From: Candidatus Ornithomonoglobus merdipullorum
Lineage (GTDB): Bacteria > Bacillota > Clostridia > UBA1381
Assembly (NCBI GenBank): GCA_018714695.1
Contig: DVNB01000050.1
Span: forward strand, 1-40,286
Direction of reading: 5' to 3'
Length of the DNA stretch: 40,286 bases
Part shown: one piece after another, positions 1-40,286 of the stretch
Layout: each line of letters opens with the position of its first letter
Position numbering within the stretch: position 1 is the first letter of the stretch
Position numbers and translations under genes: made by a program
Notes under the pieces: model-generated
What the model was told of the DNA's origin: nothing
Databases searched by the model: none
What the model saw: only the letters and a program-made list of their open reading frames with translations

Positions 1-39
1 TGGTTAGAAGAGTACGAAAGGAGAGCGGCGGAAGAATAA
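1..39 (+). CDS. C-terminal tail of an upstream gene (partial)
   Basis: Frame 1 is open from the window edge and reads WLEEYERRAAEE before a TAA at 37-39. The short, highly charged tail is compatible with the end of a real protein, but twelve residues identify nothing. It matters mainly because the truncated LRR gene that follows starts only about 60 bases later, so the boundary between the two is a likely rearrangement point. Confidence 0.3.
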   Translation, partial: WLEEYERRAAEE

Positions 40-95
40 GATTTTTATATAGTTTAGATAGTACATTGACGACAGTAAATCGAAAATCGGTTTAA

Positions 96-2900
96 TATCG
101 TGAGTTTACTAACTACACAAATGCATTTGCAAGCTGCACCGCCCTAAAGTCCATAACACTACCGGAAAGCCTTACATCAATACATAACACGGCATTCAGC
201 AACTGCCCCAATTTGACGATATACTGCAGCGAATACATGCCCGCAATTATGACATTGATCGATAACGGGATACAGTTCGTAATGCAGAAGGAGATCACCT
301 CATACGAAAACTTCGTATTTGCGAACACAGACTACAAATCAAGCATAAATCAGATGACCGGGTATGTGCCGTTTGAGATAAAGTATGAAACGGCGGTCTA
401 CGGTTTGACGGATAAAAAGCTTGTGGTGCGGATACCGAGCTCATCGGAGCTTGTGGAAAGCACATTGATGCTTGACGGTGTGCTGCTCACGAATTATGAG
501 TATAAAAACGGACTCCTTGCCGTGCCGGTGGAGCCTGAAAAGGCGACTCTCACATTCTGCGTGAAACCTACTCAGTACACAACCCTTCTGACATATGCGA
601 GGATGGATATGCAGAAGAACGGAGCGGCTGTGTCTGAGATGATAGGCGTGCTGAATTGTTCTGTGCCGGATATATCCATAAAGACGGACAGCGTGACGAA
701 TGACAGAACGGTAACGGTCGAGGGCATAGCGCCGCCGTCAAGCAATGTGGATATCTATGTGGGGGATGAGCTTGTCGGATCGGCTGCCTCGGTCAAGTCG
801 GGAAATTACAGCGCAGAGATTAGCATCCCATCACCGGTGAACTACAATAAATACACCATAACCGCCCGCAGCCAAAAGGACAGCGGTCAGGTCGAGGCAT
901 CGGCGGAGGTCGCTTATCAGGATGCGGTGCCGACGCTAAGCTCGCTCTATATGTATTATACGGATCATTATAAGACGCATAAATATGAGCTGTCAAATCA
1001 GCCCGTTAAACCTATCATTGTCTACAATCCGTCATGCGGACTGAAATTTGAGGCGTACTTTGATAATGTGGAAAATGTGGATAAGGTATATATCGTAAGC
1101 ACGAGAAACAATCAGAAAAAATATATGGACGCAGCATGGGATGAGACAAAAGGCTGTTTTGTAGCCGAAGGTCAGTTTGAAGGAACAAATTCAAGCTATG
1201 TTCCCGGTGAGATAACGGTCGAGTATACGAAAAAAAGAAAAGAAGTGCCAATAAGCAGCACGATAGATACGGATACTATGCTTGGGTATATGGACGATGC
1301 TGTAAAAGACTGTGTGACTAACGTTACAGAGAATACCGACACATCATATAAGGCGTCGATAAGCGTTGCGGAGGAGCTGACCGGACTTCTTGGTGATGAG
1401 ATCAATATGGCTGTTGAAACTATCGATAGGGAATACAGCGGCATCCCCATCACCGATCTTATAAAAGACGGCGAAAACTTCTATTCATACTTTATCGATG
1501 AGGGCAGTGACAAATATGTGATTAATATTGATCTTACTGACAGTGAGCAAATAAACATGATCGTCCATGACATTGCCGGGAACAAGCAACTGAGTTACAT
1601 ATTGGATTTCATGGATAACTCAACGCCGGGGAACCCGTCAAAGGCGCTTAAGGTGTCGGAGGTGCTGAGCGCTGTGGGGACTGTAACGGGAATTATAGCC
1701 GATGTGTATGATATCGAAACGAGTGATGATGAGCTCAGACAGAGGATATATGCCTCCGGGATGAGCGCGGAGGAGCAGGCGATAGCCTTGAAAAAAGCTG
1801 ACGAATTAAAGACTAACAGACAGCTGTTTCTGCTTCTCACAACGGGTGTGACTATTGCGACTATGGGTATGGGCGGACCGTCTGCTGTGGTGCTCGGACT
1901 TCTGTACGGAGCGGTGACGGCAAGCTCAAGCTTTTTCTGGGACATGCATATGGCGAACATTTTAAGCGGAGGGATAGAGTGGTCACCGACATGGATCACT
2001 GATCCGAGCGGATACGTGTATGAGGCGGTAACGACGAACCGTGTTGAAGGAGTAACAGCATCGGCGTATTGGATAGCGCCGGCGTATATCGATGAAAACG
2101 GGAAAGGAGATACATCAAAGGCTGTCCTGTGGGACGCGTCGGAATATGCACAGATAAATCCGCTGGTAACGGACATGAACGGTGCATACGCATGGGACGT
2201 TCCGGAGGGACTGTGGCAGGTGAGATTTGAAAAGGACGGCTACGAGCCGCAGAGCAGCGAATGGCTGCCGGTTCCGCCGCCGCAGACTGAGGTAAACATC
2301 GGTTTTGTGTCCAAGTCTGTGCCGAAGGTGGAGAGCGCGGCCCTGACAGATGATCGCCTGACGATAACGTTTGACAAATATATGAAGCCAGATACAGTGA
2401 AGGATGTCGCGATAGACGGGTACACATACACGATGGACTACAACAAAAACGAGACCGCACCGGACGGAACGGTATATGCGAGGGAATATGTATTCAAGCT
2501 CAACAGAGCTGTGCCGGAAGGCGAGGAAGTCGATGTATCGGTGAGCGGAGCGGAAAGCTATGCGGGAGTGATGATGCAGTCGTACAGCGGAACAGTCACA
2601 AGCGCAGTGCAGGAGAGCGCACACACCGTAGGCATAGAAAATGCCGCAGCCGAGAACGGAACGGTAACGGCGGATTTTGTGAATCTTACCGATGATTACG
2701 GATCTTTTGAAGCTGTATGCGCAGTATATGACAAAAACGGCGCGCTTGTCGGAGTGAAGACCGGTGCGGTAGTGGCATTGGACGGCGGCGCGAGAACGAA
2801 AAAGACGTTCAGTTTTGACGAGGAATGGGAAAGCTGCAAGCTTTTCGCGTGGGACAGCACAGAAACTATGAATGCGCTCGCAGCGGCTGCGGGTGTTTGA
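96..2900 (+). pseudogene. BspA-type LRR / Ig-like surface protein, 5'-truncated
   Basis: The open frame runs from just after an in-frame TAA (93-95) to 2900, 934 codons. Its first 40 residues are a typical BspA/LRR_5 repeat end (AFASCTALKSITLPESLTSI, then NLTIYC and a NGIQFVM closing segment). Such repeats normally follow a signal peptide and more repeats, all missing here. The only nearby starts are weak (for example TTG at 213) and lie inside the repeat. After the LRR come Ig-like segments, a glycine-rich hydrophobic stretch (about 1817-1940), a carboxypeptidase-regulatory-like fold (AYAWDVPEGLWQVRFEKDGY), an SbsA-like Ig domain (about 2317-2610) and a C-terminal domain ending in KLFAWDSTETMNALA, a pattern I recall at the ends of clostridial secreted proteins. 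The long open frame suggests a recent truncation. It may still be expressed from an internal start. Confidence 0.65.
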
Positions 2901-2933
2901 ATATCGTAATGGGCGTATGAATGGAGGGGCATC

Positions 2934-2959
2934 GGCGGCGGAGCGCATGCTCTGCCGCC
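2934..2959. other. Strong hairpin between the LRR and GLUG genes
   Basis: GGCGGCGGAGC pairs with GCTCTGCCGCC across a GCAT loop, eleven pairs with one G-T wobble. There is no T-run on either side, so it is not a standard Rho-independent terminator. It may protect the 3' end of a transcript or simply insulate the two genes. Confidence 0.45.
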
Positions 2960-3025
2960 AATAGTGCAGTAAAACGGCTTAACGATAAAGTCTGATAGAA
3001 AGACGATGTATAAGGAGGATAGAAC

Positions 3026-4351
3026 ATGAATAAGCGGATTTTTGGCATTATTACGGCTGCGGTGATAATTGCGGGAACAGTGCCCGCAGTGTCTGCGGCG
3101 GAGGTCACATATATAACTAATGAAGCAGAGCTCAGGGCTGTTGCAAATAATCTTTCGGGAAGCTACGCGCTTGCGAATGATATAGTGCTTACCGGCGATT
3201 GGGAGCCCATAGGCGCAGATCCGAGCACGCCGTTTACCGGAACGTTTGACGGCGGCGGGTACAGCATATCCGGTTTGACGATAAAGGAAAATACGTTCAG
3301 ATACGCGGGGCTGTTCGGTGCAACGAACGGTGCCGTTATAGAAAATCTGTCCATAGACAATTGTAATATAAATACCGATGAGGTAGGGACAGAATATTAC
3401 ATAGGCGCCGTAACGGCATACAATACCGGCGGAACGATAAGAAACTGTACCGTGACCGGAGATGTTAATATGACCATGCGCTCCTCAAGATTCCTTTGGG
3501 GTATTCCGTTGGATATGACGGATGCCTACGGAGGCGGGATAGCCGGGTATAACACAGGAGTTATCGAGCGCTGCAATGTCGGTGCAAATGTGTCTGTCCA
3601 TTCCGATTACTACGCGGCGTTTGCCGGAGGTATAGCCGGGTACAGCACCGATGAGGGACGAATATCGGAATGTCAGCTTTTAGGCGGAGTCGCGGCATAT
3701 TCGGCGACTGGGATAACCCACGGCGGCGCCGGAGGAATAACGAGCCACAATTACGGCACGATAGAAAACTGCTGTGTAAAGGCATATATCGCAACGAGCG
3801 GCAATTATGCAAATTCAGGCGGCATAACCTCGCGCAACGGCGGAAAGATCTCTAACTGTTTCTATTACGGAACGGTGAGGTCAATGATAATATGGCAGAT
3901 GTTCCCCGAAACCTCCAGCGGAAATATGGCATCGGAGAATAACGGTACTATCGAAAACAGTTATTATATTACAGAGACGGGGAGCACAGGCGAGAGCACC
4001 GTAAGCGGCGAAGGAGAAGGCGCGGAAAAGATCCCCGAGGGCAGCGCGGGTGACATGGCGATGTATCCTTCGCTTGATTTCGGCACGATATGGCTCATAG
4101 CCGAGGACGGCAAGCCGGGACTGCGCAATGTAAAGCATGTTGAAGCGGTCAAGGTCGATGTTCCTGTTTATGAGGAGCCGGATGCGTATTTCGGCATAGT
4201 GGTCGATGCGGGTGACGGCAAACAAACAGTGATCACGGTCATGAACGATGGCAAACTGCGTTTCACGCGGAGCGACAACGGCACGGAAACCGAGCTGTCA
4301 GCCGGTGACACCCCGGAGCTGCCGCCCGGTGTGTATCTGATCGGGCAGTGA
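3026..4351 (+). CDS. Secreted GLUG-motif beta-helix protein
   Basis: A 441-residue protein that starts at ATG 3026 behind AAGGAGGA (3012-3019). Residues 1-25 are a signal peptide (lysine/arginine start, hydrophobic core, VSAAEV cleavage region). From about residue 30 it reads as a right-handed beta-helix with GLUG-type repeats: WEPIGADPSTPFTGTFDGGG, then repeated GGIAGYN and GGITSHN turns with I-x-N-C rungs. This is typical of Gram-positive surface adhesins and M26-associated repeats. There is no LPXTG sorting motif or membrane anchor. The tail is odd: the frame stops after GVYLIGQ, while another frame continues as a plausible 26-codon tail from 4341 to 4421, so a one-base shift near 4343-4345 may have shortened the protein. 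It probably acts at the cell surface; the ligand is unknown. Confidence 0.8.
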   Translation: MNKRIFGIITAAVIIAGTVPAVSAAEVTYITNEAELRAVANNLSGSYALANDIVLTGDWEPIGADPSTPFTGTFDGGGYSISGLTIKENTFRYAGLFGATNGAVIENLSIDNCNINTDEVGTEYYIGAVTAYNTGGTIRNCTVTGDVNMTMRSSRFLWGIPLDMTDAYGGGIAGYNTGVIERCNVGANVSVHSDYYAAFAGGIAGYSTDEGRISECQLLGGVAAYSATGITHGGAGGITSHNYGTIENCCVKAYIATSGNYANSGGITSRNGGKISNCFYYGTVRSMIIWQMFPETSSGNMASENNGTIENSYYITETGSTGESTVSGEGEGAEKIPEGSAGDMAMYPSLDFGTIWLIAEDGKPGLRNVKHVEAVKVDVPVYEEPDAYFGIVVDAGDGKQTVITVMNDGKLRFTRSDNGTETELSAGDTPELPPGVYLIGQ

Positions 4352-4540
4352 CGATGAAGAATATCCCAGCGGCTCGAATATTTCGGATGTTCAGGAATAT
4401 GTTCAGTACAGAGTAAAATAGGCAAGTAATTATATTGGTGTTGATATGCTAAAATAATTTGATAATCTGTATGATTATAAAGTATTTCATATTGTGTCGG
4501 GTCAAACTCGACCGATAAGTTCTGAATATTTCATTTACGG
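4352..4540. other. Intergenic, AT-rich
   Basis: The first 70 bases (to 4421) look like the displaced coding tail of the GLUG gene. The remainder is AT-rich with no gene, promoter or repeat that I can support. Confidence 0.5.
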
Positions 4541-4580
4541 CATTGTGTATTGCGCATGTGTGATACACAATGTCTTTTTA
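4541..4580 (+). terminator. Rho-independent terminator
   Basis: CATTGTGTAT (4541-4550) and ATACACAATG (4563-4572) form a perfect 10-bp stem with a 12-base loop, followed by TCTTTTTA. It ends the surface-protein region before the comEC promoter. Confidence 0.75.
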
Positions 4581-4640
4581 TATCTTAAAAAAGTGAAAGC
4601 TGAATTGAAGCAATGTTTGCTATTCAAAGCTCAAAAAGTA

Positions 4641-4670
4641 TTGACAAGCTTCGGCAAAATATAGTATAAT
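4641..4670 (+). promoter_or_regulatory. Sigma-A promoter for the comEC operon
   Basis: TTGACA (4641-4646), 18-base spacer, TATAAT (4665-4670). The leader to the comEC start is about 80 bases. No other promoter is evident before trpF, so this one probably drives the five-gene operon. Confidence 0.85.
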
Positions 4671-4757
4671 ACTTTTTAGCAAGAGGGATACGGTTATTTC
4701 TGACACCTTGATAGAATGGGGGTGTTGGTATAAAGAAAAAGCAGGGGTGGTGGTCTT

Positions 4758-7073
4758 ATGTTTACTCCGGTGAGGTTGGCAGCGGCTGTGGTTTTGGGCA
4801 TTGCGGCTGCTGCGGGGCTCGGTATGGGCGCTGTGTGGATCATCGCCGCGGCGGCTTTGGCGGCGGGGATAGCTCTTATCGCCGCAAAGCGTGCCGATGG
4901 GGTGCTGATGCTCCTTGCGGCGGCTTTTGCCGCGGGCGGCTTGTCGTATACGGTAAGCTCCGGGCCGCGGATGCATAAGACTGCAAATTATATCGGAAGA
5001 TATGTTACCCTGCACGGCGTTGTGCAGATGCAGGGTGAGGAGAATACATATGACGATAATCTGAAATACAATGTCCGCGTGCTGGCGATCGACAAAAACG
5101 GGAGCATTGAGGTAATGCGCGATAATATCCTGCTTACTACGCCGGAGAAGCTCGGATGCGGCGATAATGTTGTCGTGAACGGAATAATAAAGGATATGCC
5201 GTCGCAGATGAATGAAAACGGACCGGATACCGCAAAATATTACAGATCTCAGGGGATATTTACGAGGATGTACTCCGATGATGCGGTGTCTGAGGGCGAT
5301 TCGGGGAGGATATCGCCGCTGATACTTACGGGTAAATTCCGTGAGGCGGTCGACTCCGTTATATATAAGCACTACAGCGGCGACGGAGCCGCCGTGCTTT
5401 CGGCGGTGCTTACGGGCAATTATCATCATTTTTCAGAGGAGTTTGATGAGGTCCTGTCGGAGACCGCATTTAAAAGGATGTATCATCCGGCATATCTGCA
5501 TATATTTATAATAATGACGGTGATAGGGCTTTTGGCGCGCATAGTTCCGCGGCGCGTACGCGATGTGCTCGTTATTGTGCTGCTTATAGCATATGCGCTT
5601 ATAAACTCGTCGGGAACAGGCTTTGTAAGATGTCTGCTGACGGCTGCGCTCACCATATTCATGCGGATCAAAAACGGCAACGCGCATTATCAGGATACCA
5701 TGGCGTGGCTGGTAACGGGATGCGGCTTGCTTATGCCGCTTATGCTTTTCAATGCCGGGTTTGTGATGTCGGTGACGGGAGGACTGCTCATATGGGCGTT
5801 CGGTCCGTATTTGCAGGAGAAGCTGCGCTTCCTGCCGAGGCGTATAAGGCGCGCCGCGGCGGTGATGGTGATATGCGCGGTCTTTCAGCTGCCGCTCACG
5901 GCATATTACTTTAACGGCGTTTGTATATATGGGTTCCTGATGTCGTTCATCATGGGACCGCTTACGATCCTTGCGCTGCTTATTGCTCCGGTGACGCTTG
6001 CGATAATGAGTATCGCGGGCGACGCTTTCATATTGAAAGCGTATCTCGACATGATATTATTGGCAATGATAAAGCTGCCGCATCTCATAAACTCGCTGCC
6101 GCTGTCAAAATTGATCATACCGACTCCATCGCCCGCAGCGATGGCGGCGGCTGCGCTTGCCGTTGCGGCGGTATATTATTACATAAAAAAGAAAAATACA
6201 AAGCTTATGTTTTCGTCCGCGGCCGCATTCGGATTCTGCGCTGCCGCGGTCGCGTCTTCGCTTATGCGTATCGGCACAGCCGAATTTACATTCGTGAATG
6301 TCGGACAGGGTGACGGCGCGGTCATACGCTCGTATATGGGTGATACCATACTTATAGACGGAGGCGGCGGCAGCTCGTTTTCGGAATATGATCCCGGCGA
6401 GGCGGTGTTTGTTCCGTTTCTGGAGTCAAAGGGATATTCGGTGATAGAGGCGGCATTTGTTTCTCATTATCACAAGGATCATGTTCAGGGCATAATCGCG
6501 GCCATAGACAGACTTAATGTCAAGAATGTATTCGTGCCGCCGCGTGGGTCCTGCATTGACGAGGATATGGCGGGATGGGCGGATGAGATAGAAAGGACGG
6601 CGGCGGAAAACGGCACAGCGGTGCACTATATCTCCGAGGATACGCGCATAAGGTTCATGAGCGGGATAACGCTGACGGTCCATGTTCCCGTCAGCGCCGT
6701 GAGTGTCAGTGATGACGGCAACGACACCTCGCTTCTGATTAAAGCGGAGTACGGCGGAGCATCGTGTCTGTATACCGGAGACATGACGCAGTTTGCGGAG
6801 AAATACGCCGTAGCGGACGGCGCCGATGTCGATGCGGACATATTAAAGGTGCCGCATCACGGCTCAAAGAGCTCGTCCTCGGAGGAGTTCGTTTCGGCGG
6901 TATCGCCGGAGTATTCGGTGATAAGCTGCGGAGAGAATAATCCATACGGACATCCCAGCGAAGAGACGCTTGAAAGGCTGGCGGGGACGACTGTGCTGAG
7001 AACGGATATAAACGGGACCGTGACATTCACCGTCGGAAAGGACGGTATAAAGGAAGCGTCAGTTTTTAAATAA
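4758..7073 (+). CDS. comEC: ComEC/Rec2-like membrane protein
   Basis: 771 residues in the family order: two or three N-terminal membrane helices (1-68), a soluble DUF4131/OB-like segment (about 75-180), a multi-helix Competence domain (about 240-500), and a C-terminal metallo-beta-lactamase domain starting at FTFVNVGQGDGA. That domain has a clear HYHKDH metal motif, a VPHHGS motif and the late NPYGHPSEETL motif. In the family this is the inner-membrane channel and nuclease-like component for uptake of single-stranded DNA. The usual HLLAISGLH-type motif at the start of the Competence domain is not recognisable; the equivalent stretch reads MYHPAYLHIF. The gene is intact, and holA follows after 14 bases. 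Confidence 0.9.
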   Translation: MFTPVRLAAAVVLGIAAAAGLGMGAVWIIAAAALAAGIALIAAKRADGVLMLLAAAFAAGGLSYTVSSGPRMHKTANYIGRYVTLHGVVQMQGEENTYDDNLKYNVRVLAIDKNGSIEVMRDNILLTTPEKLGCGDNVVVNGIIKDMPSQMNENGPDTAKYYRSQGIFTRMYSDDAVSEGDSGRISPLILTGKFREAVDSVIYKHYSGDGAAVLSAVLTGNYHHFSEEFDEVLSETAFKRMYHPAYLHIFIIMTVIGLLARIVPRRVRDVLVIVLLIAYALINSSGTGFVRCLLTAALTIFMRIKNGNAHYQDTMAWLVTGCGLLMPLMLFNAGFVMSVTGGLLIWAFGPYLQEKLRFLPRRIRRAAAVMVICAVFQLPLTAYYFNGVCIYGFLMSFIMGPLTILALLIAPVTLAIMSIAGDAFILKAYLDMILLAMIKLPHLINSLPLSKLIIPTPSPAAMAAAALAVAAVYYYIKKKNTKLMFSSAAAFGFCAAAVASSLMRIGTAEFTFVNVGQGDGAVIRSYMGDTILIDGGGGSSFSEYDPGEAVFVPFLESKGYSVIEAAFVSHYHKDHVQGIIAAIDRLNVKNVFVPPRGSCIDEDMAGWADEIERTAAENGTAVHYISEDTRIRFMSGITLTVHVPVSAVSVSDDGNDTSLLIKAEYGGASCLYTGDMTQFAEKYAVADGADVDADILKVPHHGSKSSSSEEFVSAVSPEYSVISCGENNPYGHPSEETLERLAGTTVLRTDINGTVTFTVGKDGIKEASVFK

Positions 7074-7087
7074 AATGGAGTATACCA

Positions 7088-8152
7088 ATGGCAAAAACAG
7101 CAAAAAAGAATAAGGTGCTTGAGCTCAAGGCGCAGCTTAAGGAAAAGAAGCTGTGCAGCCTGTATGTGTTTTACGGTGATGAGGAGTATCTTAAAGAGTA
7201 TTATATAAAGAAAATAGAGGCTCTTATACCGGATGCGGGACTTCCCGAATATAACAGGATAGTCATATCCGGCAGAGCTGATTATTCGGAGTATGACGAC
7301 GTCTGGGAGTCAATGCCGATGATGACGGACAAGAGGCTCGTCGTGATACGTGACAGCAACATCTTCACAACACGCCGTTCGGGCGATATAAAGCCGCCGG
7401 ATGACGAGCAGAAGGAGTTCTGGCAGAGCAAATTCAAGCGTATCGCGGAGGATACCGTGATCATATTCTGTGAAAAGAATGTGGATGCGAGAAGCGCGCT
7501 GTTCAAGGCGGCGTCGAAGGCAGGCTTTGCGGTGGATTTCGCCTATCTTTCGCTGCCCGATCTTCGGGCGTGGATAGTTCGCAGAGTTATGAAGGCGGGG
7601 AAGAAAATAGATACCAACACGGCTGATTATCTCGTATCGGTAATAGACCCGGGACTTGCGACACTCGAAAACGAGCTTGACAAGCTCATAAATTACTGCG
7701 GCGAGATCGTCTACAGAGGCGATATAGACAAGGTCGTTTCAAAGGCGCTCAGCGTGACTGTTTTCGGTATAACCGAGGGCATCATGGAGGGTAATGCCGA
7801 TAAGGCGCTCGGTGTGCTTTCGGAGATGAAAACGCAGAAGCAGAGTGTTTTCGGCATACTGTATCTTATATATTCGAATGTCGAAAAGATGCTTCATCTT
7901 AAAATGGCGGGGGCATCGAGCCGAAACGATGCCGTATCGATACTCGGCGGTTCGCCTTGGGCGGCGGCGAGGTATCTTGACGGCGCGCGCGGCTTTTCTA
8001 TGCAGGAGCTCGTGCATATGGTGAGAAGGATCCCGGAGATAGACTACGAGATAAAAAGCGGCCGCGTGACCGACTGGCAGGCGCTGGAGGATTACGTGAT
8101 GGAGGCACTGGAGATGAGACTGAAAAGCAGGGGAGGCACGGTAAATGGATAA
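7088..8152 (+). CDS. holA: DNA polymerase III subunit delta
   Basis: 354 residues, the usual length for HolA. The N-terminus after a basic start reads LKEKKLCSLYVFYGDEEYL, the family's opening motif, in the degenerate AAA+ fold. The middle keeps SLPDLRAWIVRRVMKAGKKI and LATLENELDKLINY, and the end is the helical collar domain. HolA opens the beta sliding clamp as part of the clamp loader. Many Clostridia and Bacilli place holA directly after comEC, as here. The stop overlaps the next start by 8 bases, indicating translational coupling. Confidence 0.93.
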   Translation: MAKTAKKNKVLELKAQLKEKKLCSLYVFYGDEEYLKEYYIKKIEALIPDAGLPEYNRIVISGRADYSEYDDVWESMPMMTDKRLVVIRDSNIFTTRRSGDIKPPDDEQKEFWQSKFKRIAEDTVIIFCEKNVDARSALFKAASKAGFAVDFAYLSLPDLRAWIVRRVMKAGKKIDTNTADYLVSVIDPGLATLENELDKLINYCGEIVYRGDIDKVVSKALSVTVFGITEGIMEGNADKALGVLSEMKTQKQSVFGILYLIYSNVEKMLHLKMAGASSRNDAVSILGGSPWAAARYLDGARGFSMQELVHMVRRIPEIDYEIKSGRVTDWQALEDYVMEALEMRLKSRGGTVNG

Positions 8153-8807
8153 GCTTTCAAAGGTGATATTCGACATGGATGGATTGATCTTCGATACCGA
8201 GGATCTGTTCATGCGGGAACAGGCGAAGGTCGTAAAGGAGTACGGCTATGAGCTTACGAGGGAGATGTATGTAAAGACGCTCGGACTCACCGGGACGGCG
8301 CTCTCGGAGATGCTGAAGTCTCTTTTCGGAGAGGACTACCCGGAAAAGGAGGTAACGTCACGCGTTCGCAAAAGACTTTCGGAGATCGCGGAAAGCGAAG
8401 GTCTGCCCGTAAAGCCGGGGATAAGGGAGCTGCTTGAGTTTTTACGGGAGAAGGAGATCGAGTGCGTTATAGCGTCATCCACGCATACGAAATATATAAT
8501 AGGATATTTAGCTGCGGTCGGACTTGAAGGGTATTTTTCGGCGATAACGGGCGGTGAATGCGCAAAACGGTCAAAGCCTGCGCCGGATATATTTTTGAAG
8601 GCTCTTGGCGATACGCCGAAGGCTGAGGCGCTCGTGCTTGAGGACAGTGAAAACGGAATAAAGGCGGCATACGCGGCGGAGATAGCGGTGATATGCATCC
8701 CTGATATGGTGATGCCTTCAAAGGACGTCATAAGCCTGGCGGAGTGTACCGCCGGATCTGCGGCGGACGTGAAAGAGATAATAAGGGGGAAATATGCGAA
8801 TACTTAA
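8145..8807 (+). CDS. HAD-superfamily phosphatase, beta-phosphoglucomutase-like
   Basis: 220 residues with all HAD motifs: IFDMDGLIFDTE (nucleophile Asp and general acid Asp, motif I), ASSTH (motif II), the motif III lysine in KRSKPAPDIFLKAL and LVLEDSENGIKAA (motif IV). The helical cap between motifs I and II places it in the CbbY/GPH/beta-PGM branch, acting on a small phosphorylated metabolite in the cytoplasm. The substrate cannot be told from the sequence. It overlaps holA by 8 and pepD by 14 bases, so it belongs to this operon. Confidence 0.88.
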   Translation: MDKLSKVIFDMDGLIFDTEDLFMREQAKVVKEYGYELTREMYVKTLGLTGTALSEMLKSLFGEDYPEKEVTSRVRKRLSEIAESEGLPVKPGIRELLEFLREKEIECVIASSTHTKYIIGYLAAVGLEGYFSAITGGECAKRSKPAPDIFLKALGDTPKAEALVLEDSENGIKAAYAAEIAVICIPDMVMPSKDVISLAECTAGSAADVKEIIRGKYANT

Positions 8808-10245
8808 TGAAACTGAGCCCAAGGAGGTAATGCGGTATTTTGAGGATATATGCTCCATACCGCACGGCTCGGGCAATACCGGAATGATAGCGGATTACTG
8901 CGAAAGATTCGCGGCGGAGCATTCATTGGAATGTATGAGAGATGAGCACAACAATGTTATAATAAAAAAGCCTGCTTCAGACCCGGAGCTTGCGGGTGAA
9001 ACGGTAATAATACAGGGACATCTCGATATGGTATGCGCAAAAGAGCCGGGGGTCGATATAGATCTTGAGAGCGAAGGGCTGCGCCTTAAGACAGACGGTG
9101 AATATATATGGGCAGACGGAACGACTCTCGGAGGTGATGACGGTATTGCGGTCGCTATGGCGCTTGCGGTGCTCGCGTCGGACGGGATAAGCCATCCAAA
9201 TCTCGAATGCGTGTTTACGACCGATGAGGAGGTCGGGATGCTTGGCGCTTCCGCGCTCGACACGGAGAATATAAGCGGAAGGATGCTTTTGAATATCGAC
9301 TCCGAGGAGGAAGGGATATTTACCGTGAGCTGCGCGGGCGGCGCGGTGCTGACGGCAGTGCTGCCGATAACTCGTTATGGTTCCGACAAGAACGAGAGCG
9401 GTAAAAGGTATACGGTGAGGATAGAGGGACTCACGGGAGGACACAGCGGGACCGAGATAGACAAGGGCAGGGAGAACGCCTGCGTGATGCTCGGCAGACT
9501 GCTGGCTGATCTTGACGCGAGAGCGGAATATGCGCTTGTCTCCGTGAACGGCGGCGAAAAAGACAATGCGATACCGCGGTGCGCGGAGGCGGAGATAGAG
9601 ACCAGGGACCTTTCCGGGTTCGAGGCGGCAGTCGCGGAGCTTGCCGGAGAATATAAGCTAAGGTACGGCTGCGCCGAGCCGAAGCTTGCTATAGAGCTGC
9701 GCGGCTGTGATGCATGCGAGATGCCTATGTATTCAGCCTGCAAGGCTGCCGTTATAAGGCTGCTTACCGGACTGCCCAACGGGGTAAAACGGATGAGCCC
9801 TGATATAAGGGATCTGGTGGAGACGTCGGACAATATCGGCATATTGGAAACGAACGGCGAAAGCGTGACAGTCACGGTATCGGTAAGGAGCTCGGACGAG
9901 GATGAAAAGGCGGCGCTTCTGGGAGAGATAGCGATGGCGGTCACATCAGCCGGCGGAGAATATTCCGTATCGGGTGAATATCCGGCATGGGAGTATAAAA
10001 AGGAGTCGAGACTTCGTGATGCGGCTGCCGAGGTATATGTAAAGCAGTACGGCAGTCAGCCCGTTATAAGCGCGATACACGCGGGACTTGAATGCGGGAT
10101 ATTCTGCGGAAAGCTTCCGGAGCTGGACTGTATATCGTTCGGACCGAATATACTCGATATCCACACCCCGCAGGAACGTCTCGACATAGGCAGCACGGCG
10201 AGAGTGTATGATTTTCTAAAAGAGCTTCTCGGCAGATTGGGGTGA
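8794..10245 (+). CDS. pepD: Aminoacyl-histidine (Xaa-His) dipeptidase
   Basis: 483 residues, the full length of the M20C dipeptidase family. Metal and catalytic motifs are visible in order: GHLDMV (His76, Asp78), TTLGGDDGI (about 111-118), TTDEEVG (Glu145-Glu146), LLNIDSEEEG, and a C-terminal ISAIHAGLECG with DIHTPQERLDIGS. The enzyme hydrolyses dipeptides such as carnosine-like Xaa-His using two zinc ions and works in cytoplasmic peptide recycling. The start overlaps the HAD gene by 14 bases. The stop TGA is only six bases before the trpF start. Confidence 0.93.
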   Translation: MRILNETEPKEVMRYFEDICSIPHGSGNTGMIADYCERFAAEHSLECMRDEHNNVIIKKPASDPELAGETVIIQGHLDMVCAKEPGVDIDLESEGLRLKTDGEYIWADGTTLGGDDGIAVAMALAVLASDGISHPNLECVFTTDEEVGMLGASALDTENISGRMLLNIDSEEEGIFTVSCAGGAVLTAVLPITRYGSDKNESGKRYTVRIEGLTGGHSGTEIDKGRENACVMLGRLLADLDARAEYALVSVNGGEKDNAIPRCAEAEIETRDLSGFEAAVAELAGEYKLRYGCAEPKLAIELRGCDACEMPMYSACKAAVIRLLTGLPNGVKRMSPDIRDLVETSDNIGILETNGESVTVTVSVRSSDEDEKAALLGEIAMAVTSAGGEYSVSGEYPAWEYKKESRLRDAAAEVYVKQYGSQPVISAIHAGLECGIFCGKLPELDCISFGPNILDIHTPQERLDIGSTARVYDFLKELLGRLG

Positions 10246-10250
10246 TCTCT

Positions 10251-10865
10251 GTGACAGGCATAAAGATATGCGGACTTACGAGTGAGGCGGATGCGGAGCT
10301 TGTGAACGAATTTGACATTGATTATGCGGGAGTGGTCATGTTTTTCCCGAAAAGCCGCAGAAATACCGATCCTGATACTGCCGGGCGTATAGTGCGTACA
10401 CTTCGGGACAGCATAATCCCTGTGGCGGTGACGGTAAAGCCGACGCATGAGGAGATAGAGGAGGCGGTGCGCTGTGGATTTAAGTATATCCAGGTACACG
10501 GCGATGTGAAAAAAGAGCTTATTGAGGGTTCGCCTCTGCCGGTCATAAAGGCGTTTAATGTTGACGATCTCCCGATGCTTGGCGAATATAACACTTATAG
10601 CAATATCGTTGGATATGTATTTGATGCGGCGGATCCGGGGAGCGGAAAAACGTTTGATTGGGATATGCTCCGCGGGCTTGACACCGGCGGAAGGACTGTC
10701 ATACTCGCCGGAGGGCTCAATGCGGAAAATGCAGCCGAAGCGATAAGTCGCGCCGCGCCCGATGCGGTCGATGTCAGCTCCGGTACGGAAAATGATAACG
10801 GAAAGGGCAAATCGCGGGAGAAGACTGCCGCGTTCGTAAGCGCGGTGCGCAGTGCGGAAGCGTGA
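10251..10865 (+). CDS. trpF: Phosphoribosylanthranilate isomerase
   Basis: 204 residues. GTG 10251 is preferred over GTG 10242 because GGGGTGATCT, a very good match to the anti-Shine-Dalgarno, sits just upstream, and the product then begins MTGIKICGLT as the family does. The (beta/alpha)8 motifs are present: KICGL with the catalytic Cys, YIQVHGD, the catalytic Asp in GYVFDAADPGSGKTFDW, VILAGGLNAENA and DVSSGTE. It isomerises N-(5-phosphoribosyl)anthranilate in tryptophan synthesis. No other trp gene is in the window, so it is an orphan at the end of a replication/peptidase operon. Confidence 0.93.
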   Translation: MTGIKICGLTSEADAELVNEFDIDYAGVVMFFPKSRRNTDPDTAGRIVRTLRDSIIPVAVTVKPTHEEIEEAVRCGFKYIQVHGDVKKELIEGSPLPVIKAFNVDDLPMLGEYNTYSNIVGYVFDAADPGSGKTFDWDMLRGLDTGGRTVILAGGLNAENAAEAISRAAPDAVDVSSGTENDNGKGKSREKTAAFVSAVRSAEA

Positions 10866-10873
10866 AAAAAACA

Positions 10874-10902
10874 TTGACAAACCTTTTGAAGTGGTATATA
10901 AT
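10874..10902 (+). promoter_or_regulatory. Sigma-A promoter for mgtE
   Basis: TTGACA (10874-10879), 17-base spacer, TATAAT (10897-10902), a perfect consensus that starts nine bases after the trpF stop. It gives mgtE an untranslated leader of about 245 bases. Confidence 0.88.
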
Positions 10903-10984
10903 ATTAATGTATGAATTTTATTTTAAAGAGGCAGGTGAGCAGAGTGAGTAATTCGGACAGTCATGGGCGAAGTAGAAACAAATT

Positions 10985-11100
10985 CGGGAAAATACGAGTG
11001 AGGTCCCGCCGCGTGACGGCGTATGCTGTTCTGCGCCCTGTTTGCGTTCGCCCGCGGTAAAGGGCAGCGTATGCGATCGATCGGGATCCAAGCTTGATTT
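10985..11100 (+). promoter_or_regulatory. Structured leader RNA upstream of mgtE
   Basis: Within the long mgtE leader, GGTCCC (11002-11007) can pair with GGGATC (11083-11088). They enclose a GCCG/CGGC hairpin (11008-11020) and a long imperfect helix, GCGTATGCTG (11019-11028) with CAGCGTATGC (11065-11074), with GCCC/GGGC inside. GTGAGG, ATGCTG and GGTAAA resemble pieces of the Mg-sensing M-box aptamer. The rest of the M-box consensus, notably its 3' half, is not recognisable. Position in front of a magnesium transporter favours a metal-responsive leader, but the class is unassigned and no clean terminator hairpin was found. Confidence 0.4.
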
Positions 11101-11153
11101 TTTCGGATTTTCCACGGCTATTGTACAGAGATCGGAAAAAGGAGGCAGAGGAA

Positions 11154-12599
11154 ATGAATGATGAGAGCTTGGAAAAGGAGAACGGGATCGTTTCGGATGA
11201 TGAGAAGACAGCCGTAAAGCCTGATTATGAAAAGGAAATAATTGCGATAATAGGCAGCAGCGCATCGCCGCGCAAAATACGCGACAGCCTAAGCGACTAC
11301 CATGAGAATGATATAGCTGAGGCGCTGCCGCGGCTGACATTGTTCGAAAGAAAAAAACTGTATCGGATCCTCGGCACCGAGGAGCTTTCGAATATATTCG
11401 AGTATATCGACAAGGATACCGTAGGCACATATCTTGACGAAATGGATCTGAAAAAGGCGGCAGAGCTGATCTCAAATATGGAGTCGGATGAGGTCGTTGA
11501 GGTCATGCGCGAGATAGAGAAGGAAAAGCGCACGGTGCTTGCGGAGCTCTTGAGCGAGGATGTAAAAAAGGATATCGCGCTTATCGCGTCGTTCGATGAG
11601 GACGAGATCGGAAGCCGGATGACAACTAATTTTATCCGTATAAGCGATAACCTTACGGTCAAGCAAGCCATGAACGAGCTTGTGGCTCAGGCGCCGAAGA
11701 ATGACAACATATACACTATATTCGTTGTTGACGACGGCGGATATTTTTACGGAGCTATAGATCTGAAAGAGCTCATAATGGCGCGGAAGGATACCGACCT
11801 TGAGGAGCTTATAATGACCTCGTTCCCGTATGTGTACGGAAACGAAAGCATAGACGACTGTATAGAACAGCTGAAGGATTATTCCGAGAACCTCATACCG
11901 GTGCTCGATAACAACAATAGGATACTGGGCGTTATCACTTCTCAGGACATCATCGAAGTCGTTGACGATGAGATGGGCGAGGATTACGCGAGACTTGCCG
12001 GCTTGATTGCGGAGGAGGATCTGAAGGAGCCGTTGAAGGACAGTATGAAAAAGCGTCTGCCATGGCTTCTGATACTGCTTTTGCTGGGTATGTGCGTTTC
12101 GTCTGTGGTAGGTATATTTGAGACGGTCGTGGCGCAGCTCACTATAATAATGAGTTTCCAGTCTCTCATACTTTCTATGGCGGGAAACGTCGGAACACAG
12201 TCGCTTGCCGTTACGATACGTGTTGTTATGGATGAGTCTCTGACAGGAAAGCAGAAGGTAAGACTGGTCTTGAAGGAAATGAAGGTCGGTCTGTCAAACG
12301 GTATCATAGTAGGAGCGATATCGTTCCTGATCATAGGTCTTTATATAGTTGTCCTAAAGGGACGGGAACCATCATTTGCGTATGCCGTATCGGGATGTAT
12401 AGGCCTGGCGATGGTGCTGGCTATGGTCATCTCGGGAGCAATGGGAACATTTGTGCCTCTGTTTTTCAAGAAGATCAAAATAGATCCCGCGGTAGCATCG
12501 GGACCGCTCATCACAACGATGAACGACCTCGTGGGTGTTGTGGCGTATTACGGATTGAGCTGGCTGCTCTTGATACAGCTGCTGCATCTTGGAGGTTAA
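11154..12599 (+). CDS. mgtE: Magnesium transporter MgtE
   Basis: 481 residues. ATG 11154 has GGAGG (11141-11145) eight bases upstream; upstream codons in frame lack any ribosome site. The order matches the family: an acidic N domain of superhelical alpha repeats (about 1-150), a CBS pair (about 150-280, beginning at IGSRMTTNFIRISDNLTVKQ), then five membrane helices with the conserved GNVGTQSLAVTIR and GPLITTMNDLVGVVAYYGLS motifs that line the Mg channel. It is a homodimeric, Mg-gated channel in the cytoplasmic membrane. Expression is likely controlled through the long structured leader. It is monocistronic, with a strong terminator directly downstream. Confidence 0.95.
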   Translation: MNDESLEKENGIVSDDEKTAVKPDYEKEIIAIIGSSASPRKIRDSLSDYHENDIAEALPRLTLFERKKLYRILGTEELSNIFEYIDKDTVGTYLDEMDLKKAAELISNMESDEVVEVMREIEKEKRTVLAELLSEDVKKDIALIASFDEDEIGSRMTTNFIRISDNLTVKQAMNELVAQAPKNDNIYTIFVVDDGGYFYGAIDLKELIMARKDTDLEELIMTSFPYVYGNESIDDCIEQLKDYSENLIPVLDNNNRILGVITSQDIIEVVDDEMGEDYARLAGLIAEEDLKEPLKDSMKKRLPWLLILLLLGMCVSSVVGIFETVVAQLTIIMSFQSLILSMAGNVGTQSLAVTIRVVMDESLTGKQKVRLVLKEMKVGLSNGIIVGAISFLIIGLYIVVLKGREPSFAYAVSGCIGLAMVLAMVISGAMGTFVPLFFKKIKIDPAVASGPLITTMNDLVGVVAYYGLSWLLLIQLLHLGG

Positions 12600-12605
12600 T
12601 ATAAG

Positions 12606-12660
12606 AAATAGGTACTTTCGGCAAAGTGAAACCACTTTGCCGAAAGTACCTATTTTATTA
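12606..12660. terminator. Bidirectional terminator between mgtE and glyS
   Basis: A perfect 23-bp inverted repeat, 12606-12628 and 12633-12655, with a 4-base AAAC loop. A/T-rich ends on both sides give TATTTTATT on the plus strand and a similar run on the minus strand. It separates the two convergent genes. Confidence 0.88.
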
Positions 12661-14052
12661 TCAGAATGCAAGTTTTTCGTCGAGAAAGCTTTCGAGCTCG
12701 TCTATCTTTACTCTTGTCTGCTCCATGGTGTCGCGCTCGCGTATCGTTACGGCGCCGTCCTCGAGTGAGTCAAAGTCGAACGTGATGCAGAACGGTGTTC
12801 CGATCTCGTCCTGACGGCGGTAGCGCTTGCCGATCGAGCCGGCGTTGTCGTACTCGCAGTTATATTTCTTTATAAGTCTTTCATAGACTTCCGTAGCCTG
12901 TTCGTCAAGCTTCTTTGAAAGCGGAAGTATCGCAGCCTTTACGGGCGCAAGCGCCGGATGCAGGTGCAGGACAACTCTCGTATCGCCGCCCTCAAGCTCT
13001 TCCTCGTCGTAAGCGTCGCAGAGGAATGCGAGGACCACTCTGTCCGCGCCGAGCGACGGCTCTATAACGTAGGGAACGTATTTCTCGTTCGTTACGGGAT
13101 CCATATATTCAAGATTTACACCCGAGTGCTCTATGTGCTGCTTTAAGTCGTAGTCAGTTCTGTCGGCGATGCCCCAGAGCTCGCCCCAGCCGAACGGGAA
13201 CAGGAACTCTATGTCGGATGTCGCCTTTGAGTAGAACGCAAGCTCCTCCTTTGCGTGGTCACGGAAACGGAGGCTTTCCTCACGGATGTTGAGCGACTTC
13301 AGGAAGTCTATGCAGAACTGCTTCCAGTATGCGAACCATTCGAGGTCAGTATCGGGCTTGCAGAAAAATTCAAGCTCCATCTGCTCAAATTCACGTGTTC
13401 TGAACGTGAAGTTTCCCGGTGTGATCTCGTTTCTGAATGATTTTCCTATCTGACCGATACCGAACGGCACCTTCTTGCGCGACGCGCGCTGTACGTTCTT
13501 GAAGTTTACGAAAATTCCCTGAGCCGTCTCGGGACGAAGATATATGGTATTCTCCGAATCCTCTGTAACGCCCTGGAAGGTCTTGAACATCAGGTTGAAC
13601 TGACGTATATCCGTAAAGTTTATCTTTCCGCATTTCGGGCATGCTATGCCGTGCGAGTTGATATAGTCCTTTAACTGCTCGTTCGACCAGCCGTCGCAGC
13701 AGATGTCCTCGTTGTGCTCAGCGGCGTAGTCCTCTATCAGCTTATCCGCTCTGTAGCGCGACTTACACTCCTTACAGTCCATAAGCGGATCCGAAAAGCC
13801 TCCTACATGGCCCGAAGCGACCCATGTTTCCGGGTTCATTAGTATAGCGCAGTCGATCCCCACGTTGTACTTCGATTCCTGTATGAATTTCTTTTTCCAA
13901 GCCGCCTTAACGTTGCTCTTGAGCTCCGAACCGAGCGGACCGTAATCCCATGTGTTTGCGAGACCGCCGTATATTTCACTGCCCGCGAAAATAAAGCCTC
14001 TGCCTTTGCAGAGCGCGACGATCTTGTCCATGGTCTTATCTGTATTATTCAT
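12661..14052 (-). CDS. glyS: Glycine--tRNA ligase, dimeric type
   Basis: 463 residues, right for the alpha2 enzyme of Firmicutes and eukaryotes. The N-terminus has the family opening ([20 protein letters not shown]). A zinc-ribbon-like insert follows (CKECKSRY and CPKCGKINF). Class II motif 2 is in [20 protein letters not shown] and motif 3 in [13 protein letters not shown]. The C-terminal anticodon-binding domain ends with [16 protein letters not shown]. It charges tRNA-Gly in the cytoplasm. AGGTGA lies four bases before the ATG. The promoter is close (14107-14135), so the leader has no room for a T-box. Confidence 0.96.
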
Positions 14053-14106
14053 TGTTTCACCTCATATCAATGCGCGGCAGCAGCCGCTCTTTTTATACTA
14101 ATGTAT

Positions 14107-14135
14107 ATTTTATATTATGATACTAAATTTGTCAA
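14107..14135 (-). promoter_or_regulatory. Sigma-A promoter for glyS
   Basis: Read on the minus strand: TTGACA (14130-14135), 17-base spacer, TAAAAT (14107-14112). The short leader contains a small GCGGC/GCCGC hairpin. Confidence 0.78.
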
Positions 14136-14249
14136 GGGGTTTGAGATAATTTTGATATTCAGGTGTATCCTGCGTGAAAAAAATGCATTCTGACCATAAC
14201 GGACGGTCAAAACAGGTCGTTGTTTGTTCATAATTATTTTATTTTCATC
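14136..14249. other. Divergent intergenic segment
   Basis: About 110 bases between the glyS and glycosyltransferase promoters. It is AT-rich and contains GACCATAACGGACGGTC (14192-14208), a short dyad with GACC and GGTC arms that could be a binding site. No gene is supported here. Confidence 0.4.
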
Positions 14250-14278
14250 TTGAAAAATGTATGATCTTATGTTACAAT
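14250..14278 (+). promoter_or_regulatory. Promoter for the glycosyltransferase unit
   Basis: TTGAAA (14250-14255), 17-base spacer, TACAAT (14273-14278). The same two hexamers and spacer occur at 20681-20709 in front of the acidic secreted protein. Confidence 0.7.
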
Positions 14279-14304
14279 TATAATTATACGACAGGTGATA
14301 TTTT

Positions 14305-14400
14305 TTGCCTTTGGATTCAGAGAGAAACGTGGCTGAAAAGTACGGACTGCCGTTGAATGATAATTATGGGATGGATATTGTTTTTCATAATGGAGGATAG
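14305..14400 (+). CDS. Possible 31-residue leader peptide
   Basis: AGGTGAT (14293-14299) lies five bases before TTG 14305, which opens a 31-codon frame starting MPLDSERNVAEKYG and ending VFHNGG. Its TAG (14398-14400) sits two bases before the glycosyltransferase ATG, and its last codons form that gene's GGAGGA ribosome site, so translation of the two would be coupled. No family is recognised. The TTG start and small size make this tentative; it could be a chance frame. Confidence 0.35.
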   Translation: MPLDSERNVAEKYGLPLNDNYGMDIVFHNGG

Positions 14401-14402
14401 AA

Positions 14403-15656
14403 ATGGAAGTCGTAACATCGATCAATTTTGCGATCTGGGTCGTATTTATGGTTTGTTACCTGTATCAGATGTATTATATACTTGTGCCGTACATAAAGAA
14501 GGATAAACCGCTCGGTCCGCCGAAGGAGAACCGGTTCGCGGTGCTGATATCGGCGAGAAACGAGGCGAACGTAATAAAGCAGCTGCTTGACAGCATAAAT
14601 GCGCAGACGTATCCCTCCGAGCTCATCGATGTTTACGTTGTCGCGGACAATTGCACCGATGCCACTGCGGCGATAGCAAAGCGATGCGGAGCGAACGTGT
14701 ATGAGAGATTCGACACTGTAAATGTCGGAAAGGGTTACGCACTCAATTATCTTTTAAGAGAGATAAGCAAAAAATACGGTCATGACTACTATGATGGTTA
14801 TTTTGTGTTCGATGCCGATAATGTGCTTGATCCTCATTATATAGAGGCGATGAACGGTACGTTCTCGTCGGGTTATGAGATACTCACAAGCTACAGAAAT
14901 TCAAAGAATTACGGCGACAATTGGATCTCGGCGGGTTATGCGCTCTGGTTCCTGAGAGAGTCTAAGTATCTTAACTATTCGAGAATGCTCATGAACACGA
15001 GCTGCGCTATATCCGGAACGGGCTTTATGTTCAGCAAGAAGATAGCGAAGGAGCTCAATGGCTGGAAGTATTACCTTCTCACCGAGGATATAGAGTTCAC
15101 CGTGGACCATGTGATAAACAATTACAAGATAGGCTACTGCAAGGATGCTATCCTCTATGACGAGCAGCCGAGACAGTTTAGCCAGAGCGTGCGTCAGAGG
15201 ATGCGCTGGGCAAAGGGCTATTTCCAGGTGCTCTGCAATTACGGATCAAAGCTGATAAAGGGTATTGTAAAGGACAAGAGTTTTTCATGTTATGATATGT
15301 CTATGTCGATAATGCCTGCAATGGTTCTCACAGTGTTCAGTGCCGTTTTGAATATCTCAGCTATACTGGTAGGACTTATAGCGGGAGTAAGCGTTGAGCC
15401 GATACTCGAATCGCTCATGGGCGGTTTCTGCAGCATGTATGTGACGCTGTATACGATAGGCGCGATAACTACAGTGTCGGAAAGAGCGAACATATACACA
15501 ACTCCGTGGAAGAAGTTCCTGTATACGTTCACCTTCCCGATATTCATGATGACATATATCCCGATAACCTTCATGGCGCTGTTCAAGAAGGTAGAGTGGA
15601 AGCCGATAGTCCACAGCGAGTCAAAGACGCTGGCGGATATTAAGAGTGTTAACTAA
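14403..15656 (+). CDS. Membrane-bound family 2 glycosyltransferase
   Basis: 417 residues. One N-terminal helix (5-30) is followed by a GT-A catalytic domain and about three C-terminal helices (about 300-390). Catalytic signatures are clear: the DAD metal site in VFDADNVLD (137-139), the TED base motif (227-229) and QRMRW (265-269), the QxxRW signature of processive enzymes such as cellulose and hyaluronan synthases. It probably polymerises or exports a surface polysaccharide or glycolipid from a UDP-sugar at the cytoplasmic membrane. The sugar is unknown. GGAGG (14392-14396) supports ATG 14403. It has its own promoter and terminator and no polysaccharide genes around it. Confidence 0.88.
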   Translation: MEVVTSINFAIWVVFMVCYLYQMYYILVPYIKKDKPLGPPKENRFAVLISARNEANVIKQLLDSINAQTYPSELIDVYVVADNCTDATAAIAKRCGANVYERFDTVNVGKGYALNYLLREISKKYGHDYYDGYFVFDADNVLDPHYIEAMNGTFSSGYEILTSYRNSKNYGDNWISAGYALWFLRESKYLNYSRMLMNTSCAISGTGFMFSKKIAKELNGWKYYLLTEDIEFTVDHVINNYKIGYCKDAILYDEQPRQFSQSVRQRMRWAKGYFQVLCNYGSKLIKGIVKDKSFSCYDMSMSIMPAMVLTVFSAVLNISAILVGLIAGVSVEPILESLMGGFCSMYVTLYTIGAITTVSERANIYTTPWKKFLYTFTFPIFMMTYIPITFMALFKKVEWKPIVHSESKTLADIKSVN

Positions 15657-15657
15657 T

Positions 15658-15708
15658 AAAATACACACAGCAATCTGAGTTTTGCTGTGTGTATTTTATT
15701 TTTTTTCA
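15658..15708 (+). terminator. Rho-independent terminator
   Basis: A 16-bp perfect stem, AAAATACACACAGCAA (15658-15673) with TTGCTGTGTGTATTTT (15682-15697), followed by a long T-rich tract. It separates the glycosyltransferase from the next promoter. Confidence 0.9.
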
Positions 15709-15716
15709 AAAAAGTC

Positions 15717-15745
15717 TTGACAAATTCGCATATACTGTGTATACT
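15717..15745 (+). promoter_or_regulatory. Sigma-A promoter of the GntR-ABC operon
   Basis: TTGACA (15717-15722), 17-base spacer, TATACT (15740-15745). Confidence 0.85.
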
Positions 15746-15750
15746 ATACA
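15738..15750. promoter_or_regulatory. Palindromic operator over the -10 box
   Basis: TGTATACTATACA is a perfect 13-bp palindrome centred on base 15744 and covers the -10 hexamer. GntR regulators of the YtrA branch bind short palindromes in their own promoters, so autorepression by the adjacent regulator is likely. That link is an inference. Confidence 0.55.
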
Positions 15751-15787
15751 TATACAGAATATACGGAATGAACAGCGGGGTGAGAGA

Positions 15788-16162
15788 GTGAACATATTTA
15801 TAGACAATAAAAGCGGCGTTCCGATATATGATCAGATCTATAAGCAGATAAAGCAGATGATAATAAGCGGTGAGCTTTCGGAGGACGATATGCTACCGTC
15901 TATACGAAATCTGGCGAAGGATCTGGGAATCAGCGTTATAACCACAAAGCGCGCGTATGAGGAGCTGGAGAAAGAGGGGTTCATATATACGGTCGCGGCA
16001 AAGGGTTGCTTCGTGGCGCCGAAGAATGTGGAGCTTATACGCGAGGAAACGCTGAAGCGTATAGAGGGACATATGCAGGAGATAGTTCAGCTTTCAAAAG
16101 CATGCAGACTTACCAAAGAGGACATAATTGAAATGCTCAATATCATAATGGAGGAGGAATAG
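15788..16162 (+). CDS. GntR-family regulator, YtrA-type
   Basis: 124 residues from GTG 15788, with GGGGTGA just upstream. Codons before it in frame overlap the promoter and cannot be translated. The N-terminal winged helix is typical: GVPIYDQIYKQIKQMIISGE, then LPSIRNLAKDLGISVITTKR (recognition helix) and AYEELEKEGFIYTVAAKGCF. The C-terminal tail of about 50 residues is a short helical dimerisation region, as in the YtrA subfamily, rather than a large effector domain. It is the first gene of an operon with an ABC ATPase and permease, the standard YtrA context (often antibiotic- or envelope-stress-induced transporters). Confidence 0.88.
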   Translation: MNIFIDNKSGVPIYDQIYKQIKQMIISGELSEDDMLPSIRNLAKDLGISVITTKRAYEELEKEGFIYTVAAKGCFVAPKNVELIREETLKRIEGHMQEIVQLSKACRLTKEDIIEMLNIIMEEE

Positions 16163-16166
16163 GAAA

Positions 16167-17009
16167 ATGAATGCGTTAGAAATAAGAGGGCTTTGCAAGA
16201 GCTTTAAGGGCTTTGAGCTAAAGAATGTAGATCTTACACTGCCGTCCGGTTACATATTGGGACTTATCGGCGAGAACGGCGCGGGGAAAAGCACGGTCAT
16301 AAGGCTGATAATGGATCTTATAAAGCGCGACAGCGGCAGTATAACAGTGCTGGGCAAAGACAATAAAAAGAATTTTTCGGTGACGAAGGAGGATCTCGGA
16401 GTGGTGCTCGACTATTCCGGCTTCCCGAGATGCCTCAATGCGAAGCAGATAAATAAAGTGATGCGGCTTACGTATAAAAACTGGGACGAACGGCAGTTTA
16501 GTGAATATCTTGAAAGATTCGACATCCCTAAGGATAAGCAGTTCAAGGATTATTCCCGGGGTATGCAGATGAAGCTCGGCATAGCGACTGCGCTTTCGCA
16601 TGATCCGAAGCTTTTGATACTTGACGAGGCAACAAACGGGCTTGATCCGGTAGTGAGGGATGATGTGAACGGGCTGCTGAACGAGTTCACGAGGGATGAG
16701 TCGCATTCGGTGCTTATCTCGTCGCACATCGTGAGCGATCTTGAAAAGCTCTGCGACTACATCGCCTTTCTGCACAAGGGACGGTTGATCCTGTGCGAGG
16801 AAAAGGACCGGCTGCTTGATGAGTTTGCGCTGATACAGTGCTCGAAAGAGGATTTTGAGAAAATACCGAAGAGCGCCGTGAGAGGTGTAAAACGTTCGGT
16901 ATACAACGTGGAGGCGGTAGCGGAACGTTCCGCATTGCCGGCGGGTGTCAGAACGCGTCCGGTGACGATAGAGGAGCTGTTTGTGTTCATGGTAAAGGAG
17001 GGAGCTTGA
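16167..17009 (+). CDS. ABC transporter ATP-binding protein
   Basis: 280 residues. Walker A GENGAGKST (35-43), the signature in YSRGMQMKLGIA, Walker B LLILDEATNGLDP and the switch histidine in LISSHIVSDLEKL are intact. The C-terminal 60 residues are the accessory region found in ABC-2 exporters. It powers export through the downstream membrane protein(s). Its start follows the regulator stop by four bases, with GGAGGA inside the regulator's last codons, so it is coupled. Confidence 0.92.
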   Translation: MNALEIRGLCKSFKGFELKNVDLTLPSGYILGLIGENGAGKSTVIRLIMDLIKRDSGSITVLGKDNKKNFSVTKEDLGVVLDYSGFPRCLNAKQINKVMRLTYKNWDERQFSEYLERFDIPKDKQFKDYSRGMQMKLGIATALSHDPKLLILDEATNGLDPVVRDDVNGLLNEFTRDESHSVLISSHIVSDLEKLCDYIAFLHKGRLILCEEKDRLLDEFALIQCSKEDFEKIPKSAVRGVKRSVYNVEAVAERSALPAGVRTRPVTIEELFVFMVKEGA

Positions 17010-17010
17010 G

Positions 17011-17628
17011 ATGAAGGGATTACTGCTGAAGGATTGGTATATGCTGCTTAAGTACGGAAAGAGTTATTTGCTTGTGTGTATAATATTCTTTGCCGTATCG
17101 ATATTTGGTAATGGAAATACATTTTTTATGATCTATCCGTTCGTGCTGATCGGGGCGTTATCTGTAACACTCATATCGTATGACGAGCGCAGCGGTTGGA
17201 TAGGCTATGGGAACACATTTCCGTATACGAGGAAACAGTTTGTTTCGGTGAAATATATTTATGCATTTGGGATGTTTGTGCTTATGATGCTCCTTGCTTT
17301 TTTTGCACAGCTGATCAGAGGCGTGGTATACAACATGGGAATTATTGATATAGGCTTACTGCTCGGAGGAGCAGTGGGACTGATACCTCCGTCTATAATG
17401 TTGCCGATCGTGTTCAGCTTTGGCAGTGAAAAGGGCAGGATCGCATATATTGCCGTCATAATTATCGCATGCGCATGTCTTCCGCTGTTTAATATGATGC
17501 CTGAGAATTATACGGTGTATACCAATATAACGATAGCTTGTTTAATAGTATTTCCTATGACACTGCTGATATTCGCATTATCCTGGTTTATCTCAATCAA
17601 ATGCTTTGAGGGCAGGGAAGAGCTGTAA
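17011..17628 (+). CDS. ABC-2 type permease (copy 1)
   Basis: 205 residues with about six membrane helices and the opening MKGLLLKDWYMLLKYGKSY typical of small ABC-2 permeases paired with YtrA-type ATPases. A cytoplasmic loop SYDERSGWIGYGNTFPYTRK is shared with the second permease (EDKSCGWIEYVNIMPFSRK). It starts one base after the ATPase stop. The substrate is unknown; members of such operons often deal with cell-wall-active peptides. The two permeases are clear paralogs and could form a heterodimer. Confidence 0.85.
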   Translation: MKGLLLKDWYMLLKYGKSYLLVCIIFFAVSIFGNGNTFFMIYPFVLIGALSVTLISYDERSGWIGYGNTFPYTRKQFVSVKYIYAFGMFVLMMLLAFFAQLIRGVVYNMGIIDIGLLLGGAVGLIPPSIMLPIVFSFGSEKGRIAYIAVIIIACACLPLFNMMPENYTVYTNITIACLIVFPMTLLIFALSWFISIKCFEGREEL

Positions 17629-17649
17629 TGTATATGGCAGGGGGTTATA

Positions 17650-17682
17650 ATTTACTTAAAAGTAAATTACTTTGAAGTAAAT
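17650..17682. promoter_or_regulatory. Double-palindrome operator, copy 1
   Basis: Two adjoining palindromes: ATTTACTTAAAAGTAAAT (17650-17667) and TTACTTTGAAGTAA (17667-17680). It overlaps a TATAAT (17646-17651) that has no good -35 box. The same 33 bases, with one difference, recur at 18360-18392. It lies in front of the second permease. Confidence 0.7.
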
Positions 17683-17710
17683 AAAATATTAAATGGGGAG
17701 GAAGTCTGAG

Positions 17711-18316
17711 ATGAGGGCGCTTTTGCTGAAGGATCTTTATCTGACGATACGGTACCATTGGTACATGGTGCCCATAAGCCTTATGATGTTTACGATAGCA
17801 GTGATCGGATATGGGAATATTTTTTTTGAGGTATATCCGTTGATCTTTGCGGCGCTTATTCCGGATTCGCTCATTGCAGAAGATAAGAGCTGTGGCTGGA
17901 TCGAATATGTAAACATTATGCCGTTTTCAAGAAAGCAGTATGTATCTGCAAAATACATTTATTCCGCAATAATCTTCGCGGTGATACTGGCATTTGTCTT
18001 TATTTCGCATAGCGTTCGTTTCGCGGTCGGCAACGGCAGCGTGCCGGGAACGGAAATATTGTTTGCGGCGGCGTGGCTGCTGCTCGCTCCGACTGTGACG
18101 ATGCCGCTGATATTTAGGCTTGGCTCTGGAAGAGCAAGAATATCATACATTGCCGCCGCGTTGGTCATAGGCGCTATAGTTCCCATATATACCGATGCGG
18201 AGCTAATGTACCGGCTGCAGCCGTCTGTGCATATTGCGGCAATGCTTATTTCGCTGCTGCTGTTCGCCGTATCATGGCTGCTGTCGATAAAGTTTTTTGA
18301 GCGAAGGGAGCTGTAA
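17711..18316 (+). CDS. ABC-2 type permease (copy 2)
   Basis: 201 residues. ATG 17711 is chosen over 17693 because GGGGAGG (17695-17701) then fits and the product aligns with copy 1 from its first residue (MRALLLKDLYLTIRYHW). It has about six membrane helices and ends LLSIKFFERREL, like copy 1's FISIKCFEGREEL, so a tandem duplication is evident. Unlike copy 1 it is separated from the operon by 82 bases carrying its own operator, so it may be expressed separately. No second ATPase is present; it probably uses the one at 16167. Confidence 0.83.
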   Translation: MRALLLKDLYLTIRYHWYMVPISLMMFTIAVIGYGNIFFEVYPLIFAALIPDSLIAEDKSCGWIEYVNIMPFSRKQYVSAKYIYSAIIFAVILAFVFISHSVRFAVGNGSVPGTEILFAAAWLLLAPTVTMPLIFRLGSGRARISYIAAALVIGAIVPIYTDAELMYRLQPSVHIAAMLISLLLFAVSWLLSIKFFERREL

Positions 18317-18332
18317 ATAGCACAAATCGCTG

Positions 18333-18361
18333 TTGACAAATTGCGAACAATGATATATAAT
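18333..18361 (+). promoter_or_regulatory. Sigma-A promoter for the AAA ATPase gene
   Basis: TTGACA (18333-18338), 17-base spacer, TATAAT (18356-18361), a perfect consensus. The operator begins at the end of the -10 box. Confidence 0.88.
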
Positions 18362-18392
18362 TTACTTGAAAGTAAATTACTTTGAAGTAAAT
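18360..18392. promoter_or_regulatory. Double-palindrome operator, copy 2
   Basis: ATTTACTTGAAAGTAAAT (18360-18377) followed by TTACTTTGAAGTAA (18377-18390); palindrome centres are 15 bases apart. It covers the transcription start region of a consensus promoter, a position suited to repression. It differs from copy 1 (17650-17682) by a single base. Confidence 0.75.
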
Positions 18393-18405
18393 TATGGAGG
18401 GCGCC

Positions 18406-19800
18406 ATGTTTATAGGACGAGAGAAGGAGCTGCGTGATCTTAACAGGCTTTATGAAAGGAACAGCTTTCAGTTATATGTCCTGTACGGACGCAGACGTAT
18501 AGGAAAAACTACGTTGTTAAAGGAATTCTGCAGAGACAAAAAGGCAATATTCTATTCGGCTGAACAAAGCAGCGTGAAGATCAATCTTGATAAGTTCTCT
18601 GCGTTAGTGTTTGAGCATTACCATGAAGAACATCTTGAACCGTTTTCTTCATGGGAAAATGCATTGCTGTATATAGACGGCAAACAGAGTGAAGAGCAGC
18701 TGATACTTGTGCTGGATGAATTCCCGTATCTGGCAGAGCGTGATAAGTCTATGATGTCGGTCCTTCAGCATCTTATCGATCATAGGCTGAAAGACGGCAA
18801 ACTGTTTATAGTGCTGTGCGGAAGCTATATGGGTTTCATGGAGAAGGAAGTGCTTGGCGCAAAAAGCCCGCTGTTCGGCAGGCGCACGGCACAGCTGCAT
18901 ATGAAGGCGTTTGACTGCCGGACGAGCATAAGGTTTTTTCCAGGTTTTGAGCCGGAGGAACAGCTGATGCTTTACGGAGCGCTGGGCGGGACGCCGATGT
19001 ATTTGCAGCAGGTAACCCGGGAACTTTCGTGGGAGGGAAATATAAAGAATATTTTCCTTGAGCCGACCGGCTATCTGTACGAGGAACCGATGCTGCTTTT
19101 GAGACAGGAGCTGCAGGAGCCCGGGATATACAATGCGGTGATCGAGGCTATAGCCTCCGGCGCGTCACGGGCAAATGAAATAGCGGGAAAAACAGGCGAG
19201 GCGGGATCCACATGTCTGAAATATATCAAGACGCTTATAGAGTTGGGGATAATATATAAGGAAACTCCGTTTGGGGAAAAGGAGTCATCGAGAAAGACTT
19301 TATATAGAATATCGGATATGATGTTCAGATTTTGGTTCAGATATGTTTCGGGAAACAGGACTCTGCTCGAGACGGACGCGCAGGACATTGTGTGGGAAAA
19401 ACGTATAAAACCGGATTACAGCAATTATATGGGGCTTGTGTTCGAAAGTATTTGCAGAGATCATCTTTTGGCAAAAAATTCTCATGGTGAACTTCCGATA
19501 TTGTTTACTGAGATAGGAAGATGGTGGGGAACGGACAGCAAAACACATAAGCAGATCGAGATAGACATCGTTGCGAGGGATAAGAACGACTATCTTATCT
19601 GTGAATGTAAATGGAGAAATGAATTGCTGGACTATGGTGTATTGGAGGAGTTGAAAGCGAAAGCTGACAGCTTTTGTTCAAAAAGAGATAAAACATATTT
19701 TGTGTTGTTTTCAAAATCGGGATTCACTCCGGCGTTGGAAAAAGCGGCGGCGAACACGGATGATATCATCCTGATAGGCTTGGAGGAGATCGTTAAATAA
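18406..19800 (+). CDS. AAA ATPase with winged helix and PD-(D/E)XK (DUF234-type) C-terminus
   Basis: 464 residues. ATG 18406 with GGAGGG (18396-18401) gives the family start MFIGREKELRDLNRLY. Walker A is GRRRIGKTT (28-36) and Walker B is LVLDEFPYL; LCGSYMGFMEKE follows. A winged-helix segment lies around SRANEIAGKTGEAGS and KYIKTLIELGIIYK. The C-terminus holds a nuclease-type core with Asp387 (EIDIVARDKNDYLI) and ECK (400-402). This matches the archaeal-type ATPase plus DUF234 proteins common in Archaea, Clostridia and Bacteroidetes, whose role is still unknown although a defence or mobile-element link has been suggested. It has its own promoter, operator and terminator. Confidence 0.85.
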   Translation: MFIGREKELRDLNRLYERNSFQLYVLYGRRRIGKTTLLKEFCRDKKAIFYSAEQSSVKINLDKFSALVFEHYHEEHLEPFSSWENALLYIDGKQSEEQLILVLDEFPYLAERDKSMMSVLQHLIDHRLKDGKLFIVLCGSYMGFMEKEVLGAKSPLFGRRTAQLHMKAFDCRTSIRFFPGFEPEEQLMLYGALGGTPMYLQQVTRELSWEGNIKNIFLEPTGYLYEEPMLLLRQELQEPGIYNAVIEAIASGASRANEIAGKTGEAGSTCLKYIKTLIELGIIYKETPFGEKESSRKTLYRISDMMFRFWFRYVSGNRTLLETDAQDIVWEKRIKPDYSNYMGLVFESICRDHLLAKNSHGELPILFTEIGRWWGTDSKTHKQIEIDIVARDKNDYLICECKWRNELLDYGVLEELKAKADSFCSKRDKTYFVLFSKSGFTPALEKAAANTDDIILIGLEEIVK

Positions 19801-19807
19801 ACACAGC

Positions 19808-19842
19808 AGGCGCGGCAGGGACCGCGCCTTTGTATGTATTTG
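19808..19842. terminator. Terminator between the AAA ATPase and LUD genes
   Basis: GGCGCGG (19809-19815) pairs with CCGCGCC (19822-19828) across a 6-base loop and is followed by TTTGTATGTATTT. Its position between convergent genes suggests use on both strands; the T-run is only moderate. Confidence 0.65.
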
Positions 19843-19850
19843 GAATGTAT

Positions 19851-20489
19851 TCAGAAACCGAGCTCATCGGCAACAACTATAACGCTGATCCTGCCCGGGA
19901 ACTTGTAGCAGCCGTCAATGATGCTTATGACGTTGCACACCCTGTTTGTGCCGGTACAGTTCGTGCATACGCATGTGCTGTCGCAGGGGTTGCCGTGGTT
20001 TATGCGCTTGGAGTTCATCGGCGCGATGGATTTTGCCCTCTTTATGCCCTCTGCGATGTCGCTCACTATCTTGTTGGCACCCACAACGACGATCACCTTT
20101 TTCGGACCGAACGCGATGCAGCCTGTCCTGTTGCCGGTGCAGTCGATATTAACGAGCTGACCGTCCATCGTGACCGCGTTCGTGCCGGTAACGAACACGT
20201 CCGAAAGAAACCCGAGGCGGTATTTGTGCAGCTCCTCCTCCCATGACTCGTTGTTGAATCTGTCGATAAATTTGTATTCCGGGCTGCGGACGAGATCCAT
20301 TATGCCCGTCTCCTGCAGCGTAACGCTTCCGCCGACAGCGATCTCCGCGCCCTTGGGGATAAGCTCCCCGGCTATCCTTTTTGCCTCTTCGGCATCCTCG
20401 GCATAGTGCGCGTCAAATTTGCGGCTGTTAAGGACCTTTACAGCGTCCCGCGCCTTGCACTGCAGCGCCCATTTTTTCATTTCATGCAT
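19851..20489 (-). CDS. LUD-domain (lactate utilization-like) protein
   Basis: 212 residues. The LUD/DUF162 fold is recognisable from KGAEIAVGGSVTLQETGI, FVTGTNAVTMDGQLVNIDCT and AFGPKKVIVVVGANKIVSDI. The tail carries a cysteine cluster (CDSTCVCTNC, later VC) that may bind iron-sulfur or zinc. Related proteins include LutC of the lactate oxidation complex and many stand-alone clostridial proteins of unknown reaction. LutA and LutB are absent here, so lactate oxidation should not be assumed. GGAGGG six bases before ATG 20489 fixes the start. Confidence 0.82.
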   Translation of the reverse strand: MHEMKKWALQCKARDAVKVLNSRKFDAHYAEDAEEAKRIAGELIPKGAEIAVGGSVTLQETGIMDLVRSPEYKFIDRFNNESWEEELHKYRLGFLSDVFVTGTNAVTMDGQLVNIDCTGNRTGCIAFGPKKVIVVVGANKIVSDIAEGIKRAKSIAPMNSKRINHGNPCDSTCVCTNCTGTNRVCNVISIIDGCYKFPGRISVIVVADELGF

Positions 20490-20526
20490 ACATATCCCTC
20501 CGTTGATGTTTTTAGCTTTTTAATTG

Positions 20527-20555
20527 ATTATACTACTTATGGCTCTGATTGTCAA
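20527..20555 (-). promoter_or_regulatory. Sigma-A promoter for the LUD gene
   Basis: Minus-strand TTGACA (20550-20555), 17-base spacer, TATAAT (20527-20532), a perfect consensus. Confidence 0.87.
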
Positions 20556-20680
20556 ATGAGGATATTAACACTGTAAAGAAACGGACAAAGAAAAAGACGG
20601 CAACTCGTCTGATGCCATGACTATGTGGGATATGTAATAAAAAATTAACAAATACACCGAAAATTTTCCCTTCAAAATGC

Positions 20681-20709
20681 TTGAAATTCATTGTAAAATG
20701 TGATACAAT
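20681..20709 (+). promoter_or_regulatory. Promoter for the acidic secreted protein
   Basis: TTGAAA (20681-20686), 17-base spacer, TACAAT (20704-20709). The leader is about 45 bases and ends in GGAGGTG. Confidence 0.72.
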
Positions 20710-20760
20710 ATGCATGACTGGCAGATCTTTTTCCGGAGGTAATAAATAGGAGGTGTTTTG

Positions 20761-22419
20761 GTGAAAGCAAAGAAATTTATTTTAGGTCTTGCAGCCTTCA
20801 TGCTGACTGTCGGACTTGGCTGCGCTTCCGCTTGCGCGGAGGAGGCAGGCGCGTCGGACGGAGCGTCGGCTCCGGCGGTTTCGCAGAGCGCGGACGGATC
20901 TTCGTCTTCTTCGGACACGTCAGGCTCCGGTGAGGCTTCGGCGCCGTCCGGGTCGACGGGTACGGAGGGCTCGGGTGAGACTTCCGCTCCGGCAGTATCG
21001 GAAGGTTCAAGTGAGACTTCGTCGGACGGTGAAGGCGGTGGCTCGGAAGACGCGGGCACTGTTTCGGACAGTGACGTCTCGGGCGAGAACGAAAATGACG
21101 GTGGTTCGGATGTTTCGGACGTTGTTACGGATAATACCGGCAGTGCGGATGTTTCGGATGATAATGCTCCGGCGGACACGGTCACCGATGATACGGTATC
21201 ACAGGACGGCAGCGACAGCGTGACGGAAAGCGAGACAGAGACAGATGCGGAAACGCCCGCAGACGGCGAGCAGCCTGCCGAGGATGAGTCAGCCGATACG
21301 GCAGAGGACGAGGGAACGGAAGCCGATAAGACGGAGGAAGCGGCGGATACGACAGAAACGGAAGGCACCGAGGACAATGCAGGCGCTGAGAAGCAGGAGA
21401 CAGAGGCGGAGGCCGGGCAGGCAGAGGAGCAGGAAGAAGAGAGCTATGCCGCGGCGGTCGCGGATGTTATGTATGAAACGGTCGAGCAGGCATTCTCCTC
21501 AGTTGAGGACGGAGATACGGTATATATCCTAAAAGATGTCGATCTGACGGATACCGTATACATAAATGCCGACGTGACTGTTTCAGCGGATGAGGATGTA
21601 AGGATAAGCGGAAACGGGACATTGTTCTCAGTATCGTCCGACGTGCAGTTCACTGTCGGCGAGGGCGTAACGCTGTATTCCGCAAACACCACGGATAATG
21701 ATCCGATGGTAGCTCTCGGCTCAAACGCTGTACTTAACGTTGAGGGCGGAACGCTCAGCTCGGCGGCTGTAAGCAGCGCCGCAGAGGGAAGCACCGTTGT
21801 GCTCGGCGCGGATGCGGATGTGAGCGGTGATATTGAGGTAGGAAACTACGACGGCGGCGCGGCGATACTTGATGTATCGGAATATAGCGGCGATGTATCC
21901 GTTTCCGTAGATCCTGACGGCACATATGACGGAACGGCTATGCTTATAAAGGGCGGCACGCAGGATAATGTATCGGTAAGCACATCGGGCTATACAGCAG
22001 TTGAGGCTGACGGCGGACTTGCGGTAAGCGAGATCGCAGTCGATCCTTCGGTGACCGTTGAGCTTGTGTACGATAGTGAGACGGACGATCCGGGTGTGTA
22101 TGAGGAGGCATCAAGTGGTTGGTTCATGGCAATAACAGCAGGTAATGAAGTTATTGAGACTGTCGATGCATATGTAAATGGAGAGTCTGTTACAAATAAT
22201 CAGCCGGTAGTTCTTGAAACACAGATCGCAGCAGGGTCTCAGGTCATTATAGGTGTTGTTGTTGATAAGGCATCTGCTGACGTAGAGACATTCAAGGCAG
22301 AGCTTGATGGAGAGATGTATGATACAACAAGGATTGGCAGAGGTGCAGAGGATGTGATTGACGCTTCTGACGCAGAGATCAATGATGAAAGTGAGGAGAA
22401 TATAGATGAGGCAGTATAA
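20761..22419 (+). CDS. Acidic low-complexity secreted protein with beta-helix domain
   Basis: 552 residues from GTG 20761; GGAGGTG (20749-20755) is five bases away, whereas TTG 20758 would be too close. Residues 1-26 are a signal peptide with an ACA cleavage site before EEAG. Residues 27 to about 225 are almost entirely Ser, Asp, Glu, Thr, Ala and Gly, a flexible, very acidic stalk. From TVEQAFSSVEDGDTVYIL to about residue 445 the sequence reads as a parallel beta-helix with short beta rungs. The last 100 residues (from SSGWFMAITAGNEVIETV) use visibly more AT-rich codons. No LPXTG or membrane anchor is present. It is probably an extracellular surface or matrix protein; the ligand is unknown. 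Confidence 0.75.
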   Translation: MKAKKFILGLAAFMLTVGLGCASACAEEAGASDGASAPAVSQSADGSSSSSDTSGSGEASAPSGSTGTEGSGETSAPAVSEGSSETSSDGEGGGSEDAGTVSDSDVSGENENDGGSDVSDVVTDNTGSADVSDDNAPADTVTDDTVSQDGSDSVTESETETDAETPADGEQPAEDESADTAEDEGTEADKTEEAADTTETEGTEDNAGAEKQETEAEAGQAEEQEEESYAAAVADVMYETVEQAFSSVEDGDTVYILKDVDLTDTVYINADVTVSADEDVRISGNGTLFSVSSDVQFTVGEGVTLYSANTTDNDPMVALGSNAVLNVEGGTLSSAAVSSAAEGSTVVLGADADVSGDIEVGNYDGGAAILDVSEYSGDVSVSVDPDGTYDGTAMLIKGGTQDNVSVSTSGYTAVEADGGLAVSEIAVDPSVTVELVYDSETDDPGVYEEASSGWFMAITAGNEVIETVDAYVNGESVTNNQPVVLETQIAAGSQVIIGVVVDKASADVETFKAELDGEMYDTTRIGRGAEDVIDASDAEINDESEENIDEAV

Positions 22420-22555
22420 AGCTCCGGAGATGAAAATTGCTACATTTGATAAAGAGGACATTATAAAGACTTCAGTAGTAGTAAGGGCATTAAATGATGA
22501 ATCCGAGAGTAGAGGTTTTAGTTTACAAGCTATATTAGGTGGAGAAACGGAATAA
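22406..22555 (+). CDS. 49-residue peptide coupled to the secreted protein
   Basis: ATG 22406 lies inside the last codons of the secreted-protein gene (14-base overlap), and GAGGAG (22393-22398) is seven bases upstream, so translation is well supported. The peptide starts MRQYKAPEMKIATFDKED, continues IIKTSVVVRALNDESES and ends with FSLQAILGGETE. I recall short clostridial ORFs with a similar opening (Y-x-x-P-E ... F-x-x-E-D-[IV]-[IV]-x-T-S), but no function is established to my knowledge. There is no signal peptide. It could be a RiPP-like precursor or a small regulator; no modification enzyme lies nearby. A terminator follows after ten bases. Confidence 0.6.
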   Translation: MRQYKAPEMKIATFDKEDIIKTSVVVRALNDESESRGFSLQAILGGETE

Positions 22556-22565
22556 TTATTTATCA

Positions 22566-22601
22566 AGCAAAAGACGGTCGGCCTTTGCCGACCGTTTTGC
22601 T
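22566..22601 (+). terminator. Rho-independent terminator
   Basis: CGGTCGGC (22575-22582) pairs with GCCGACCG (22587-22594) across CTTT, followed by TTTT. AGCAAAA/TTTTGCT extends the stem past a GA bulge. Confidence 0.82.
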
Positions 22602-22635
22602 GTGCATAAAATTTCACGAAATTTGAAAATATAGG

Positions 22636-22665
22636 TTGACGCGGCAGGGTGATTTGTGGTATAGT
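22636..22665 (+). promoter_or_regulatory. Promoter of the hairpin-rich leader
   Basis: TTGACG (22636-22641), 18-base spacer, TATAGT (22660-22665). Transcription would give a leader of about 385 bases before the nucleotidyltransferase start at 23059. Confidence 0.75.
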
Positions 22666-22678
22666 AATAATAAGGGCA

Positions 22679-22992
22679 TTGCAAAATGTATAAATATGTG
22701 ACCCATCAGCCGTTTTCGGCATCCTTCGCATAACGATGCGCATATTCGGGCTTTGGCGTAAGCCGAGACCCGGACCCCCTCAACGCCTGTCGGCGTTGTT
22801 CCCCCTTGCCCAAATCCGACAAGTCGAATTTGGAGGGGGACAAGATGCGGTACACTCGGCGTGCATTGTAATTTAGACTTTACAGTATTGCATTTCGGGG
22901 GAGCTATATCATCTAAAGCGGGGAACAGACTTGCCCGTATCGGGCAATGTCGTGGCCGCCGAACGGCGGCGGGGCGATCATGCATTTTGCAA
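22679..22992. repeat. Possible small inserted element with inverted ends
   Basis: TTGCAAAATGTAT (22679-22691) recurs inverted at 22980-22992 with one mismatch, bounding about 314 bp that contains hairpin repeat copy A and several other hairpins. The arrangement resembles a MITE-like non-autonomous element. No target-site duplication is evident: the flanks GGCA and CGGC differ. Confidence 0.35.
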
Positions 22993-23032
22993 CGGCTTTC
23001 GTACTAAATCGGCAAGGCCGCGCGGGGCGCGG
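22709..23032. other. Run of successive hairpins in a gene-free leader
   Basis: At least seven hairpins follow each other: GCCG-TTTT-CGGC (22709-22720), CGCAT-AACG-ATGCG (22727-22740), TCGGgCTT with AAGCCGA (22746-22766), the two hairpins of repeat copy A (22781-22798 and 22796-22843), TTGCCCG-TAT-CGGGCAA (22931-22947), GCCGCC-GAAC-GGCGGC (22955-22970) and CCGCGC-GGG-GCGCGG (23018-23032). The stretch has no credible coding frame. It may be a structured RNA, a cluster of repeat elements, or both. Confidence 0.55.
22774..22845 (-). repeat. Hairpin repeat, copy A (inverted)
   Basis: Read on the minus strand it matches copy B at 29745-29824: CCCCCTCC, an inner hairpin, GGGCAAGGGGG, then a CAAC/GTTG hairpin and AGGGG. 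On the plus strand the long stem is CCCCCT/AGGGGG outside (22801-22806 with 22834-22839) and CCAAAT/ATTTGG inside (22810-22815 with 22828-22833), and the second hairpin is CAACGCC-TGTC-GGCGTTG (22781-22798). Confidence 0.7.
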
Positions 23033-23058
23033 TAAATATGCTACAGAGGAGAAGGATC

Positions 23059-24009
23059 ATGAAATCATCATTGGTAATTATGGCAGCCGGGATCGGATCA
23101 CGGTTCGGCGGGGGAATAAAACAGCTTGAACCGGTCGGCAGGCAGGGGGAAATAATAATGGATTACTCGATCCATGACGCGATCGAGGCGGGCTTTAACA
23201 AGATCGTATTTATAATCAGAAAGGATATCGAGGACGCGTTCAAGGACGCTATAGGCAACAGGATAGAGAAGATCTGTTCCGCGCTCGGAGTGGAGACAGC
23301 TTATGCGTATCAGTCACTGGACGCTCTGCCGGATGGCGTGCAGCTTCCCGCCGGCCGCACGAAGCCTTGGGGGACCGGACAGGCGGTGCTCTCGTGCAAG
23401 GGGATCGTGAACGAGCCGTTCGTTGTAATAAACGCGGACGACTATTACGGCAAGGAGGCGTTTGTGAAGATACGCTCCTTCCTCAAAGGGTATGATCCGG
23501 CATCGCCGGAGAAGCTCTGCATGGCGGGCTTTGTTCTCAAAAACACATTGAGCGATAACGGAGGCGTGACGCGCGGCATATGCAGGATGGACGCGGACGG
23601 CTATCTCACCGATGTTGACGAGACCTCGAACATAGTAAAGACCGTAAAGGACGGAGTTATAGGCGCTGAGGTGGACGGAAAAGAGGTCGACGCCGATTCG
23701 CTCGTGTCGATGAATATGTGGGGACTCACACCGGAGTTCATAGACGTGCTTGAAAAGGGATTCGCTGAGTTTTTTGACGGAATAGAGCCCGGGACGGAAA
23801 AGGAGCTTAAGGCTGAATATCTGCTTCCCATCTATATAGACAGTCTCTTAAAGGCGGGCAAGGTATCAGTAAAGGTCCTCGAGACAGGTGACAAGTGGTT
23901 CGGCGTGACCTACAAGGAGGACAAGCAGATAGTTGTTGACTCGTTTGCAAAGCTTATAGACGACGGCGTTTATAAAGAAGATCTTTTCAGTGATCTTTTG
24001 ACGGATTGA
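23059..24009 (+). CDS. Sugar-phosphate nucleotidyltransferase-like protein
   Basis: 316 residues from ATG 23059, served by GAGGAGAAGG; the upstream ATG 23038 lacks a site. The N-terminus has the NTP-transferase signature MAAGIGSRFGGGIKQLEPVG (GxGxRxG with the following lysine), then WGTGQAVLSC and INADDYYGK, the metal-binding Asp region. This matches the NTP_transferase fold that makes NDP-sugars from sugar-1-phosphates; the nucleotide and sugar are not evident. The C-terminal half, including SMNMWGLTPEFIDVLEKGF and DKWFGVTYKED, is shared with a group of clostridial single-gene homologs. It stands alone between a long structured leader and a terminator. Confidence 0.87.
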   Translation: MKSSLVIMAAGIGSRFGGGIKQLEPVGRQGEIIMDYSIHDAIEAGFNKIVFIIRKDIEDAFKDAIGNRIEKICSALGVETAYAYQSLDALPDGVQLPAGRTKPWGTGQAVLSCKGIVNEPFVVINADDYYGKEAFVKIRSFLKGYDPASPEKLCMAGFVLKNTLSDNGGVTRGICRMDADGYLTDVDETSNIVKTVKDGVIGAEVDGKEVDADSLVSMNMWGLTPEFIDVLEKGFAEFFDGIEPGTEKELKAEYLLPIYIDSLLKAGKVSVKVLETGDKWFGVTYKEDKQIVVDSFAKLIDDGVYKEDLFSDLLTD

Positions 24010-24032
24010 CCGGGATTATTGAATATTTATAT

Positions 24033-24060
24033 AAAAAGGCGGGAGTTCCCCGCCTTTTTG
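24033..24060 (+). terminator. Rho-independent terminator
   Basis: AAAAAGGCGGG (24033-24043) pairs with CCCGCCTTTTT (24049-24059) across a 5-base loop. Confidence 0.9.
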
Positions 24061-24111
24061 TGACTTTGGACAGATATTTGTGAAGAAAATTTGAATTGAA
24101 CGTAAATAATC

Positions 24112-24140
24112 TTGACAACGGTATGCGGGTATTATAGAAT
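24112..24140 (+). promoter_or_regulatory. Promoter of the ABC exporter operon
   Basis: TTGACA (24112-24117), 17-base spacer, TAGAAT (24135-24140). Just downstream, TGTTA (24144-24148) and TAACA (24157-24161) form a short dyad that could bind a regulator. Confidence 0.75.
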
Positions 24141-24248
24141 ATATGTTACGTTAAAATAACACTGATATTCTTTTAAAGTATATTTTCGTCTCATGACCCA
24201 ATAAAAACTGCGGGGAGCTTTAATTCCAACACATGACGGAGGTGCTTC

Positions 24249-26003
24249 ATGAAACAATTGATGAGACTTATGGGCTATCTGGGTCCGTACAAGAGGTCTA
24301 TGGCGGTGGCGGTACTGCTTCTGCTTATAGAAACGTGCTTTGAGCTTGTTATCCCGGTGATAATGGCGGATATCATAGACATCGGTGTGGAGCAGAGAAA
24401 TGTTTCCGTTATAATGTCAAAGGGTATACAGATGGGCATATGCGCCGTGCTCGCGCTCGTTACCGGACTTTTATATGCCCGGTTTGCCGCGCAGGCGTCC
24501 TACGGATTGGGCGCGCGGATAAGAGAGGCGCAGTATGAAAAGGTACAGGATTATTCATTCTCGAACCTTGATCATTTCGACACGTCTTCGCTGGTAACAA
24601 GAATGACCACGGATGTTACAGTGATACAGAATTCCATAAACGGCGGTTTGCGGCCTATGATCCGGGGACCGGTAATGCTCATAATGGGCATAGGGCTTTC
24701 GATATGGATGAACGCCAGACTTGCGGTCGTATTTCTTGTAACAGCGCCGATACTCGCGCTGATACTCGTATTTGTCGTGAGAAAGGTGGCGCCGATGTAC
24801 GGCGTGCTGCAGAAGGCGGTGGACAGGCTCAATAATGTCGTGCAGGAGGGCCTTACCGCGATACGTGCCGTGAAAGCGTTCGTGCGCGGCGAGTATGAGG
24901 AGGAAAAGTTCAGCGAGGTAAACAGCAAGCTGATGAATACAGGTAGAAAAACTTTCCATTATGCAGTCCTGAACCTGCCGGCGTTTCAGATCACGATGTA
25001 TACGTCCATAGTTCTTATAATGTGGTTCGGCGGCAATATGATAATTTCCGACAAGCTGCAGGTCGGAGAGCTCACGGGTTTTTTGAGTTATGTTTTGCAG
25101 GTCATGAACTCGCTAATGATGATATCGAATGTATTTATCCTGCTTACGAGATCTCTTGCCAGCGCCGTTCGTATAAACGAGGTCATAGACGAGAAGATCG
25201 ATCTCGCGTCTCCGGAAAACGCGGTCAAGGAAGTCCCGGACGGCTCGGTGGAGTTCAGGGATGTTTCATTCAAATACAGAGCCGCCGCAAAGGAATACGC
25301 GCTGTCGGATGTAACGCTGCATATAGAGCCGGGTGAGACCGTAGGCATACTTGGAGGAACAGGTTCATCGAAAACTACGCTCGTTCAGCTTATACCGAGA
25401 CTTTACGACGCAAGTAAGGGTGAGGTGTTTGTCGGAGGCAGGAATGTTAAGGAGTATGATCTTGCGGCGCTGAGAGACGCTGTCGGCATAGTATTGCAGA
25501 AAAACCTGTTGTTCTCGGGCACGATACGTGAAAATCTGCAATGGGGAAACAAGAATGCGGATGATGACATGCTCTGGGAGGCGTGCAGAAAAGCCGGAGC
25601 GGCGGAGTTTATAGAAAAGATGCCCGACGGGCTCGGAACGGATCTAGGTCAGGGCGGCGTAAATGTTTCCGGAGGACAGAAGCAGCGTCTGTGTATAGCA
25701 AGGGCGCTTCTGAAGGACCCGAAGATACTTATATTTGACGATTCCACGAGCGCGGTGGACACCGCGACCGAGGCGGACATCCGCTCGGCGCTCTCCGAGC
25801 TTAAGGATGTTACAAAGATAATCATTGCGCAGCGAATAACATCGGTAATGAATACGAATAAGATAGTTATAATGGATGACGGAAAGATAAACGCTGTCGG
25901 GACACACGAGGAGCTGCTTGCCGGAAATCCGATCTATCAGGAGATATATCATTCGCAGATGAGGGAAGGAGGCAGCGGCGATGGCGCGGCAGATAACGGG
26001 TAA
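24249..26003 (+). CDS. ABC exporter half-transporter with degenerate catalytic site
   Basis: 584 residues: six membrane helices (about 15-300) then a nucleotide-binding domain. Walker A is GGTGSSKTT (lysine 375), the signature is in NVSGGQKQRLCIARALL, and Walker B ends IFDDSTSAVD, with Asp498 where the catalytic glutamate should be. This Glu-to-Asp change marks one half of heterodimeric exporters of the BmrCD/TM287-288/LmrCD type. Together with the next gene it probably exports drugs or lipophilic compounds. It overlaps its partner by 23 bases. Confidence 0.92.
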   Translation: MKQLMRLMGYLGPYKRSMAVAVLLLLIETCFELVIPVIMADIIDIGVEQRNVSVIMSKGIQMGICAVLALVTGLLYARFAAQASYGLGARIREAQYEKVQDYSFSNLDHFDTSSLVTRMTTDVTVIQNSINGGLRPMIRGPVMLIMGIGLSIWMNARLAVVFLVTAPILALILVFVVRKVAPMYGVLQKAVDRLNNVVQEGLTAIRAVKAFVRGEYEEEKFSEVNSKLMNTGRKTFHYAVLNLPAFQITMYTSIVLIMWFGGNMIISDKLQVGELTGFLSYVLQVMNSLMMISNVFILLTRSLASAVRINEVIDEKIDLASPENAVKEVPDGSVEFRDVSFKYRAAAKEYALSDVTLHIEPGETVGILGGTGSSKTTLVQLIPRLYDASKGEVFVGGRNVKEYDLAALRDAVGIVLQKNLLFSGTIRENLQWGNKNADDDMLWEACRKAGAAEFIEKMPDGLGTDLGQGGVNVSGGQKQRLCIARALLKDPKILIFDDSTSAVDTATEADIRSALSELKDVTKIIIAQRITSVMNTNKIVIMDDGKINAVGTHEELLAGNPIYQEIYHSQMREGGSGDGAADNG

Positions 26004-27822
26004 GAAGCCCAAGGATATGAAATTTACCATAAGCTCGCTGCTGTCATATATGGGCAGACACAAGATACTGCTGTTGGTGGTGGCAGTGCTTGTAACGGTG
26101 AGCGCGCTTGCAAATCTTATCGGTACATATATGATACGTCCGGTGGTAAATAATCTTGCCGAGGGCGATCTGCACGATCTTCTTATAGGCGTGCTCATCA
26201 CGGCGGCGATATTTGCCGCGGGTGCGGCTGCCGCGTATGGGTACAGTCAGACCATGGTAAAAGCGGCGCAGCAGGTGCTGTATGATATACGCCGTGATCT
26301 GTTCTCACATTTGCAGAAGCTTCCTATAAAGTATTTCGATACTAATCGTCACGGCGATATAATGAGCCTGTTTACCAATGATGTCGATACCATTTCCGAC
26401 GCGCTCAACAACAGCTTTGCGATGGTGATACAGAGCTTTATACAGATCGTCGGAACGCTTGCGATATTGTTCATATTGAACTGGAGGCTTTCTCTTGTGG
26501 CGATCGTATGCTATGCGGTGATGTTCTGGTATATAAATTACAGCGGAAAGCGCAGCAAGAGATTTTTCAACCATCAGCAGAAGGCTCTCGGCGACCTTGA
26601 CGGATACATCGAGGAGATGGTAAACGGTCAGAAGGTAGTAAAGGTGTTCAATCATGAGGCGGAGAACATGAAAAAATTCCGCAGAAAGAACGAGATGCTT
26701 AAAAAAGCCGGAACAGGCGCGCAGGCATATGCCGCAACGATGGTACCCGCGGTGGTGAGTATATCATATATAAATTATGCTGTGGTTGCGGTGCTCGGCG
26801 GAATAATGGCGATAAAGGGACTTACGGATATAGGAAGCCTTGCGAGCTACCTAGTTTTCGTAAGACAGGCGGCGATGCCTATAAATCAGTTCACTCAGCA
26901 GAGTAATTTCCTGCTTGCGGCTCTTGCCGGAGCGGAGCGTATATTCAATGTTATGAAGATGGAGCCTGAGACGGATGACGGAAAGATCAGACTTGTGAAC
27001 GTCAAGGAAGTGGACGGAGAGCTCAGGATCTGCAAGGAAAAGACGAACAGATGGGCATGGCATAAGCCGGACGGCGAGCTTGTGCCGCTGCGCGGAGACG
27101 TGCGTTTCAAGGATGTAAGCTTCGGTTATGATGACAGCAGGATGATATTGAAGAATATCGATCTCTATGCAAAGACGGGGCAGAAGATAGCGTTTGTAGG
27201 CTCTACCGGAGCGGGAAAGACGACAATAATAAATCTTATAAACCGTTTCTACGATGTTCAGGGCGGAACGGTGGTATATGACGGGATAGATATACGCGAT
27301 ATAAAGAAGGATGATCTGAGGCGGTCGCTGAGCATAGTTCTGCAGGATACGCATCTGTTCACCGGAACTATCTCGGATAATATAAGGTTCGGAAAGCTGG
27401 ACGCCACACAGGAGGAGATAGTCCGCGCGGCGAAGATCGCGAATGCCGATTCATTCATCCGCCGTCTGCCGAACGGCTATGACACGATGGTGACCGACGA
27501 CGGCGCGAATCTGTCGCAGGGACAGCGTCAGCTGCTCGCGATAGCGAGAGCCGCGGTAGTTGATCCGCCGGTGCTGATACTTGACGAGGCAACATCCAGT
27601 ATCGATACGAGGACCGAGCGGCTCATCGAAAAGGGAATGGACAGCCTGATGGAGGGCAGGACGGTATTCGTTATCGCGCACCGTCTTTCGACCGTAAGGA
27701 ACGCGAACGCCATAATGGTGCTTGAGCACGGCAAGATCGTGGAGCGCGGCGACCATGACGAGCTTATAGCGAAAAAGGGAATGTATTATCAGTTGTACAA
27801 TGGGATGTTTGAGCTGAGCTGA
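25981..27822 (+). CDS. ABC exporter half-transporter, canonical catalytic site
   Basis: 613 residues from ATG 25981, with AAGGAGG (25966-25972) inside the partner's end. A polar N-terminal extension (1-20) precedes six membrane helices and an NBD with Walker A GSTGAGKTT, signature NLSQGQRQLLAIARAAV, Walker B LILDEATSSID (Glu536 intact) and the H-loop in FVIAHRLSTVRN. About 50 residues around CKEKTNRWAWHKPDGELVPL form an insertion between the membrane and ATPase domains, as seen in this subfamily. It supplies the consensus ATP site of the heterodimer. Confidence 0.93.
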   Translation: MARQITGKKPKDMKFTISSLLSYMGRHKILLLVVAVLVTVSALANLIGTYMIRPVVNNLAEGDLHDLLIGVLITAAIFAAGAAAAYGYSQTMVKAAQQVLYDIRRDLFSHLQKLPIKYFDTNRHGDIMSLFTNDVDTISDALNNSFAMVIQSFIQIVGTLAILFILNWRLSLVAIVCYAVMFWYINYSGKRSKRFFNHQQKALGDLDGYIEEMVNGQKVVKVFNHEAENMKKFRRKNEMLKKAGTGAQAYAATMVPAVVSISYINYAVVAVLGGIMAIKGLTDIGSLASYLVFVRQAAMPINQFTQQSNFLLAALAGAERIFNVMKMEPETDDGKIRLVNVKEVDGELRICKEKTNRWAWHKPDGELVPLRGDVRFKDVSFGYDDSRMILKNIDLYAKTGQKIAFVGSTGAGKTTIINLINRFYDVQGGTVVYDGIDIRDIKKDDLRRSLSIVLQDTHLFTGTISDNIRFGKLDATQEEIVRAAKIANADSFIRRLPNGYDTMVTDDGANLSQGQRQLLAIARAAVVDPPVLILDEATSSIDTRTERLIEKGMDSLMEGRTVFVIAHRLSTVRNANAIMVLEHGKIVERGDHDELIAKKGMYYQLYNGMFELS

Positions 27823-27851
27823 GCAGCGCGCGAAATAAGCGGCGCATCTCA

Positions 27852-27902
27852 CCTGTTTTCGGAGCTTGAAGTATACACATACGTCGGCGCTCCTCAAACA
27901 GG
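27852..27902. other. Long imperfect hairpin after the exporter operon
   Basis: CCTGTTTTCGGAGC (27852-27865) faces GCTCCTCAAACAGG (27889-27902); twelve pairs with a 2-base mismatch. There is no T-run, so it is more likely an mRNA structure or operator than a terminator. Confidence 0.4.
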
Positions 27903-27951
27903 CGATCTGCTTGCTTCTTTCACGCGTTATGATCATAGATAGGAGGTATAT

Positions 27952-28551
27952 ATGACAGAGAGGGAAAAAATGCTTGCGGGCATGCTGTACGACCCGTCGG
28001 ATACAGAACTTGCGGAACTCAGAAAAAAAGCGCATGCTTTGAGCACAAGATACAATACGCTCACAGAGGATGATCCGGAGCGCGGAAAGATCGTTTCGGA
28101 GCTTGTCCCGAACATGGGCAAGCGCGGCTTTGTGCAGGGACCGGTGCAGTTTGATTACGGGGTGTTCACGGAGATAGGCGATAATTTCTATGCCAATTTC
28201 AATCTGACCGTCCTCGACTGCTGCAAGGTCACTATAGGCGACAATGTTATGATAGGACCGAATGTGTCGATATTAACGCCGGTGCATCCGCTGTGCTGGC
28301 AGGACAGGAACATGAGGTTCAAGCCTGACGGCAGTCCGTATGATCTTGAATACGCGAAGCCGATAACCATCGGCAGCAACTGCTGGATAGCCGGGAACGT
28401 AACGATCTGCGGCGGAGTAACGATCGGCAGCGGATGCGTTATAGGCGCGGGGAGCGTGGTAACGCGCGACATCCCCGAAAACAGCCTCGCGGTCGGAAAT
28501 CCGTGCCGTGTGATAAGGGAGATCACCGAGGCGGACAGGATGGAGATATAG
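27952..28551 (+). CDS. Sugar O-acetyltransferase (maltose/galactoside type)
   Basis: 199 residues, usual for Maa/LacA enzymes. The N-terminal Mac domain is clear (MTEREKMLAGMLYDPSD and ARYNTL-like STRYNTL), followed by the left-handed beta-helix of hexapeptide repeats (VTIGDNVMIGPNVSI, ITIGSNCWIAGNVTI, VTIGSGCVIGAGSVV) and the conserved HP in LTPVHPLC, whose histidine is catalytic. It moves acetyl from acetyl-CoA to a sugar, probably for detoxification or surface modification. AGGAGG precedes the ATG. No promoter is apparent between it and the exporter genes. Confidence 0.92.
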   Translation: MTEREKMLAGMLYDPSDTELAELRKKAHALSTRYNTLTEDDPERGKIVSELVPNMGKRGFVQGPVQFDYGVFTEIGDNFYANFNLTVLDCCKVTIGDNVMIGPNVSILTPVHPLCWQDRNMRFKPDGSPYDLEYAKPITIGSNCWIAGNVTICGGVTIGSGCVIGAGSVVTRDIPENSLAVGNPCRVIREITEADRMEI

Positions 28552-28555
28552 GAAT

Positions 28556-28604
28556 GATAAAAAGGCAGGAGACGCGCAAAATTGCGCGCCCTGCCTTTTT
28601 TATC
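28556..28604. terminator. Bidirectional terminator
   Basis: GATAAAAAGGCAGG (28556-28569) pairs with CCTGCCTTTTTTATC (28590-28604), with CGCGC/GCGCG stacked inside. T-runs exist on both strands. The minus-strand gene's stop codon lies inside the stem. Confidence 0.88.
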
Positions 28605-29607
28605 AGAACATCGGACCGTTCAGCATCGTTTGTATAAAGTCTTCAATGACGTCGGGATGCTCGTCAACTACAAGCTCTATATCGAGCTTACTGCACAGGT
28701 CATCAAGCAGAGCAGCATACCGTTCTCTTGCGATGATCTGCCGTGGCCGCCCGTTGGATTCGATAAAGCCTATAACATTGCGCAGAAACAGATCGATCTC
28801 ATCGTCGTTGACAGAAACATCGTCGAAGCTGATGACAAGCCCGGCATCGTGTGCGGCGATTATTACAAGGCGGTAAAAATATGCGCGTCCACCTTTTTTT
28901 TCGGATACCGCCTGACCGGTGTTTGCTATATCCGCCTCAATAGTTATGTTCGATTTTTTCATTTTTTTAAGCCGCGCTATGAGCAGATCGTCCCGTATTG
29001 CAGCTGTGGGGTATTTGATCTCGGGGAACATCAGATCGGTCGGCTGGTTATACCATAGCTTGCTGTCGTCATCATACGACCTTACAAGCATTTGCCCGCT
29101 CTCGAAATCGACATGCAGCGCTCCTGTCAGATACGAGCCAAGTGCCATATACAGGTTGGACATTATGTCGAAAACAAAGTCAACATCGTTCGGCGTGAGC
29201 TCTGACGGGCAGTAAGGCGGCTCCATATGCCTGAAATATATCCATGAGGTCTTTCCCCTAAACTTGAAACCAAGCTCCTTTATAAGAGCATAATCTTTGT
29301 TGGATATTTCGTCCCGCGCGCCCCAGTAGCATACAAAGCACTTGTTATAGTCCAGCATGGACGGGTAGGTCATTTCCGTTGAAAGCTGCTTTTGAAAGCC
29401 TATCTGCGCTTCAAGGTCGTAGTACATTGCTATGCCTATGCATTCACCGGCAATACCCATTATCGAGCAGTATACAGGAGCTTCATGCCCGGGCAGTAAG
29501 AGACAGATGAGATCACTGTTATACATGCTCTCCCAAGGCTTAAGCGCCTGTATCTTCAGTGCGACGTCATAGAGTTTGCTCCATGATGACCTTTCTTCTT
29601 TTTCCAT
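28603..29607 (-). CDS. Uncharacterised protein (DUF6930/DUF7309-like)
   Basis: 334 residues with no signal peptide or membrane helices. The opening WSKLYDVALKIQALKPWESM and the following LICLLLPGHEAPVYCSIMGI resemble an uncharacterised domain pair that I associate with the DUF7309/DUF6930 families of Firmicutes. The C-terminal part (from about IIAAHDAGLVISFDDVSVND) is a second alpha/beta unit with a plan of alternating strands and helices. No catalytic motif stands out. It is a single-gene unit with a perfect promoter and a shared terminator. The family match is from memory and moderate; the function is unknown. Confidence 0.7.
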   Translation of the reverse strand: MEKEERSSWSKLYDVALKIQALKPWESMYNSDLICLLLPGHEAPVYCSIMGIAGECIGIAMYYDLEAQIGFQKQLSTEMTYPSMLDYNKCFVCYWGARDEISNKDYALIKELGFKFRGKTSWIYFRHMEPPYCPSELTPNDVDFVFDIMSNLYMALGSYLTGALHVDFESGQMLVRSYDDDSKLWYNQPTDLMFPEIKYPTAAIRDDLLIARLKKMKKSNITIEADIANTGQAVSEKKGGRAYFYRLVIIAAHDAGLVISFDDVSVNDDEIDLFLRNVIGFIESNGRPRQIIARERYAALLDDLCSKLDIELVVDEHPDVIEDFIQTMLNGPMF

Positions 29608-29636
29608 ATATTTTCTCCTTGCTTTTGGTTATCATT

Positions 29637-29665
29637 ATTATATAATAATACATGCTTTATGTCAA
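29637..29665 (-). promoter_or_regulatory. Sigma-A promoter for the 28603 gene
   Basis: Minus-strand TTGACA (29660-29665), 17-base spacer, TATAAT (29637-29642), a perfect consensus. The downstream AGGAGAAA serves the start at 29607. Confidence 0.87.
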
Positions 29666-29744
29666 TGGTGTTTTTGTCGATTTACCATGATTTTTGAATT
29701 CGCTCGTTACTATTCACAGTCAATGTGAGCCACTGCGAACTGCT

Positions 29745-29824
29745 CCTTGACCCCCTCCGAATTTATCGCGCTGAGCGCGAATAAATTCGGGCAAGGGGGT
29801 TCAACCCCGAAGGTGTTGAGGGGA
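29745..29824 (+). repeat. Hairpin repeat, copy B
   Basis: CCGAATTTAT (29757-29766) pairs perfectly with ATAAATTCGG (29781-29790) around CGCGC-TGA-GCGCG. CCCCCT (29751-29756) pairs with AGGGGG (29794-29799), and TTGA with TTCAA at the base. A second hairpin, CAACCCC-GAA-GGTGTTG (29802-29818), follows, then AGGGG. A separate CTGTCC/GGACAG hairpin lies at 29833-29857. The rest of the 29666-29931 gap holds nothing else that I can name. Confidence 0.72.
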
Positions 29825-29931
29825 TCTGAGCGCTGTCCTACACTATGCTGCGGACAGTGGAACTGTTGCAAAATCCTTAAAGATGTTCAATTTACCGACA
29901 AAAATGATCGGAAAAGCATAAAAAGCAGCAG

Positions 29932-29960
29932 TTGCCATTCTGTGCGGAAAATGATATAAT
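29932..29960 (+). promoter_or_regulatory. Promoter of the rubredoxin fusion gene
   Basis: TTGCCA (29932-29937), 17-base spacer, TATAAT (29955-29960). Confidence 0.75.
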
Positions 29961-30008
29961 TAATATAGAATAACACGGATAACATATTGTGAAAAGGAGG
30001 CGTCATTT

Positions 30009-31400
30009 ATGGCAAGATACAAATGTTCTATATGCGGATATGTGTACGATGAAGAAAAAGAGGGGAAGCCGTTCTCGGAGCTCGAAAAATGCCCGATGTG
30101 CGCTCAGCCGTCATCAGTCTTTGAGCTGATGGACGAGTCCGCGCCGGGATCCGAGCCTGTGAAGGAGTGCGGAAATGGGCTTGACTATCCGGCGGAGACG
30201 AGAAAGACCGACAGCGACTACCGGTATATGAGACAGATACACGAGATGGCCGTCACCGGAAAGCCTATAATAGAGGCGATGGGAACGCGTATGCCCATGC
30301 CGTCATGGGATGATATACTCATTCTCGGCGCGCAGCTCAACCCGCCGCCGCTCGACGAGGATGCGGCGGTGTGCGTTTCAACGGTCATAGGGAAAAACGC
30401 TAAGCGGCCGATGTTTCTGAAAAATCCCGTATACATATCGCACATGTCGTTCGGAGCGCTGTCAAAGGAGATGAAGATCGCGCTTGCTAAGGGCAGCGCG
30501 ATGGCCGGAACGGCGATGTGCAGCGGTGAAGGCGGAATATTGCCGGAGGAACGTGCCGCAGCGTGGAAATACATATTCGAGTACGTGCCGAACCGCTACA
30601 GTGTGACCGACGAAAATCTGAGAAATGCCGATGCTGTAGAGATAAAGATCGGGCAGGGCACAAAGCCGGGCATGGGCGGACATCTGCCCGGCAGCAAGGT
30701 TACGCCGGAGATCGCCGCGGTGAGGGGAAAGCCGGTGGGCAAGGATGTCATAAGCCCGTCAAAATTTCCGGAGATAAACACGCGCGAGGATCTGAAAGCG
30801 CTGGTTTCGGAGCTGAGAAAACGCTCGGACGGACGTCCGATAGGGATAAAGATAGCGGCAGGACGGATCGAACGCGATCTTGAATACTGCGTGTTCGCTG
30901 ATCCAGATTTTGTAACGATAGACGGCAGAGGCGGAGCGACCGGCGCGTCGCCCGCGCTTGTGCGGGATTCGGCGAGTGTGCCGACCATATATGCGCTCTA
31001 TAGGGCGAGGAAGTACCTTGATTCGGTGAGGTCGGATATAGAGCTTGTGATAACGGGCGGACTGCGCGTTTCATCGGATTTTGCGAAGGCGCTGGCAATG
31101 GGCGCGGACGCTGTGGCGATAGCCTCAGCGGCGATGGTCGCGGCGGCGTGCCAGCAGTACCGCATATGCGGGAGCGGGATGTGTCCTGTCGGAGCGGCAA
31201 CGCAGGATCCTGAGCTGAGAAAACGGATCAATGTCGATGCTGCTGCAAAGCGTGTGGCAAATTTCCTGAACTGCTCGCTCGAAGAGCTCAAGACCTTTGC
31301 AAGGATAACGGGACACAGCAATGTCCATGATCTGTGCGTTGAAGATCTCTGCACGATAGACCGTGAGATATCGGAGCATACGAATATTGCTCATGCATGA
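30009..31400 (+). CDS. Rubredoxin-like / FMN-binding glutamate synthase-like fusion
   Basis: 463 residues. The first 45 form a rubredoxin-like domain: Cys6, Cys9, Cys28 and Cys31 (CSIC and CPMC) would bind one iron. From about residue 70 the protein is the FMN-binding central domain of glutamate synthase: VYISHMSFGALSKEMKIAL, GEGG, KIGQGTKPGMGGHLPG, DGRGGATGASP, and the iron-sulfur loop CGSGMCPVGAATQDP. The glutaminase domain and gltD are absent, so it is a stand-alone GltB2-like oxidoreductase rather than a normal glutamate synthase. The rubredoxin part would pass electrons to the FMN. The substrate is uncertain. AAGGAGG precedes the start. Confidence 0.88.
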   Translation: MARYKCSICGYVYDEEKEGKPFSELEKCPMCAQPSSVFELMDESAPGSEPVKECGNGLDYPAETRKTDSDYRYMRQIHEMAVTGKPIIEAMGTRMPMPSWDDILILGAQLNPPPLDEDAAVCVSTVIGKNAKRPMFLKNPVYISHMSFGALSKEMKIALAKGSAMAGTAMCSGEGGILPEERAAAWKYIFEYVPNRYSVTDENLRNADAVEIKIGQGTKPGMGGHLPGSKVTPEIAAVRGKPVGKDVISPSKFPEINTREDLKALVSELRKRSDGRPIGIKIAAGRIERDLEYCVFADPDFVTIDGRGGATGASPALVRDSASVPTIYALYRARKYLDSVRSDIELVITGGLRVSSDFAKALAMGADAVAIASAAMVAAACQQYRICGSGMCPVGAATQDPELRKRINVDAAAKRVANFLNCSLEELKTFARITGHSNVHDLCVEDLCTIDREISEHTNIAHA

Positions 31401-31460
31401 ATAGAGAGTGTGCGGTAAATATGATACAATAGAATAAAAGGTGAAAGGAGACAGTCGGGT

Positions 31461-31805
31461 ATGAAAAAAGTAAAAATAATGGTATTGAAGACTACGCTTG
31501 ATAATGAACTGGCTGAGGAATACGGTGTGCCGGGGCTTACGGCCTGCCCGATGCTTAAGGAGGGACAGGTGTTTTATGCCGATTACGCGAAGCCGGAGGG
31601 TCTTTGCGACGAGGCGTGGAAAGCGATCTATCAGTATGTGTTCGCGCTTGCGCACGGCGCGGGTGACGAGCTGTTCTATTACGGAGACTGGATCAAAACT
31701 CCCGGTGTGGCGATATGCAGCTGCAATGACGGACTTCGCCCGGTGATCTTCAAGCTTGAAGCTACGGACGAAGAGTCGAAGATCGACTATACTCCCGTAA
31801 GATGA
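31461..31805 (+). CDS. TIGR04076 family protein
   Basis: 114 residues. It keeps the family pattern: KKVKIMVLKTTLDNELAEEY, then CPMLKEGQVFYAD, CDEAWKAIYQYVFAL, and the near-terminal CNDGLRPVIFKLEA. Three spaced cysteines (in ACPML, LCDEA and SCNDG) suggest a redox or metal role, but none is established. It sits 60 bases after the rubredoxin fusion with no clear promoter between, so the two may be cotranscribed. A terminator follows its stop. Confidence 0.82.
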   Translation: MKKVKIMVLKTTLDNELAEEYGVPGLTACPMLKEGQVFYADYAKPEGLCDEAWKAIYQYVFALAHGAGDELFYYGDWIKTPGVAICSCNDGLRPVIFKLEATDEESKIDYTPVR

Positions 31806-31814
31806 AAAATGATC

Positions 31815-31850
31815 GGCCGCTCCGGGTTGATGGAGCGGCCTTTAAACGTT
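31815..31850 (+). terminator. Rho-independent terminator
   Basis: GGCCGCTCC (31815-31823) pairs with GGAGCGGCC (31832-31840) across an 8-base loop, followed by TTTAAACGTTT. Confidence 0.8.
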
Positions 31851-32690
31851 TATACTGTAGTTACACTGTCACAGCATACAAAATCGCTGTCTATAGTATG
31901 GGCTATAACACGTGCTTTGAAATTTCTGGAGCCGCATATCGACCGCGGATCATTTCCGGAAACGTTCAAGTCCTCCGGGAGTACGAATTTGATGCACTTC
32001 ACGGTAATGTCGCGGCAGCCCGAGGAGTTATGCGCCGGAACTGTTATAGTTTTCATGCCGCGCTGATGTTCGTTTCCGTAATCATCCACCTCGGTCAGAA
32101 TAATTCCGAGAGCCACGCGCCTGTGCGGACAGACGTTCTTTACGGTCACATCGAGCTGCACGATTCGTCCGAGCGATTCGAGATAGGTGTCGCCAAGATC
32201 TATTACGAGCGAATCCTGACATCCGCTTACGGAGAAGTCGACCGAAACGGGACACGGCTCCGGATGCACATCGCCGCCGCAGTCCACCATGACCGTAGGC
32301 GCGGGGAAGGTCACGGCATTGTTTTCGGCATCCGAATAAGTGATGGATTGATTGACCAATTTTGTGCCGGAAGTCTGAGCGGTGTGCCGTATATAGAATT
32401 CCAGATTTGCGCCCTCGTTGCCCGAAACTCCCAATGAGGGGATCTTCCACTGTATCGTGTTGGGACCCAGCATTGCAGCTGTGCCCTTGGCGGGCGGATC
32501 TATACTTACAATACTAAAGTCCGGATTGACGATCTCGTTTATAACGATATCGGTCGCTCCGGGCTTTGAGATATTGGCCGCAAGATCGGCAAACAGATCT
32601 TCAAGATCGGAATCGTCCGGTGTGACGGCAACATGCGACGCGTCGGGATCCGTTGCCCAGTCGTTCAGCACGCTTACGTCAATGCCGTCG
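31850..32690 (-). pseudogene. Remnant of a vWA-domain surface protein
   Basis: The frame reads GIDVSVLNDWATDPDASHVA (end of a von Willebrand A domain), then SDLEDLFADLAANI and a DUF11/Ig-like extension (TIQWKIPSLGVSGNEGANLE) with a cysteine-rich tail ending CCDSVTTV. The front of the vWA domain, its MIDAS motif and the signal peptide are missing. Upstream of about 32690 the frame runs into the end of the neighbouring Rpn gene, with only chance codons. No promoter or credible start remains. The other half is not found beyond the Rpn gene, so the 5' part was lost. Confidence 0.78.
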
Positions 32691-32738
32691 GCTACGGAGC
32701 TGCATCGCCACCACTTCTTTAATTGCTGCTTTTCTCGC

Positions 32739-33641
32739 TTACCCAAGTCTCGGGAGATAAGTGTTCCATTCATTCTGAGGTATCCCCAGCATCGAAAGCG
32801 CCTTTTCCGCCGAAGTGCCCATATTCGACATAAGGCTCCTCACAGCGGCAAGCATACCCTCTACTCTGCCTTTGGCTTCGCCTTCAGCTCTGCCTTTGGC
32901 CTCGCCTTCAGCTCTGCCTTCCTCACGAGCCATTTTCTTCTCATCAAGCACATACATCTTTTGTGCATACTCTTCGTTAAACAATACATCCATTATATTG
33001 ATCACCTCCGATTTTCTTGATGTCAGAAATTCACATAGAATATCCTGTTCTACACACATGTCGATTATTCTTGCCATATTTTCACGGCTCCTGCCGTTTA
33101 TTCTTACCTGCTCGTCGCTTATCCTTGTGAACTTGATGTACTGGTCAAGGATGTTATTTTCCTTGCTCAGATGAATCACTTTTACCTCTGCTTCAAGTGA
33201 ACCCTTTACACCGCCGAATGATGTATCGGTAAGAGTCAGGATATCTTCGCTCAACTCTTCCGTTCCTGTATATACCATATAGAATCGCGGTACGGGCAAG
33301 CGTACGGCTTTTTTTCCGTAAAGGTTGCATTGGTTTTTGATCACAAATTCCCGAAGCTTTTCTATGCAGTATGAAGTCATCCTGTACGGGATGTTGTAGG
33401 ACCGGGTGCTCTGTGCTTCAAACAGACACAAGGTAAGCATTCCGACAGTGAAGGCAAGGTCATTGTGGAGTCCATTTATGAGTATGTTTTCTATTGTCAC
33501 ATCTCGTATGCTGTCAAGCTCCTCCTCGGTGACATCGGGCTTGAGGACCTTGCATAATTTACGCAGATATTTTGGTTCCCGAAACAGAGCGGAAAACACA
33601 CTGTCTTTTATGTTGCGCTTTATTTCATTTTCACTTGCCAT
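32739..33641 (-). CDS. Rpn-family PD-(D/E)XK nuclease / putative transposase
   Basis: 300 residues from ATG 33641 with GAGGAGG upstream; codons before it overlap the promoter. The nuclease core is visible: RDVTIENILINGLHNDLAF (Asp61), then CLFEAQST (Glu75, Gln77), the E-x-Q form typical of the Rpn/COG5464 group. The C-terminus is a charged tail with two exact copies of GRAEGEAK and a partial third, then a short helix ending LPRLG. These proteins promote RecA-independent DNA transfer in E. coli homologs and spread widely in gut Firmicutes. It lies beside a truncated gene. Confidence 0.87.
   Translation of the reverse strand: MASENEIKRNIKDSVFSALFREPKYLRKLCKVLKPDVTEEELDSIRDVTIENILINGLHNDLAFTVGMLTLCLFEAQSTRSYNIPYRMTSYCIEKLREFVIKNQCNLYGKKAVRLPVPRFYMVYTGTEELSEDILTLTDTSFGGVKGSLEAEVKVIHLSKENNILDQYIKFTRISDEQVRINGRSRENMARIIDMCVEQDILCEFLTSRKSEVINIMDVLFNEEYAQKMYVLDEKKMAREEGRAEGEAKGRAEGEAKGRVEGMLAAVRSLMSNMGTSAEKALSMLGIPQNEWNTYLPRLG
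32865..32922 (-). repeat. 24-bp tandem repeat in the Rpn gene tail
   Basis: Two nearly identical 24-base units (32865-32888 and 32889-32912) and the start of a third encode GRAEGEAK repeats. The unit count could vary by slippage without shifting the frame. Confidence 0.75.
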
Positions 33642-33666
33642 CGGCGCCGCCTCCTCGCTTTCCTTT

Positions 33667-33695
33667 AGTATATCATAAAAGCGAAGGATTTGCAA
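33667..33695 (-). promoter_or_regulatory. Promoter of the Rpn gene
   Basis: Minus-strand TTGCAA (33690-33695), 17-base spacer, TATACT (33667-33672). Confidence 0.7.
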
Positions 33696-33817
33696 TATCA
33701 ATAAAAAGAGTTTTTTATCTGTCCGTTTAAAAACCGCGCGTTCTAAAATCGGACAACCGGAAATAGAATGTAACATACGCACCCCGTGATGGGATGCACG
33801 ATCCGGAGGAGATTGAA

Positions 33818-34744
33818 ATGTATATAGCTGTAAACGAAGTGAGGAACGGCGCGTGCGGGATACTGGGAGTGCTCCCGGCGCAGCTGAGGCGGTATATGTG
33901 TAATATAGATCTTGAAGGGGCGGCGGAGCTGCGGCTCATCGCGGGACAGCCGTTGTCGGTAAGGTATGCCGACGGGGACTGTTATGTTACCTCACATTCG
34001 TCGCTCACAAGGATAGCTGCGGGAGGAGTCAGGGTGACGAGGGAGCAGATCGGCGAGTTAGTTGAACGGCTTACCGGCTCATCACTCTATTCCGTCAGGG
34101 ACGAGATACGGAACGGATACATAACCGTTGAGGGCGGGCACAGGGCGGGTATTGCCGGAACTGCGGTGACGGAGCATGGCTCGGTGGAGTTCATACGCGA
34201 TATATCCGCTGTGAGTATCCGTATCGCAAATGAGGTCATCGGTGCGGCTGACGAGGTCATGGGGCATATAGTTACGCCGGGAGGGATAAGGAGCGCTCTC
34301 ATCGTTTCACCGCCGGGGGCGGGGAAAACTACGATGCTTCGCGATATAACACGGCAGCTGTCGCTGGGGGGATATGCCGTGTCCGTTGCGGACGAGCGGT
34401 GCGAGATCGCAGCTATGCGCGAAGGACGCAGCGCGTTCGATCTCGGTCCGCTGACCACTGTCACGGACCACTGTCCCAAAGCCGCGGCGATGCTGATGCT
34501 CCTGCGGTCAATGTCGCCGGATGTGATCGTCACCGATGAGATCGGCACAAAAGCCGATGCGGAGGCGGTGACGAGCGCGATGAACGGCGGCGTTGCAGTG
34601 ATCGCTTCGGCGCACGGGCGTGATCTTGCACAGCTCATGCGCCGCGCAGAGACGGCTCGAGCTGCGGAGCTCTTTGAGCTCATAATAGTTTTGTCGCGCC
34701 GGCGCGGCCCCGGCACAATAGAGGAGATACGGGAGAATGCTTAG
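33818..34744 (+). CDS. spoIIIAA: Stage III sporulation protein AA
   Basis: 308 residues from ATG 33818 with CGGAGGAG (33803-33810) upstream. The N-terminal part has VRDEIRNGYITVEGGHRAGI. The ATPase core has Walker A SPPGAGKTT (about 163-171), DERCEIAAMREG, Walker B DVIVTDEIG and ASAHGRDL. SpoIIIAA is the secretion-ATPase-like motor of the SpoIIIA-SpoIIQ channel between mother cell and forespore. A sigma-E promoter is expected, but only a weak CATACG -10-like sequence (33774) is visible. It begins an eight-gene operon in canonical order. Confidence 0.95.
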   Translation: MYIAVNEVRNGACGILGVLPAQLRRYMCNIDLEGAAELRLIAGQPLSVRYADGDCYVTSHSSLTRIAAGGVRVTREQIGELVERLTGSSLYSVRDEIRNGYITVEGGHRAGIAGTAVTEHGSVEFIRDISAVSIRIANEVIGAADEVMGHIVTPGGIRSALIVSPPGAGKTTMLRDITRQLSLGGYAVSVADERCEIAAMREGRSAFDLGPLTTVTDHCPKAAAMLMLLRSMSPDVIVTDEIGTKADAEAVTSAMNGGVAVIASAHGRDLAQLMRRAETARAAELFELIIVLSRRRGPGTIEEIRENA

Positions 34745-35240
34745 GTTTTCGGGAGCACTGATGATCTGCCTTTGCTGCATATGGGCAGGGTTTTCGGCGG
34801 CGGACCGGCTCCGGAGGCGCCGGGATTTCCTTGTTCGGTTCGGGACTTCGCTTGCGGTGCTTGAGACGGAGATAGAGTTCGGCAGACGCACTCTTGCCGC
34901 GATATTTTCCGGCATGGACACCGACGGGCTGCTCTACGGATTTTACAGCCGCTGTGCCGGAAAGGTCGCGGATATGGGGATAAAGAGGGCGTGGTCGGAG
35001 GCTGCCGATGCCGTTTCGGGGAGGGCGGCGCTCACCGACGGCGACCGTGAGGTGATCCGCTCGCTCGGCTCCGAGCTGGGCATGAGTGACGTGATGGGGC
35101 AGAAACGAGCTATAGAACGCACCTCTGAGCTGCTTTCGGAAAGAGCGGCAGAAGCGGGCGCGGACTGCGAAAGACTCACGAGAGTTTACCGCGGCTGCGG
35201 GCTGCTCTCCGGCGCCTTCGCGGTGCTTATGCTTATGTAG
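34737..35240 (+). CDS. spoIIIAB: Stage III sporulation protein AB
   Basis: 167 residues. An N-terminal membrane helix (residues 4-22) is followed by a helical domain (FGTSLAVLETEIEFGRRTL) and a second helix at the C-terminus (GCGLLSGAFAVLMLM), the plan of type II secretion F-like proteins. It overlaps spoIIIAA by eight bases. In the operon it acts in the mother-cell membrane around the engulfed forespore as part of the SpoIIIA complex. Confidence 0.92.
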   Translation: MLRFSGALMICLCCIWAGFSAADRLRRRRDFLVRFGTSLAVLETEIEFGRRTLAAIFSGMDTDGLLYGFYSRCAGKVADMGIKRAWSEAADAVSGRAALTDGDREVIRSLGSELGMSDVMGQKRAIERTSELLSERAAEAGADCERLTRVYRGCGLLSGAFAVLMLM

Positions 35241-35258
35241 CTGAAAGGATGTAATGGC

Positions 35259-35453
35259 ATGAACATAGACCTGATATTTCAGATCGCGGGGGTAGGCATA
35301 GTCGTGGCGGTAATAAATCAGCTGCTGACCCGCGCGGGCAGGGACGAGCAGGCGCTGCTCATAACGATCGCCGGATTGGTGGCGGTGCTGTTCATCCTGA
35401 CCGAACAGATAGGCACACTGTTCGAGTCGATAAAACGCATATTCGGATTATGA
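35259..35453 (+). CDS. spoIIIAC: Stage III sporulation protein AC
   Basis: 64 residues, two membrane helices, with the conserved FQIAGVGIVVAVINQLL and GRDEQALLITIAGLVAVL blocks. It is a full-length, very conserved small membrane subunit of the channel. AAAGGAT precedes the start. Its stop overlaps the spoIIIAD start (ATGA). Confidence 0.95.
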   Translation: MNIDLIFQIAGVGIVVAVINQLLTRAGRDEQALLITIAGLVAVLFILTEQIGTLFESIKRIFGL

Positions 35454-35845
35454 GTGAAATAATTCGTATTATAGGTATCGGCTTTGCGGGAGGCATGCTG
35501 GCACTGATGCTGAGGAAGCACAGACCTGAGTTTGCACTCTTCATTGGTCTTGTGACCTCGGCGGTGATACTCGCGGGGACGGTCGAGTGGGTGAGCGGCA
35601 TAATGACAGGACTGCGGCAGCTCATAGAGAACTGCGGTGTTGATACCGCATATTTCTCCATGATCGTAAAGGTGGTCGGGACCGCGTATATATCGCAGTT
35701 CGCAGCCGAGATACTGCGTGACAGCGGAGAGAATGCGGTCGCATCAAAGGTCGAGGCGGCGGGGAAGATATGCATCCTTGCGCTTACGCTGCCGGTGCTT
35801 GCGTCATTTATGGAGCTTTGTATAGGGGTGGTGAACAGTGTATGA
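35450..35845 (+). CDS. spoIIIAD: Stage III sporulation protein AD
   Basis: 131 residues and about four membrane helices, with IIRIIGIGFAGGMLALMLRK near the start, VKVVGTAYISQFAAEILRDS in the middle and ILALTLPVLASFMELC at the end, all family hallmarks. The start overlaps spoIIIAC and the stop overlaps spoIIIAE, so translation is tightly coupled. Confidence 0.95.
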   Translation: MSEIIRIIGIGFAGGMLALMLRKHRPEFALFIGLVTSAVILAGTVEWVSGIMTGLRQLIENCGVDTAYFSMIVKVVGTAYISQFAAEILRDSGENAVASKVEAAGKICILALTLPVLASFMELCIGVVNSV

Positions 35846-36918
35846 GACGTATTGCTGCCGTTACTGCAGTGCTTGTGCTGCTTTTTTCGCTGCCTGTCTG
35901 CGCCGAAGGGCTGTCGGTGCCGGATATAGACGGGTATGCCGGATTCGGTGAGACGGTATCGGAGATAGCAAGCGGCTCGTTCTCACTCGATCCTATAGAT
36001 ATACTCAACAATGTTATAGACGGGATAATGGCGGAGCTGCGCTCGTTTGCGTCTGACGCGGCTGTGATAACGGTGATGGCTCTGCTCTCATCCGCGGTCG
36101 GGACTCTTAATACACCGCTTGGGGAGAGCGCGGCGGGGAGGGCTTCGTTTTTCGCGTTTTTCACCGTGATAAGCGGACTTGCGCTCTCATGCTTTCAGAC
36201 TGCGCTCACCTACGGGACAGAGGTCATATCGCTTATGACGGGTTTTATGACAAAGCTTACACCGGTACTCGTTTTGATGCTGTTTACCTGCTGCAAGACG
36301 GCAAGCGCGGCGGCTTTTGAGCCTGTGCTCTCTGCGGCGGTGTTTGTCGTATCGGTGGTCATAGAGAAATGCCTTGTGCCGCTTATGACTTTCTCGGCTG
36401 TGCTCTCGGTTGCCGGAAATATCGGTGACAGGTCAAAAATATCGGGATTTATAAAAATAGTGAGGTCGGTGACGAAGTGGCTGATGGCTTTGGTGATAAC
36501 TTTGTTCACGGGAATAAACGCGATCTACGGATTTTCAGCCGCGGCGCTTGACGCTGTGGGCGCAAAGACGATCAAGTTTGCGGTGGGCAGTCTTGTGCCG
36601 GTCGTCGGCGGCTTTTTGTCGGACACGCTCGAAACGGTCGCGTCATCGGCGAGCCTGCTCAAAAATGCCGCGGGCATATCGGGGATGCTCATCATCTGCG
36701 GCATATGCGTTACGCCTGTCATAAAGATCGGCATAATGCAGCTCCTTTTGAAGCTTGCGGCGGCTATGACGGAGCCGGTGACGGACGGAAGGATCTCGTC
36801 GATGATATGGGACATGAGCGAGGCGGTGACATCGGTGTTCGGGACGGTCATACTCACGGCGGTGCTGTTTCTTATAAACATATGTATAATACTTACCGCG
36901 ACGGGTGTTTCCGGTTAA
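35842..36918 (+). CDS. spoIIIAE: Stage III sporulation protein AE
   Basis: 358 residues from ATG 35842, which overlaps the spoIIIAD stop as ATGA; upstream codons would lie wholly within spoIIIAD. It has a signal-peptide-like start (MRRIAAVTAVLVLLFSLPVC), an extracellular segment, then about eight membrane helices; ISGFIKIVRSVTKWLMALV and GAKTIKFAVGSLVPVVGGFL are conserved. It is the large membrane subunit of the SpoIIIA complex. Confidence 0.94.
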   Translation: MRRIAAVTAVLVLLFSLPVCAEGLSVPDIDGYAGFGETVSEIASGSFSLDPIDILNNVIDGIMAELRSFASDAAVITVMALLSSAVGTLNTPLGESAAGRASFFAFFTVISGLALSCFQTALTYGTEVISLMTGFMTKLTPVLVLMLFTCCKTASAAAFEPVLSAAVFVVSVVIEKCLVPLMTFSAVLSVAGNIGDRSKISGFIKIVRSVTKWLMALVITLFTGINAIYGFSAAALDAVGAKTIKFAVGSLVPVVGGFLSDTLETVASSASLLKNAAGISGMLIICGICVTPVIKIGIMQLLLKLAAAMTEPVTDGRISSMIWDMSEAVTSVFGTVILTAVLFLINICIILTATGVSG

Positions 36919-36928
36919 GGAGGTATGT

Positions 36929-37378
36929 ATGCGAACATATATAATATCCGTGGCTGCGGCGGCGGTGATCTCTGCGATGGTAAATATGATCGCTCCGGAG
37001 AGGTGGTCTAAGTATGTGGGCATGGCTACCGGGCTGGTGGTGGTGATGTGCATAGCGCAGCCGGTATTTTCGCTTTTTCACGAAGATGTGTTCGAGGGCT
37101 TTTCATACGCGGCTGAGTACGGCGCAGGGGCAGGCGAGGAGATGCTCCGGGAGGAGGTAAAGCGGGAGCTTTGCGAGCGTGTCGAGGAGGACGCCGCGGC
37201 GCGGCTCAAGTCGGAGTTCGGAAGGGAATGCAGGGTGGAGGCGGAGATCGCGGTGAATGAGAACGCGGAGATCACGGGAGTGGAGAGCATGGTCATCTAC
37301 GGCGACGGACTGGATGCAGCGGCGCTTGCGCGTATGCGTGAGGTCTACGGAGTTTCCGATGTGACGATAGGACGCTGA
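36929..37378 (+). CDS. spoIIIAF: Stage III sporulation protein AF
   Basis: 149 residues from ATG 36929 with AAGGAGG (36917-36923). Two N-terminal helices (about 4-22 and 29-46, with YVGMATGLVVVMCIAQPV) precede an acidic soluble domain that resembles the ring-forming folds of SpoIIIAG and SpoIIIAH. A full-length subunit with no defect. Confidence 0.9.
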   Translation: MRTYIISVAAAAVISAMVNMIAPERWSKYVGMATGLVVVMCIAQPVFSLFHEDVFEGFSYAAEYGAGAGEEMLREEVKRELCERVEEDAAARLKSEFGRECRVEAEIAVNENAEITGVESMVIYGDGLDAAALARMREVYGVSDVTIGR

Positions 37379-37393
37379 CTTGAGGTGACAGGC

Positions 37394-37861
37394 ATGGACA
37401 TGAAGCGGATAAGCAATTTCTTAAAAAGCAGGAATAATCGCATAATGCTCGTAATATTAATAATTGGGATCGCAATTATAGCCGTTTCGGGCAGGCTGCC
37501 GAGGGATGACGGCGCGGTCGAGACCGGGCAGGAGACGGCGGAATACAGTGGAGAGGAGGAGAGGCTCGGAGAGATATTATCTGAGATCGACGGCGCCGGA
37601 GAGGTGTCGGTCATGATCTCGTACGTTTCAACAATGGAAAAGGACATAGCGTACGACAGCGGGAAAGAGCGCGCGGTGACGTCGGGGGGAGACGTTGTTG
37701 TAACGCGCGAGATATATCCGGAGGTGAAAGGTGTAATAGTGATAGCGGACGGCGCGGGAGATCCGTCCGTCAGACAGGCGATAAAGGAGGCGGTCACGGC
37801 GGTGACCGGAGCCGGGGCAAACCGTGTATGCGTCTATGAGCGCAGGACGGACAGTCCGTGA
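37394..37861 (+). CDS. spoIIIAG: Stage III sporulation protein AG
   Basis: 155 residues. ATG 37394 is preferred to GTG 37385 because GAGGTGA (37382-37388) then has a five-base spacing. A single N-terminal helix (IMLVILIIGIAIIAVSG) is followed by the ring-building motif: LGEILSEIDGAGEVSVMISY, then YPEVKGVIVIADGAGDPSVR. SpoIIIAG forms a large ring on the mother-cell side of the feeding channel. Confidence 0.94.
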   Translation: MDMKRISNFLKSRNNRIMLVILIIGIAIIAVSGRLPRDDGAVETGQETAEYSGEEERLGEILSEIDGAGEVSVMISYVSTMEKDIAYDSGKERAVTSGGDVVVTREIYPEVKGVIVIADGAGDPSVRQAIKEAVTAVTGAGANRVCVYERRTDSP

Positions 37862-37931
37862 TAAGGGTGCGCCGAGCGGGGCTCGCGGCCCGTAATAACG
37901 GCGCGCCGCGCCGAAAACGTTTGGAGATGGG
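37862..37931. other. GC-rich gap inside the spoIIIA operon
   Basis: A 70-base, GC-rich gap that holds GAGC-GGG-GCTC (37874-37884) and further GCGCC/GGCGC inverted pairs. All other junctions in the operon are short or overlapping, so this hairpin cluster could slow transcription or mark an mRNA processing point between AG and AH. Confidence 0.4.
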
Positions 37932-38567
37932 ATGATGATATTGAAGAAGAAAGAGATCATTGCCGCGTCCCTGGTGGTGCTGATAGGGATGGCGGGTTAC
38001 CTGAACTGGTCGTATCAGGACACGGTAAGGGTAAGGGATAACGAGAGCTATGTTGAGACCGGTAAGACGCTCGGCGAAGCGGAGATGGTCTCGGCGGACA
38101 ACAGTGCCGAGGAGACGACTGCGGCACCCGGAACGACCGAGGCGGCGGAGACTGCCGAATCAGCGAACGCATCGGGCGGTGAGGAAGCTCCGGCGGAGAC
38201 GGAAAACGCGGTCGGCGCGACGCAGTACTTCGAGGAGGCAAAGATGAACAGAGAATCCGCGAGAGCGTCGGCGACGGAGATGCTGAAGGCGACGTCTGCG
38301 GATGAGTCGATCGACGAGGCTACGCGCGCGCTCGCGGGAGAAAAGCTTATCGCCTGCGCCGCGGATATAGAGCTTGAAAATCAGATCGAGAGTATTGCCG
38401 CGGCAAAGGGCTACAGCGAGGTCTGCGCCTACATAAACGAGGGAGCCGCAACGCTTGCGGTAAGGAGCGAAGGGCTTGACGGAGACGATATAGCAAAGCT
38501 GACGGACATAGTGACCGGCAGCTCGGAGATCCCGGCGGACAGCGTAAGGATAGTGGAGGTGAAGTGA
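37932..38567 (+). CDS. spoIIIAH: Stage III sporulation protein AH
   Basis: 211 residues. A single helix (about 9-24, IIAASLVVLIGMAGYLNWSY) is followed by a low-complexity Ala/Glu/Thr linker (about 45-95) and the ring-building domain with YFEEAKMNRESARASATEML and the late GDDIAKLTDIVTGSSEIPAD. SpoIIIAH docks with SpoIIQ from the forespore across the intermembrane space. GGAGAT precedes the start. It is the last spoIIIA gene. Confidence 0.94.
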   Translation: MMILKKKEIIAASLVVLIGMAGYLNWSYQDTVRVRDNESYVETGKTLGEAEMVSADNSAEETTAAPGTTEAAETAESANASGGEEAPAETENAVGATQYFEEAKMNRESARASATEMLKATSADESIDEATRALAGEKLIACAADIELENQIESIAAAKGYSEVCAYINEGAATLAVRSEGLDGDDIAKLTDIVTGSSEIPADSVRIVEVK

Positions 38568-38642
38568 GACAGAAGCTGAGAATTGAAAATCGAAAGCTGA
38601 GGGTTTATAGGGAGCAAATGTGTTTTGGTTTGCAATTTGATA

Positions 38643-38671
38643 TTGCATAACCGTTTTGCATATGGTATAAT
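38643..38671 (+). promoter_or_regulatory. Promoter of the Asp23 gene
   Basis: TTGCAT (38643-38648), 17-base spacer, TATAAT (38666-38671). It allows expression of the Asp23 gene apart from the sporulation operon. Confidence 0.78.
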
Positions 38672-38749
38672 AATGATAAGAACCGCGGATGCAGAATAGC
38701 TTACCGCATTGTACACTCATGAAAATATCATATGCAGGAGGGTTTTACA

Positions 38750-39244
38750 ATGGATGAAGAACTCAAAAATGTGACCGAACCGGAGGAAGCTGCGGAGACG
38801 GCGCAGCCGGAAGAGACCGCCCCCGAAACTACGGAGCCGATAGAGGCCGAGGCGGAAGCCGAGGAGGAGTCGATAGGCAACATAAAGATCTCGGTGGATG
38901 TGGTATCGACGATAGCGGGTATAGCCGCGTCGGAGATAGAGGGCGTATCGTGTATGTACACGTCGTTCGTTGACGGCGTGGCGCAAAGGCTCGGCGCGAG
39001 GAAGAGCGCGTCAAAGGGCGTAAGAGTCGATATGACGGAAAACAGCGTCGTTATCGATCTGTATATCGTTGTTGAGTACGGAGTGAAGATCCCCGAGCTC
39101 GCATGGGAGATACAGGAGAACGTCAAGAACAATGTGGAGTCCATGACAGGACTCGCAGTCGATAAGGTGAATATCCATATCGAAGGAATAAGCTTTGGAG
39201 GCGCCGGCGACATAACGGCGGAGCCCGAGGACGTGACAGATTGA
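38750..39244 (+). CDS. Asp23/Gls24 family envelope protein
   Basis: 164 residues from ATG 38750 with GGAGGG upstream. The first 45 residues are an acidic Glu/Ala/Thr/Pro tail that many homologs lack. The Asp23 domain follows: IGNIKISVDVVSTIAGIAAS, EIEGVSCM, GVRVDMTENSVVIDLYIVVE and the late VDKVNIHIEGISF. In Gram-positive bacteria these proteins line the inner membrane face and relate to cell-envelope stress. In Clostridia this gene commonly follows spoIIIAH, then nusB; here a terminator follows instead. Confidence 0.92.
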   Translation: MDEELKNVTEPEEAAETAQPEETAPETTEPIEAEAEAEEESIGNIKISVDVVSTIAGIAASEIEGVSCMYTSFVDGVAQRLGARKSASKGVRVDMTENSVVIDLYIVVEYGVKIPELAWEIQENVKNNVESMTGLAVDKVNIHIEGISFGGAGDITAEPEDVTD

Positions 39245-39252
39245 TAAAAAAA

Positions 39253-39298
39253 GCGGATACCCATGCTGCCGAAACGGCAGCAGAGTATTCGCATTTTT
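39253..39298 (+). terminator. Rho-independent terminator, two-tier stem
   Basis: GCGGATAC (39253-39260) pairs with GTATTCGC (39285-39292), and GCTGCCG-AAA-CGGCAGC is stacked inside. TTTTT follows. Confidence 0.87.
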
Positions 39299-39362
39299 GC
39301 GTTGTTGAGAAAACTGCCATTTATCTAATGAGATCGATCCGGTAGTGAAGGAGGAAATCAGG

Positions 39363-40073
39363 ATGCGTATCGCGGTTTGTGATGATGAAACGAGTGCATT
39401 AAAACAGACAAGCAATACTGTGAAAAAAGTGTTTGATGAAATGGGATTAAAATATCTGATAGATCAATTTAGTGATGCAACAGAAATGTTAAGCAGCGGA
39501 AAACAATATGATGTTGTTTTTCTTGATATCGAGCTTCGAGATCAAAACAGAAACGGTGTATGGGCCGCAAAGATGTTAAAGAAAGAAAATAAGGATTGCA
39601 TAATTATTTTTATCACCAACTATGAAGAATATATTGACGAGGTGATAGAGAAATACGCGTTTCGCTATTGGTCAAAACCGATCGATGAATATAGGCTGCG
39701 CAAGAGCATAAGATCCATAATCGAGCGGACGAAAAACATAATTACAGAGGAGCATGGAACAAAGAATAAACTGAAGATCCCGATGCGGGACATAATATAT
39801 ATCACACCGCAGGGCAAGCATTGCAAGGTCGTGACGATAGAGAATGAGTACATAGTAACGGAAAGCTTTAAGGAATTCAAAATCAAGCTTACGACGCAGA
39901 ATTTTTGTGAATGCCATGGGAGTTATTGTGTAAATCTTGATTTTGTGGAAAATTACACAAAAACAGAAGTTTCTATGTTTAGCGGTATGAAAAAATACAC
40001 TGTACATATGTCAAGACGGCATTACAAGAATTTTAAGGAACAAATGTTTATTATGGGAGGCGAAAGAGTATGA
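39363..40073 (+). CDS. LytTR-type response regulator (AgrA-like)
   Basis: 236 residues from ATG 39363, with AAGGAGGA (39347-39354). The receiver domain has the acidic pair CDDE (Asp7, Asp8), phosphoacceptor Asp55 in VVFLDIEL, the threonine in IIFITNYEEY and the lysine in YWSKPID. A LytTR DNA-binding domain follows from about residue 135 (IPMRDIIYITPQGKHCKVVT, ECHGSYCVNLDFVENY). This architecture controls peptide quorum sensing or bacteriocin genes in AgrA and its relatives. The sensor gene starts within the stop codon. Codons are more AT-rich than in the spoIIIA block. Confidence 0.9.
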   Translation: MRIAVCDDETSALKQTSNTVKKVFDEMGLKYLIDQFSDATEMLSSGKQYDVVFLDIELRDQNRNGVWAAKMLKKENKDCIIIFITNYEEYIDEVIEKYAFRYWSKPIDEYRLRKSIRSIIERTKNIITEEHGTKNKLKIPMRDIIYITPQGKHCKVVTIENEYIVTESFKEFKIKLTTQNFCECHGSYCVNLDFVENYTKTEVSMFSGMKKYTVHMSRRHYKNFKEQMFIMGGERV

Positions 40074-40286
40074 TGGCTGCGGTGGATCTATTGCTATCTT
40101 TTGGATTTGAATGTTTGATTTTGATATATTATACAAATTCCACTATGTTCCCACGAAAGAATTACATATGGTCTGATCTGAGTATAGTTCTGGGATATAT
40201 CATGCTCTATATTATATCGCTATATTATAATCCGTCTTTAAATGCTGCCGCATTTATTATGGTGAACTTTGCTGTGATTTACATAT
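40070..40286 (+). CDS. Probable sensor histidine kinase, N-terminal part
   Basis: ATG 40070 overlaps the regulator's TGA, with GGAGG 13 bases upstream. The 72 visible codons encode two to three hydrophobic helices (VDLLLSFGFECLILIYYTN, LSIVLGYIMLYIISLYY, AAAFIMVNFAVIYI) and run off the window. Position and topology suit the polytopic sensor domain of a GHKL kinase of the AgrC type. The kinase domain lies outside, so the call rests on context. Confidence 0.65.
   Translation, partial: MMAAVDLLLSFGFECLILIYYTNSTMFPRKNYIWSDLSIVLGYIMLYIISLYYNPSLNAAAFIMVNFAVIYI

Follow-up and report, generated by a model that had tools for sequence, protein, structure and literature searches.

Two inverted copies of a hairpin repeat lie in the 40,286-nucleotide stretch of the Candidatus Ornithomonoglobus merdipullorum genome analysed here (the window). 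They raise the question of what they are and of why their stems differ in sequence and yet still pair. The initial annotation proposed that the fold, as RNA or as single-stranded DNA, is under selection, and it assigned the repeat to no family. Our answer is that both features are very probably arms, now decayed, of MITE-like DNA transposons that are non-autonomous. The description of the two copies was accurate: copy A on the minus strand and copy B on the plus strand have in common CTTG, CCCCCTCC, GGGCAAGGGGG, a hairpin whose feet are CAAC/GTTG, and AGGGG as the closing block, and all of these are present. The inner stems differ (CCAAAT/ATTTGG in copy A, CCGAATTTAT/ATAAATTCGG in copy B) and each pairs, while in hairpin 2 a G faces C in copy A and a C faces T in copy B.

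A covariance model places copy A at 22844-22772 of the minus strand and copy B at 29746-29827 of the plus strand, within a few bases of the limits first assigned. Copy A runs in the order CTTG, TCCCCCT, hairpin 1, a GCA bulge, AGGGGGA, hairpin 2 and AGGGGGTCC. Its outer stem, TCCCCCT/AGGGGGA (22800..22840, minus strand), surrounds hairpin 1 (22810..22833, CCAAAT...ATTTGG) with GCA bulged at 22809-22807, and hairpin 2 (22781..22798) reads CAACGCC-GACA-GGCGTTG. Copy B has the same order of elements with other stem letters: the conserved CTTG is the 5' foot of the arm (29746..29749), the outer stem ACCCCCT/AGGGGGT (29750..29800) surrounds hairpin 1 (CCGAATTTAT...ATAAATTCGG, 29757..29790) with its GCA bulge at 29791-29793, and hairpin 2 (29801..29819) contains the single C-T mismatch. 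The initial annotation had not recorded one more compensatory change: at the base of the C-run, copy B has an A-T pair where copy A has T-A. Folded as RNA, copy A gives z -4.75 (0 of 200 shuffles as good) and its opposite strand z -3.30; copy B gives z -3.56 (1 of 200 shuffles as good) and its opposite strand z -4.89. Since either strand of both copies folds strongly, folding alone does not choose between them.

The likeness of the two copies is not due to chance, given that they match one another with E 1.9e-5 in searches of their own genome and that the genome contains further copies. The repeat therefore extends beyond the pair in the window. In the assembly (2.65 Mb, 124 contigs, 86% complete), DNA searches returned 21 matches with copy A as query and 13 with copy B; whole-element queries for the two families described below returned 25 matches (family 1) and 23 (family 2), sets that overlap and include arm-to-arm matches. 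Merged by place, family 1 occupies approximately 13 places, a count that may include elements cut in two by the assembly, since C58:1-75 and C123:1-168 start at a contig end. Family 2 is present with an arm at four places (C91, C43, C7 and the window at 22725), and further fragments lie at C68:18858, C91:19051 and C63:13254. The covariance model found 29 matches in the same genome, among which some hairpins are counted on each of their strands, with three in G004 and one in G008. At E 0.01, under stricter filters and with 55 candidates scored per genome, it found none in the other 78 of the 81 genomes, so that among these 81 genomes the model places copies in three species of one genus. A DNA search of 61 genomes found matches in two, the source genome and G004, and plasmid and phage collections held no match to the arms. 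A scan for the arm pattern, from which records of the source genome may be left out, gave six matches in genome contigs and one in viral contigs; all seven look like chance hits in unrelated DNA. Five matches came from a scan of viral contigs for the terminal repeat.

We recognise two related families of MITE-like elements with a full length of about 310-340 bp. A full element consists of two inverted arms, each with the structure CTTG-[A/T]CCCCC-T-hairpin 1-GCA bulge-AGGGGG-hairpin 2-GGGGGTCC. Full family 1 elements span 330-339 bp, from GTTACTATTCACAG to an inverted copy of GTTACTATTCACAG, and the terminal inverted repeats expected of a MITE are found at both ends of four such elements (C68a, C99, C68b and, in diverged form, C105). 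Hairpin 1 of family 1 is of the GAATTTAT...ATAAATTC kind in the left arm and of the AAATCCGAC...GTCGGATTT kind in the right arm, and three left arms (C106, C58 and C123) have an extra stretch ahead of hairpin 2. The copies are dispersed, short and, like MITEs, non-coding, in that 12 of 17 loci have no open reading frame of at least 100 amino acids across the repeat; at the remaining five (L024, L030, L033, L047 and L048) a putative frame of 110-127 amino acids crosses it. In the predicted fold of the whole element the terminal repeats, where present, pair with each other, left-arm CTTGACCCCCTCC and GGGCAAGGGGGT pair with their right-arm counterparts, and hairpins 1 and 2 protrude from each strand. 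This pattern is clearest in C68a, and C43 is predicted to fold otherwise. Nine extracted elements, some of them cut short at one end, have predicted energies of -116.9 to -179.8 kcal/mol, and in every case the whole is more stable than its two halves added together. In a lone arm, CCCCCT is often predicted to pair with AGGGGG with GCA bulged, or else the C-run pairs with the last G-run.

Both window features can be placed within this scheme. The interval 29706..29851 (plus strand) is a family 1 element reduced to its left half. Its left terminal inverted repeat, GTTACTATTCACAGTC, occupies 29706..29721, and from base one onward the interval aligns to the left half of the full element at C68:43843 until the alignment fades, the remainder being lost or beyond alignment. 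Copy A belongs to a family 2 single-arm remnant (22725..22844, minus strand). The inner flank of this remnant matches right arms, those of C91 and C43, at scores of 66 and 68, where their left arms score 24 and 27; the outer flank, at 16 to 19 against all, is unrecognisable. Copies A and B are thus parts of longer, two-armed elements from different families, and these flank scores indicate that the initial comparison had set a right-type arm of family 2 beside a left arm of family 1. A further reason for the shared conserved blocks is that one arm is an inverted copy of the other.

Other derivatives were seen in the same genome. Solo-hairpin forms are seen in both families, at L016 (G000 C106:64575-64701) and at L008/L014 (G000 C7:7958-8071), and they seem to trace back to one type of deletion, in which the interior between the two arms' C-runs was lost. 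The solo hairpin at L058 (G000 C91:19051) seemingly joins the left hairpin half of one arm to the right half of the other. At L013 (G000 C43:4136-4521) the right arm has a tandem duplication of hairpin 2, and its hairpin 1 has turned into a perfect palindrome.

Evidence of movement comes from C68a (C68:43843-44177), which has an exact 8-bp duplication, CGGGAGTG, on its two flanks. It is the one full family 1 copy of four with such a duplication, an exact one being absent at C99, C68b and C105. The sequence upstream of C68a is held by all 16 genomes of the genus. Its left flank aligns in each of the 15 relatives, and with both strands read the element matches none of these loci. Both flanks align in three relatives, where gaps of 26 (G008), 34 (G004) and 102 (G007) bases separate them and the element is missing; in G008 the target site is present once, as CAGGAGTG. 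The gene beyond C68a does not align in the other 12 relatives, and their sites are therefore not comparable. Target duplication together with an empty site is thus found for C68a, one of the four full family 1 copies. The idea of an RNA family of its own kind gives way to a MITE-like unit with terminal repeats, one copy of which has an 8-bp duplication and element-free sites in relatives.

Searches for IS66-type and Y1 transposases in the 86%-complete assembly found neither an autonomous element nor a transposase with these ends. The IS66-type DDE domain was absent from the source genome and present in one of the 16 genomes of the genus. Y1 matches occurred in four of the 16; the only one in the source genome is a truncated fragment whose locus has no such hairpin motif, and G004, a carrier of the arms, has no Y1 match. 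By eye, this fragment of 79 amino acids (L132, G000 C100, about 1423-1662) is IS200-like and adjoins an open reading frame resembling FtsZ. The same terminal repeat, with one mismatch, was also seen beside other cargo, with the hairpin GGGGACGGTTC...GAACCGTCCCC, at about 1500-1620 of L080 (G000 C62:17822), and beside similar GGGACAG...CCGTCCCC letters at L079 (G000 C39:1373). Given these repeats, the two kinds of element may use one common transposase.

We examined covariation in a set of 23 arms (22 distinct), leaving out C106a, C7, the right arm of C43, L104, L106, L102, L058, L070 and L137 as decayed or chimeric. The claim that the inner stems covary was borne out. In the hairpin 1 stack, seven of 21 pairs have double changes, as against a shuffled mean of 3.4 (reached in 2 of 500 shuffles); paired cells amount to 94.0% versus 88.2% (0 of 500 as high) and double-changed cells number 30 versus 10.1, figures that are all inflated by kinship among the sequences. 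Further pair types number 17 versus 14.9, a value reached in 44 of 500 shuffles, and slid structures score worse than the hairpin 1 stack. When the 5' and 3' halves of evenly cut hairpin 1 sequences were exchanged between copies, the seven distinct right arms of family 1 proved to be co-adapted, with matched halves at -16.97 and mismatched halves at -12.21 kcal/mol (14 of 20000 permutations as good). For the four distinct left arms the values were -21.55 and -20.10 kcal/mol (4989 of 20000), which is not significant. Tests that pooled left with right arms, or all arms, were set aside because the families differ. Within single elements, a left arm paired with its own right arm did no better than one paired with a right arm from elsewhere (three blocks, seven elements), in a comparison that has little power since the blocks hardly vary.

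The departures from pairing have a direction. Read in arm polarity, hairpins 1 and 2 of the aligned arms, with the left arms of C91 and C43 left out of the count, contain five G·U, no A·C and six other departures (two-sided binomial 0.0625 for 5:0). Addition of four hand-chosen decayed copies (C106a, C7, L104 and L102) brings these to ten, none and seven (two-sided binomial 0.002 for 10:0, a statistic computed after the fact). Counted by events, the outer stem contributes about three G·U and two A·C more, giving 13:2 (binomial 0.007). The polarity of L058 is ambiguous, with three G·U one way and three A·C the other, and it stands outside the tally together with L137, which is truncated, and L070, which is too decayed to align and whose predicted fold contains a single G·U. 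The predicted stems of the right arm of C43 and of L106 have no departures. The seven other mismatches in the hairpin stems indicate that copies also break. The excess of G·U over A·C, in a small tally, hints that selection acts on the arm as a single strand folded in its own polarity.

The covariation may have another cause. A polymerase that pauses at a palindrome can switch template and copy one side of a stem from the other, leaving stems that match without any function; this would compete with selection as the cause of the covariation and would leave the MITE-like nature of the elements untouched. Such switching is argued to be able to create and maintain RNA hairpins (PMC8794818), and it would explain the right-arm hairpin 1 of C43, a perfect palindrome (CCCCCTTGCCCAAATCC...GGATTTGGGCAAGGGGG) whose bulge has been erased as a single copying event would do. 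The left arms, with no significant co-adaptation, are also in keeping with it. The ten uncorrected G·U and no A·C changes argue in the other direction, as template switching predicts no such bias, and so does column pair 16-44, which is A-U, G·U or G-C in different copies and therefore resembles a stepwise path. We regard template switching as quite possible but, on balance, somewhat doubtful. The proposal that the fold is under selection thus survives in part: the G·U bias favours it, while template switching is a live rival and the co-adaptation of left arms is not significant.

Two further readings concern the nature of the elements themselves, and both fit worse than the MITE-like one. REPINs, mobilised by a Y1/RAYT tyrosine transposase acting on tagged single-stranded hairpins, resemble the present elements in having inverted pairs of hairpin arms, a four-base tag at the 5' foot (here CTTG, below a bulged hairpin) and compensatory changes, which PMC3116915 calls common; singlets are decayed remnants (PMC3116915, PMC3733652). 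Our elements are much longer (some 335 bp), have terminal repeats at their outer ends and, in one copy, an 8-bp target duplication, and their tag is CTTG rather than the GTAG or CGTC described in PMC3733652. Neither of those tags nor a RAYT partner was found: the sole Y1 match of the source genome is truncated, in a locus that has no motif, and the arm-bearing G004 has none, making a REP/REPIN-type element extremely unlikely. A structured regulatory RNA or attenuator kept near particular genes would account for stable folds, covariation and the G·U bias. It is nevertheless very unlikely, for the window has no Rfam match at gathering thresholds, and the six copy-bearing loci gave, with E up to 0.1, two weak mir-4520 matches that fall far under the gathering score and are the two strands of one palindrome. 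Furthermore, copies adjoin open reading frames of either orientation, the frames beside the two window copies differ in their Pfam domains, and one copy is missing from the orthologous site in three relatives. Within one element the two opposite arms each carry G·U when read in their respective polarities, a pattern that one transcript could not produce, although the numbers are small.

The MITE-like elements form a new family of a known kind, the nearest systems having been compared by description, Rfam apart. Bacterial MITEs such as QMITE2 of Coxiella, Correia/NEMIS and ERIC are likewise short and intergenic, with terminal inverted repeats and target duplication, which is of 7-9 bp in QMITE2, and their transcripts are predicted to form stable stem-loops (PMC10969869 and PMC2229807). 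Compared by description and Rfam, the present arms differ from known MITEs in that each carries two covarying local hairpins. Also alike by description are Bcr1 of the Bacillus cereus group (167 bp, 31 copies) and other stem-loop repeat families, dispersed and with a conserved predicted structure (PMC2267715), and the CIR repeats of Caulobacter, with two inverted-repeat arms and a linker in the predicted RNA and a CerM-related GANTC motif in a loop (PMC2229807). Stably folding MITEs, REPINs with compensatory changes and two-armed repeats have thus already been published (PMC10969869, PMC3116915 and PMC2229807). Full-text searches of open-licence papers turned up no report of these sequences, and the motif strings searched occur there only in papers whose titles concern other topics, one string a single time in each.

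These observations suggest a life history for the elements. An intact family 1 element would have about 335 bp, GTTACTATTCACAG terminal repeats, two inverted two-hairpin arms and a less conserved centre, both arms presumably descending from one ancestral arm, as their common anatomy implies. A transposase supplied in trans would recognise the terminal repeats and insert the element with an 8-bp target duplication. The arm hairpins would then keep their local pairing while their sequence drifts, the likeliest reason being a need for the arm to fold, whether as RNA or as single-stranded DNA, in the direction from CTTG towards GGGGGTCC. Copies would finally be worn down by truncation and by loss of internal sequence between the C-runs. 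It is conceivable, though improbable, that each arm is a strand-specific single-stranded unit, running from CTTG to GGGGGTCC on opposite strands and selected to remain foldable for a step in movement or maintenance, such as recognition on the lagging strand, so that a cut-and-paste element would operate as a mobile element with two modes. Our findings show that two covarying hairpins spotted by eye can turn out to be what is left of a mobile element. They also provide a compact natural set in which the ratio of G·U to A·C on each strand can separate selection on a fold from repair by template switching.
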